This document shows positions 1-45,771 of a stretch of 45,771 nt of DNA, piece by piece. The stretch's first letter is position 1, and every line of letters starts with the position of its first letter. The notes below the pieces were generated by a model. That model was not told the DNA's origin. It made no database searches and worked only from the letters and a program-made list of their open reading frames with translations. This stretch comes from Lachnospiraceae bacterium (lineage in GTDB: Bacteria; Bacillota; Clostridia; Lachnospirales; Lachnospiraceae): contig JAGAMY010000001.1 in NCBI GenBank assembly GCA_017624495.1, positions 1 to 45,771 of the forward strand, given 5' to 3'. The translations under genes and the position numbers were made by a program.

Positions 1-2
1 AA

Positions 3-245
3 TTTACAGCCCGCTATCGACGTATAAAAGCTCGTCGCGGTCACAAGAAAGCTATCATTGCTATCTGTCGTATGCTCCTAACCGCTATCTGGCACATACT
101 CACAGATTTAAAACCATATACACCAGAAGGCTTTCTTGAACAACGTCCTGTGAACGAATCAAAAGTGCTGACTACTTCACAGGCACTTAATCTGCTTAAG
201 CAACGAGGATATGTCATCAAAGATGATGCTGTTCCAGTTACCTGA
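3..245 (+). CDS. IS110-family transposase, C-terminal fragment
   Basis: This is the last 80 residues of a longer protein cut by the window edge. The frame is open from base 3 and ends at TGA 243-245. The segment RRGHKKAIIAICRML followed by WHIL is typical of the C-terminal Transposase_20 region of IS110/IS116/IS902 transposases, where a basic RRGHKK stretch precedes a hydrophobic helix. The family uses a DEDD RuvC-like domain plus this serine-containing C-terminal domain; the catalytic N-terminal part lies outside the window. It is opposite in strand to the rnf operon. The family call is fairly secure, but whether the element is intact cannot be judged. Confidence 0.85.
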   Translation, partial: FTARYRRIKARRGHKKAIIAICRMLLTAIWHILTDLKPYTPEGFLEQRPVNESKVLTTSQALNLLKQRGYVIKDDAVPVT

Positions 246-274
246 TTAGGTGTTGTGTCTATATTTACTTTTTA

Positions 275-296
275 AAACCACCTTTTTGGATGGTTT
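275..296. other. Hairpin downstream of the IS110 transposase
   Basis: AAACCACC (275-282) and GGATGGTTT (288-296) pair through a T5 loop, with one bulged A. The hairpin lies 30 bases after the transposase stop and is followed by ATTT. It could be the transposase transcript terminator or a structured IS end. It has no long U tract, so the terminator role is uncertain. Confidence 0.35.
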
Positions 297-360
297 ATTT
301 GCTATGCCCTCTATTCTTTGGGTGTCCTCTACTTATTTGTTTCAAACTTATCTATCCCTC

Positions 361-1041
361 CTATTCTGCTTTTTTGCCTGTACACATTGCAGACTGACCA
401 CAGCTTGCACAGTCTCCACTGATACAACCGGATGGTTTTGCCAGTGGTTTGCCCTTTGCATCCATTTTTGCACGAACAACATTCATAGCGGCAACAAGGA
501 ATGCACCCGGAGCCATAACAAAAATGGTAATTGGTGTAAACCAGTCTAAAGAAAGTACCTGTGCACCAAATATCTGTCCTGCACCAAGAATCTCACGGAT
601 AATACCAATGCAGGTAAGACCTACGGTAAAACCAAGTCCCATACCAATACCATCAAAAATAGATGGAACAACCGGATTCTTAGAAGCATAGCTTTCTGCA
701 CGACCAAGAATAATACAGTTTACAACGATAAGTGGAATATATACACCCAGTTTAGTTGCCAAATCCGGTGTATACGCTTTCATGATGAATTCCACCATAG
801 TAACAAGAGAAGCTACAATTACAATATAAGCCGGCATACGCACACCATCTGGAATTACCTTACGGAAAGCAGAAATCAAAAGGTTTGCAAATACCAATAC
901 AACTGTTGTGGAAAGACCCATACCAAGACCGTTTTCCGCTGATGTGGTAACGGCTAAAGTCGGACACATACCAAGCATCAGTACAAAGGTAGGATTTTCC
1001 TTAATAATACCATTAAATAAACGTTCTACATATTTATTCAT
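361..1041 (-). CDS. rnfE: Electron transport complex subunit RnfE
   Basis: Integral membrane subunit of the Rnf complex, which moves electrons between ferredoxin and NAD+ and couples this to Na+ or H+ translocation. The 226 residues are almost entirely hydrophobic helices, beginning MNKYVERLFNGIIKENPTFV, with the family segment LGMCPTLAVTTSAENGLGMG near the N-terminus and IFDGIGMGLGFT about two thirds along. The C-terminal tail is cysteine-rich (SGCISGDCASCGQSAMC), which is commonly seen in clostridial RnfE. The start overlaps the rnfG stop at base 1041. Normal clostridial order is C-D-G-E-A-B; here rnfA and rnfB do not follow within the window because IS110 sequence begins right after the stop. 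Confidence 0.93.
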   Translation of the reverse strand: MNKYVERLFNGIIKENPTFVLMLGMCPTLAVTTSAENGLGMGLSTTVVLVFANLLISAFRKVIPDGVRMPAYIVIVASLVTMVEFIMKAYTPDLATKLGVYIPLIVVNCIILGRAESYASKNPVVPSIFDGIGMGLGFTVGLTCIGIIREILGAGQIFGAQVLSLDWFTPITIFVMAPGAFLVAAMNVVRAKMDAKGKPLAKPSGCISGDCASCGQSAMCTGKKAE

Positions 1042-1652
1042 TAATTTGCGCCTCCTTCCAATGCGTTCTGGAAGTATGTAATACAGGCATTTACACCATT
1101 CGCCATAGCTTTAGATGTAATGGTTGCACCAGAAATAGATTCGATTTCATTATCTGCTGCCGGAGCCTGTTTTACGATAGTGAAACTATCCACCTGTTTT
1201 CCGGCAAACTGACCAGAGAACTCTTCAGTTTTTGCTTTGTCACCAAGACCCGGTGTTTCAGCGATACTTGTAATGGAATAGCCATTTACCATACCCTCGT
1301 TTGTAATACCTACAGAGAAGGTAATATTTGCCTGACTGGCATCTTTTGCAGTTACAGTAATTACATAACCAAGGGCATTACCACTGTTGTCCATTGCTAC
1401 TTGCACATCTTCGATTTCGTCGCTGTAACCAAATTCATCCATAATGGCAATGGCTGCTTCTTCATCAAAATCGGCATAAGCTTCAAAGGATGCTGCGTCT
1501 GCAAACACCTTCTGGTATGCTGCCTGTGCTGTTGCTGCATCTGCGGCAGCAATCGGAGCTTTTGTGATTTCGTATACGAGTCCAAGGACAAAACCAAGAA
1601 CAAGTGTAAAGGCTGTTAAAATCAATGCGTCATGTATAATCTTCTTATTCAT
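1041..1652 (-). CDS. rnfG: Electron transport complex subunit RnfG (FMN-binding)
   Basis: Peripheral Rnf subunit, 203 residues, with one N-terminal transmembrane helix (about residues 7-28) and an extracytoplasmic FMN-binding domain. The motif SGATITS begins near residue 174. In RnfG and NqrC the threonine of SGAT carries covalently bound FMN, attached by ApbE. The segment ETPGLGDKA is also typical of the fold. It overlaps rnfD by 8 bases and rnfE by 1 base, so translation is probably coupled. No apbE gene is visible in this window. Confidence 0.93.
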   Translation of the reverse strand: MNKKIIHDALILTAFTLVLGFVLGLVYEITKAPIAAADAATAQAAYQKVFADAASFEAYADFDEEAAIAIMDEFGYSDEIEDVQVAMDNSGNALGYVITVTAKDASQANITFSVGITNEGMVNGYSITSIAETPGLGDKAKTEEFSGQFAGKQVDSFTIVKQAPAADNEIESISGATITSKAMANGVNACITYFQNALEGGAN

Positions 1653-2586
1653 GCTTTTTTCCCTCCTTTACGATACCAAAGGCTCTTGGGATTGTGATTT
1701 TTTCAATCATAGGTACTAAACAGTTGCTTAAAATGATGGCAAAGGAAACACCTTCTGCGTTTGCACCATACATACGGAATAATCCTGTCAGTACACCAAG
1801 ACAAATACCGAACAAAATCTTGCCATTTGGTGTAATTGGTGATGTTACATAGTCAGTTGCCATGAAGAATGCACCAAGCATCAGACCGCCACCACAAAGC
1901 TGTGCTGTAATATAATTCCAGTCAAAGCCGTGTCCACCAAAAATAACAATAAAAATAACAAATGTTAAAATATAAGTTCCAGGAATTCTTAAATCGATAA
2001 TACCTGTTAAAATCAGAATAATTGCACCAATTAAAATGGCAATGGCGGATGTTTCACCGATTGTACCTGCTGTTTTACCAATCAACATATCCATGGTATT
2101 TACAGCTTCTCCATTACGCATAGCGGCAAGTGGAGTTGCTCCGGTGTAATCATCGATGACATAGTTTGTCATATCCGCTGCAAAAGCAATTAAAAGGAAA
2201 CATCTTGCACCAAGTGCAGGGTTCATAAAATTCTGTCCTAAACCACCAAACATCATTTTTACGATTACGATGGCAAAGATACCACCAAGTACAGCTTCCC
2301 AGATTGGAAGTGTTGGCGGAAGGTTTAAAGCTAATAATAAACCTGTAACAACTGCACTTAAATCATTAATTGTGCTCTTTTTATGTACAATTTTCTCAAA
2401 TACCCATTCTGAAGCTACACAGCTTGCGATGGTAACGAGAATTAAAATCAATGCTCTGATTCCAAAGTTATAAATACCAAACAAAGTAGTCGGCAGTAAA
2501 GCTAAAATTACCAATCCCATAATCCGGCTGCTGGTATCTTTGGAACGTACATGTGGTGATGAGGAAACGTTATATAAATCACTCAC
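1645..2586 (-). CDS. rnfD: Electron transport complex subunit RnfD
   Basis: Membrane subunit of Rnf, 313 residues with multiple transmembrane helices. It begins MSDLYNVSSSPHVRSKDTSS, the usual RnfD N-terminus. The motif YTGATPLAAMR in the centre holds the threonine that carries a second covalent FMN in this family. MFGGLGQNFMNPALGARC and ATDYVTSPITPNGKILFG are further family signatures. It lies 16 bases after rnfC and overlaps rnfG. Confidence 0.94.
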   Translation of the reverse strand: MSDLYNVSSSPHVRSKDTSSRIMGLVILALLPTTLFGIYNFGIRALILILVTIASCVASEWVFEKIVHKKSTINDLSAVVTGLLLALNLPPTLPIWEAVLGGIFAIVIVKMMFGGLGQNFMNPALGARCFLLIAFAADMTNYVIDDYTGATPLAAMRNGEAVNTMDMLIGKTAGTIGETSAIAILIGAIILILTGIIDLRIPGTYILTFVIFIVIFGGHGFDWNYITAQLCGGGLMLGAFFMATDYVTSPITPNGKILFGICLGVLTGLFRMYGANAEGVSFAIILSNCLVPMIEKITIPRAFGIVKEGKKHE

Positions 2587-2602
2587 AATAATCCACCTCT
2601 TT

Positions 2603-3922
2603 CTATTTTTTTCTCTTTGCTGCTAAAACCTGTTTTTTCATGGTCTTAACGGATTGTGCTAATGGACGTTTTGCCGGACAGACATAGCTACAGCTTCCAC
2701 ATTCCACACACTCTAAACCATGCCATTTTTCATACATATCGCTTTGTCCACGCTCTGCAAAATCAGCCAGTCTTGAAGGAATCAAAAGCTCCGGACAAGC
2801 TTCTACACAACGTCCACAGTTAATACAGGCTGTTGTTTCATATTCGGATACTTCATCCTTTGTCATACAAAGTAAAGCAGAGGATGTTTTTGTTACCGGA
2901 ATATTGATATCAAACAGTGCAAATCCCATCATTGGACCACCAGAAATGATTTTTTTACATTCGCCCTTAAATCCACCGGAAGCTTCTAACAATTCTGCAT
3001 AGTTTGTACCTACGCATACGTTATAGTTCTGCGGTTCTGCCACAGCATTACCGGTAACGGTAAAAATGCGGTTGATTAAAGGTCTGCCAAAAACAACTGC
3101 ATTATATATTTCTACTAACGTCTCTACGTTGTCAACGATACAGCCGGCATCTGCCGGAAGCATTTTGGAATTGATGGCTCTCTTGGTTACAGCGTAAATT
3201 AACTGACGTTCACCACCCTGTGGATATTTTGTCATTAATTCGGCTACCTCCATACGAGGTTCATCTTTTACCAGCTCTTTTAGTTTTGCAATACAATCCG
3301 GTTTATTATCTTCAACACCGAATACACCTCTGGCATTAGGAAACATCTGTAATACAACTCTCATACCACCAACAAGTTTTTCAGGCATTTCCATCATAAT
3401 GCGGTAATCAGATGTCAGATACGGTTCACATTCTGCACAGTTTGCAATGATGTATTCAATTTTCTCCGGCTCTTTTGGAGATAATTTGACATGAGTTGGG
3501 AAACCTGCACCACCCATACCTACAATACCGGCTTCTTTGATTTTACCGATAATTTCTTCTTTTGAAAGGGTGGTTACATCTTCACATTCTACATAATCCA
3601 CTTCTTTCATTTCACCATCGCTTTCGATAACGATTGCATTCACCATGTCACCAACAGCTACTCGGCGTGGTTCAATTGCTTTGACTGTTCCGGATACAGC
3701 AGAATAAATCGGTGCAGATACAAAGCCATTAGCTTCAGCAATTTTCTGACCTCTTAATACTGTGTCTCCTACAGCAACAACAGGGTTCGCCGGTGCTCCA
3801 ATATGCTGAGATAATGGATAAACCAGTTCACCTTTGGGTAACAATTCACGGATTGCCTTATCCTTAGACAGCTCTTTGCCATCATAAGGATGGATTCCAC
3901 CTTTAAATGTCATTAAACCCAT
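2603..3922 (-). CDS. rnfC: Electron transport complex subunit RnfC
   Basis: Soluble NADH-binding subunit of Rnf, 439 residues. It has an N-terminal RnfC barrel-sandwich domain, a flavin/NADH-binding complex I 51-kDa-like domain (GGAGFPTHVKL near residues 140-150), and a C-terminal ferredoxin region. Two CxxCxxCxxxCP motifs start at about residues 366 and 405 and should hold two [4Fe-4S] clusters. It begins MGLMTFKGGIHP. It is the first gene of the operon, with an extended -10 promoter about 50 bases upstream. Confidence 0.95.
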   Translation of the reverse strand: MGLMTFKGGIHPYDGKELSKDKAIRELLPKGELVYPLSQHIGAPANPVVAVGDTVLRGQKIAEANGFVSAPIYSAVSGTVKAIEPRRVAVGDMVNAIVIESDGEMKEVDYVECEDVTTLSKEEIIGKIKEAGIVGMGGAGFPTHVKLSPKEPEKIEYIIANCAECEPYLTSDYRIMMEMPEKLVGGMRVVLQMFPNARGVFGVEDNKPDCIAKLKELVKDEPRMEVAELMTKYPQGGERQLIYAVTKRAINSKMLPADAGCIVDNVETLVEIYNAVVFGRPLINRIFTVTGNAVAEPQNYNVCVGTNYAELLEASGGFKGECKKIISGGPMMGFALFDINIPVTKTSSALLCMTKDEVSEYETTACINCGRCVEACPELLIPSRLADFAERGQSDMYEKWHGLECVECGSCSYVCPAKRPLAQSVKTMKKQVLAAKRKK

Positions 3923-3972
3923 TTTTCGTGCCCCACTTTCTTTAATATTCTTTATGAAAAACTATATTGTTA

Positions 3973-4001
3973 ATTATAGCATAATTTGTCGAATATAACA
4001 G
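3973..4001 (-). promoter_or_regulatory. Promoter of the rnf operon
   Basis: On the minus strand, TATAAT (3978-3973) is preceded by TGC, making an extended -10. A weak -35 (CTGTTA, 4001-3996) sits 17 bases upstream. It faces rnfC. Confidence 0.6.
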
Positions 4002-4071
4002 AGTATTTTTACATTTTTTCAGTTATTGACAAATTTTTAACAATCCATTGCTGTTCTATTGTAAAAATTCA

Positions 4072-4080
4072 TGATATAAT
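4072..4080 (+). promoter_or_regulatory. Extended -10 promoter of the RNase H-like gene
   Basis: TGATATAAT (TGN plus TATAAT) ends 48 bases before the start codon. No good -35 is found at 16-18 bases. A TTGACA at 4026-4031 is too far away to pair with it. Confidence 0.5.
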
Positions 4081-4128
4081 ATGTATAATTATGCTTTTTA
4101 TATTTTTTTGCATAGAAAGGATACCTAA

Positions 4129-5223
4129 ATGAAACAGATAAATAAAGTACTGCCGTTGCCGGAAACACCTTACATTACACAGTATTTTACAGAAAATTGT
4201 GTATTTTTTGATATTGAAACAACAGGTTTTTCCCCTAAAAATGCTTTTGTATATCTGATTGGAATAGCTGTTAGAAAAGGAAATCAAATACATATACAGC
4301 AATTTCTTGCCGAAAAACGTACGGATGAAAAAGATATACTCTCTGCATTTTATCAGCAGATTGCGTATGCAGATACACTGATTACTTTTAACGGAACAGG
4401 ATTTGATATTCCATTTTTAAAGGGCAGGGATAATTTATATAATTTAGAGCAATGCTGGGATACTTACTGGCATATTGATTTGTATAAGCTTACGGGAAAA
4501 TTTGCCCATCTATTCCATTTACCGAATAAAAAACAAAAATCCTTAGAACTTTTTTTAGGAATCAACCGGGACGATTTATATTCCGGCGGAGAGTTGATAT
4601 CGGTTTATAGAGATTATGAAAAGGATAAAGATAGCCATAAAGAAGAACTGCTTCTTTTGCATAATTATGAAGATGTTTTGGGCATGACAGATTTACTGTC
4701 ACTACTGTCCTATCGGGATTTATTTAGCAATCATTTTCATGTAAATAGTGCTAAAATGCAAACCTATAGACCATATCATGCAGAGGCGGATGCATGGGAA
4801 TTATTCATCGATATTTCTGTAGAAATCCCTTTTCCAAAGCCTTTTTTTTATCAGGGAGATTTTTGTACAATAAAGTGTGAAGGTGATTCTGTCCGGCTGG
4901 TTACGAAGATATTTTATGGAGAATTAAAGTTTTTTTATGACAATTATAAGGACTACTACTATCTCCCGGAGGAAGATATGGCAGTTCATAAAAGTGTGGC
5001 TTCCTTTGTGGATGCCGCCCACAGAAAAAAAGCTACTGCCACTACCTGTTATACCAAAAAGACGGGCTATTTCCTTCCACAGACAGATAAAATATTTACA
5101 CCAGTATTTTATCCTGAAAAGAAATCGCGAATATCTTTTTTTGAAGTAACAGAAGAATTTTTAACAGACAAAGATGCTCTATACAATTATGCGGTACAAC
5201 TTATAGCCTCCTGTCTGCATTAA
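4129..5223 (+). CDS. RNase H-like (YprB-type) 3'-5' exonuclease domain protein
   Basis: 364 residues whose first 200 form a DEDD exonuclease-like domain of the YprB/RNase_H_2 type. The first acidic motif is FFDIETTGF (about residues 27-35), the second is LITFNGTGFDIPFLKGR, and the third is HNYEDVLGMTDL near residue 182. These supply the metal-binding acidic residues. The C-terminal 160 residues match nothing I recognise. It has a SD (AAAGGA) 9 bases before ATG. It is monocistronic and convergent with cheR on a shared terminator. The nuclease fold is likely; the substrate is unknown. Confidence 0.75.
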   Translation: MKQINKVLPLPETPYITQYFTENCVFFDIETTGFSPKNAFVYLIGIAVRKGNQIHIQQFLAEKRTDEKDILSAFYQQIAYADTLITFNGTGFDIPFLKGRDNLYNLEQCWDTYWHIDLYKLTGKFAHLFHLPNKKQKSLELFLGINRDDLYSGGELISVYRDYEKDKDSHKEELLLLHNYEDVLGMTDLLSLLSYRDLFSNHFHVNSAKMQTYRPYHAEADAWELFIDISVEIPFPKPFFYQGDFCTIKCEGDSVRLVTKIFYGELKFFYDNYKDYYYLPEEDMAVHKSVASFVDAAHRKKATATTCYTKKTGYFLPQTDKIFTPVFYPEKKSRISFFEVTEEFLTDKDALYNYAVQLIASCLH

Positions 5224-5235
5224 ATTAAAGGAAAA

Positions 5236-5287
5236 TACAACAAATGCAGGGCACAGTAGATATACATTATGCCCTGCATTTGTTGTA
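5236..5287. terminator. Bidirectional terminator between the exonuclease gene and cheR
   Basis: Perfect 18-bp inverted repeat (5236-5253 with 5270-5287) around a 16-base loop, flanked by A-rich sequence on the left and T-rich sequence on the right. It lies in the 72-base gap between convergent genes. Confidence 0.9.
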
Positions 5288-5295
5288 CACTATTT

Positions 5296-6075
5296 TTAAT
5301 TTTCTCTTGAAAAGAAGAATGAACTCTTACGATTATAATTAATTTCTTTGTAATTCATAATCTGTTCTGTACTGCCAATAAAAAGTACACCATCTTTTAC
5401 CAATGCGTGGTTAAATTTCTGATAAATATCGTCTTTCGCTTCTTCGGTAAAGTATATTAATACATTACGGCATACAATTAAATGACAACCCGTTGGATAT
5501 GTATCCTTTAAAAGATTATGTTCTTTAAATTCTACACGAGATTTGATTTCATTGGAAATCTGGTAGGAGTTTCCTACTTTCGTGAAGAATTTTTTCTTGA
5601 ATTCATCAGGAACGCCTGCAATACTTTTTTCATTATAAAGTCCTACTTTTGCAGAAGCAATTACCTGCTTATCAATATCTGTAGCCAGAATCTTAATCTG
5701 ATTCAAAGGCAGATGCTTAGAAAAAGCCATAACAAGTGAATAAGGTTCATCACCTGTTGAGCATGCAGCACTCCAGATTTTTAGATTTTTGCCAAATTTT
5801 TGAATAAGTTCAGGAATAATTTCTCTGTCTAAAAGCTTCCACTGTTCCGGATTCCGATAAAATTCGGATACATTGATAGTTAAAAAGTTGACAAACTGTT
5901 CAAACTTCTCTTTGTCACTTTTGATAACATCTACATACGCATCATAAGTTCCGCATTTATTTTTGGTAATTAAGGTATCGATTCGTCTGCGCATCTGCTT
6001 TTCCTTGTAGCAGTTCAAATCAATTTGTGTCATTGCATAGATGTTTTTTTTGAATTTTTCATAATCACCAAGCAT
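5296..6075 (-). CDS. cheR: Chemotaxis protein methyltransferase CheR
   Basis: S-adenosylmethionine-dependent methyltransferase that methylates glutamates on chemoreceptors; 259 residues, normal length. The N-terminal all-alpha domain contains YKEKQMRRRIDTLI, and FLTINVSEFYRNPEQW follows. The SAM-binding motif IWSAACSTGDEPYSLVM is near residues 99-115, then ILATDIDKQVIASA and LIVCRNVLIYF. SD GGAGG is 8 bases before ATG. It stands alone between two terminators, away from other chemotaxis genes, and no sigma-28-type promoter is visible. Confidence 0.93.
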   Translation of the reverse strand: MLGDYEKFKKNIYAMTQIDLNCYKEKQMRRRIDTLITKNKCGTYDAYVDVIKSDKEKFEQFVNFLTINVSEFYRNPEQWKLLDREIIPELIQKFGKNLKIWSAACSTGDEPYSLVMAFSKHLPLNQIKILATDIDKQVIASAKVGLYNEKSIAGVPDEFKKKFFTKVGNSYQISNEIKSRVEFKEHNLLKDTYPTGCHLIVCRNVLIYFTEEAKDDIYQKFNHALVKDGVLFIGSTEQIMNYKEINYNRKSSFFFSREN

Positions 6076-6147
6076 ATTTTTTCCTCCGCTCTTTTTTATG
6101 AGGATATAGAACCTGAATATTATCTATAAATATCCTTTTGTATTATA

Positions 6148-6182
6148 AAAATAGAAAGTCCGCTTTGCGAACTTTCTATTTT
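6148..6182 (-). terminator. Terminator downstream of rpsA
   Basis: AAAATAGAAAGT (6148-6159) pairs with ACTTTCTATTTT (6171-6182); an inner CGC/GCG pair closes a TTT loop. The symmetric A/T flanks could let it work both ways. It separates the rpsA operon from cheR. Confidence 0.85.
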
Positions 6183-6206
6183 GTTTGCTAAAGCATATGA
6201 TAAATA

Positions 6207-7310
6207 TTATTCTTCTTCAGCAGCTTCTTCGGAAACTTCTTCAGTTGTTTCTTCATCAGCACTTAAAAGCGCTTTCATGCTTAAGCTGATTTTCTTTTCT
6301 TCTTCGTTGAAATCAACAATCTGTGCTTCGATTGCCTGTCCAACAGATAATACATCAGATGGTTTCTCGATGTGCTCTTTTGCAATCTGTGAAACATGAA
6401 GTAATGCATCCACGCCAACAGCAAGTTCAACGAAAGCACCGAAATCTGTCATACGAGCAACAGTTCCGTTTACTACAGTACCAACTGCGAATTTATTTGC
6501 TGCATCATTCCATGGATTTTCCTCTGGGAATTTCATGCTTAATGCAATCTTTGTTTCGTTAATATCTTTGATGAATACTTTTACTGTATCGCCAACTTTG
6601 AATACTTTCTTAGGACTTTCAACTCTTCCCCATGACATTTCAGAAATGTGAAGAAGTCCATCAGCTCCGCCTAAATCGATAAATGCACCGAAGTCTGTTA
6701 CATTTTTAACAGTTCCTTCTACTACATCACCAACATTAATTTTTGCAAATAACTCTTTCTGCATTTCTGCTTTCTGAGCTACTAATAACTGTTTTCTGTC
6801 ACCGATGATTCTGCGACGACGAGGATTGAATTCTGTAATAACGAATTCGATTTCCTGATCTTTGTATTTGCTTAAATCTTTTTCGTATGTATCTGATACA
6901 AGACTAGCCGGGATGAATACTCTTGTCTCATCAACGATTACACTTAAACCACCACCGAGAACCTGTGCTACTTTAGCTGTTAAAACAGTGTTGTTCTCGA
7001 AAGCTTCTTCTAATTTTTTACTTCCTTTTTCTGCTGCAAGACGTTTGTAGGAAAGGAGAACCTGTCCTTCACCATCGTTTACTTTAATAACTTTTGCTTC
7101 CATGGTGTCGCCGGCTTTTACAACTGTTGTTAAGTCTACATTTGGTTCATTTGTGTGCTCATTACGAGAAATGATACCATCGGACTTGTATCCAATATTC
7201 AAGACGATTTCGTCTGCCTTCACATCGATAACAGTACCTTCGACTACCTCTCCATTTCTTATTGTTTTTAATGATTCTTCCAGCATTTGTTCAAAGCTCA
7301 TTTCTGACAT
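6207..7310 (-). CDS. rpsA: Ribosomal protein S1-like (four S1 motifs)
   Basis: RNA-binding protein of 367 residues with four S1 domains. They start at about GEVVEGTVIDVKADE, NTVLTAKVAQVLGGG, GDVVEGTVKNVTDFGAF and GTVVNGTVARMTDFGAF, and a glutamate-rich tail follows. E. coli S1 has six domains; four is usual in clostridia. The frame is open further upstream to a TTG at 7328, but that stretch encodes AGGAGG, which is clearly the Shine-Dalgarno for ATG at 7310 (9-base spacing). The start therefore overlaps the ispH 3' end by 20 bases. In many clostridia ispH and rpsA are fused into one protein; here they are separate but overlapping. Confidence 0.92.
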   Translation of the reverse strand: MSEMSFEQMLEESLKTIRNGEVVEGTVIDVKADEIVLNIGYKSDGIISRNEHTNEPNVDLTTVVKAGDTMEAKVIKVNDGEGQVLLSYKRLAAEKGSKKLEEAFENNTVLTAKVAQVLGGGLSVIVDETRVFIPASLVSDTYEKDLSKYKDQEIEFVITEFNPRRRRIIGDRKQLLVAQKAEMQKELFAKINVGDVVEGTVKNVTDFGAFIDLGGADGLLHISEMSWGRVESPKKVFKVGDTVKVFIKDINETKIALSMKFPEENPWNDAANKFAVGTVVNGTVARMTDFGAFVELAVGVDALLHVSQIAKEHIEKPSDVLSVGQAIEAQIVDFNEEEKKISLSMKALLSADEETTEEVSEEAAEEE

Positions 7311-8145
7311 TCTTTTGAACCTCCTCAATAATATTGTTTGGGGTCGAAGCCCCTGCGGTAATACCTACGTTATCAATGGACCGAAACTGCCTTGTGTCCA
7401 AGTCATCGAGTGTCTGTATATAGTAAGTATTTTCACATTCTTTTTTGCATATTTCAAATAGCTTCTGCGTATTGGAACTGTGTCGTCCGCCGATAACAAT
7501 CATTGCATCTACTTTCCCGGCAATATCGGCAGCTTCCTTCTGTCTGACTTCAGTTGCATTACAGATTGTATTTAAAACAATTATATCATAACCTTTTTTC
7601 GTAATAATTTCAACTAATTCTTGAAATTTGTTGTAATTAAATGTCGTTTGTGAAACAATACATACTTTTTCACCAATTTTGAAATTTAATTTTTCGGCTT
7701 CTTCTTTAGTTTGCAGTACCGTTGTTTTGGCAGGATTTGCCCAGCCTTTGATACCTTCTACTTCAGGATGAGAGTCATTTCCTATGATAATAATGTGATA
7801 ATCTTTTTTGCTGTATTCTTCGGCATAACGATGAATTTTTAAAACAAAAGGACAAGTGGCATCCACAATTTGAAAGCCTTCAGCTTCTATTTTGTCATAA
7901 ACATCCTTTGCCACACCATGGGAACGGATAACCATAATACCTTTGGGAATAGTCTTCAGTTCTTCTAAATCCTTTACAGCATGTACACCTTTTGCCTCTA
8001 AATCCTTTACCACTTCTTCGTTGTGAATGATTGGTCCAAAGGTATATACCGGAACGGAATTTTTTTCAGCTTCTTCGTAAACCTTGTCTACTGCCCGTTT
8101 TACACCGAAACAGAAGCCTGCACTTTTTGCCAATGTTACCTGCAT
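7291..8145 (-). CDS. ispH: 4-hydroxy-3-methylbut-2-enyl diphosphate reductase IspH
   Basis: Last enzyme of the MEP isoprenoid pathway, converting HMBPP to IPP and DMAPP using a [4Fe-4S] cluster. 284 residues. The three cluster cysteines are in GFCFGVKRAV (C12), VDATCPFV (C98) and NTICNATEVRQ (C195); the substrate-binding SHP and STQKL-like motifs appear as NDSHPEVEG and HSSNTQKL. The start is ATG 8145, with SD AGGAG inside the end of cmk. The longer reading frame upstream lies within cmk. It ends 20 bases inside rpsA. Confidence 0.95.
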   Translation of the reverse strand: MQVTLAKSAGFCFGVKRAVDKVYEEAEKNSVPVYTFGPIIHNEEVVKDLEAKGVHAVKDLEELKTIPKGIMVIRSHGVAKDVYDKIEAEGFQIVDATCPFVLKIHRYAEEYSKKDYHIIIIGNDSHPEVEGIKGWANPAKTTVLQTKEEAEKLNFKIGEKVCIVSQTTFNYNKFQELVEIITKKGYDIIVLNTICNATEVRQKEAADIAGKVDAMIVIGGRHSSNTQKLFEICKKECENTYYIQTLDDLDTRQFRSIDNVGITAGASTPNNIIEEVQKNVRNEL

Positions 8146-8146
8146 A

Positions 8147-8806
8147 CTACATTTTCTCCTGACAAATTTTTTGAATTGTTGCAACAACTTCTTCAATATT
8201 CATTTCAGAGGAATCTACTAATATAGCATCGTCTGCCTGTTTTAATGGAGAAGTTTCTCTGTGCATATCCCGATAATCCCGGTCTTCAATATCCTGCTGA
8301 ATGGCTGCTAAATCACAGCTTTCGCCCTTTTCTGTTAATTCATCATAACGACGTTTGGCTCTTGTGGCAGAACTTGCTGTCAGATATATTTTTACTTCTG
8401 CGTTTGGAAGTACGCAGGTTCCGATGTCTCTGCCATCCATAATCACATCCGTAGTTGCTGCTAATTTTTGCTGAAGGGCAACTAATTTTGTACGAACTTT
8501 TGGATATATACTTGTGGCAGATGCCATATTGCCAACTTCTTCCCGACGGATTTTTCCATTGACATTTTCGCCGTTTAAGATTACCTGCTGTTCGCCATCC
8601 TGATAACGAATGGAAATATCCACGCTATCACTTGCTGCGGATATTTTTTCTTCATCCGCAGAATCTATCCCCTGCTCTAAAAAATATAACGCCATGGCAC
8701 GATACATAGCACCTGTGTCTACATATACATAACCTAAATCTTTGGCTAGTTTTTTGGCAATGGTACTTTTTCCTGCACCTGCCGGTCCGTCAATTGCAAT
8801 ATTCAT
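8147..8806 (-). CDS. cmk: Cytidylate kinase
   Basis: Phosphorylates CMP and dCMP to the diphosphates with ATP. 219 residues from MNIAIDGPAGAGKSTIAKKL, which contains the P-loop. VDTGAMYRA, DGRDIGTCVLP and RRYDELTEKGE are the NMP-binding and family signatures. ATG 8806 is chosen because GAGGTG lies 6 bases before it; an ATG 18 bases upstream has no SD. One base separates its stop from the ispH start. The cmk-ispH-rpsA order is a common clostridial arrangement. Confidence 0.95.
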   Translation of the reverse strand: MNIAIDGPAGAGKSTIAKKLAKDLGYVYVDTGAMYRAMALYFLEQGIDSADEEKISAASDSVDISIRYQDGEQQVILNGENVNGKIRREEVGNMASATSIYPKVRTKLVALQQKLAATTDVIMDGRDIGTCVLPNAEVKIYLTASSATRAKRRYDELTEKGESCDLAAIQQDIEDRDYRDMHRETSPLKQADDAILVDSSEMNIEEVVATIQKICQEKM

Positions 8807-8830
8807 ATTTTTCACCTCATACATACTATT

Positions 8831-10060
8831 TTATTCTATACTATCGCCTGCTAAATATCCTGTCGACCAGGCAATTTGCAGATTGTATCCACCTGTCATG
8901 GCATCTAAATCTAATACCTCTCCAGCAAAATATAAACCGGAGATAATTTTAGATTCCATGGTGGAAGGATTGACCTCTTTGACAGAAATGCCCCCTCTGG
9001 TAATAATCGCTTCATTAAAATCACGCAGACCATCTAAAGTAACCGGAAAGGCTTTTAGAAGCTGTATTAACTGATTGCGCTCTTCCTTTGTCACTTCATT
9101 TACTTTTTTTTCTAAATCAATACCGGATAATTCTAAAAATATCGGAAGCATTTTGGATGGCAGCAAGCCATTAAGCGCATTTTTAAATTGTTTATTTTTA
9201 TTTTCATCAAAGTCACGGAGTAAACGCTGGTCTAACTGTTCGGCTGTCAGTGCCGGTTTTAAATCAATCGTCATGGAAAGAGCCTGTTTTTTAAGCTCCT
9301 TGCCTACACGGCTGCTGGCACTTAACATTAATGGACCACTGACACCAAAATGCGTAAAAAGCATTTCGCCAAAATCTTCAAATAGAACTTTTTTTTCTCT
9401 TTTAATGCTTACTCGAACATTTTTTAGCGCAAGTCCCTGCATTTTTGTCACATAGTCTTCTACTGTGGTAAAAGGAACTAAGGACGGTTCAATATCAGTT
9501 ATCTTATGACCTAAATCTTTTGCAAAAGTATAACCATCACCGGTGGAGCCTGTACTTTGGTAAGAAAATCCTCCGGTAGCTAATATAATGGCATCTGCGT
9601 ATAACATTTGTTTATCTTCTAACAAAACACCGCTGATGTGATTTCCTTCTGAAAGAAGCTTTGTCACTTTGGTATGCAGATGTATTTCTACGCCTGCCTT
9701 TTTTAATGCCCGGCTTAATGCGTTAATGACATCTGAAGAATGGTCAGAAACCGGAAATACACGGTTTCCACGCTCCGTTTTGGTCTTTACGCCATGGGTT
9801 TCAAAAAAATCAATCACACGAAAATTATCATAGGCATAAAAGGCACTGTATAAAAACTTCCGGTTCGTCATTACATTGGCAAAAAGATTATCCATATCTC
9901 CGGCATTGGTGATATTGCATCTGCCTTTTCCTGTAATATATAGTTTTTTACCTAACTTTTCATTTTTTTCTAAAAGAGTAACGGAATGTCCTTTTTCTGC
10001 TGCTGTAAGTGCTGCAAACATACCTGCCGGACCACCGCCGATTACAATTATATTTTTCAC
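8831..10060 (-). CDS. BaiN/HI0933-family NAD(P)/FAD-dependent oxidoreductase
   Basis: Flavoprotein of 409 residues with an N-terminal dinucleotide-binding motif GGGPAGMFAA (about residues 8-17), then GKKLYITGKGRCNITNAGD, which is diagnostic of the HI0933/BaiN family. The C-terminal signature TRGGISVKEVNPSTMESK ends in GLYFAGEVLDLDAMTGGYN. BaiN is named from a bile-acid gene cluster, but most members have no proven substrate, so no physiological reaction is claimed. The start is probably GTG at 10060, overlapping the regulator's TGA as GTGA, with SD GGAGAAG 4-5 bases upstream. Confidence 0.85.
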   Translation of the reverse strand: MKNIIVIGGGPAGMFAALTAAEKGHSVTLLEKNEKLGKKLYITGKGRCNITNAGDMDNLFANVMTNRKFLYSAFYAYDNFRVIDFFETHGVKTKTERGNRVFPVSDHSSDVINALSRALKKAGVEIHLHTKVTKLLSEGNHISGVLLEDKQMLYADAIILATGGFSYQSTGSTGDGYTFAKDLGHKITDIEPSLVPFTTVEDYVTKMQGLALKNVRVSIKREKKVLFEDFGEMLFTHFGVSGPLMLSASSRVGKELKKQALSMTIDLKPALTAEQLDQRLLRDFDENKNKQFKNALNGLLPSKMLPIFLELSGIDLEKKVNEVTKEERNQLIQLLKAFPVTLDGLRDFNEAIITRGGISVKEVNPSTMESKIISGLYFAGEVLDLDAMTGGYNLQIAWSTGYLAGDSIE

Positions 10061-10980
10061 GATTCTTCTCCGATTCTGGCATATCTTAATTTGATGGATT
10101 CGTCAATATGGTCGATTTCATCATTTTCATATACCTGATATTCGCCCCAGATTTTTTCTAACATTTCTAAGGTCTCTGCCACTTCATTTTGTTTTTTCAT
10201 GCATAGTGCAACAATTAAGGAATTAATTACGCTTAGTGGCGCAACTAACGAATCTACTATGGATGCCATATCACTTTGGGCAATCAAATTGCAGGAAGAA
10301 TACAGATTCATCGGTGAATGTACACTATCGGTTAAAGTGATTACCTTGGCACTGCGGTTATTGGCAAATTCAATTGCTTTTAATGTACGCATGGAATATC
10401 TTGGAAAACTGATACCAATAATCACATCGTCACTGTCAATCCACATCATTTGCTCAAAAAGTTCACTGGAGCTGTTCGTATCTAACAGATGCACATGAGG
10501 AAACATCTGATTTAGATAAAAGGCAAGAAAACTTGCTAAAGGTGCGCAGCTGCGAATACCGATAACGTAGATGTTTTTCGCATTTAATATCGTATCAACT
10601 GCTAATTCAAATGCATTCTGGTCTATTTTTTCCAATGTACTTTTAATATTATCTGCATCGGACTGTAATACCGTTTCTAAAATCTGCGACTGGCTGATTC
10701 TGCCATAAGTCACTTCCATTCGTTGTATGGAATTTAATTTATTTCGAACCAGTTCTTCTAAAGACTTCTGAAATTCAGGATAACCTTTGTATCCAAGGCT
10801 GGTGGCAAAACGGACAACGGTAGATTCACTGACACCTACCACCTCTCCAAGCTTTGCTGCTGTTAGAAAAACTGCTTTATCATAATTGTCTGTAATATAT
10901 GTAGCCAGCAGCTTCTGACCTTTACTCATACTTCCATATTTTTCATTGATTCGATTACTCAAATCATTTGTATTACTCAT
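10057..10980 (-). CDS. MurR/RpiR-family transcriptional regulator
   Basis: 307 residues. An N-terminal RpiR helix-turn-helix domain (about residues 1-80) contains VGVSESTVVRFATSLGYKGYPEFQ. A SIS sugar-phosphate-binding domain (about 120-260) contains NIYVIGIRSCAPLASFLAFYLNQ. Such regulators usually respond to phosphosugars, but no sugar genes are adjacent: the downstream genes are the flavoprotein, cmk, ispH and rpsA, with a 4-base overlap to the first. The effector is unknown. It may repress itself through the palindrome at 11029-11041. Confidence 0.88.
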   Translation of the reverse strand: MSNTNDLSNRINEKYGSMSKGQKLLATYITDNYDKAVFLTAAKLGEVVGVSESTVVRFATSLGYKGYPEFQKSLEELVRNKLNSIQRMEVTYGRISQSQILETVLQSDADNIKSTLEKIDQNAFELAVDTILNAKNIYVIGIRSCAPLASFLAFYLNQMFPHVHLLDTNSSSELFEQMMWIDSDDVIIGISFPRYSMRTLKAIEFANNRSAKVITLTDSVHSPMNLYSSCNLIAQSDMASIVDSLVAPLSVINSLIVALCMKKQNEVAETLEMLEKIWGEYQVYENDEIDHIDESIKLRYARIGEES

Positions 10981-11028
10981 TTCTTTTCACCTTCCGACTA
11001 TGCGGCTTTCTTCACTTTTACTTTTTTG

Positions 11029-11041
11029 CAGATAATATCTG
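11029..11041. promoter_or_regulatory. Palindrome in the rpiR leader, possible operator
   Basis: CAGATAATATCTG is a perfect 6-1-6 palindrome just downstream of the predicted rpiR transcription start, a position suited to repression. It is AT-rich and short, so chance is possible. Confidence 0.3.
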
Positions 11042-11058
11042 TTTGCATACATTATACT

Positions 11059-11067
11059 ATTATATCA
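11059..11067 (-). promoter_or_regulatory. Extended -10 upstream of the rpiR-type regulator
   Basis: On the minus strand this reads TGATATAAT. A second TATAAT occurs at 11051-11056. No strong -35 is visible. Promoter choice is uncertain. Confidence 0.45.
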
Positions 11068-11092
11068 TAAGTGAACAGCTATTGCACCACAA

Positions 11093-11128
11093 AAAAATCA
11101 TTGCAGAAAAATTTCTGCAATGATTTTT
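11093..11128 (-). terminator. Terminator of rplS
   Basis: 16-bp perfect stem (11093-11108 with 11113-11128) with loop AAAT. It is followed on the minus strand by a T run and lies 11 bases past the rplS stop. Confidence 0.92.
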
Positions 11129-11139
11129 AATTGTGCCAA

Positions 11140-11493
11140 TTATTTTACTAATTCTTTAACTTTAGCAGCTTTACCAGAACGTTCTCTTAAGTAGTTTAAT
11201 TTTGCACGTCTAACTTTACCAAGACGAACGATTTCTACTTTTTCTACGTTTGGAGAGTGAAGTGGCCATGTTTTTTCTACGCCTACACCATTAGAGAACT
11301 TACGAACTGTGAAAGTTTCACGGTTGCTTCCACCCTGTTTCTTTAATACAACACCTTCAAAGATCTGGATTCTTTCACGGTTACCTTCTTTGATTTTACC
11401 GTAAACTTTTACAGTATCTCCAACGTGGAATACAGGTACTTCTGCTTTTAACTGTTCTGCTTCAATGTTCTTGATAATTTCACTTGCGTTCAT
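11140..11493 (-). CDS. rplS: Ribosomal protein L19
   Basis: Large-subunit protein at the subunit interface, 117 residues. [33 protein letters not shown] and [22 protein letters not shown] are the standard L19 signatures. ATG 11493 has AGGAGG 8 bases upstream; the frame is open further but carries no other SD. It is a single-gene unit with its own promoter, leader and terminator. Confidence 0.96.
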
Positions 11494-11566
11494 TTTATTT
11501 CCTCCTATTCGTCCGATGTTCTTAATACGCTTCTGTAACAGAGGACCATCGCATACTTTACACAAC
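11494..11566 (-). promoter_or_regulatory. Structured rplS leader, candidate L19 autoregulatory element
   Basis: The predicted 70-base leader contains CGATG (11551-11547) pairing with CATCG (11518-11514) around an inner TCTGT/ACAGA hairpin. Low-GC Firmicutes have a known L19 leader RNA; I cannot confirm a covariance-model match by eye. Confidence 0.45.
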
Positions 11567-11572
11567 CATGAA

Positions 11573-11601
11573 AATATAACACAGATTTGTTGGGAATGCA
11601 A
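11573..11601 (-). promoter_or_regulatory. Promoter of rplS
   Basis: TTGCAT (11601-11596), a 17-base spacer ending in TGT, then TATATT (11578-11573). The -35 lies 7 bases from the end of the upstream carboxypeptidase gene. Confidence 0.75.
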
Positions 11602-11607
11602 GGATTT

Positions 11608-12882
11608 TTAGAAAAAAGATTCTATGATACCTTCAAAATACCATGTGAAATCCTTTTTTTCTAATGCGGCTTTTGTACAGATTTCTCTTTCCCAGTAAAC
11701 ATTTCCATCTATTTTATACTGTATGGTTCCTACAAGCTGGTTTTGTTTTACCGGAGCAGATAGTTGTTTTTTTATGTCACAGGTAATTTCTGCTGTTTCG
11801 TCCGGCTTTAACAGAATTGCAGGAGCACCCTGCTGGTCTTTTATATAGACTTCTACACTTGCATTTTCAAAAAATGCTTTTGTTTTTGCATCCGACACAG
11901 GAATATCTTTTAACCATTCTTCCGCAACAGGTAAAGCTGCCAAATCTGTTTTCTGATAATTTGCCAGTCCATATTCCATAAGTTTTCTTGTGTCAGACCA
12001 TTTATAGGTTTTATTATTGGGCCATCCACAGGCTAATAATGCCACTACATAGGTTCGTTCATCTCTTTCTAATGCACCTACATAACAATAACCTGCATCA
12101 CCGGTAAATCCGGTTTTACCTGATAAAGCCCCCTCCATCATGGAAAGAAAAGCATTGTGATTATTACAGGAAAAGCTTCTGTCACCGCTATGTATCTCTC
12201 CCTGTTCATTTTTTACCTGATTGGAAAAACTGTAGGAAGGCGTTCGTGTGATTTGAAGAAACTGATCTTTTTGCGGTGAACGCTTGATACAGTAACTCAT
12301 GATACGGGCTAAATCCTCTGCGGTTGTGGAATGAACAACTTTTTGGATAATTCCGTCGGCTGCGGTGATTTCGGTTTCCGCATCTAAACCGTTGGGTGTG
12401 ATAAAGGTTGTGCTCATACAACCGATTTCTTTTGCTTTACGATTCATCAGGTCTGCAAAGCCTTCTACAGTGCCGCCAATGTGTTCTGCGATGGCAACTG
12501 CGGAATCATTATGGGATTCAAGCATGAGGGAATGAAGTAAATCCTTTAAATAATAGAATTCGCCTTCCCGTATATTGAGCTGTACATCGGGCATGGTAGA
12601 AGCATATTTGGATACTTCTACAAGATTTTCTAATTTACCATTTTCTAATGCAAGGATACAGGTCATAATTTTTGTGGTACTTGCCATGGGAAGTACGCTC
12701 TGGGCATCTTTTGCGTATAAAATTCTTCCAGAATCCGCATCCATAAGAACGGCAGATTTGGCGTAGAGTTCACTTTCTTTTATGGCTTTTTCTGTTTCGC
12801 CTGCCATACATAAAAGACTATTTCCAAAGAAAGAAATAAGGCATGAAAGACACAAAATAAAAAATAAAAGGATACGCTTCAT
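11608..12882 (-). CDS. D-alanyl-D-alanine carboxypeptidase (S11 family)
   Basis: Penicillin-binding protein 5-type enzyme that trims the terminal D-Ala from peptidoglycan stem peptides. 424 residues with an N-terminal signal peptide (hydrophobic residues 4-25). The active-site motifs are STTK (68-71), SHN (123-125) and KTG (256-258). A C-terminal beta-rich domain follows, ending in a segment that could associate with the membrane (FTWYFEGIIESFF). SD AAGGA is 7 bases before ATG. The second S11 enzyme of the window is at 14963. Confidence 0.92.
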   Translation of the reverse strand: MKRILLFFILCLSCLISFFGNSLLCMAGETEKAIKESELYAKSAVLMDADSGRILYAKDAQSVLPMASTTKIMTCILALENGKLENLVEVSKYASTMPDVQLNIREGEFYYLKDLLHSLMLESHNDSAVAIAEHIGGTVEGFADLMNRKAKEIGCMSTTFITPNGLDAETEITAADGIIQKVVHSTTAEDLARIMSYCIKRSPQKDQFLQITRTPSYSFSNQVKNEQGEIHSGDRSFSCNNHNAFLSMMEGALSGKTGFTGDAGYCYVGALERDERTYVVALLACGWPNNKTYKWSDTRKLMEYGLANYQKTDLAALPVAEEWLKDIPVSDAKTKAFFENASVEVYIKDQQGAPAILLKPDETAEITCDIKKQLSAPVKQNQLVGTIQYKIDGNVYWEREICTKAALEKKDFTWYFEGIIESFF

Positions 12883-12900
12883 TACATTTTCCTTTTTTTA

Positions 12901-12915
12901 ACATTACTGTAATGT
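12901..12915. promoter_or_regulatory. Palindrome upstream of the carboxypeptidase gene
   Basis: ACATTACTGTAATGT is a perfect 7-1-7 palindrome 19 bases upstream of the minus-strand start codon at 12882. It could be an operator or a small transcript hairpin. No cognate regulator is evident. Confidence 0.35.
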
Positions 12916-12978
12916 ATGTATCCTTTTATTTTTATATTCCACAATCTCCAACGGTTGCCAATTCTAGAAAAATTCAAA

Positions 12979-13007
12979 TTGCGAAACCTGTCGCATACTG
13001 TTATAAT
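12979..13007 (+). promoter_or_regulatory. Promoter of the small toxin transcript
   Basis: TTGCGA (12979-12984), a 17-base spacer ending in TGT, then TATAAT (13002-13007). The predicted start is about 13013-13015, immediately before the left inverted-repeat arm. Confidence 0.75.
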
Positions 13008-13014
13008 GTCGGCA

Positions 13015-13041
13015 GGGAAACCAAAAGCGAGGCGGCTCACC
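13015..13041 (+). repeat. Left arm of the inverted repeat bounding the toxin unit
   Basis: GGGAAACC (13015-13022) and GCGGCTCACC (13032-13041) are the reverse complements of 13262-13269 and 13248-13257. In RNA terms the 5' end of the toxin message can pair with its own 3' end, and it has the same sequence as the 5' end of the predicted antisense RNA. Confidence 0.8.
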
Positions 13042-13047
13042 TTCCAA

Positions 13048-13080
13048 CTTTCGGAGGGTCTACAGCCCTCCAGACGAAAG
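13048..13080 (+). promoter_or_regulatory. Leader hairpin with a Shine-Dalgarno mimic
   Basis: CTTTCG (13048-13053) pairs with CGAAAG (13075-13080), and GAGGG (13054-13058) pairs with CCCTC (13066-13070). The real SD GGAGGG (13084-13089) could compete with GGAGGG (13053-13058) for CCCTCC (13066-13071). This suggests a switch between open and sequestered SD; it is inferred from sequence only. Confidence 0.5.
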
Positions 13081-13095
13081 AAAGGAGGGTTGCCA

Positions 13096-13188
13096 ATGGT
13101 TACATATGCGGATTTAATCCAATTTTGTATTCTCATTGTTGCTCTTGTTGGTCTGTGCTATCAGATTTTCAAGGACAAAAGAAAATAG
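13096..13188 (+). CDS. Small hydrophobic membrane peptide, candidate type I toxin
   Basis: 30 residues beginning MVTYADLIQF, with a hydrophobic core (about residues 8-23) and a charged tail ending KDKRK. This matches the pattern of Firmicutes putative holin-like toxins (TxpA/BsrG-like): a short M-T-Y start, one membrane helix and a lysine-rich C-terminus. SD AAGGAGGG ends 6 bases before ATG 13096. A longer frame upstream (from 12916) would begin before the predicted transcription start, so it is not used. The locus has its own promoter, a structured leader, and an opposing promoter downstream. The peptide is solid as an ORF; toxicity is inference. Confidence 0.7.
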   Translation: MVTYADLIQFCILIVALVGLCYQIFKDKRK

Positions 13189-13215
13189 CCGCCACTACTG
13201 CGAATAGTGACGGCT
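13187..13215 (-). terminator. Stem-loop at the toxin stop codon, terminator of the antisense RNA
   Basis: 11-bp stem with one mismatch (13187-13197 with 13205-13215), loop of 7. On the minus strand a T-rich tract follows; on the plus strand none does. It therefore should end the antisense RNA, while the toxin message may run on to about 13275. It overlaps the toxin TAG. Confidence 0.7.
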
Positions 13216-13247
13216 GTTACATTGTAACACGCTAATGTTATTATTTC

Positions 13248-13269
13248 GGTGAGCCGCTTCGGGTTTCCC
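13248..13269 (+). repeat. Right arm of the inverted repeat bounding the toxin unit
   Basis: GGTGAGCCGC (13248-13257) and GGTTTCCC (13262-13269), complementary to the left arm at 13015-13041. It lies just inside the predicted antisense start. Confidence 0.8.
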
Positions 13270-13286
13270 TCTTTATATCTTTAATA

Positions 13287-13315
13287 AATATAACATATCT
13301 AAAAACTTTTTACAA
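13287..13315 (-). promoter_or_regulatory. Promoter of the predicted antisense RNA
   Basis: On the minus strand: TTGTAA (13315-13310), a 17-base spacer ending in TGT, TATATT (13292-13287). No minus-strand coding gene begins downstream until the carboxypeptidase, so this promoter is unexplained except as an antisense source. Confidence 0.65.
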
Positions 13316-13403
13316 TATCAAAACTCTTTTCCTGTGTAGTTCAAAGGTAATCAAAATATTTTCTACACTGTGCTGTCGAAAACCCTTTATTTTCAAGGAA
13401 AAA

Positions 13404-13478
13404 TCGGGGTAACAGGATTCGAACCTGCGACCTCACGGCCCCCAGCCGTGCGCTCTGACCAAACTGAGCCATACCCCG
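13404..13478 (-). tRNA. tRNA-Pro (GGG anticodon)
   Basis: 75-base cloverleaf read on the minus strand. The acceptor CGGGGTA pairs with TACCCCG, the D arm is GCTC..GAGC, the anticodon stem CACGG/CCGTG encloses CTGGGGG with anticodon GGG, and the T arm is GCAGG-TTCGAAT-CCTGT. The discriminator is A; CCA is not encoded. Confidence 0.95.
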
Positions 13479-13489
13479 TTTACTGTGCT

Positions 13490-13518
13490 ATTATAGCAGA
13501 CTTAATTCTTCTGTGCAA
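13490..13518 (-). promoter_or_regulatory. Promoter of tRNA-Pro
   Basis: TTGCAC (13518-13513, inside the scpB 3' end), 17 bases, then TATAAT (13495-13490) preceded by TGC. It starts about 5-12 bases from the mature tRNA 5' end. Confidence 0.65.
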
Positions 13519-14080
13519 CCTCTTCTTCTGCCTGCTGTTTAAATTCTTCTATCTGCACAGGACTCATTTCCGGCAGTTCTTCGATAGAATGAATACCAAA
13601 ACTTCGTAAAAAATCCTCTGTGGTACCAAAAAGCATTGGTCGCCCCGGCGCATCTAAACGCCCTAATTCTGCCACTAAATTATACTCTACCAGTTTGCTT
13701 ACAGCATGTTCGCAGGATACACCACGGATTTTTTCGATTTCCGCTTTTGTTACCGGCTGTTTGTAGGCAATGATAGAAAGCGTTTCTAACAATACCTCTG
13801 TCAGCACATGTTTTTTGGGCTGCTTGGCAATTTTAATCAGATATTCGTAGCTGTTTTGATTGGTACATATCTGGTAAGCATCTTCTAATTCGATAATTCG
13901 CATACCACGGTTTTCATTTTCATATTCCTGTGCCAGTTCATCCAATAATTCCTTGGTTTTATTTTTATCTAATTCAATGGCGGCTGCAATTTTTTCGATT
14001 TCAACCGAATTGCCCATGGTAAATAATATGGACTCTATTATACTTTTATACATCTTATCTTCCATTTCAAACCTCGTCAT
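13502..14080 (-). CDS. scpB: Segregation and condensation protein B
   Basis: Winged-helix kleisin-associated subunit of the SMC-ScpA-ScpB condensin that compacts and helps segregate the chromosome. 192 residues. KSIIESILFTMGNSVEIEKIA and ETLSIIAYKQPVTKAEIEKIRG are the family signatures, with PGRPMLFGTTEDFLRSFGI near the C-terminus. The first ATG overlaps the scpA TAA by one base (TAATG) but lacks a good SD. An ATG at 14065 has GAGG 6 bases upstream and is an equally plausible start. Confidence 0.93.
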   Translation of the reverse strand: MTRFEMEDKMYKSIIESILFTMGNSVEIEKIAAAIELDKNKTKELLDELAQEYENENRGMRIIELEDAYQICTNQNSYEYLIKIAKQPKKHVLTEVLLETLSIIAYKQPVTKAEIEKIRGVSCEHAVSKLVEYNLVAELGRLDAPGRPMLFGTTEDFLRSFGIHSIEELPEMSPVQIEEFKQQAEEEVAQKN

Positions 14081-14829
14081 TACGCAGCCAGTTTAGATTC
14101 TATTTCGATATCATCAAATAAATTTTCCTGCGTAATAGATATTTTTCCTGTTTTCATAAATTCAAGAATCGCCAGAAACGTTACAATAACTTCCATGCGG
14201 CTGCCCTGGGATTCCAGTAAATGACGAAAACTAAAATATTTATGTATTTTGGCATACTCTTCTAAATAGGTCATTTTATCTGTAAGAGAAATTTCTTCTT
14301 TTTCTATTTTACCAAATCCTGCTCTTACCCTGTCCACCTTGTTTTCCTGTCGACGGATAACTGACTGGAAAATGCGGTTTAATTTGTGCAGAGTCAAATC
14401 TCCCATTAAAGCTGCTAAATCCACCGGCTCTTCATAGGCAAGGACTTCCTTTGGCACTGTGGGCATTTTATAGAGGACTTTGTCTGCCTCTAACTGACGG
14501 TCTTTCAGTTCATAGGACATACATTTGTACATCTTATATTCTAAAAGCTGTTGTACAAGTTCGGCTCTTGGGTCTTCCTCTTCTTCCTCTGCACTTTCTT
14601 CTTTTGGAAGAAGCATTTTCGATTTAATAGAAATTAAGGTCGCTGCCATGACTAGAAATTCACTCATGATATTCAAATCCTGACGCTGCATTTCCCTGAT
14701 ATACTCTAAGTATTGGTTTGTAATTTCTACAATCGGTATATCATAAATATTCACCTTATTTTTTTCTAACAGATGAAGCAACAAATCCAATGGGCCTTCA
14801 AAGGCTTCTAATTTTACAGTTAATTCCAT
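14080..14829 (-). CDS. scpA: Segregation and condensation protein A (kleisin)
   Basis: Kleisin subunit that bridges the SMC heads, 249 residues. The N-terminal motif FEGPLDLLLHLLEKNKVNIYDI is diagnostic. Acidic EEEEEDPRAELV follows near residue 100, and the C-terminal winged-helix region contains VIVTFLAILEFMKTGKISITQ. It forms a two-gene operon with scpB. Confidence 0.95.
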   Translation of the reverse strand: MELTVKLEAFEGPLDLLLHLLEKNKVNIYDIPIVEITNQYLEYIREMQRQDLNIMSEFLVMAATLISIKSKMLLPKEESAEEEEEDPRAELVQQLLEYKMYKCMSYELKDRQLEADKVLYKMPTVPKEVLAYEEPVDLAALMGDLTLHKLNRIFQSVIRRQENKVDRVRAGFGKIEKEEISLTDKMTYLEEYAKIHKYFSFRHLLESQGSRMEVIVTFLAILEFMKTGKISITQENLFDDIEIESKLAA

Positions 14830-14868
14830 ATACTATCCATTCTTTGCTATTTTTACAGTCCATGTCCT

Positions 14869-14897
14869 ATTTTAGTTGATTCTTTTAAGAATTTCAA
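14869..14897 (-). promoter_or_regulatory. Promoter of scpAB
   Basis: On the minus strand: TTGAAA (14897-14892), 17 bases, TAAAAT (14874-14869), 39 bases before the scpA start. Confidence 0.65.
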
Positions 14898-14962
14898 GTT
14901 TCGGTCATAAATTTTCTTTTACTTCTTAGAATATAATAGAAAACAGTTATTTTCGGAGGTGC

Positions 14963-16201
14963 ATGATGCATTCCTTTATCGCTCTTTTACTTAGTCTGCA
15001 TATTTTACTTTATTCTGCTCTTAGTTGTATACCTTTTTCTTTTACACAATATTTGTCGACACCCCCCATAACCGCTACGCAGGAAAATACAAATGTACCA
15101 CCAAATGACACCGCAGAATCTACGGGAGTTCAAATTACTGCACCAAGTGCAGTTCTTATGGAAGCTTCCACCGGAACAATTATTTACGAAAAAGATTCTC
15201 ATGCAGTCCGTCATCCGGCAAGTATCACAAAAATCATGACGTTAAATTTGATTTTTGAAGCCATAGAAAATGGAAAAATCAGTATGACAGATACTGTCAC
15301 CGTCTCCGAGCATGCTGCCGGCATGGGTGGCTCACAGGTATTTTTAGAAGCTGGGGAGACACAGACGGTAGAGACCATGATAAAGTGTATCAGTATTGCC
15401 AGTGCCAATGATGCTTCTGTAGCGATGGCTGAATTTGTCAGTGGCAGTGAAGCTGCATTCGTAGCTGAAATGAACGAAAAAGCAAAGGAACTAGGTATGA
15501 AAGACACTACCTTTGTAAACTGTTGTGGCTTAGATACGGAAGGTCATATGACAAGTGCCTATGATATAGCCTTAATGTCCAGAGAACTTTCAGTCAACCA
15601 TCCACAAATCCATGATTACTGTACGATTTGGATGGATACGATTACCCATAACACAGCAAAAGGCTCATCCGAATTTGGTCTTACAAACACCAATAAGCTT
15701 ATCCGCCAATATCCTTATGCCACCGGGTTAAAAACCGGTTCCACCGGGCTTGCTAAGTTTTGTTTGTCAGCCACAGCGAAAAAAGATGGCATGGAAATGA
15801 TTGCCGTCGTGTTAGGTGCTGAAAATCCAAATAACCGCTTCAATGATGCAGCCACCCTTCTAAACCACGGATTTGCCAAGTGTAAGGTTTACACGGATGA
15901 AAATAAGGATGCGCTCCCAAATATTCAGGTAAAAAAAGGAAAAACAGATACAGTGAGTCTTTCCTATAAAAATACCTTCCAATATCTTTCCGTTGATGGT
16001 GCAGACCTTTCCCAGATAAAAAAAGAGCTGCATATTCCAAAATCCGTAGATGCTCCATTAAAAAAAGGAGAGAAAGTCGGTGAAGCCACTTATTCTCTTA
16101 ATGATAAAAAAATCGGAACCGTAGACATCATTCTCGCCAGCGATATATCCAAAGCAAAATTCATGGACTACCTGCAGGAAATCCTGCAAAGCTATTTTTA
16201 A
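14963..16201 (+). CDS. D-alanyl-D-alanine carboxypeptidase (S11 family)
   Basis: Second S11 enzyme, 412 residues. A signal peptide (about residues 1-22) is followed by a threonine/proline-rich linker to about residue 55. Active-site motifs are SITK (87-90), SAN (147-149) and KTG (257-259), with the usual C-terminal beta domain. It differs enough from the enzyme at 11608 in linker and motif residues to be a distinct paralogue. SD GGAGGTG precedes two adjacent ATGs (14963, 14966). A TATAAT at 14932-14937 is a likely -10 with a poor -35. It is probably exported and membrane-associated. Confidence 0.92.
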   Translation: MMHSFIALLLSLHILLYSALSCIPFSFTQYLSTPPITATQENTNVPPNDTAESTGVQITAPSAVLMEASTGTIIYEKDSHAVRHPASITKIMTLNLIFEAIENGKISMTDTVTVSEHAAGMGGSQVFLEAGETQTVETMIKCISIASANDASVAMAEFVSGSEAAFVAEMNEKAKELGMKDTTFVNCCGLDTEGHMTSAYDIALMSRELSVNHPQIHDYCTIWMDTITHNTAKGSSEFGLTNTNKLIRQYPYATGLKTGSTGLAKFCLSATAKKDGMEMIAVVLGAENPNNRFNDAATLLNHGFAKCKVYTDENKDALPNIQVKKGKTDTVSLSYKNTFQYLSVDGADLSQIKKELHIPKSVDAPLKKGEKVGEATYSLNDKKIGTVDIILASDISKAKFMDYLQEILQSYF

Positions 16202-16221
16202 GCAATAACACTTTGGAATAC

Positions 16222-16267
16222 AAAAGCAGCCATCCTGCATAGTTTCACCTGCCAAATGGCTGCTTTT
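16222..16267. terminator. Bidirectional terminator between convergent genes
   Basis: 11-bp perfect stem AAAAGCAGCCA (16222-16232) with TGGCTGCTTTT (16257-16267), loop 24. It serves the carboxypeptidase (+) and the hydrolase run (-). Confidence 0.85.
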
Positions 16268-16283
16268 TCCATTTTATACATCT

Positions 16284-16811
16284 TTATAAAATATCAATCT
16301 GACACATTTCCATCGTTTTTAATGCCGCCTCATGCCCTTCGGGCGTAACCCCGGCACAGCAATCCTTATACACCGTCATTTTACATTCCGGATAATAAGC
16401 CTTCAATAAAAGCGCATTGGATACTACGCAAATATCCGTACACAATCCAACAAATTCTATTTCGACATCATCCTCACCTTTAATCTTTTGAATCTCATCC
16501 ACCAAATCCACTGCGCCAAAAGTACTCTTTTCAATCAACTTATAACTGTCTTTTCTTGCCAGTGCTTTCCAGACCTTTTCATTTAGCAGCCATCCTGCGG
16601 TCATCTTAATACAATGGGGAACGGAAAGTTTCTTTCCCTCTGCCGTTTCCAAATAATTATACAGATGCGTATCCAATGTAGCCACGATTTCGCCTTCAAA
16701 TGTATCAATTTTTTCTACTACATTGTCTAAAATGGCAACCGCCTCTTTTGTGCCCAAAGCTCCATCCACAAAATCCTTTTGCATATCCACCACAACCAAT
16801 ACCTTTTTCAT
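16284..16811 (-). CDS. Isochorismatase-fold cysteine hydrolase (nicotinamidase-like)
   Basis: 175 residues. The catalytic triad is seen as VVVDMQKDFVDG (Asp near residue 9), a lysine in the EKST region, and cysteine in GLCTDICVVSNAL. The metal-binding DTHLYNY matches nicotinamidase-like members. The likely reaction is nicotinamide deamidation to nicotinate, but related hydrolases act on other amides, so PncA is not asserted. ATG 16811 is preferred, with AAAGG 9 bases upstream; ATG 16820 is too close to that SD. The gene starts 21 bases after cls stops, so it is likely co-transcribed. Confidence 0.82.
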   Translation of the reverse strand: MKKVLVVVDMQKDFVDGALGTKEAVAILDNVVEKIDTFEGEIVATLDTHLYNYLETAEGKKLSVPHCIKMTAGWLLNEKVWKALARKDSYKLIEKSTFGAVDLVDEIQKIKGEDDVEIEFVGLCTDICVVSNALLLKAYYPECKMTVYKDCCAGVTPEGHEAALKTMEMCQIDIL

Positions 16812-16832
16812 GTTCTTCATCCTTTCTGTTCT

Positions 16833-18368
16833 TTATAGTAACGGCGCAAACAGCCGCAATACACTTTGTAACATGCGTATAAAAACATTTCTTTTACGAC
16901 AAAATTCCAGAGTCATTTGTTCAGATTTTGCAATCGTATCCAGCGCATCCTGTTTTACCTGTAAAACTGCCTGTGAACGATACATAAAAACACCACATTC
17001 AAAATGCAGATACAGACTACGGTAATCTAAATTAATCGTACCTACGGTAGCCAGTTTATCGTCACATACAAAACACTTCGCATGTAAAAATCCCGGTGTA
17101 TACTGATAAATCTTTACACCATACAAAAGAAGCTGTTCATAATAGGACTGTGTCAGCAGGTATACCAGTTTTTTATCCGGTATACCCGGTGTAATAATAC
17201 GCACATCTACACCGCATTTTGCTGCATTCTGTAAAGCGACAGTCATTTCATTGTCGAGTATTAAGTAAGGTGTAAAAATATAAACATAATCCTTTGCACG
17301 GTTAATCATGTTTAAATAAACATTTTCTCCCACATTTTCATGGTCTAATGGAGAATCTCCATAGGGCTGTACATAACCATCCAGTGGGTTGAGCTTTTTA
17401 TTATAAATTGCCGGAAGATACTGATAGTAGTTTTCTTTTGTCTGGTGAATGTAATTCCACATTTCCAAAAACATTGTTGTAAGACTCCAGACCGCTTCTC
17501 CTTTTATTTCAATACCGGTATCTTTCCAATAACCGAAACGTTCCTTGCGGTTAATATATTCATCCGCTAAATTGATGCCTCCGGTAAAACCAACTTGTCC
17601 GTCTACAACCAGAATTTTACGGTGGTCTCTGTTATTTAAAATGATAGACAAAATTGGTCGAAAGGGATTGAATGTGGCACATTCCACGCCCATTTCCCTT
17701 AATTTTTTTATGAAATTAGAAGGCAGGGTTTTGATAGAACCCACATCATCATAAATAAAACGTACCTGTACACCCTTTTGAGCCTTACGCTGTAAAACCT
17801 CTAACATCTGTCCAAGCATTTCGCCTTCTTCTACAATGAAATATTCCAGAAAAATAAAGGATTCTGCCCGTTCCATTGCTGTTATCATATCCCGAAACAT
17901 ATCTTCCCCACAGGTATAGTATTTTGTTCTGGAATTTTGATATAGCGGAAAATTCGCCCAATCCTGTATATATTTCGCCTGTTGGGCAGTCGATGCATCC
18001 TCTGTATAAAGCTGCTGCATAATTTTATTATCTGTAGGAAGACATTTAATCACTTCTTTGTGAACGGCATCCATTCTTTCCTGTGTACGCTTTGTCAGTT
18101 CTGACCTGCCAAAAACCAGATACAGTACAATACCAAAGACCGGAGACAGCAGAATAATAAAGGTCCATGCCAGCTTGTAATAAGGATTCGTCCAGTTATT
18201 CACCACACAAAGCACGAGAATAATGGAAATAAAGCGAAGTACATAATTCGCAAAGGTATAATTGATACTGAACTGATACAGCATAACAAAAAGCCAGCCA
18301 AATTGTAATAAAATGGCAACGGCAACCATAACCACTCTGCTGAAAAGTATGCTTCCTATGCGTTTCAT
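16833..18368 (-). CDS. cls: Cardiolipin synthase (phospholipase D type)
   Basis: Membrane enzyme joining two phosphatidylglycerols into cardiolipin and glycerol. 511 residues with N-terminal transmembrane helices (about 10-32, 42-58, 66-87). Two HKD motifs are present: H249-K251-D256 within NNRDHRKILVVDGQ, and H429-K431-D436 within GFLHAKCFVCDDK. Length and domain order are standard. SD AGGAGG lies 9 bases before ATG. It sits 35 bases after the subtilase and before the isochorismatase-fold hydrolase. Confidence 0.95.
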   Translation of the reverse strand: MKRIGSILFSRVVMVAVAILLQFGWLFVMLYQFSINYTFANYVLRFISIILVLCVVNNWTNPYYKLAWTFIILLSPVFGIVLYLVFGRSELTKRTQERMDAVHKEVIKCLPTDNKIMQQLYTEDASTAQQAKYIQDWANFPLYQNSRTKYYTCGEDMFRDMITAMERAESFIFLEYFIVEEGEMLGQMLEVLQRKAQKGVQVRFIYDDVGSIKTLPSNFIKKLREMGVECATFNPFRPILSIILNNRDHRKILVVDGQVGFTGGINLADEYINRKERFGYWKDTGIEIKGEAVWSLTTMFLEMWNYIHQTKENYYQYLPAIYNKKLNPLDGYVQPYGDSPLDHENVGENVYLNMINRAKDYVYIFTPYLILDNEMTVALQNAAKCGVDVRIITPGIPDKKLVYLLTQSYYEQLLLYGVKIYQYTPGFLHAKCFVCDDKLATVGTINLDYRSLYLHFECGVFMYRSQAVLQVKQDALDTIAKSEQMTLEFCRKRNVFIRMLQSVLRLFAPLL

Positions 18369-18403
18369 GCTATTCGCCTCCTTTTTCTCCTGTTTGTTTC
18401 ATT

Positions 18404-19285
18404 TTATAACAATCGGTTTAAATACACAACACCCCAATATTGGCGTTTACCCGGCTCTTTTAAGGCTACAGCCCGTTCATATAATCGAAGTTTTACCTGT
18501 GCCGGAGTCATATCCGGGTATTTTTGCAGCAACAGGGCTATGGCACCTGAAATCACAGGGGCAGACATGGATGTACCACTCTTGACCTCATATCCATATC
18601 CGTGGCAGCTGCAGCTTTTTATACCAGTTCCCGGAGCTAATATTTCCGGCTTTACCACACAGCAATCCGTAGGTCCTCTGCCACTATAGCCATTTTTAAG
18701 TCCTTTACCGTTTACGGCGTAGTCATCAATACTGCCTACGGTTATAATACTTTTACACTGACCGGGAATCGTAACGGTATTTTCATCCGGTCCGTTGTTA
18801 CCTGCGGCAGCAACCACCACAATTCCGGAATTCCATGCTTTTTCAACTGCCTGTATCAGACTGTTTTTTTCCTTTTCATTTGCAGTCGGCAGCATGCCTA
18901 CAGAGATATTTAATATTCGTATGTTGTATTTTTCTTTTTGGGAAATGATTCTGTCAATAGCTTCTAATACATGAGAAGTATTTCCATTTCCCTTGCGGTC
19001 TAACACTTTTGTGATAAAAAGATTTGCCTGTGGCGCAATTCCGGCATATGTACCATGACTTTTTAAGCCATTACCTGCGATAATTCCTGCCACATGACAT
19101 CCATGCCCGTTATCATCATAGGGATAATTTTTTTTCTGTGTATAATCTTCAAAGGCAAGTATACGGTTTCCAAAATCAGGATGATTTGTAATGCCGGTAT
19201 CCATCACTGCTACAGTGATATTTTTTCCTGTATATCCTTTTGCATGTGCATAATCTGCCTTTACCTTTTTACGAACCTGATTCAT
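18404..19285 (-). CDS. S8-family subtilisin-like serine protease without signal peptide
   Basis: 293 residues with the full catalytic triad: D29 in VAVMDTGITNHPDF, H61 in DDNGHGCHVAG, and S239 in SGTSMSAPVISG; the oxyanion asparagine is in AAAGNNGPDE. The protein starts almost directly at the catalytic domain, with only about 20 residues before it and no signal peptide or long propeptide. That resembles intracellular subtilisins. A cysteine cluster (SCSCHG, about 224-229) is unusual. It begins 50 bases after the DUF4956 gene with no clear terminator between, so it may belong to the CotH transcript. Confidence 0.9.
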   Translation of the reverse strand: MNQVRKKVKADYAHAKGYTGKNITVAVMDTGITNHPDFGNRILAFEDYTQKKNYPYDDNGHGCHVAGIIAGNGLKSHGTYAGIAPQANLFITKVLDRKGNGNTSHVLEAIDRIISQKEKYNIRILNISVGMLPTANEKEKNSLIQAVEKAWNSGIVVVAAAGNNGPDENTVTIPGQCKSIITVGSIDDYAVNGKGLKNGYSGRGPTDCCVVKPEILAPGTGIKSCSCHGYGYEVKSGTSMSAPVISGAIALLLQKYPDMTPAQVKLRLYERAVALKEPGKRQYWGVVYLNRLL

Positions 19286-19335
19286 CTTAAAATTTCCTTT
19301 TTTACAGTTTATGCAAAAAAAGGTATCCTGTGCTT

Positions 19336-20010
19336 TTACAAGGTTACATCACCCTCCTGAGCAACTAAGGATGTAGAATATACATCTGCAATTTCCATTA
19401 ATTCGTTCAGCAGTTCGGATGCTTTTTCCGTGCGTACCTCGATTGCCATATCTAAATGGTTTTCAGAAAGATTTCTGGCTTTTATCTGGTGATATGCACA
19501 GTATTTAGAAATTGTATTTAAAACATCTGCCTCTGAAGACAAAGAGGTTGTATTCACCAAAAGAATCTCTGATGCATGTACTTTTGGCATATAAACAAAT
19601 AATAAGATAATTCCTGTTATGATTACAGAAGCAATCATGCCAATCATGGCAAATCCGGCTCCACAGATAATACCATCACTGATTGCCCAGAACAAAAATA
19701 CCAAATCCAGCGGGTCCTTTATCGCTGTACGGAAACGTACAATGGATAACGCACCCACCATACCTAAGGATACGACGATATTCGACTGGATGGTTAAGAT
19801 AATTGCAGCCGTAATAACGGCTAATGCCACTAAGGATATATTAAAATTCCGGTTATAAAAAGAATTTTTATTAATACGACGATACACAGCATAGATATAC
19901 AAGCCTATGGCAAGTGTGCAAAGCAGGCAGGCAAGAATATCACTAATCTGAAGGTTCATGGTTGCATAACCTTCTAAAAATGTTCTTCTTAAAATATCTG
20001 AAATACTCAT
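19336..20010 (-). CDS. DUF4956 membrane protein
   Basis: 224 residues, with at least four transmembrane helices in the first 140, then a soluble C-terminal domain of about 80 residues resembling small regulatory folds. The cytoplasmic-loop signature SLGMVGALSIVRFRTAIKDPLDLVFLFWAI (written in part: GALSIVRFRTAIKDP) is typical of DUF4956. The function is unknown. These proteins are regularly encoded next to VTC-domain proteins and CotH kinases. The start overlaps the VTC gene stop by 4 bases; SD GGAGG is 9 bases upstream. Confidence 0.85.
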   Translation of the reverse strand: MSISDILRRTFLEGYATMNLQISDILACLLCTLAIGLYIYAVYRRINKNSFYNRNFNISLVALAVITAAIILTIQSNIVVSLGMVGALSIVRFRTAIKDPLDLVFLFWAISDGIICGAGFAMIGMIASVIITGIILLFVYMPKVHASEILLVNTTSLSSEADVLNTISKYCAYHQIKARNLSENHLDMAIEVRTEKASELLNELMEIADVYSTSLVAQEGDVTL

Positions 20011-20708
20011 AACTTTAATCCTCCATTACTACTGTATTTTCTGCATAAATAGTATTTTGAAAAACTGCTCCACTGCAACTGACCTAACTGCAGAAAATCT
20101 TTAATATATTTTGGGAGAAATTCATCCCATTTTACTTCCATAATACTTTCACCAACGGAAAGAATCTGCCGCACAGGTATGTTTTCCTCCAGAAAATGCT
20201 CTACAAGATTTGACGAACATATATTTCTGTCAAAGGTAATGCGAACATTTCCTGCCTGATAAATAAAAGGTTTTCTTTCATAGATAACAATTACCTTTGG
20301 CTGCATATTTTTCAGACGCATTTGTGTGAAAAGGGAAATCTTTATTTTAGACATTTGCGTATTCGTTTCCGGGATTTTACCATGCATCATTTGCTGACAC
20401 TCAGCAAGGGTTAAGGAACAGGATTCTTTTCTTGTCATGCCGCGTACTTTACTCTTCTTTTCCAACTTAATTTTCTGTGTGTTGTTATTATAAAAACGTA
20501 TACGGAATTTTGAACGAGGATCTGTACCATTTTCGTTTTCATAATAACAACTGTTTGCATAATCATCAAAATACAGGCTTTTTATCAGATACACTCCCTT
20601 TTCATTCGCATGACTGTCTGCCTGTAACAAACCACTTACTAATTTTTCAAGCACTACTGCCTGTGCATGATTTAAAACATATTTATATTCGTGTCTATAT
20701 TTACTCAT
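20007..20708 (-). CDS. VTC-domain (polyphosphate polymerase-like) protein
   Basis: 233 residues of a VTC/triphosphate-tunnel fold: RHEYKYVLN at the N-terminus, then IKSLYFDDYANSCYYEN, then the basic strand SKFRIRFYNNN, then IKLEKKSKVRGMTRKES, and VIVYERKPFI. The alternating Lys/Arg and Glu residues line the tunnel that binds triphosphate in yeast Vtc4. Whether bacterial stand-alone forms make polyphosphate or modify something else is not settled. It overlaps its lipoprotein neighbour by 8 bases and DUF4956 by 4, a tight coupling that suggests the products act together. Confidence 0.85.
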   Translation of the reverse strand: MSKYRHEYKYVLNHAQAVVLEKLVSGLLQADSHANEKGVYLIKSLYFDDYANSCYYENENGTDPRSKFRIRFYNNNTQKIKLEKKSKVRGMTRKESCSLTLAECQQMMHGKIPETNTQMSKIKISLFTQMRLKNMQPKVIVIYERKPFIYQAGNVRITFDRNICSSNLVEHFLEENIPVRQILSVGESIMEVKWDEFLPKYIKDFLQLGQLQWSSFSKYYLCRKYSSNGGLKL

Positions 20709-21552
20709 GTTGCAGGCATCCTTCCTCTATGTACTGATTTTCTTCACAGAATATATCTGCAATTACACTTTTACAGGAAACGGTGCATGTCCGTATAGAA
20801 ACATCTGCGGCAGAACTTATGGCATATTCACCGGAAATCAGGGAGGTTTTACCACCACAAATGTCGATAAATCCTTTTTCACGTTTTCCGTTTTTGGTAG
20901 TGTAAAGGCATTTTCCTTCACTCTCTATAGAAAGCGTTTCCGGCATCAGAACAATACCGTCATTTCCATGGATACCGTCAGATTTTGACTGGATAAAAAG
21001 ATTTCCGTCTAATACCTTTATGACATCTCTTGAACGCAGGGCATCTTTATAATAACCGTATACATACATTGTTCCACTGCCGTTAATTGTCAAATCAGAT
21101 GTTGAAAAAATGCAGGCTTCGCTATCCTTATAATCACTATAATCCGTAGAATCCATGCAGACATTTTCTGTTTGTTCTGCTAATGTAAGTATCACTTTTG
21201 ATGCAGATTTTACATATAATGCCGGTCCGTCATAAGACTGAATGTTTACGCCATTTAGAATCAGATGTACCCGTTCATCCTGAGCATCTATGCATATTTG
21301 TCCTTCATAATTTCCTGACAAAACATAAGTTCCGGCATCTTTTATCCATGTAATGGCACGTTGTTTTGTCAAATCTATGTATTCTGCTTCTATATTTTCT
21401 GTCTGCAAATCTGCATCGGTAATCTGGTAAGCTTCATCATAAGAAAAATCATCAACAGCCTGTATCAGGGGCGATTCTTCTGTATCTAAGGCACACCCGG
21501 AAAATAGCAGAAAAAAAACTGTCAGCAGACTCAAAATTATTTTATTTTTCAT
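20701..21552 (-). CDS. Carbohydrate-binding domain lipoprotein (Cthe_2159-like beta-helix)
   Basis: 283 residues. A lipoprotein signal ends at FLLFSGC, with Cys near residue 20, so the protein should be anchored outside the membrane. The body is a right-handed beta-helix-like series of short strands: CIDAQDERVHLILNGVNIQS, YVKSASKVILTLAEQTENV, FSTSDLTINGSGTMYVYG, KSDGIHGNDGIVL. This matches the polysaccharide-binding family typified by Cthe_2159. ATG 21552 is preferred, with GGAG 6 bases before it; ATG 21558 would touch the SD. It overlaps cotH by 11 bases. Confidence 0.78.
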   Translation of the reverse strand: MKNKIILSLLTVFFLLFSGCALDTEESPLIQAVDDFSYDEAYQITDADLQTENIEAEYIDLTKQRAITWIKDAGTYVLSGNYEGQICIDAQDERVHLILNGVNIQSYDGPALYVKSASKVILTLAEQTENVCMDSTDYSDYKDSEACIFSTSDLTINGSGTMYVYGYYKDALRSRDVIKVLDGNLFIQSKSDGIHGNDGIVLMPETLSIESEGKCLYTTKNGKREKGFIDICGGKTSLISGEYAISSAADVSIRTCTVSCKSVIADIFCEENQYIEEGCLQHE

Positions 21553-23803
21553 GTACATCTCCTATTTTTTCAAATTTTGCTGTTATGTTTGTACCACCTT
21601 TTTTTAACCATACATCGGTTAATGCTTCTGCGGATGAAATATCACCTTCCCAGCCCACGAAGCGATAACCGTTGTCAGCAACAGCCTCCACAGTGATCGG
21701 ATAGTCAGTAAAATACTTTCCACTCCAGTGACCGTCAGATAAATCCGTTGTTATGGTATTTAAGCGAACATGTCCGCCATTGCCGTCTGCTAAGGTAATC
21801 GTTAACTCTTCTAATGTACCTTCTAAGGCAAATTCCTTTGCCAGATAAGGCACAATATATTCTGCTCGCTTTAAAAAGAAACCATCTTCCCAGTGGGCAA
21901 TGTCTTCGCCCCATGCTTTCATATTCGCTGTTACATTTTCTACAGAAAACGTGGTATTTATCAAATCCATGAACGTTAGTACAAACTGTCTGCAAAAATC
22001 GGCATTTTGCTTTAAGGTAATAAAAGTTCCCTGCGAATTATAGGAAGAGTCTGTAGTATACATCTTTTGTGAAAATGAATCTATTTCAGCAGAAGAACCT
22101 ACCTTATAATAGGCTAAATTTTCATCATTCCACTCAATACTGTCCATGTCATACAGCATCCAGCGCCATTTTCCATCACTGTAAGCCCCATTTCCAGGTT
22201 CTCGCACACGCCAGAGGATACAGTTTTTTAACTCGGTAACATCCATATTACAGCAGTAAATATTGGTACACAAAAAATCAATATAACTTTGTATATCAAT
22301 AATATCACAAAAACCCTGATAACCTTCTGTTGAAGATATATCATGGGTGCTGTAATATCCATAAATATCTCCATAACGCTCAATGTCCGTATCATTGCCT
22401 TCTTCTAACATGCCAGCCTTAATCATAATGATATTTTCCTTTTGAACGCCATAGGTTTTGGCTATGTAATTATCATCATATTTTTCCTGCATAAAAGTAT
22501 CATACCAGTATTCGCCATTTAAAAATACCGTCACAGGAACAGACTGTGCCGCCGAAGCAAAGCGGTTTTGTACCAGATTCTGGCAAAAAGCATTTCCAAA
22601 ACTGCTTCTAAGTACCATGGAATGTGATTTTTTGTCTGAGAAAATTTCCTCTTCAAATACACCGTGACCGCCATACTCATCCCTTGCATATATGGAAAAA
22701 CGTTTTTTTGCACCGCTTCTGGTAGAACCACCCTGAATACGAATTCCTACATTTTGCAGGAGTGATTTTTGTCCTGCCTGAAACAATTCCATTGTTGTTT
22801 CAACTTCATATGTACGTCCATGTTTATAAAAATTTTCTAAAGGTGCATCTCCCTTTTGTCCGGTTGTATACCATGCATCATAATCTTTTCCTGTGACATG
22901 GATACCATCCTCTCCAAATAATGTGTCAGGCTCTGCTATCAGTGACAAAACATTTCCCGCGCAATACTTTTCCAAGCCGAAAAAATATGTTGCAGACACT
23001 TCATCACTTAAATTTCCATAGGCATCGGCTGCAACGGCACGAATAATGAAGGCTTTATCTACAGGTGTGGTATCCGGTGTATATTCTCTCCAATCACTCA
23101 TCACATTTTGAATCGAATTCCATACATTTTCTTTTTGTGAAGGATTATATACGAAAACAGGTTCTTCATACACAAGGCTTTCCGGTGTCGGCTTGCTGCC
23201 ATCTAAAGTGTAATAAATCTTTTCATTTCCCTCTGCGTGTATTTCCAGAAAAAATTCTTCATCATAAAAGCCGCTTTGAGCAGAAAACACAGGCTCTGTA
23301 AGGGAAACTTTTCCCTGTACATTAGAAAAATCCGGTGTTAATGATAAAATCTTCCATTCCTTACATCCATCCTCTGTTCTTGCATAAGACATATTCTTTT
23401 CTAATTTTGGCAAATGGATGGTTTCTAAAATATTATGAGCGGTATCCGATAAAAACACTGTTTCACCTTTAGATTTTAATAAAAAATCTACACCGTTTTC
23501 CGCCAGTTCTTCCAAGTATATCGTAAGATATCCCTTCGCAGAAATTGTTTTTCCCTTTAAGGCACATTTTTGCAAATCGGCATTGTCATCCGATAAATAC
23601 AACATGGTTATTTCTACATCTTTTTCAGAAGGATTATATAATTCAATATAATCACAATCTGCTGTTGCATTACTACAGACTTCATTTATGACAATTTTAT
23701 GCTGATAATGCCAGTCAATCCCATAGCTTACTGCCAATATAAAAATCATCAGGCAGCAAATATCGATAAAGATAAACCATAGACCTTTTTTATACTTTTT
23801 CAT
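21542..23803 (-). CDS. CotH-family protein kinase with lamin-tail and CHB_HEX domains
   Basis: 753 residues, one N-terminal membrane anchor (about 9-28) with the rest likely outside. Domains in order: lamin-tail-like (about 36-125, beginning IVINEVCSNATADCDYIELYNP); chitobiase-like CHB_HEX_C (about 170-275, IYYTLDGSKPTPES); CotH kinase domain (about 340-610), with IRIQGGSTRSGAKKRFSI, FLNGEYWYDTFMQEKYDDNY and WRWMLYDMDS; and a C-terminal InlB/Listeria-like repeat (about 675-747, GYRFVGWEGDIS). CotH of Bacillus phosphorylates spore coat proteins; here the attached domains suggest a cell-surface target. The aspartates in YDMDS (552, 554) are likely metal ligands. Only 58 bases separate it from pnp, and they are mostly filled by a terminator. 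Confidence 0.85.
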   Translation of the reverse strand: MKKYKKGLWFIFIDICCLMIFILAVSYGIDWHYQHKIVINEVCSNATADCDYIELYNPSEKDVEITMLYLSDDNADLQKCALKGKTISAKGYLTIYLEELAENGVDFLLKSKGETVFLSDTAHNILETIHLPKLEKNMSYARTEDGCKEWKILSLTPDFSNVQGKVSLTEPVFSAQSGFYDEEFFLEIHAEGNEKIYYTLDGSKPTPESLVYEEPVFVYNPSQKENVWNSIQNVMSDWREYTPDTTPVDKAFIIRAVAADAYGNLSDEVSATYFFGLEKYCAGNVLSLIAEPDTLFGEDGIHVTGKDYDAWYTTGQKGDAPLENFYKHGRTYEVETTMELFQAGQKSLLQNVGIRIQGGSTRSGAKKRFSIYARDEYGGHGVFEEEIFSDKKSHSMVLRSSFGNAFCQNLVQNRFASAAQSVPVTVFLNGEYWYDTFMQEKYDDNYIAKTYGVQKENIIMIKAGMLEEGNDTDIERYGDIYGYYSTHDISSTEGYQGFCDIIDIQSYIDFLCTNIYCCNMDVTELKNCILWRVREPGNGAYSDGKWRWMLYDMDSIEWNDENLAYYKVGSSAEIDSFSQKMYTTDSSYNSQGTFITLKQNADFCRQFVLTFMDLINTTFSVENVTANMKAWGEDIAHWEDGFFLKRAEYIVPYLAKEFALEGTLEELTITLADGNGGHVRLNTITTDLSDGHWSGKYFTDYPITVEAVADNGYRFVGWEGDISSAEALTDVWLKKGGTNITAKFEKIGDVHEK

Positions 23804-23819
23804 TTTTACCTCTAAAAAA

Positions 23820-23845
23820 GAGCCTTTACCCTATGGTAAAAGCTC
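23820..23845 (-). terminator. Terminator of pnp
   Basis: 11-bp stem with one mismatch (23820-23830 with 23835-23845), followed on the minus strand by TTTTTT. The T run ends about 5 bases from the cotH SD (AGAGG). Confidence 0.85.
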
Positions 23846-23861
23846 TTTCGCTTACTTACAA

Positions 23862-25958
23862 TTATTCTGTTCTGCCCGGAACATCTTTGATGGAGAAACT
23901 AATACGTCCCATCTTATCTTTACCCATGCAGATAACAGTTACTTTGTCGCCTAATGTAAGGACATCTTCTACCCGGTTAATTCTTTCCTTGGAAATCTTG
24001 GAAATGTGTACCATTCCTTCTTTTCCAGGTGCAAATTCAATAAATGCACCGAATTCTTTTATGCTGATAACTTTTCCGGTAAAAATCTGTCCCTCTTCAA
24101 AGTCAGTTGTGATGATTCGAATCATATCTACAGCCTGTGCCATACGTTCTGCATCTGTACCACATACAGAAACTGCTCCATCGTCTGTAATATCTATCTT
24201 CACACCTGTACGATCAATGATTTCATTAATCGTTTTACCACGCTGACCAACAACATCCCCAATTTTTGCCGGATCAATGGTAATCTGAACAATCTTTGGA
24301 GCGTATTTTCCAACTTCTTCTCTTGGAGCAGAAATTGCTTTGGACATACACTCATCCATAATGAAGAATCTTGCTTCTCTTGTTCTTCTGATTGCTTCTT
24401 CTACGATAGGTCTTGTCAATCCATGAATTTTAATATCCATCTGGATAGCTGTAATACCGTCCTTTGTACCGGTTACTTTAAAGTCCATATCACCAAAGAA
24501 ATCTTCTAAGCCCTGAATATCTGTAAGTACTAAATATTCATCATCTGTATCTCCGGTTACAAGACCACAGGAAATACCTGCAACCATCTTCTTAATCGGT
24601 ACACCGGCAGCCATAAGTGCCATACAGGAGGCACAAGTAGATGCCATGGATGTAGAACCGTTAGATTCAAAGGTTTCGGATACTGCACGAATGGTATATG
24701 GGAATTCTTCTACAGTAGGAAGCACTGGAATCAATGCTCTTTCTGCTAAAGCTCCATGTCCGATTTCACGACGTCCCGGTCCTCTGGATGGCTTAGTCTC
24801 ACCTACAGAGTAAGATGGGAAGTTGTAATGATGCATATAACGTTTTTCTGTTACATTTTCATCTAAACCATCGACTCTCTGTGTTTCAGAAAGTGGTGCT
24901 AATGTAACTACATCACAAATCTGTGTCTGTCCTCTGGTAAACATTGCAGAACCGTGTACTCTTGGAATCAAATCAACTTCTGCTGCTAATGGACGAATTT
25001 CATTGATTGCACGACCATCCGGACGTTTCTGATCCTTTAAAATCATTTTACGAACAGTCTTTTTCTGATACTGGTAAACAGCTTCGTCTAATACAGCTAA
25101 CCACTCTTCATTTTCAGCAAATGCTTCTTCGAATTTTGCTGTAATATTACGGATATTTTCTTCACGAATCTGTTTCATATCTGTAAACACAGCAACTTCC
25201 ATTTCCTCCGGTGTAACGATTTTTTTCATTTCGTCAAACATTTCCGTTGGAATTGCACAGCTTGTATACTCGTGTTTTGGTTTACCAACTTCTGCTACGA
25301 TTTTATCAATAAATGCGATGATTGTCTGGTTGATATCATGTGCCATGTAAATAGCTTCTAACATTTTATCTTCCGGTACTTCATTTGCTCCGGCTTCAAT
25401 CATAATAACCTTTTCTTTTGTAGAAGCTACTGTCAGCATTAAATCTCCATCATTCCATACTGCCTGAGATGGGTTAATGATAAATTCACCATCTACTAAG
25501 CCGACCTGTGTCATTGCACAAGGACCGTCAAACGGAATATCAGAAATACATGTAGAAATTGCAGAACCAAGCATTGCCTCTAATTCAGGACGACATTCAG
25601 GATCTACACTCATTACCATGTTATTTAAACTTACATCATTGCGGTAATCCTTTGGGAATAAAGGACGCATTGGACGGTCGATAACACGGGCAGTAAGAAT
25701 TGCATTTTCAGATGCTTTTCCTTCTCTTTTATTAAATCCACCCGGAATTTTGCCTACTGCATATAATTTTTCTTCAAATTCTACACTTAATGGGAAAAAG
25801 TCAATACCATCTCTTGGCTTGTCTGATGCTGTTGCTGTGGACAATACTGTTGTCTCACCATAGTGCATTAATGCACATCCATTTGCCTGCTTACCTACTC
25901 TGTCAATATCAACAGTCAGTGTTCTTCCGGCAAGCTCCATTGAAAAACTCTTGTACAT
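23862..25958 (-). CDS. pnp: Polyribonucleotide nucleotidyltransferase (PNPase)
   Basis: Phosphorolytic 3'-5' exoribonuclease that degrades mRNA and can add tails; 698 residues, standard length. Two RNase PH-like domains (GETTVLSTATASDKPRDGIDFFPL; IPRVHGSAMFTRGQTQICDVVTL), the catalytic-core segment PYTIRAVSETFESNGSTSMA, a KH domain (about 555-615, IGDVVGQRGKTINEII), and a C-terminal S1 domain (GKVISIKEFGAFIEFAPG). ATG 25958 has AAGGAG 8 bases upstream; the longer frame runs back into the leader hairpin. It follows rpsO as in most bacteria. Confidence 0.97.
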   Translation of the reverse strand: MYKSFSMELAGRTLTVDIDRVGKQANGCALMHYGETTVLSTATASDKPRDGIDFFPLSVEFEEKLYAVGKIPGGFNKREGKASENAILTARVIDRPMRPLFPKDYRNDVSLNNMVMSVDPECRPELEAMLGSAISTCISDIPFDGPCAMTQVGLVDGEFIINPSQAVWNDGDLMLTVASTKEKVIMIEAGANEVPEDKMLEAIYMAHDINQTIIAFIDKIVAEVGKPKHEYTSCAIPTEMFDEMKKIVTPEEMEVAVFTDMKQIREENIRNITAKFEEAFAENEEWLAVLDEAVYQYQKKTVRKMILKDQKRPDGRAINEIRPLAAEVDLIPRVHGSAMFTRGQTQICDVVTLAPLSETQRVDGLDENVTEKRYMHHYNFPSYSVGETKPSRGPGRREIGHGALAERALIPVLPTVEEFPYTIRAVSETFESNGSTSMASTCASCMALMAAGVPIKKMVAGISCGLVTGDTDDEYLVLTDIQGLEDFFGDMDFKVTGTKDGITAIQMDIKIHGLTRPIVEEAIRRTREARFFIMDECMSKAISAPREEVGKYAPKIVQITIDPAKIGDVVGQRGKTINEIIDRTGVKIDITDDGAVSVCGTDAERMAQAVDMIRIITTDFEEGQIFTGKVISIKEFGAFIEFAPGKEGMVHISKISKERINRVEDVLTLGDKVTVICMGKDKMGRISFSIKDVPGRTE

Positions 25959-25994
25959 AATTATTCTCCTTATTTGTTGTTTTCTACCTTTGGC

Positions 25995-26108
25995 AGAAGA
26001 TTCCGAAACTACTGATATATGCATTTATTACTATCCTCACAGCAGTTGTCGGACTGCGTAAGAACATGATTCAAATACACATATCAGTGGTCTCGGTGGT
26101 CATCTTCT
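25995..26108 (-). promoter_or_regulatory. Long imperfect hairpin in the pnp leader
   Basis: The arms AGAAGAT (25995-26001)/ATCTTCT (26102-26108), CCGA/TCGG and ACTGATAT/ATATCAGT pair in register across 114 bases. The top contains a GCAGT/ACTGC hairpin (26042-26057). In E. coli the pnp leader is a double-stranded RNase III site through which PNPase represses itself. A similar role here is inferred from position and shape. Confidence 0.6.
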
Positions 26109-26120
26109 ACCGGCTACAAA

Positions 26121-26150
26121 AATAGAGCGGAAAAAAATCTCCGCTCTATT
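26121..26150 (-). terminator. Terminator or attenuator after rpsO
   Basis: 11-bp perfect stem (26121-26131 with 26140-26150), followed on the minus strand by TTTTTG. It lies 14 bases past the rpsO stop. Since pnp has no obvious separate promoter, it may be partial. Confidence 0.75.
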
Positions 26151-26163
26151 ATAATGGCTATCA

Positions 26164-26430
26164 CTATTTTCTGATTCCTAAACGCTCAATTAAAGAACGA
26201 TATCTTTCAATATCGATTTTCTTTAAGTATGCTAATAAACCTCTTCTCTGACCAACCATTTTCAGAAGACCACGTCTTGAATGATGATCCTTTGGATTAG
26301 CTTTTAAGTGCTCAGTTAACTCCTGAATTCTAGCTGTTAAGATAGCTACCTGTACTTCTGGTGAACCTGTATCTCCAGCGGTTCTACCGTACTCAGCGAT
26401 GATTGCCTGTTTCTTTTCCTTTGCGATCAT
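26164..26430 (-). CDS. rpsO: Ribosomal protein S15
   Basis: Primary 16S rRNA-binding protein of the small-subunit platform, 88 residues. [44 protein letters not shown] and [13 protein letters not shown] are standard. SD AGGAGG is 8 bases before ATG. It leads the rpsO-pnp unit. Confidence 0.97.
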
Positions 26431-26524
26431 GATAAATCCTCCTAATATTTTAATCGCCCAAATAACGTATGATACTCAGTAAAAGGTCGGAGTGTCCATC
26501 TACCGAATATGGGCTAAACTCATA
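26431..26524 (-). promoter_or_regulatory. Structured rpsO leader, candidate S15 autoregulatory RNA
   Basis: Minus-strand elements: GCCCA (26515-26511) can pair with TGGGC near 26454-26458, CGG/CCG closes the GTAGATGGACACT loop, and GTATGA pairs with TCATAC across the leader. S15 autoregulatory leaders of several unrelated types exist in bacteria. The class here is not identified. Confidence 0.4.
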
Positions 26525-26531
26525 CTCAAAT

Positions 26532-26560
26532 ATAATAACATAAGCCATTTGTTTTGTAAA
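26532..26560 (-). promoter_or_regulatory. Promoter of rpsO-pnp
   Basis: On the minus strand: TTTACA (26560-26555), a 17-base spacer ending in TGT, TATTAT (26537-26532). Both hexamers match consensus at 5 of 6 positions. Confidence 0.8.
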
Positions 26561-26563
26561 CAA

Positions 26564-27661
26564 TTAATTTAATAATCTTACAACACAAATTGGTGAACGG
26601 TAATATGCACTGGAAATCTTGATACCTGTTCTTGCAGAACTTGCATGTACAATCTGACCGTTACCAATGTAAATAGCTACATGGCTGATTCTTCTTCCAC
26701 TGCCATAGAAGAATAAATCTCCCGGCTGTGCTTCACTGGCACTGATTCTTGTACCACAGTTTGCCTGTGCTGCTGAAGAATGTGGTAAATAAATACCATA
26801 TTTTGCAAAGATAGATAATGTAAATCCTGAACAGTCTGCACCTCTGGTAAGGCTTGTACCACCCCATACATATGGATTGCCGACAAACTGGCATGCATAG
26901 GATACCAAATCTACTCTTACATCGGACACACCTTGTCCATATTTCACTTCTGTCATAGTCATGGCTCTCTGTAATTCATCAGAAACCGTAACATAATCTG
27001 CGCTGACATAACCTTCTTCACTATCTACGCTGACTTTTATCCAATCACCCTGATGCTCAATGACTTCTACCTGTTCACCTTCCGGCATCAAAGCTAAAAT
27101 TTCACATTCTGTATTCGGCTCCTGTCTTACACGAAGTGTCTGTGTAGTACAGGTGGCAATGGTTGACATAACCTGTGGAGCATATTCCTTTGCTTCTTTA
27201 CCGGTCATTAAAAATTCACTTTTTACATAACCTTCTACTTCACCGGACTTGATTTTTGTCCAGTCACCTTCTACGCCAAGAATTTCACATCCGGCATCAC
27301 CCGGCATCTTTCCGACAAGTTCTGCTTCTTCGCTTGCGCCTTCACGGACATTTAAGTTGCCTTCTACATGGGCAATACCAAGATTTGTATATCCGCAGAC
27401 AGTACCAGCTTTTCCTGTGGATGTAAGGGCATATTCGCCTTCTGAAATGGTTGCTCTTGCTGTAGAAACATCTATACATGCTGCTAATGCTGAAGAAACA
27501 CCTGCATTAACACTTGCGCTTGTCTCTGAACTGGATGCAATATTTTGGGAAATACCTGCACTGATACCAGCGGTAGTATTTGCACTTACCGGTTCAGAAA
27601 CTGCTGTTATCATAAATCCTACTGTTAATAAACCAATCAGTTTTAACATTCTGGACTTCAT
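26564..27661 (-). CDS. NlpC/P60 cell-wall hydrolase with two SH3b domains
   Basis: 365 residues. A signal peptide (cleavage likely after VSA, near residue 27) is followed by an alanine/serine-rich linker to about 70. Two bacterial SH3 domains follow (about 90-153 and 166-226), then an NlpC/P60 peptidase domain (about 250-365). The catalytic residues are C277 (GADCSGFTLS), H327 (ISHVAIYIG) and H339 (IVHASS). Such enzymes cut gamma-D-Glu-diamino-acid bonds in stem peptides. ATG 27661 has AGGAGG 6-7 bases upstream; an earlier in-frame start lacks one. Confidence 0.92.
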   Translation of the reverse strand: MKSRMLKLIGLLTVGFMITAVSEPVSANTTAGISAGISQNIASSSETSASVNAGVSSALAACIDVSTARATISEGEYALTSTGKAGTVCGYTNLGIAHVEGNLNVREGASEEAELVGKMPGDAGCEILGVEGDWTKIKSGEVEGYVKSEFLMTGKEAKEYAPQVMSTIATCTTQTLRVRQEPNTECEILALMPEGEQVEVIEHQGDWIKVSVDSEEGYVSADYVTVSDELQRAMTMTEVKYGQGVSDVRVDLVSYACQFVGNPYVWGGTSLTRGADCSGFTLSIFAKYGIYLPHSSAAQANCGTRISASEAQPGDLFFYGSGRRISHVAIYIGNGQIVHASSARTGIKISSAYYRSPICVVRLLN

Positions 27662-27697
27662 AAATTCCTCCTTTGGATAAGCCAATTTATCTTTTGT

Positions 27698-27726
27698 AGT
27701 ATAACAAGATTATGTCATACTGTCAA
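27698..27726 (-). promoter_or_regulatory. Promoter of the NlpC/P60 gene
   Basis: On the minus strand: TTGACA (27726-27721), a 17-base spacer ending in TGT, TATACT (27703-27698). The -35 is a perfect consensus and lies inside the last codons of ribF. Confidence 0.85.
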
Positions 27727-28660
27727 CACAGTTTTGTAACATTTGCGTAACAATTTCTTTTCCATAGGCAACATCTTTCTGCATCTGTGTTTTTAATTCC
27801 TCCAGAGAGTGGAATTTCATTTCTTTACGAACCGGTTTTAAAAATTCTACTTTTATTTCTTTTCCATAGATATCTGCATCAAAATCAAATAAATTTGTTT
27901 CTACTCCAACAGGGTTTTTGCCTTCTATAGTAGGCTTACATCCTACATTAGAAATACCGCCATAGCACTTTCCATCAATCCATGTGCGGGAAACATACAC
28001 CCCAAAAGGCGGCAGCAGCTTCTCCGGCAAAGGAACAAGATTCGCCGTAGGCATTTGCAAGGTTCTTCCGATTTTATTTCCATGGACAACAATTCCTTGT
28101 ACAAAATAGTCATATCCCAGCAAATCATTTGCTTTTTCAATATGACCGGCAAAAATTTCTTCCCGGATAAAGGTACTGCTGATGTCCCTGCCGGAATCCT
28201 GTACCTTTTCTACCACTTCCACATCATAGCCATAGACCGGTGCAAGCTGCTGTAACAACTGATAATCCCCTTTTCTATTATGTCCAAAGCGAAAATCCGT
28301 TCCTACCACAATATCCTTTACCTGCAGACGTTTTGCAATCATTTCCACAAAAGCTTCTGCTTCCATATGCATAATTTCCGGTGTAAATGGACACTCTATC
28401 AGATAATCGATGCCATGCTGTTCAAAAAGATGCATTTTTTCATCATTTGTGGTCAGCACTTTGGTCTCATAGGCTTCCTCTACCTGCTGCTTTGGTGGAA
28501 TATCAAAGGTAAAAATCACGGTCTTCAACCCCTGTTTTCTTTTGGCGGCAAGATAATTCATCAAACATTCATGTCCTCTATGTATACCGTCAAATTTCCC
28601 TAAAGAAATCACGGTTGGCTCTGTAATCTGAAACTCTGTTGTGTTTTTGATATATTTCAT
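27710..28660 (-). CDS. ribF: Bifunctional riboflavin kinase/FAD synthetase
   Basis: Makes FMN from riboflavin and FAD from FMN, 316 residues. The N-terminal adenylyltransferase domain has SLGKFDGIHRGH (about 20-31) and SSTFIREEI. The C-terminal flavokinase domain has GNKIGRTLQMPTANLVP and GVYVSRTWIDGK. It is the last gene of the nusA-infB operon, 15 bases after truB, an arrangement common in Firmicutes. No FMN riboswitch is expected or seen here because it is internal to the operon. Confidence 0.94.
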   Translation of the reverse strand: MKYIKNTTEFQITEPTVISLGKFDGIHRGHECLMNYLAAKRKQGLKTVIFTFDIPPKQQVEEAYETKVLTTNDEKMHLFEQHGIDYLIECPFTPEIMHMEAEAFVEMIAKRLQVKDIVVGTDFRFGHNRKGDYQLLQQLAPVYGYDVEVVEKVQDSGRDISSTFIREEIFAGHIEKANDLLGYDYFVQGIVVHGNKIGRTLQMPTANLVPLPEKLLPPFGVYVSRTWIDGKCYGGISNVGCKPTIEGKNPVGVETNLFDFDADIYGKEIKVEFLKPVRKEMKFHSLEELKTQMQKDVAYGKEIVTQMLQNCVDSMT

Positions 28661-28675
28661 GCTATTCGTTTCCTT

Positions 28676-29575
28676 TTACAAAAACATTTTTTCCGGCTTA
28701 CATTCTTTTTTCGATGCATTGTAGCTGAATATTCCGATAAATGTACCTTTTGCATTGTACATTCTGTAATTTTCACGATTTTTTAGTTCTTTCTGATTTA
28801 ACAAAGCGTCCGGAATCCGATTGCCATTCAAAAGAAGTTTGTCTGCTGCTCTATCTGCAGTAACTGCCGGATAAACTTCTAAAACTTTATCCACCGGAAT
28901 CAAAATATCTTCTAATTTCTGTTCGCTTCGCTCGTTAACAATATCCTCAATATCCTTTAGTTTTAAGGCATGTTCAATGGAAAAGCCCCCGGTTTTGGTA
29001 CGAAGTAGTTTTTCCATACAACCGCCACATCCTAAAGCCTCGCCAATATCCTGACAAAGTGTACGGATATATGTCCCCTTTGAACAATGTACACGGATAG
29101 AAACAAATGGCATCTCGATACTTAATATATCAATAGAAAAAATCTCTATATCCCGGGCTTTTCGTTCTACTTCAATTCCTTTTCGTGCCAAATCACAAAG
29201 CTTTTGTCCATTGACTTTTAAGGCGGAATACATCGGCGGAATCTGCTGCTGTTTCCCTACAAAACCTGAAATTATTGTAGAAATCTCCTGCTCTGTAACT
29301 TCCGGTGTTTTTGTTTCTAAAACACTTCCGCTTATATCCTGCGTATCCGTCACAATCCCTAAATGCAGTACTGCTTCATATACCTTATCTTTTTCTGTCA
29401 GGTATTCACATATCTTTGTAGCTTTGCCTATGCAGATTGGCAGTACACCTTCTGCATCCGGGTCTAATGTGCCGGTGTGTCCGATTTTTTTCTGTTTTAA
29501 AATACCACGAAGCTTAGCTACCACATCAAAAGAGGTAAAGCCAGCTTCTTTATATACATTGATAATTCCGTCCAT
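28676..29575 (-). CDS. truB: tRNA pseudouridine(55) synthase TruB
   Basis: Forms pseudouridine 55 in the T loop of tRNAs. 299 residues, beginning MDGIINVYKEAGFTSFDVV. The catalytic aspartate is in HTGTLDPDAEGVLPICIG (about residues 33-50), and CSKGTYIRTLCQDIGEALG is a second signature. The C-terminal extension resembles a PUA-like tail. SD AGGG is 6 bases upstream. It starts 8 bases after the nrnA stop. Confidence 0.95.
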   Translation of the reverse strand: MDGIINVYKEAGFTSFDVVAKLRGILKQKKIGHTGTLDPDAEGVLPICIGKATKICEYLTEKDKVYEAVLHLGIVTDTQDISGSVLETKTPEVTEQEISTIISGFVGKQQQIPPMYSALKVNGQKLCDLARKGIEVERKARDIEIFSIDILSIEMPFVSIRVHCSKGTYIRTLCQDIGEALGCGGCMEKLLRTKTGGFSIEHALKLKDIEDIVNERSEQKLEDILIPVDKVLEVYPAVTADRAADKLLLNGNRIPDALLNQKELKNRENYRMYNAKGTFIGIFSYNASKKECKPEKMFL

Positions 29576-29583
29576 TCTTTTCC

Positions 29584-30528
29584 CTACTGTTTTTCGATTT
29601 CTGTCACAATTGTGCGAATAATTTCTGTTAGTTTTCCTGTCATGGAGAATCCCGCAGCTCTTTCATGTCCTCCACCACCGAAGGTGACGGCTAATTTTGC
29701 CACATTCACCAAACCATTTGAGCGGGTGCTGACTTTATAAGAACCATCTTCGTTCTCATATAGAAAAACTGCTGTTTCTACACCTTTTGTCACACGAAGC
29801 TGATTAACAATGCCATCTAAGTGCTTTGGCAGAACATGAAATTCTTCCATATCTGCTCTGGTTACTACACTGACAATTACTTTGCCATCTGCATAAAGTT
29901 CACTGTTTAATAAGGCTTTTCCTAAAATCTGGTTTTGCTCAAAGGTCTTTGTATAAAAGGTTTCATCCACAATTTTAGAAAAATCAATGCCCATTTCCAT
30001 GAGCTTTCCAGCCGCTTCCATAGTCTTTGCAGATGTGCAGGAATACTGAAAAACACCTGTATCATGTACCATTCCGACATAAATACATTCTGCAATTTCT
30101 TTTGTGATTTTATTCTCATCTAAAAGCTCAAATATTAATTCACATGTGGAGCTGGACTTCGGAAAAATATAATTTTCATCTGCAAAACTGTCATTGCTGA
30201 TATGATGGTCGATACAAATGGTCTTATTTGCAGCTTCAAAGTATTTTGCTGCAGCACCAAGTCTGCCTGTATCTCCACAATCTAATGCAATAAACAAATC
30301 ATGGCAGACATCTTCTTCACAGGAATGAACAATTTCTGCTGCACCTGCTAAAAATTTAAAAATATTCGGAATCGGCTCAAGATATACTGTCACCTGTATC
30401 TTTGGATAATAGGTTTTGATGTAGTTATAGGCTGCTAAACAAGAGCCGACACAGTCACCATCCGGTCGTACATGACCTGCAATGGCAACTGTTTTTACTC
30501 CTGTAAGCTGTGAATCTAAGTTATGCAT
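29584..30528 (-). CDS. nrnA: DHH/DHHA1 bifunctional oligoribonuclease / PAP phosphatase
   Basis: NrnA-type phosphoesterase that degrades nanoRNAs and dephosphorylates 3'-phosphoadenosine 5'-phosphate. 314 residues. DHH-family motifs: GHVRPDGDCVGS (about 18-29), FIALDCGDTGRLG and CIDHHISNDSF. The C-terminal DHHA1 motif is FGGGGHERAAGFSM. It starts 3 bases after rbfA, whose stop region carries the SD. Its position between rbfA and truB matches other Firmicutes. Confidence 0.92.
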   Translation of the reverse strand: MHNLDSQLTGVKTVAIAGHVRPDGDCVGSCLAAYNYIKTYYPKIQVTVYLEPIPNIFKFLAGAAEIVHSCEEDVCHDLFIALDCGDTGRLGAAAKYFEAANKTICIDHHISNDSFADENYIFPKSSSTCELIFELLDENKITKEIAECIYVGMVHDTGVFQYSCTSAKTMEAAGKLMEMGIDFSKIVDETFYTKTFEQNQILGKALLNSELYADGKVIVSVVTRADMEEFHVLPKHLDGIVNQLRVTKGVETAVFLYENEDGSYKVSTRSNGLVNVAKLAVTFGGGGHERAAGFSMTGKLTEIIRTIVTEIEKQ

Positions 30529-30531
30529 ACT

Positions 30532-30909
30532 TTATTCCTCATCATCAGCTTTCTTGTCTTTACGATTTACTTCATCAATCATTTTTGACATATTTACACC
30601 ATACTCAATGGACTGGTCTAAAACAAATTTGATTTCCGGTGTGTTTCTTAAATTAATGTTTTTTGCCAGTTTTGTACGGATAAAACCTTCTGCACTTTTC
30701 AACCCTTTTATGGTGTCTGCCTGTGAGGCTTCATCACCTAAAACACTAATGTACGCCTTACAGGTCTTTAAATCCGGTGCAACTTCTACCGCTACAACAC
30801 TTGTCAGAGGGTTTATCCGTGGGTCTTTGATTTCTCCACGGATAATATTGCTTAATTCACGCAATACCTCTCCATTGATTCTGGTATTTTTAATACTGTT
30901 TTTTCTCAT
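30532..30909 (-). CDS. rbfA: Ribosome-binding factor A
   Basis: KH-fold factor for late 30S maturation, 125 residues. LRELSNIIRGEIKDPRINPLTSVVAVEVAPDL (seen in part as GEIKDPRINPL) and the ISVLGDEASQADTIKGL strand-helix are typical. The C-terminal tail is lysine- and acid-rich. It follows infB by 27 bases. Confidence 0.95.
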   Translation of the reverse strand: MRKNSIKNTRINGEVLRELSNIIRGEIKDPRINPLTSVVAVEVAPDLKTCKAYISVLGDEASQADTIKGLKSAEGFIRTKLAKNINLRNTPEIKFVLDQSIEYGVNMSKMIDEVNRKDKKADDEE

Positions 30910-30936
30910 ATTTTACATGCTCCATTTAGTTATAGT

Positions 30937-33771
30937 CTATCTTGGAACTTCTACCATCTTATATGCTTCAATCTGGTCAAATTCCTGAATATCATTAAAT
31001 CCATCCAAAACAAGACCACATTCATATCCGTGTTTAACTTCTTTTACATCATCCTTGAAACGTTTTAGGGATGCTAAATCACCTTCGAATATCTGTGTAC
31101 CTTCACGGCTGACACGAACTTTACATCCACGCTCAAATACACCGTCTAAGACATAGGAACCTGCAATATTACCTACGCCGGAAGCTTTAAATACCTGACG
31201 AACTTCTGCATGACCGATAACCTTTTCTTCAAAAATTGGGTCTAACATACCCTTCATGGCTGCTTCCACATCTTCAATTGCGTTGTAGATAACTTTGTAT
31301 AAACGAACATCTACGCCTTCACGCTCTGCGGTTGCTTTTGCAGTTGCATCCGGGCGGACATTAAATCCAATAATAATTGCATTTGAAGCAGATGCTAAGA
31401 TAACGTCAGATTCATTGATGGCACCTACACCACCATGAATAGTCTTAACTACAACTTCTTCATTAGACAGCTTCTCTAAACTCTGTTTTACGGCTTCTAC
31501 AGAACCCTGAACGTCTGCTTTTACAATGATGTCTAATTCCTTTACATTTCCGGACTGAATCTGGCTGAACAAATCGTCTAAAGACATCTTTGCTTTGGTT
31601 TCTTCTAACAGTCTTTCTTTTCCTTCGGAAATGAATGTTTCTGCAAAGTTTCTTGCTTCTTTTTCTGTATCCATGGATACAAATACTTCTCCGGCATTTG
31701 GAACGCCGCTTAAACCAAGGATTTCTACAGGTGTAGAAGGTCCGGCTTCTTTTACTCTTCTGCCGTTGTCATCAATCATGGCACGAACTTTACCATAGCA
31801 GCTTCCGCAGGCAATTGGCTCACCTACTTTTAATGTACCTTTCTGTACAAGGATAGTTGCTACTGCACCACGACCTTTATCTAACTGTGCTTCGATAACA
31901 AGACCTCTTGCGTTACGGTTTGGATTTGCTTTTAACTCTAATACTTCTGCTGTTAAAAGAATCATTTCTAATAAGTTGTCAATACCTTCGTGTGTACGGG
32001 CTGATACAGGACAGAAAATGGTACTTCCACCCCAGTCTTCCGGAATAAGCTGATGCTCGGAAAGCTCCTGTTTTACACGGTCAATATTCGCACTTGGTTT
32101 ATCAATTTTGTTAATTGCAACAATAATTTCAATTCCGGCTGCTTTTGCATGGTTAATAGCCTCTACCGTCTGTGGCATTACACCATCATCTGCAGCAACA
32201 ACTAAAATAGCAATATCTGTAGAATTTGCACCACGCATACGCATTGCTGTAAATGCTTCATGTCCGGGTGTATCTAAGAAAGTAATATTCTGGTCATTAA
32301 TGGAAACCACAGATGCACCAATATGCTGTGTAATACCACCTGCTTCACGGTCTGTAACCTTTGTGGAACGGATAGCATCTAACAGAGAGGTTTTACCATG
32401 GTCAACGTGACCCATAACACATACTACAGGTGGACGGGATACCATTGCGCTTTCTTCTTCGTCGTCCTCTTTCAACAGTTCTGCAATAACGTCAATTTTT
32501 TCTTCCGGTTCTGCAATGCAGTTAAATTCTAATGCAATTTCTTCTGCTGTATCGTAATCTACTTCCTGATTTACAGTTACCATTGTGCCTTTCATGAAAA
32601 GCTTTTTAACAATTACGGCCGCCTGTACTTTCATCTTATCAGCCAGCTCTTTGATTGTTAATTTTTCCGGTAACGTGATAGTTTTAATTACATCTTCTTC
32701 TTTTTCCTGTTTTGGCTGCTGCTGAGGCTTCTTTTTACCACCATGTTTTTCAAGATTGACAAATCTTTCCTGTTTCTTGCCTAATTTATCATGATCCTGC
32801 TTACGGTTATTGTTATTTTTACGATTTTCCGCACGTTCTCTTGTTTCTTTTCCTCTTACATCGTCTACAGCTGCAACAGCTTCTTTATTGAACTTATTAA
32901 TTTCCTGATCTAATCTGCCGCCTTTATTCTGACGATTTCCGTTGAAGCCACGATTATTTCTATCATTCTGGTTATTACCGCCCGGGCGATTATTCTGTCC
33001 ATTACTCTGATTGTTTCTGTCAAATGGTTTGCCATTTCTATCATTGTTAAATGAGCGGTTATTGTTTCTGTCTCCCTGTGAACGGTCGTTCTGGAAACGA
33101 TTGTTATTTCTGTCTCCCTGCTGGCGGTTATTATTTCTATCCCCCTGTGGACGCTCATTCTGGAAACGATTGTTATTTCTATCTCCCTGCTGACGGTTAT
33201 TATTTCTATCCCCCTGTGGACGATCATTCTGCGGACGAGCCTGCTTTGCAGGTGTCTGTGTTTTTTCTGCTACCTGTACTTTTTCTGTCTGCTGTACTTT
33301 TTCAACTGTCTGTGCTGCTGGTGTGGTCTTTACTTCTTCAGCTTTTACTACCGGCTTTTCTGCCGGTTTATCTACAGGCTTTGCTTCTGTAGCGGCAACA
33401 GCCGGCTTAGCCTGTGGTTTTGCTGCCGGTTTTTCCTGCTGTGGACGTTTCTGTGCAGGTTTTTGGGAACGTCTGTTACCCTGCTGACTGTTCTGTGGAT
33501 GAAATACAGCAGTAATGCTGTTCTTTTTCTTTGGACGCTCTGCCTGTGCTTCTGCTGTTGTTTCTTCTTTTGTATTGGTTTCTGTTTCTGATTTAACGAT
33601 TGTTTTCGTCTCCTTTTTTGCAAATTTGCCTTTTACACGTTCTACAGAGGATTCCTCTAAACCGTTTGCAGGCTTTACATCTATATTTTCTTCATTCTTT
33701 AAAAAGTTTATGATTTCTTTTGAGTCAACACTCAATTCTTTTGCAAGTTCATATACTCTGACTTTTGCCAT
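30937..33771 (-). CDS. infB: Translation initiation factor IF-2
   Basis: GTPase that brings fMet-tRNA to the ribosome; 944 residues. Domains: an N-terminal IF2_N ([20 protein letters not shown]); a long disordered linker (about 60-350) rich in Lys, Pro, Gln and Asn with tandem GDRNNNR units; a second IF2_N-like segment (about 365-425); then the G domain with GHVDHGKT (454-461), DTPGHEAF and NKID. Domains II-IV with the fMet-tRNA-binding C-terminus follow. The linker is longer than in Bacillus but typical of Lachnospiraceae. Confidence 0.97.
33055..33228 (-). repeat. Tandem repeats in the infB linker
   Basis: The coding sequence for residues about 182-239 repeats GDRNNNR five times. Two near-identical 25-residue (75-bp) units alternate QQGDRNNNR and PQGDRNNNR with FQN(D/E)R. 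The repeats stay in frame, so they alter only linker length. Confidence 0.85.
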
Positions 33772-33786
33772 ATACTTACTCCTCCA

Positions 33787-34104
33787 TTATTCAGTTGTTA
33801 TCAGTGCAAGCTTTTTACTTACCGCATCTGCAAGACCTTCATTTGTCACTGCTAAGGACGCCCGGTATTCTTTGCCGATACTATGTCCTAAACTTTCCTT
33901 GGTACCGTAAAATACGAGTTTTGTTTCATAAAATTCACACATATTGCGAAACATTTTCTTGGTATTGTCAGATGCATCTTCTGCAACAATTACCAAAAAT
34001 GCTTCACCGGATTTTACTGTCTGTTCGGTCATAAACTCGCCGCTTGCTATGCTGTTTGCTTTAGCAGCAATCCCTAACATGGATAATACCTTATCTGGTT
34101 TCAA
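33787..34104 (-). CDS. ylxQ: YlxQ, L7Ae-type RNA-binding protein
   Basis: L7Ae/L30e-fold protein that probably binds kink-turn RNA; about 105 residues. KVLSMLGIAAKANSIASGEF and AFLVIVAEDASDNTKKMF are the family signatures. The start is uncertain. A TTG at 34104 has AAGGAG 10 bases upstream and gives the usual N-terminus; an ATG at 34134 would add ten residues and overlap rnpM deeply. The TTG start gives a 14-base overlap with rnpM. Its place between rnpM and infB is conserved in Firmicutes. Confidence 0.85.
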   Translation of the reverse strand: MKPDKVLSMLGIAAKANSIASGEFMTEQTVKSGEAFLVIVAEDASDNTKKMFRNMCEFYETKLVFYGTKESLGHSIGKEYRASLAVTNEGLADAVSKKLALITTE

Positions 34105-34366
34105 CGTTTTCCATCTCCTTTTCAAAATCTTCATAGATTTTTTGTGGAACCGCCATCTTTAAGGAACGCTCTAAACCTTTACTTTTTATCGCCTTCTCTA
34201 AACACTCCTGCATTGGACAGATATATGCACCTCTGCCATTTTTCTTGCCGGTAGCATCTACAAAAATTTCATCTTCTGCTGTACGAATTATGCGAATCAG
34301 TTCCCTTTTAGCTTTCATTTCCCTGCATCCAACACACTGGCGCATGGGGATTTTTTTATTCATCAT
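34091..34366 (-). CDS. rnpM: YlxR/RnpM, RNase P modulator
   Basis: Small basic protein of about 91 residues with the signature PMRQCVGCREMKAKRELIRIIRT and GRGAYICPMQECLEKAIK. B. subtilis YlxR has been described as an RNase P-binding modulator (RnpM). Three in-frame ATGs occur (34375, 34366, 34363). The nearest SD, AGAAGG, lies inside the end of nusA and best suits 34366. The gene overlaps the nusA stop by 11 bases, indicating translational coupling. Confidence 0.88.
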   Translation of the reverse strand: MMNKKIPMRQCVGCREMKAKRELIRIIRTAEDEIFVDATGKKNGRGAYICPMQECLEKAIKSKGLERSLKMAVPQKIYEDFEKEMENVETR

Positions 34367-35510
34367 AGCTTTCATCGCCTTCTGTATATTCGCCTTCTAC
34401 AGCTTCTTCCTCATAATATTCGTCATATTCTTCATCTTCGTAGTCGTTTTCATAATCCATGAAATCTCCGGCTTCTCTTGCCTGTGTTTCACTCTTGATA
34501 TCGATCTTAAATCCGGTCAGACGAGCTGCAAGTCTTGCATTCTGACCCTCTTTACCGATAGCAAGGGATAACTGATAGTCCGGCACAACTACTTTTGCTG
34601 TTTTTTCTTCATCATCTGCAATAACAGAAATAACCTTTGCAGGACTTAATGCATTTTCAATCAGCATAGCTGCATTTTCGTTCCAGTTGATAATATCAAT
34701 TTTCTCACCACGAAGCTCGTTTACAATTGCATTTACACGGCCGCCGTTCATACCCACGCATGCGCCTACCGGGTCAACATCCGGATCACTTGACCATACA
34801 GCAATCTTTGTTCTGCTTCCGGCTTCTCTTGCAATGCTTTTAATCTCAACAATACCATCTTTTACTTCTGTTACTTCTGATTCGAAAAGACGTTTTACTA
34901 ATTCAGGATGTGTTCTGGATACTAAAATTTTAGGTCCTTTATTGGTGGATTTTACTTCCAGTACATATAATTTGATTCTTTCTGTCGGCTGGAATACTTC
35001 ACCTTTTACCTGTTCGTTTTCTGTTAAAATAGCATCTACTTTTCCAAGATTGATACTAACATTTTTACCCACATAACGCTGAACAATACCGGTAACAACA
35101 TCTTTTTCTTTGCTGTAGTACTCATCATATAATACTTTACGTTCTTCTTCACGGATTTTCTGCAAAATAACATTCTTTGCGTTCTGTGTTGCGATTCTGC
35201 CGAATTCTTTGGATTTTACTTCTATATTGATGACATCACCAATTTCATACTGGGAATCAACCATTTTTGCATTTGCAAGGCTGACTTCCGTAACAGCATC
35301 TTCTACCTGCTCAACAACAGTTTTTTCCTGATAAACATGAAATTCACAAGTCTGCGGATCAATCTGTACTTTAATATTTTCTGATTTACCAAAATGGTTT
35401 TTACAGGCTGTAATCAGTGAGTTTTCAATGGCATCCAGCAATGTTTCCTTTGGAATACTTTTTTCCTGCTCTAATATTGTCAACGCCTCTAATAACTCAT
35501 TACTACTCAT
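34356..35510 (-). CDS. nusA: Transcription termination/antitermination factor NusA
   Basis: RNA polymerase-associated elongation factor, 384 residues. The N-terminal polymerase-binding domain (1-125) is followed by S1 (about 135-200, DVVTGIVQRYVGKNVSINLG), KH1 (DPVGACVGMNGGRVNAIVNEL, about 240-262) and KH2 (LSLAIGKEGQNARLAARLTG, about 312-332). The tail (about 345-384) is strongly acidic and tyrosine-rich. Firmicute NusA lacks the E. coli AR repeats. SD AGGAGG is 9-10 bases upstream. Confidence 0.96.
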   Translation of the reverse strand: MSSNELLEALTILEQEKSIPKETLLDAIENSLITACKNHFGKSENIKVQIDPQTCEFHVYQEKTVVEQVEDAVTEVSLANAKMVDSQYEIGDVINIEVKSKEFGRIATQNAKNVILQKIREEERKVLYDEYYSKEKDVVTGIVQRYVGKNVSINLGKVDAILTENEQVKGEVFQPTERIKLYVLEVKSTNKGPKILVSRTHPELVKRLFESEVTEVKDGIVEIKSIAREAGSRTKIAVWSSDPDVDPVGACVGMNGGRVNAIVNELRGEKIDIINWNENAAMLIENALSPAKVISVIADDEEKTAKVVVPDYQLSLAIGKEGQNARLAARLTGFKIDIKSETQAREAGDFMDYENDYEDEEYDEYYEEEAVEGEYTEGDESYDE

Positions 35511-35549
35511 TTTTTTAATCCTCCTAAAAAATTATTGTTATTTTCTACG

Positions 35550-36017
35550 TTAAAAATGAATTGCCTGACGTATTAATGCGATATCCGCTTTTTCGAACGT
35601 CATTTCTTCTTCATCTTCTTTTACAATAGTAACTGTTTTTGCGTCATAGGCTTTTAAAATTCCATAAAATTCTTTTTCCCTGTTAAATGGGCGGTAAGTA
35701 CGGATTTCAACTTCATTTCCCATGTTGCGTACATAATCTTTTTCTTTCTTTAACGGTCTGCCAAGTCCCGGCGAGCTCACCTCAAATACATAGGAATCCG
35801 CAACATAATCTTCACGGTCTAAAATTTCATTCATTTCTCTAGCTACCAGTTCACAGTCGTTTACAGTAATACCGCCTTCTTTGTCAATATATGCCCTAAG
35901 ATACCATGTACTGCCTTCCTTGACATATTCTACATCCACTAACTCAAACTGATTTTTTTCTAAAATCGGGAGTATTAACTGTTCGGTTTTTTCTTCATAG
36001 ATTTCTCTTTTTCCCAC
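35550..36017 (-). CDS. rimP: Ribosome maturation factor RimP
   Basis: 30S assembly factor, 155 residues. LVDVEYVKEGSTWYLRAYIDKEGG, DDCEL-like NDCELVAREMNEILD, and YVFEVSSPGLGRPLKKEKDY are diagnostic. No ATG fits. GTG at 36017 has GGAAGG 8 bases upstream, whereas GTG at 36026 lies inside that SD, so 36017 is chosen. It is the first gene of the rimP-nusA-infB operon, with a 109-base leader. Confidence 0.93.
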   Translation of the reverse strand: MGKREIYEEKTEQLILPILEKNQFELVDVEYVKEGSTWYLRAYIDKEGGITVNDCELVAREMNEILDREDYVADSYVFEVSSPGLGRPLKKEKDYVRNMGNEVEIRTYRPFNREKEFYGILKAYDAKTVTIVKEDEEEMTFEKADIALIRQAIHF

Positions 36018-36051
36018 TCTGTTCACCTTCCTTCTGTATTCAGGTTCGCAA

Positions 36052-36107
36052 TCCCTTTTTCTTAAGGGAAAACGTAATTTGAGAGTGGACGTATGCCCAC
36101 TCTCAAA
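36052..36107 (-). promoter_or_regulatory. Two hairpins in the rimP-nusA operon leader
   Basis: The first is an 11-bp stem TTTGAGAGTGG/CCACTCTCAAA (36078-36088 with 36097-36107). The second is TCCCTT/AAGGGA (36052-36057 with 36064-36069). Neither is followed by a clean T run in the right place, so they are more likely processing or regulatory structures than terminators. NusA autoregulation through its leader is known in E. coli; here it is only a possibility. Confidence 0.5.
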
Positions 36108-36132
36108 CTAATTAACAATATTCAACATTAAC

Positions 36133-36161
36133 AGTATAGCACTGTAAAATACAAATTGCAA
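36133..36161 (-). promoter_or_regulatory. Promoter of the rimP-nusA-infB operon
   Basis: On the minus strand: TTGCAA (36161-36156), a 17-base spacer ending in TGC, TATACT (36138-36133). It lies 8 bases after the stop of the coiled-coil gene. Confidence 0.8.
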
Positions 36162-36168
36162 GGATTTT

Positions 36169-36606
36169 TTATAGTATTCCCAGATGTTCTTTGATTTTTC
36201 GCATATCATTTTCTAACTGTTCTATCCGCATACGAAGTATTTCATTTTCAGCTTTAACCTTCATTGCTTCATCCAGCTTGCACTTCATGTCCGTAAATGC
36301 TTCTGCCATGGTCTGCATGCTGTTATTCATTTCGTTTTCGACAGTTGTATGCATAGCTAAACAGACTTCATTTACCGTATCTGTTTTCTGCTCCAGCTGC
36401 TCGAATCTGCTGCTTATGGATTCAATACCGGTATGTAATGTTTCAAATTTGTCATCAAACATTTCGAAACGACTGTCCGAAGCTTCATATTTGTTATCCA
36501 GTCCTTCAAACTTCGTATCCAGCAATTCAAATTTCAAATCCATGTCATCAAATTTGCTGCTTAACCCCTCTAATGCCGCCAATATCATTTCCCCTTCGTT
36601 TTCCAT
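36169..36606 (-). CDS. Coiled-coil protein with tandem heptads, function unknown
   Basis: 145 residues, no signal peptide or membrane segment. Residues 18-73 are eight consecutive 7-residue units of the type K/R-F-E-x-x-D-x (KFDDMDL, KFELLDT, KFEGLDN, KYEASDS, RFEMFDD, KFETLHT, GIESISS, RFEQLEQ). A helical middle and a second coiled coil (about 112-140, ENEILRMRIEQLENDMRKIKEHL) follow. The protein is very acidic. SD AAGGGAG...AAGG precedes ATG. It resembles phage- or chromosome-associated coiled-coil proteins in general but matches no family I can name. It sits between tRNA-Glu and rimP. Confidence 0.8.
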   Translation of the reverse strand: MENEGEMILAALEGLSSKFDDMDLKFELLDTKFEGLDNKYEASDSRFEMFDDKFETLHTGIESISSRFEQLEQKTDTVNEVCLAMHTTVENEMNNSMQTMAEAFTDMKCKLDEAMKVKAENEILRMRIEQLENDMRKIKEHLGIL

Positions 36607-36748
36607 ACACCTTTCTCCCTTCTGTTGTAATTATACTAACAGTTCAGCATATGTCCTTCCCAAAACCTCACCTATATCTGAACTGCCACGGTATATAAAA
36701 AAATGCTAAAACTCCATATCGGAATTCAAGCATTCTTTTCGGGTTGGG

Positions 36749-36767
36749 CTGTTTTTAATAAAAACAG
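36749..36767 (-). terminator. Short hairpin downstream of tRNA-Glu
   Basis: CTGTTTTT (36749-36756) pairs with AAAAACAG (36760-36767), loop AAT. It is AT-rich and weak; possibly a terminator. Confidence 0.45.
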
Positions 36768-36770
36768 AAA

Positions 36771-36842
36771 CAGTTCATAGGGGAATCGAACCCCTGTTTC
36801 CGCCGTGAGAGGGCGGCGTCTTAACCGCTTGACCAATGAACC
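36771..36842 (-). tRNA. tRNA-Glu (CTC anticodon)
   Basis: 72-base cloverleaf on the minus strand. The acceptor GGTTCAT pairs with ATGAACT (one G-T pair). The anticodon stem CCGCC/GGCGG encloses CTCTCAC, giving anticodon CTC, and the T arm is AGGGG-TTCGATT-CCCCT. The discriminator is G; CCA is not encoded. The body matches the usual tRNA-Glu pattern GTCAAGCGGTTAAGAC. Confidence 0.95.
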
Positions 36843-36855
36843 ATGACCGTTTATT

Positions 36856-36884
36856 ACTTTAACATATCATTTCCGATTTTGCAA
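36856..36884 (-). promoter_or_regulatory. Promoter of tRNA-Glu
   Basis: On the minus strand: TTGCAA (36884-36879), a 17-base spacer ending in TGT, TAAAGT (36861-36856), 13 bases before the tRNA. Confidence 0.75.
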
Positions 36885-36900
36885 GTACTTTTTTAATTTT

Positions 36901-37917
36901 TTATTCATCATATCCGTTTGGATTGTTTTTCTGCCAATTCCATGAATCCGCACACATTTCTTTGATACCATACTGTGCAGTCCAGCCTAATTCTTCTTTT
37001 GCCTTTGTAGCATCAGAATAGCATGTAGCAATATCTCCCGGTCTTCTGTCTTTGATAACATATGGAATAGCTACACCGTTAGCAGCTTCAAAATTCTTTA
37101 CAATATCAAGTACGCTGTAACCTGTACCTGTACCAAGGTTATAAATACCAAGACCACATTTTTCTTTAATTTTATCCAGCGCTTTTACATGTCCGATTGC
37201 TAAATCTACAACGTGGATATAATCTCTTACACCTGTTCCATCCGGAGTATCGTAATCATCACCAAATACACCAAGCTCTTTTAATTTACCAACAGCTACC
37301 TGTGTAATATAAGGCATTAAGTTGTTTGGAATACCATTTGGATTTTCTCCGATTAAACCACTCTTGTGAGCACCAATTGGATTGAAGTAACGAAGAAGGA
37401 TTACATTCCATTCAGGATCTGCCTTCTGAATATCACTTAACATCTGCTCTAACATGGATTTGGACCATCCGTAAGGATTGGTACATGTTCCTTTCGGGCA
37501 CTCTTCTGTAATCGGAATCATTGCCGGGTCACCATATACAGTTGCAGATGAAGAGAAAATGATGTTTTTGCATCCATGCTTGCGCATTTCATCTACCAAT
37601 GTCAATGTACCGGTTACGTTATTGTTATAGTACTCCCATGGCTTTGCTACAGATTCACCTACCGCTTTTAAGCCTGCAAAGTGGATACAGCCTTCGATAT
37701 CTTCTGTTTCTAAGACCTTTGCCAAAATATCACGGTCTAAAATATCTCCTTTATAGAATTTTACTTCTTTTCCGGTAATCTGTTTTACACGGTCTAAAGA
37801 TTTTTCGCTGGAATTGGAAAGGTTGTCTAATACAACTACTTCATATCCTGCGTTTAACAGTTCTACACATGTATGGCTGCCAATATATCCGGCACCGCCT
37901 GTTACTAAAATTGCCAT
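36901..37917 (-). CDS. galE: UDP-glucose 4-epimerase
   Basis: Interconverts UDP-glucose and UDP-galactose using tightly bound NAD+. 338 residues, an extended short-chain dehydrogenase. It has the N-terminal [17 protein letters not shown] (residues 5-21), [10 protein letters not shown], the catalytic SSSATVYG serine/threonine and [12 protein letters not shown] (Tyr-x-x-x-Lys), and [18 protein letters not shown]. It is monocistronic, with its own promoter and no galK or galT nearby, so it probably serves envelope sugar supply as much as galactose use. Confidence 0.95.
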
Positions 37918-37952
37918 AATATATCCTCCTTATTTTAAACCTTGTTTATTCT

Positions 37953-37980
37953 ATCATACCATGTCTGCCATGTATTTCAA
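37953..37980 (-). promoter_or_regulatory. Promoter of galE
   Basis: On the minus strand: TTGAAA (37980-37975), 16-base spacer, TATGAT (37958-37953), 36 bases before the start codon. Confidence 0.7.
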
Positions 37981-38060
37981 GGTTTGTTTTCTATACCTAT
38001 AGTGTAACGGATTGTGCATTTTCCCACTAGAAAGAAATGTATAAAAAATATGTAATTATG

Positions 38061-38089
38061 TTGCATGACATTTTTAGTCATATTATAAT
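38061..38089 (+). promoter_or_regulatory. Promoter of the AraC-type regulator
   Basis: TTGCAT (38061-38066), 17 bases, TATAAT (38084-38089). The start codon follows 28 bases later. Confidence 0.75.
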
Positions 38090-38117
38090 ATACATATCAT
38101 TTTTTAAAGGAGTTATT

Positions 38118-39011
38118 ATGGCAGGCAATTATAAAAATTCATATAAAGTCAGCGAAAAAGAATTAGTATCACTTTCTGTATACAATGTTGGTTTCCAGAA
38201 ATGTACTCCTGATTACCAATGGGGACCGGGTATTCGGGATCATTATCTGATACACTATGTTATTTCCGGCAAAGGTACTTATACAGTTAATAACCAGACG
38301 TATACTTTGACAGAAGGGGACTCATTTTTAGTTTATCCCAATACGGAAGTTACCTATTCTGCGGATCACAAGAATCCATGGGAATACGCATGGGTAGGTT
38401 TTACCGGCAGCGATGCTTCGATTATTTTAAAAGCCACAGACTTTTCCCCGGCAGCACCGATTATTCATAAAAATCCTTTAGGCGAATCCATTCACCGACA
38501 GATTCTGCACATTTATGATGCCAGAGGAAACGAATTAGAGCATGCTGTAGAAATGACGGGTCGTCTCTACACCATGCTCTCTCTTTTCATGCAGTCTGCA
38601 TCCCACGAAAAAAATGCAGATACAGCCAGCAGTTATGTGCAAAAAGGTATTGAATATATTACGGCTAACTATTCCTATGCAATTACAGTTGAAGATATTG
38701 CTGACTATGTAGGTTTAAGCCGCAGCCACCTTTTCCGTTCTTTTCAGAACGTTTTAGGTGTATCCCCAAAGGAATATCTGACTTCCTTTCGAATGAAACA
38801 GGCATGTTATCTTTTAGAACATTCCGATTTGTCCATTACTGCCATTGCCAATTCCATCGGATTTGACAACAGCCTGTACTTTTCGAAGATTTTTCATAAG
38901 CAAAAACAGATTTCTCCAAGAGATTACCGCAAAAGGTTTCAAAAAAAAATTACTCTGCAGCCTGCATTTTTAAAAGAGGATTCCGCAAAATTGCAACCGT
39001 TAGAGGAATAA
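38118..39011 (+). CDS. AraC-family transcriptional regulator
   Basis: 297 residues. The N-terminal cupin-like effector domain (about 10-150) contains RDHYLIHYVISGKGTYTVN and YTLTEGDSFLVYPNTEVTY, typical of sugar-responsive members. The C-terminal double helix-turn-helix (about 185-285) contains ITVEDIADYVGLSRSHLFRSFQ and SITAIANSIGFDNSLYFSKIF. ATG 38118 has AAAGGAG 5-6 bases upstream; the longer frame begins before the promoter. Its last 62 bases overlap, tail to tail, the 3' end of the MATE gene. No sugar genes are adjacent, so the target is unknown. Confidence 0.9.
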   Translation: MAGNYKNSYKVSEKELVSLSVYNVGFQKCTPDYQWGPGIRDHYLIHYVISGKGTYTVNNQTYTLTEGDSFLVYPNTEVTYSADHKNPWEYAWVGFTGSDASIILKATDFSPAAPIIHKNPLGESIHRQILHIYDARGNELEHAVEMTGRLYTMLSLFMQSASHEKNADTASSYVQKGIEYITANYSYAITVEDIADYVGLSRSHLFRSFQNVLGVSPKEYLTSFRMKQACYLLEHSDLSITAIANSIGFDNSLYFSKIFHKQKQISPRDYRKRFQKKITLQPAFLKEDSAKLQPLEE

Positions 39012-40314
39012 CCATAACTATCCACACAACAGGTTCTGACCAGATAATCCCCCAGTAACCAAACACCGGTGTCAGCAGCATGGCAAATACCACTTTTCCA
39101 GCCAATTCAATAAAACTAGAAATCACCGGTGTAATATGGTCACCGATTCCCTGTAATGTATTTCTAAACAGGCAGATAAATGCCGTCACAATGTACAGAC
39201 AGGTATCTACTTTCAAATATAACGCACCTGTTTCTAACACTTCTTTTGTATCACTTCCGGTAACTGCGCCAATCAGCCACTCTGATGCGAACTGTGCACA
39301 TATCAAAACAGCTATGCACCAGATAATACTCATAACCGTAGCTACTTTCAAGCCTTCACGAATCCGTCGAAATTTACCTGCACCATAATTTTGTCCGGCA
39401 AAGGTCGCCATGGTAGAACCTAGCACACCAAACATCATCATAAATATCTCTGTAATCTTTCTTGCTGCGGTATGGGCAACAATAATATTTTGTCCTAAAG
39501 TATTTATCGCCGTCTGCAAAGCCACTGTACCAAACTGTACAAAGGAACTCATAAACGCCATAGAACCTCCGGCAGACAAAAGCTCCTTCATCGTCTCTTT
39601 TACCGGACGTAAATCCATCATTTTCAAACGGAAAATTTCATAACGCCCAAACATATATATCCAGCTTAAAACAGCAGATATTATCTGGGCAAGAACTGTT
39701 GCATATGCCGCACCTGCAACTCCTAAGTCCAAACCATATATAAACCACAAATCCATAAGTATGTTCAATATACTAGAAAGCACCAAAAAACCCAGCGGTG
39801 CTAAAGTATCGCCAACTGCCCGCAAAATTCCCGCTGCAGCATTATAAGCAAAGGTTGCAAACATTCCGCCAATAATAATACAGATATAATCTTTCGCATC
39901 GGCATAGAGCTCCGGCGAAATATTCATCCAGCCAAGCAGTGGGTCAATAAACAACAGTGTAGCCACAGTAAACAGAAGCGTCATGGAGAATCCCATGGTA
40001 ACGATATTTCCGACAGTTTCTTTTAATTTCACCTTGTCTCCTGCTCCAAAACATCTGGCAACCGGAATCGCAAACCCCAATGCCATACCATTCATAAAAC
40101 CAATCATCAGATTACAAAGCACGGAAGTCGCTCCCACTGCCGCAAGCGCACTTTCACCCAATGCGCTCCCAACAATTCTTGTATCTGCCAGTGAATAAAA
40201 TAACTGGAACAGATTTCCGAAAAACACCGGGATAGCAAACGCCAGCAAACCACGAGTAATATTCCCTTGTGTTAAATCCAGCATATTTTTCTTTATCGCA
40301 TTACTTTTGCTCAT
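38950..40314 (-). CDS. MATE-family multidrug/cation efflux transporter
   Basis: 454 residues with about 12 transmembrane helices in two pseudo-symmetric halves. It begins with the usual LTQGNITRGLLAFAIPVFFGNLFQLFYSLADTRIVG, seen here as GNITRGLLAFAIP and LFYSLADTRIVG. The second half starts at LLSAGGSMAFMSSFVQFGTVALQ. MATE proteins exchange Na+ or H+ for cationic compounds; the substrate is unknown. The stop lies 62 bases inside the convergent AraC gene. SD AGGAG is 8 bases before ATG. Confidence 0.92.
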   Translation of the reverse strand: MSKSNAIKKNMLDLTQGNITRGLLAFAIPVFFGNLFQLFYSLADTRIVGSALGESALAAVGATSVLCNLMIGFMNGMALGFAIPVARCFGAGDKVKLKETVGNIVTMGFSMTLLFTVATLLFIDPLLGWMNISPELYADAKDYICIIIGGMFATFAYNAAAGILRAVGDTLAPLGFLVLSSILNILMDLWFIYGLDLGVAGAAYATVLAQIISAVLSWIYMFGRYEIFRLKMMDLRPVKETMKELLSAGGSMAFMSSFVQFGTVALQTAINTLGQNIIVAHTAARKITEIFMMMFGVLGSTMATFAGQNYGAGKFRRIREGLKVATVMSIIWCIAVLICAQFASEWLIGAVTGSDTKEVLETGALYLKVDTCLYIVTAFICLFRNTLQGIGDHITPVISSFIELAGKVVFAMLLTPVFGYWGIIWSEPVVWIVMVIPLTVAILRNPLLKMQAAE

Positions 40315-40373
40315 TTTCTTTTCTCCTATGTGGGATAACTGCTTTATTTTATTTAGAACTACACATCAGAAAA

Positions 40374-40393
40374 GCTCCCGGAATACCGAGAGC
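40374..40393 (-). terminator. Terminator of the infC-rpmI-rplT operon
   Basis: GCTCCCGG (40374-40381) pairs with CCGAGAGC (40386-40393), with one mismatch and an AATA loop. Followed on the minus strand by TTTTC. Confidence 0.8.
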
Positions 40394-40408
40394 CTGTCTA
40401 TTCTTTGA

Positions 40409-40765
40409 TTAAGCTAATTTACTTTTTGCTAATTCAGCTAATGTTGCAAATCCTTCAGCATCATTTACTGCCATTTCTGCTAACATTTTACGGTTCATAT
40501 CTACACCAGCTAATTTTAAGCCGTGCATGAACTGGCTGTAAGAAACGCCATTGATACGAGCTGCTGCGTTGATACGAGCAATCCATAACTGACGGAACTG
40601 ACGTTTTCTTTCTTTTCTACCAGCATAAGAACTTGTTAAGGCTCTCATAACTGACTGTTTTGCTACTCTGTACTGTTTAGAACGAGCTCCTCTATAACCT
40701 TTTGCTAATTTTAAAACTCTATTGTGTCTTTTCTTAGCATTTAAGCCACCTTTAATTCTTGCCAT
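40409..40765 (-). CDS. rplT: Ribosomal protein L20
   Basis: 23S rRNA-binding assembly protein, 118 residues, with the basic start [47 protein letters not shown] is diagnostic. In Firmicutes L20 also binds the leader of this operon to cause termination; the matching leader is visible at 41517-41690. Confidence 0.97.
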
Positions 40766-40789
40766 TGTCTATTCCTCCTTAACTTATTC

Positions 40790-40987
40790 CTATAAATATG
40801 GTAAAATCTTCTTCATGTTCTTAACATTAGATGCATCTGTCATAACAGCTTTTCTAAGATTTCTCTTATTCTTAGTTGTTTTCTTTGTTAAGATATGTCT
40901 TTTATAAGCTTTATTTCTTTTTAATTTTCCTGTTCCTGTTACTTTGAAACGTTTTGCAGCTGCTCTGCTGGTTTTCATTTTTGGCAT
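40790..40987 (-). CDS. rpmI: Ribosomal protein L35
   Basis: 65 residues from [37 protein letters not shown] is standard. ATG 40987 has AGGAGG 8 bases upstream. It lies between infC (22-base gap) and rplT (24-base gap). Confidence 0.97.
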
Positions 40988-41009
40988 AGTATATTTCCTC
41001 CTTGATATG

Positions 41010-41516
41010 CTATTTCTTCTCTGCAAGCACCATTGTGATGCTTCTGCCTTCTACCTTAGGCGCTTTTTCTACGACTGCAACATCTGCAAGACTTTCTGCA
41101 AAATCATCTAAGATATGTTTGCTGCTATGCATATGTGCCATCTCACGACCACGGAAACGCAGTGTGACTTTTACTTTGTTACCTTTCTCAAGGAACTTTT
41201 TCGTAGCATTCATTTTGGTATTCAAATCATTCGATTCGATATTCGGTGACATACGAATTTCCTTGACTTCAACAACCTTCTGCTTTTTCTTAGCTTCTTT
41301 TTCTTTTCTTGCCATCTCGTATCTGTATTTACCATAATCGATAATCTTACAAACCGGTGGCTTTGCAGTTGGCGCGATTTTTACCAAATCAAGCTCTGCT
41401 TCCTCGGCTAATTTCATCGCCTCTCTGGCTGACATGATGCCAAGCTGTTCTCCGTTTACCCCAATCAGACGAACTTCTCTGTCTCTGATCTGTTCATTAA
41501 TCATTAACTCGCTAAT
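41010..41516 (-). CDS. infC: Translation initiation factor IF-3, AUU start
   Basis: Factor that keeps subunits apart and checks the start codon; 168 residues. [23 protein letters not shown] forms the N-domain start, and the C-domain contains [24 protein letters not shown] and [19 protein letters not shown] (41530-41524) sits 7 bases before ATT (41516-41514), the rare initiation codon used by infC in E. coli and Bacillus. The first ATG is 12 bases further in and badly spaced. AUU starts allow IF3 to repress its own translation. Confidence 0.92.
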
Positions 41517-41690
41517 GGTTTTGCACCTCCAAAATAAATATATAGTACATCTCTGTAAAATAAAAAAGCGGATAGGCAGACTATCCACAATCAAACACAA
41601 ACAACGTGATAAACGTCACTTGAAATATGAACCATAAGTCGCCCAATTGCGCTTAGGTGAGAGTGGATAACTCTACTTGCTTTCAACAAC
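41517..41690 (-). promoter_or_regulatory. L20-type leader of the infC operon
   Basis: About 175 bases of untranslated leader with strong structure: GAGTTATCCACTC near the 5' end (about 41655-41667), a GCGC-containing central part, GTGACG/CGTTTATCAC pairs, and a terminator hairpin with a T run near the 3' end. Position, length and gene order match the L20 leader of low-GC Firmicutes, in which excess L20 promotes termination. A covariance search was not possible. Confidence 0.75.
41568..41588 (-). terminator. Attenuator hairpin in the infC leader
   Basis: On the minus strand GTGGATAG pairs with CTATCCGC around TCTGC, followed at once by TTTTTTATTTT. It lies 38 bases before the SD, so it must be read through for infC expression. 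Confidence 0.88.
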
Positions 41691-41696
41691 TTCTAT

Positions 41697-41725
41697 ACTT
41701 TAACATAAGATATTTTGTACGTCAA
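41697..41725 (-). promoter_or_regulatory. Promoter of infC-rpmI-rplT
   Basis: On the minus strand: TTGACG (41725-41720), a 17-base spacer ending in TGT, TAAAGT (41702-41697). Confidence 0.82.
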
Positions 41726-41756
41726 GCGTTTTTTATAATTTAATTTTTACAAGGCA

Positions 41757-41783
41757 GATTTTGTAGTTTTAGCTTACAAAATC
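41757..41783 (-). terminator. Probable terminator of leuCD
   Basis: GATTTTGTA (41757-41765) pairs with TACAAAATC (41775-41783), loop of 9. It lies 20 bases past the leuD stop. The following minus-strand sequence is AT-rich but lacks a clean T run. Confidence 0.5.
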
Positions 41784-41802
41784 CACCCTATACCATTTTC
41801 AT

Positions 41803-42291
41803 TTATTTCTGATTAATATAATTTACCAGTCCTTCACAGGCAATAATCTTCTGCATGAATTCCGGGAAAGCCTGACCCTGATACTTTGTACCTTTTGTCT
41901 TATCTGTGATAACACCTGTATCAAAATCCACTTCCACTTCATCACCTGCTTCAATTTCTCTTGCTGCTTCTGCACATTCTACGATTGGCAGACCGATATT
42001 GATTGCATTACGATAAAAGATTCTGGCAAAAGTTTCAGCAATAACACAGCTTACACCGGCTGCTTTGATGGCTATTGGTGCATGTTCTCTGGATGAACCA
42101 CAGCCAAAGTTTTTGGTTGCCACCATGATATCTCCGATTTTTACATTTTTTACAAAATCTTTATCTATATCTTCCATACAATGTAATGCCAATTCCTTTG
42201 GATCTGATGAGTTCAGATATCTTGCCGGAATGATTACATCGGTATCTACATTGTCACCATATTTAAATACTGTTCCACATGCTGCTTTCAT
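41803..42291 (-). CDS. leuD: 3-isopropylmalate dehydratase small subunit
   Basis: Swivel-domain subunit of the leucine-pathway isomerase, 162 residues, the short form typical of clostridia and archaea. [20 protein letters not shown] and the substrate-binding [19 protein letters not shown] are diagnostic, as is [16 protein letters not shown]. It follows leuC by 12 bases and pairs with it to form LeuCD. Confidence 0.95.
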
Positions 42292-42303
42292 GTATCCTAC
42301 CTC

Positions 42304-43563
42304 CTATACTTCATCCGGTCCGGAAATCTTACCGGTAATAGCACTTGCTGCTGCTACTGCAGGGCTTGCAAGATAAATTTCAGACTCAACGTGTCCCATA
42401 CGACCTACGAAGTTACGATTTGTTGTGGATACACAACGCTCGTATTCCGCAAGAATACCCATGTGACCGCCAAGACATGGTCCACAGGTCGGTGTACTTA
42501 CGATTGCACCTGCTTCGATAAAGGTTCTTAAATATCCTGCTTCCATAGCATCTAAGTAAATCTGCTGAGTTGCAGGAATTACGATAGCACGAATACCTTT
42601 TGCTACCTTTTTACCTTTTAAGATTTCTGCTGCAATTCGCAAATCTTCCAAACGACCATTTGTACAGGAACCAATGACTACCTGATCAATTTTAATATCA
42701 TCAATTTCGTCAATGGTCTTTGTATTTTCCGGCAAATGCGGAAATGCTACAGTAGGTTTTAATGCACTTAAATCAATGGTATATTCTTCATCATATACAG
42801 CATCTTCATCCGCTTCGTAAATCTTATATTCACGCATGGAATGTGCTTTCATGTACTCTTCGCACTTTTCGTCTACAGGGAAAATACCATTTTTTCCACC
42901 GCCTTCAATTGCCATATTTGCAATTGTAAAACGGTCATCCATAGAAAGATACTGAATACCATCGCCTACAAATTCCATGGATTTGTATAATGCACCATCA
43001 ACACCAATCATACCGATAATGTGTAAAATAATATCTTTTCCGCTAATCCATTTTGCAGGTTTACCTGTTAAAACAAATTTAATTGCAGACGGTACTTTGA
43101 ACCAGGCTTTTCCTGTTGCCATACCAGCCGCCATATCCGTACTTCCTACACCGGTAGAAAATGCACCTAACGCACCATATGTACAGGTATGGGAATCTGC
43201 ACCGATGATTACATCACCGGCAACCGTTAACCCTTTTTCCGGTAATAGGGCATGTTCAATTCCCATCTCTCCTACGTCAAAATAATTTGTAATCTCGTGT
43301 TTACAGGCAAATTCTCTTACACATTTACAGTGCTGCGCAGATTTAATATCTTTGTTTGGTGTAAAATGATCCATAACAAGCGCAATTTTATCTTTGTGAA
43401 ATACACCTTCTGTATTCATTTTTTCTATTTCATGAATAGCTACCGGTGAGGTAATATCGTTTCCAAGTACAAGGTCTAAGTCGGCTTCAATTAACTGCCC
43501 GGCCTGTACAGATTCTAAACCTGCATGTGCTGCAAGAATTTTCTGGGTCATTGTCATTCCCAT
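42304..43563 (-). CDS. leuC: 3-isopropylmalate dehydratase large subunit
   Basis: Aconitase-fold subunit carrying the [4Fe-4S] cluster; interconverts 2- and 3-isopropylmalate. 419 residues. [25 protein letters not shown] (in part [12 protein letters not shown]), [12 protein letters not shown] and [12 protein letters not shown] carry the cluster cysteines (one in the first segment's region, and those in SCTNG and CGPC). Length and motifs match the LeuC2/HacA-like clostridial type. ATG 43563 has AGGAGG 9 bases upstream. The neighbouring leuA and leuB genes are absent from the window. Confidence 0.95.
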
Positions 43564-43618
43564 GCAACAATTCCTCCTAGTTCTTTAATTACTTTTTTAA
43601 TTCGTGTGTGAGTGTTTA

Positions 43619-43647
43619 TTGTATTGTATCATAGTCTCTGCTATAAT
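43619..43647 (+). promoter_or_regulatory. Promoter of the LysR gene in the leuC-lysR gap
   Basis: TTGTAT (43619-43624), a 17-base spacer ending in TGC, TATAAT (43642-43647). The 142-base gap also holds the leuC start signals on the other strand and AT-rich dyads near 43660-43690 that could be LysR sites. No T-box features are visible. Confidence 0.55.
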
Positions 43648-43705
43648 AGAAATACATATTAAATATAATTACTATAAGCTAAAGTTATAAAAGGAGATAC
43701 TCTTT

Positions 43706-44605
43706 ATGAATCAAAATCTTTCTGCCTACCGCATTTTTTATACTGTAGCCAATGCCGGCAATATTTCCAAAGCCGCTAAAGAATTATACATCAGCCAGCC
43801 GGCAATTAGCAAGTCTATTCAAAAATTAGAAGATGGTATCGGCTGCAAACTCTTTGCCAGAAGCTCCCGTGGTGTGGCTTTGACCGAAGAAGGGGAACTT
43901 CTCTATTCCTATGTAAAAAATGCTTTTGAAACACTGACACTTGGCGAAGAAAAGCTGCACCGTTCCATCGAGCTTGGTGTGGGGCATTTAAAAATTGGTG
44001 TCAGTTCTACTTTGTGCAAATATATTTTACTTCCGTATCTAAAGGAATTTATTAAACACCACCCACATATCAGCATTTCCATTACCTGTCAGTCTACGAA
44101 TGACACACTAAAACTATTAGAGGATAATAAAATTGACATCGGTCTCATCGGTAAGCCAGAAAATGCCAAAACCATTCATTTTGATTACTTGGAGGAAATT
44201 GAGGATATTTTTGTTGCCACCAAAGATTATTTAAGAAATTTAAAAACCAGAGGTGTTACGAAAAATAATATTTTACAGAATTCTACGCTCATGCTATTAG
44301 ATAAAAACAATATGACAAGACAATATATTGATGATTATTTGCAGATTAACCACATACATGTACAGGATTCTATTGATATTTCCGATATGGATTTACTGAT
44401 TGAATTTGCAAAAATTGGTGTAGGTGTTGCCTGTGTTATCAAAAATTTTGTCAAAACAGAACTTTCTGAAGGGGCTTTGATGGAGATTCCGCTGGGGATT
44501 CCCATTCATAAGCGTGAAGTTGGCGTTGCTTATAAGAGTCAGTTGAAGCCCTCAAAATCTCTCAAAACGTTTATTGAATTTTATCATACATATACACCTG
44601 CTTAA
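43706..44605 (+). CDS. LysR-family transcriptional regulator
   Basis: 299 residues. The N-terminal winged helix (about 1-60) reads YRIFYTVANAGNISKAAKELYISQPAISKSIQKLE in pattern; key stretches are AGNISKAAKELYISQPAISK and LFARSSRGVALTEEG. An effector-binding domain follows (about 90-295), beginning LKIGVSSTLCKYILLPYL. It is divergent from leuC with a shared 142-base gap, the classical arrangement for a regulator of the neighbouring operon, so control of leuCD by a leucine-pathway intermediate is a reasonable inference. SD AAGGAG is 9 bases before ATG. Confidence 0.92.
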   Translation: MNQNLSAYRIFYTVANAGNISKAAKELYISQPAISKSIQKLEDGIGCKLFARSSRGVALTEEGELLYSYVKNAFETLTLGEEKLHRSIELGVGHLKIGVSSTLCKYILLPYLKEFIKHHPHISISITCQSTNDTLKLLEDNKIDIGLIGKPENAKTIHFDYLEEIEDIFVATKDYLRNLKTRGVTKNNILQNSTLMLLDKNNMTRQYIDDYLQINHIHVQDSIDISDMDLLIEFAKIGVGVACVIKNFVKTELSEGALMEIPLGIPIHKREVGVAYKSQLKPSKSLKTFIEFYHTYTPA

Positions 44606-44615
44606 GTGCATACAA

Positions 44616-44651
44616 AACCCCGGAAACGATTCTCAAACCATTTCCGGGGTT
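44616..44651. terminator. Bidirectional terminator between lysR and ilvC
   Basis: 11-bp perfect stem AACCCCGGAAA (44616-44626) with TTTCCGGGGTT (44641-44651), loop 14. It lies in the 70-base gap between convergent genes. Confidence 0.88.
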
Positions 44652-44675
44652 AATTATTATTTATGTAAGATAGAA

Positions 44676-45704
<1,029 letters not shown>

Positions 45705-45719
45705 TTATCCTCCTAAAAA

Positions 45720-45771
45720 TTAATCTAAATATATGACATCTGCGGAACCTCTTGTCAGTCCCGTAATACCT
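45720..45771 (-). CDS. C-terminal tail of a gene upstream of ilvC, probably ilvN (partial)
   Basis: The last 17 codons of a minus-strand gene run off the window: GITGLTRGSADVIYLD, then TAA. The sequence fits the end of an acetolactate synthase small subunit (ARTG..GL.RG pattern), and ilvN before ilvC is a frequent order. Too little is present to be certain. Confidence 0.55.
   Translation of the reverse strand, partial: GITGLTRGSADVIYLD

What the first reader, a model, noticed from the sequence alone, without database searches (positions are those of the whole stretch)
12979..13315. Compact candidate type I toxin-antitoxin locus with face-to-face promoters
A 30-residue membrane peptide (13096-13188) with a strong SD is bracketed by two good promoters pointing at each other. 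One is TTGCGA-17-TATAAT on the plus strand, the other TTGTAA-17-TATATT on the minus strand, both with TGT extensions. The minus-strand transcript would be noncoding and end at the stem-loop over the toxin stop codon. The peptide resembles Firmicutes holin-like toxins, but the surrounding RNA organisation is read directly here and may not have been described for this lineage.
Basis: partly seen in the sequence, partly recalled or inferred. Interest (0 to 1): 0.75.

Follow-up and report, generated by a model that had tools for sequence, protein, structure and literature searches.

The report
Gut-bacterial toxin gene with antisense RNA
A tiny membrane-peptide gene in a gut bacterium is paired with an opposing RNA that very probably keeps it silent; the peptide belongs to a known family, but the conserved RNA arrangement, in which the messenger's two ends pair and the silencing RNA starts with a copy of the messenger's own start, was not found described for this group.

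Summary
The 30-aa peptide (13096-13188) belongs to Pfam PF16935 Hol_Tox (31.0 bits, cut-off 23.3). In this window alone the promoters do not beat chance (5 found, 7.3 expected), but among 90 non-redundant intact loci a strict extended -10 promoter occurs on the plus side in 67 of 85 and the minus side in 83 of 88 testable, against 27 of 3,180 control windows. The peptide is under purifying selection (dN/dS about 0.3). Best reading: a type I toxin-antitoxin locus whose antisense RNA overlaps the toxin mRNA's 3' end, as in TxpA/RatA and BsrG/SR4. Some Hol_Tox loci of other groups show comparable pairing with different arms. An antisense-RNA model matches 69 of 298 genomes of the family. Transcription, toxicity and neutralisation are untested. 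New member of a known kind.

The parts
12979..13007 (+). Toxin promoter TTGCGA-17-TATAAT with TGT extension
   Evidence: motif at this place in 67 of 85 intact loci
13014..13041 (+). 5' arm of the long-range helix, first about 28 nt of the inferred toxin mRNA (start about 13014, inferred from the -10 position)
   Evidence: Inverted repeat; cognate pairing and covariation
13048..13080 (+). Leader hairpin with GGAGGG (13053-13058) and CCCTCC (13066-13071); the CCCTCC or the 5' arm can pair with the Shine-Dalgarno sequence
   Evidence: Sequence; folds; its six consensus pairs are formed in 75 to 78 of 78 sequences
13081..13089 (+). Shine-Dalgarno sequence, 6 nt before ATG
13096..13188 (+). 30-residue Hol_Tox peptide ORF
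   Evidence: purifying selection in the family
13134..13146 (+). Stretch inside the ORF that in the family consensus fold pairs with the SD and start codon (CAUUGUUGCCCUU in the consensus; CATTGTTGCTCTT here)
   Evidence: Consensus structure; low synonymous variation at codons Ile-Ala-Leu
13187..13215 (-). Stem-loop over the stop codon: predicted intrinsic terminator of the antisense RNA (tail ATTTTCTTTT)
   Evidence: used as the search pattern, so its conservation among those hits is by construction
13216..13228 (.). Small second hairpin (GTTACATTGTAAC), sequence variable between loci
13248..13275 (+). 3' arm of the long-range helix; on the minus strand the 5' end of the antisense RNA; inferred plus-strand termination region with the following T run (weak as a local hairpin in this window)
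13178..13280 (-). Inferred antisense (antitoxin) RNA, about 100 nt, noncoding
   Evidence: Promoter and terminator; RNA model R1 matches 13183-13269, E 6.9e-14, but the window was one of the sequences R1 was built from
13287..13315 (-). Antitoxin promoter TTGTAA-17-TATATT with TGT extension
   Evidence: motif at this place in 83 of 88 intact loci

Best explanation
A chromosomal type I toxin-antitoxin locus of the Hol_Tox kind. Supported by comparison: the peptide is conserved as a protein; both promoters are conserved; by position the antisense RNA and the mRNA overlap over roughly 95 nt at the mRNA 3' end; the mRNA 5' leader pairs with its own 3' end by a covarying helix. Inferred: during transcription C-rich leader segments (or a segment inside the ORF) mask the Shine-Dalgarno sequence; when the 3' end is made, the 5' and 3' arms zip together into a closed, poorly translated mRNA. 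The shorter antisense RNA begins with a near copy of the 5' arm, so it can displace the mRNA's own 5' arm from the 3' arm, form a long duplex that RNase III can cut, and let the freed leader mask the ribosome site again. If the antisense RNA is lost, the peptide is made, inserts in the membrane and stops growth.
For: Hol_Tox match 31.0 bits over a 23.3 cut-off. One hydrophobic helix-sized stretch before a basic tail. dN below dS in 692 of 702 scored pairs (800 sampled), medians 0.26 and 0.86. Promoters 67/85 and 83/88 against 27/3,180. Cognate 5'/3' arms pair better than non-cognate ones (-44.7 against -38.4 kcal/mol, 0 of 5,000 permutations; 81 of 90 loci used). RNAalifold on a plain MAFFT alignment of 78 mRNAs finds the same helix; one pair is U-A in 42, G-C in 25, C-G in 2, A-U in 1, G-U or U-G in 3 and non-standard in 3 of 76. 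Double-sided changes 47 cells against a mean of 15 in shuffles, 0 of 1,000. Predicted SD accessibility is higher in the full mRNA than with the antisense-covered region blocked in 71 of 75. Facing promoters in 3 of 8 loci of a second Hol_Tox subfamily and arm pairing in some other groups. Known relatives act by 3'-end overlap and RNase III (passages of PMC6562991); 5'-3' closure is known in aapA (passages of PMC6733600).
Against: No expression, toxicity or neutralisation data. The promoters in this window alone do not beat shuffles. The cognate 3' arm is better on average but not uniquely so: its median rank is 11 (0 = best) of 81, and it is in the best tenth for 30 of 81. SD accessibility is predicted to be low in every state (0.17 full, 0.03 blocked, 0.02 nascent), and that of the start codon does not fall on blocking (0.09 against 0.11), so the switch step is weak; single-sequence folds and the consensus fold also disagree on the SD's partner. 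Covariation rests mainly on a few columns, and related sequences can exceed shuffles without structure. The excess of G-U over A-C mismatches (111 against 21) comes largely from a few recurrent sites. The plus-strand terminator is not a clear local hairpin in this window. The locus is absent from three relatives that keep the surrounding genes.
Confidence: 0.8

Rival explanations
1. A small mobile element of the MITE kind: the inverted repeats are transposon ends recognised by a transposase, and the peptide and RNA are cargo.
For: The unit is dispersed: only 12 of 129 loci share more than 320 nt of flank with another. Several copies per genome and near-tandem copies occur. The window's site is empty in three relatives. 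28-nt inverted repeats.
Against: The repeats lie inside the two promoters, and similarity between many loci runs outwards over the promoters, so they do not look like the ends of the unit. In most printed pairings the leader arm carries a bulge of about 4-7 nt. Loci of other Hol_Tox groups pair with different arm sequences. Not settled: no target-site duplication could be read because the flanks are too diverged, and my test of whether the repeat stops at the transcript starts did not discriminate.
Confidence: 0.07
2. A small membrane protein with a non-toxin role (holin-like or antibacterial peptide), whose antisense RNA is ordinary gene control rather than an antitoxin.
For: Hol_Tox is named 'putative'; a Streptococcus paper says the function of its PF16935 gene is not known and calls a homologue antibacterial (passages of PMC11357604).
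Against: Predicted masking of the ribosome site, the overlapping antisense RNA, patchy distribution, scattered copies and plasmid carriage of relatives (438 plasmid records match the L166 peptide) are what addiction-type modules look like.
Confidence: 0.1
3. A decayed, silent copy in this genome.
For: One copy found in a 54.7% complete genome; weak plus-strand terminator in the window; 26 of 116 non-redundant loci were not classed as intact by my start-codon rule, though some of these are cut by contig ends.
Against: In the window the ORF, SD, both promoters and the antisense terminator are present and the arms can pair (-48.4 kcal/mol, 0 of 200 shuffles).
Confidence: 0.06

Closest known systems
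Hol_Tox peptides (Pfam PF16935), annotated 'putative holin-like toxin'
   Same: Peptide family (relatives). In a second subfamily found in the same bacterial family, facing promoters by the strict motif in 3 of 8 loci. Unbroken 5'-3' arm helices of 14-18 pairs in four lactobacillus-group plasmid loci and two streptococcal prophage loci
   Different: Arm and leader sequences differ from the window's. The strict promoter motif was found on neither strand in the four plasmid loci and only on the minus side in the two prophage loci, so a facing antisense promoter is not established there
TxpA/RatA and BsrG/SR4 type I systems of Bacillus subtilis
   Same: Antisense RNA pairing over the mRNA 3' end by 100-140 bp; in BsrG also tighter masking of the SD on antitoxin binding and a main helix P1 whose 3' part is an antitoxin target (passages of PMC6562991)
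   Different: No RatA match in Rfam searches; no TxpA or BsrG model among the NCBIfam hits
hok/Sok and aapA/IsoA
   Same: Toxin mRNA closed by a 5'-3' long-distance interaction; in aapA also SD-masking hairpins during transcription (passages of PMC6733600)
   Different: There 3' trimming activates translation; here the antisense RNA covers the 3' end itself, and trimming is unknown
par/Fst (pAD1) and Lpt
   Same: Two convergent RNAs, short membrane peptide (passages of PMC5608710)
   Different: Those have direct repeats complementary between the RNAs; here the repeats are inverted, so the two RNAs share sequence at their 5' ends
RefA9 (Rfam RF02844, Enterococcus antisense RNA)
   Same: The stop-codon hairpin resembles it (26.5 bits)
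   Different: Below the gathering score of 49; 40 of 64 positions matched in that search

Membership tests
Hol_Tox peptide family (PF16935) | Whole-protein score above Pfam's gathering score | tested here: met
   31.0 bits against 23.3, residues 1-30 over profile 1-34
Type I toxin-antitoxin system | Small hydrophobic peptide conserved as protein | tested here: met
Type I toxin-antitoxin system | Antisense RNA encoded opposite the toxin mRNA (conserved promoter, terminator) | tested here: met
   Promoter 83/88; terminator; transcription itself not seen
Type I toxin-antitoxin system | Peptide toxic and antisense RNA neutralises it | not testable with these tools
   Needs expression experiments
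TxpA/RatA-BsrG/SR4 group | Sequence relation of the RNA to RatA (Rfam RF01776) | tested here: not met
   Only two tRNAs in the window reach gathering; no RatA among the four matches up to E = 5 in the 501-nt stretch
TxpA/RatA-BsrG/SR4 group | Antisense RNA overlaps the toxin mRNA 3' end | tested here: met
   Inferred antisense 13178-13280 overlaps the ORF end and 3' UTR; from predicted ends only
Fst/par family | Fst peptide model and direct repeats shared by the two RNAs | tested here: not met
   No Fst model among the NCBIfam hits; the repeats here are inverted
hok/aapA-type closed mRNA | 5'-3' long-distance helix in the toxin mRNA | tested here: met
   Comparative evidence only:
hok/aapA-type closed mRNA | Activation by 3' trimming | not testable with these tools
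   Needs RNA mapping
RefA9 RNA (RF02844) | Score at or above the Rfam gathering score | tested here: not met
   26.5 against 49 bits

The most novel reading that the evidence does not exclude
Hol_Tox loci across Firmicutes form one RNA-defined superfamily in which the antitoxin begins as a copy of the toxin mRNA's own 5' arm. The antitoxin works by strand exchange: it replaces the mRNA's 5' arm on the 3' arm, which both seeds the killing duplex and throws the leader back onto the ribosome site. The arm sequences drift freely between subfamilies while the pairing is kept.
Probability: 0.25. Interest if true: 0.6.

Novelty: new member of a known kind. Interest (0 to 1): 0.45.

Why it matters
I found no paper on type I antisense systems in Lachnospiraceae. 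Here is a compact family whose antisense-RNA model matches 69 of 298 sampled genomes (67 of 280 genera), with several copies in some. The covarying arms give a precise, testable structure, a covariance model for annotation, and a lead to RNA partners for the 'putative holin-like toxin' genes that are annotated without one, such as those on the 438 plasmid records.

Tried and rejected
(1) MITE or transposon ends: thought unlikely because the repeats lie inside the promoters; target-site duplications could not be read. (2) A test whether the inverted repeat stops at the transcript starts did not discriminate: cognate against non-cognate matches were 24.2 and 23.2 for the arms and 26.4 and 25.4 for the promoter sides. 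(3) A first promoter scan with a badly placed plus window was replaced (score 10 or more in 34 of 85 plus, 46 of 88 minus, 17 of 636 control). (4) Plasmid and prophage arms were mostly not significant by duplex energy (z: L183 -0.4, L184 -2.5, L185 -0.9, L186 -1.3, L181 +0.6, L182 +1.3) but were by longest unbroken helix (1, 0, 0, 0, 1, 0 of 150 shuffles). L183, L185 and L186 have near-identical leaders, as have L181 and L182, so these are about three independent cases. (5) Second subfamily, longest helix (7 of the 8 loci tested, L163 left out because its ORF start was miscalled): L162, L164, L167 passed (2, 2, 0 of 150); L160 gave 5 of 150 but its best helix lies in the promoter boxes, not the arms; L166 22, L161 46 and L165 34 of 150 did not pass. 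By duplex energy L160, L162, L164, L166, L167 beat all 200 shuffles, L161 all but 2, L165 not. Because of these limits and the missing promoters in the plasmid loci I lowered the novel reading from 0.3 to 0.25. (6) Antitoxin-only remnants: among loci not classed intact the plus promoter is kept in 1 of 23 and the minus in 13 of 26, but loci were picked by the hairpin, which lies nearer the minus promoter, so this is biased; my label 'LVS' wrongly took in L035 and left L063 out. (7) blastn of the locus against plasmid and phage records found nothing; the peptide against phages gave four hits with E of 1 to 3.

Full report
What was checked. The peptide matches Pfam PF16935 Hol_Tox at 31.0 bits (cut-off 23.3); the two NCBIfam hits (PepG1, ComI) are far below their cut-offs. 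Taken alone the promoters are unremarkable: the 2.5-kb region has 5 promoter-like sites against 7.3 in shuffles. One copy was found in its genome (one DNA match; one Hol_Tox match over the cut-off), but that genome is only 54.7% complete.

Relatives. DNA search found matches in 16 of 61 genomes, own included, with up to seven places in one. It hit 7 viral contigs. These hold 129 hairpins; with the window, 130 fragments, of which 116 remained after removing near-duplicates and short ones. My rule classed 90 of them (window included) as having an intact ORF and 26 not. The hairpin was the search key, so its conservation proves nothing; the other features were not selected for.

Peptide. In 89 aligned ORFs the core TY(S/Q/A)DL(I)Q..I(F/L)IVAL..L.Y..(I/V) is well kept. 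dN is below dS in 692 of 702 scored pairs (800 sampled), medians 0.26 and 0.86. Codons for Ile12, Ala14 and Leu15 (counted from the Thr of the TY motif) vary little synonymously (ATT 69 of 71, GCC 71 of 81, CTT 79 of 89), which fits pairing of this stretch with the SD and start codon in the consensus fold.

Promoters. The strict motif TTG-N3-N14-TGn-TAnnnT lies upstream of the ORF in 67 of 85 intact loci with enough sequence and, facing it, downstream in 83 of 88; random windows from the same contigs gave 27 of 3,180. This is the strongest evidence that the antisense RNA is real.

Long-range helix. In the window the first 28 nt of the inferred mRNA and the 28 nt at its inferred end are inverted repeats. 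In the family the same two places pair at about -45 kcal/mol, and leaders pair better with their own 3' ends than with those of other loci (mean -44.7 against -38.4; 0 of 5,000 permutations; 81 of 90 intact loci usable, 9 dropped for missing anchors). The preference is not exclusive: the cognate 3' arm has median rank 11 (0 = best) of 81 and is in the best tenth for 30 of 81. On an ordinary alignment of 78 mRNAs RNAalifold finds this helix; column pair 34/348 is U-A 42, G-C 25, C-G 2, A-U 1, G-U or U-G 3, other 3. Over 23 pairs, 94.0% of cells are standard pairs against 91.1% in shuffles, and double-sided changes number 47 against 15 (0 of 1,000 for each); slid controls fall to 32-63% paired. 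Inserted bases also match: several loci carry an ACACA-like insert in the leader and GTGTG in the 3' arm. Because the antisense RNA starts at the complement of the 3' arm, both RNAs begin with nearly the same sequence.

Ribosome site. In folds of 75 of 78 mRNAs (those with a recognised SD) the SD is mostly paired: mean unpaired probability 0.17 in the full-length mRNA, 0.03 when the antisense-covered region is blocked, 0.02 in the nascent leader; full exceeds blocked in 71 of 75. The start codon does not follow (0.09 full, 0.11 blocked). The direction for the SD fits a BsrG/SR4-like effect but all values are low, so this step is only suggestive.

Mobility and spread. Three same-genus relatives keep the D,D-carboxypeptidase gene, tRNA-Pro and scpB in order without the locus (L174, L177, L179). 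Of 12 relatives with scpB the other nine show no such neighbour in the fetched stretch, some because the stretch or contig ends. Only 12 of 129 loci share more than 320 nt of flank with another, so the unit appears to travel as a compact cassette with both promoters. A model of the antisense RNA matches 69 of 298 genomes of the family, own included; 6 of 196 in a sample of the order, of which one lies outside the family (how many of the 196 lie outside is not stated); and 2 of 199 in a sample of the phylum, one of them the own genome. PF16935 itself matches 106 of 298 genomes of the family, 97 over the cut-off.

Other Hol_Tox groups. The eight best Hol_Tox hits fetched (L160-L167) belong to a second subfamily. 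By the strict motif both facing promoters are found in three (L160, L162, L166), and hairpins after the stop codon can be seen by eye in most. Arm pairing by longest unbroken helix was supported in L162, L164 and L167, not in L161, L165 and L166, and in L160 only through its promoter boxes. Four lactobacillus-group plasmid loci (L183-L186) and two streptococcal prophage loci (L181, L182), about three independent cases, have unbroken arm helices of 14-18 pairs at comparable positions (0 or 1 of 150 shuffles), though duplex energy alone was mostly not significant and the strict promoter motif was missing on both strands in the plasmid loci and on the plus side in the prophage loci. This suggests that arm pairing may be a general Hol_Tox feature; it rests on few sequences.

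What is known. From passages only: in B. subtilis, antitoxins of TxpA, BsrG, BsrE and YonT bind the mRNA 3' end over 100-140 bp with RNase III cleavage, and SR4 also tightens SD masking (PMC6562991). aapA mRNAs are closed by a 5'-3' interaction, with SD-masking hairpins formed during transcription (PMC6733600). A review of Clostridia type I systems says TxpA-like sequences were predicted in C. bolteae (PMC6563280). A start-site study found an unannotated holin-like toxin gene in C. acetobutylicum (PMC9045289). A study of streptococcal prophages says the function of its PF16935 gene is not known (PMC11357604). Searches for Hol-Tox with antisense and for type I toxin with antisense RNA and Lachnospiraceae found no paper; the library lacks most subscription journals. 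Apart from two tRNAs, no Rfam family reaches its gathering score in the window; RefA9 comes nearest over this locus at 26.5 bits against 49.

Verdict. A type I toxin-antitoxin locus of a known peptide family (confidence 0.8), with a family-wide antisense RNA and a covarying mRNA helix. Transcription, toxicity and neutralisation remain to be shown.

Noticed in passing
G276:C11:17256-18084, G195:C7:25499-26689, G080:C1:1653175-1654030: Near-tandem arrays of Hol_Tox or antisense copies, e.g. three antisense matches spaced 371 nt in G276 and three Hol_Tox matches spaced 401 nt in G080.
   Followed up: no
L047, L063, L080, L088, L115, L132 (and L042 in part), upstream of the hairpin: A recurrent truncated version in which the toxin start is replaced by a similar TATCTGGTTTC...ATCCAGAT segment while the 3' half is kept; possible antitoxin-only loci.
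   Followed up: partly
L058, L107: Contigs titled Bacteroidales and Alistipes carry this locus; binning error seems likely.
   Followed up: no
window 11608-12882 (-) and 14963-16201 (+): Two D-Ala-D-Ala carboxypeptidase-like genes (named from recall) flank the tRNA-Pro/scpAB block in which the locus sits.
   Followed up: no
plasmid records: 438 plasmid records, mostly of Lactobacillaceae, encode a relative of the L166 peptide (422 of them below 60% identity); 27 of the 30 listed are annotated 'putative holin-like toxin'.
   Followed up: partly
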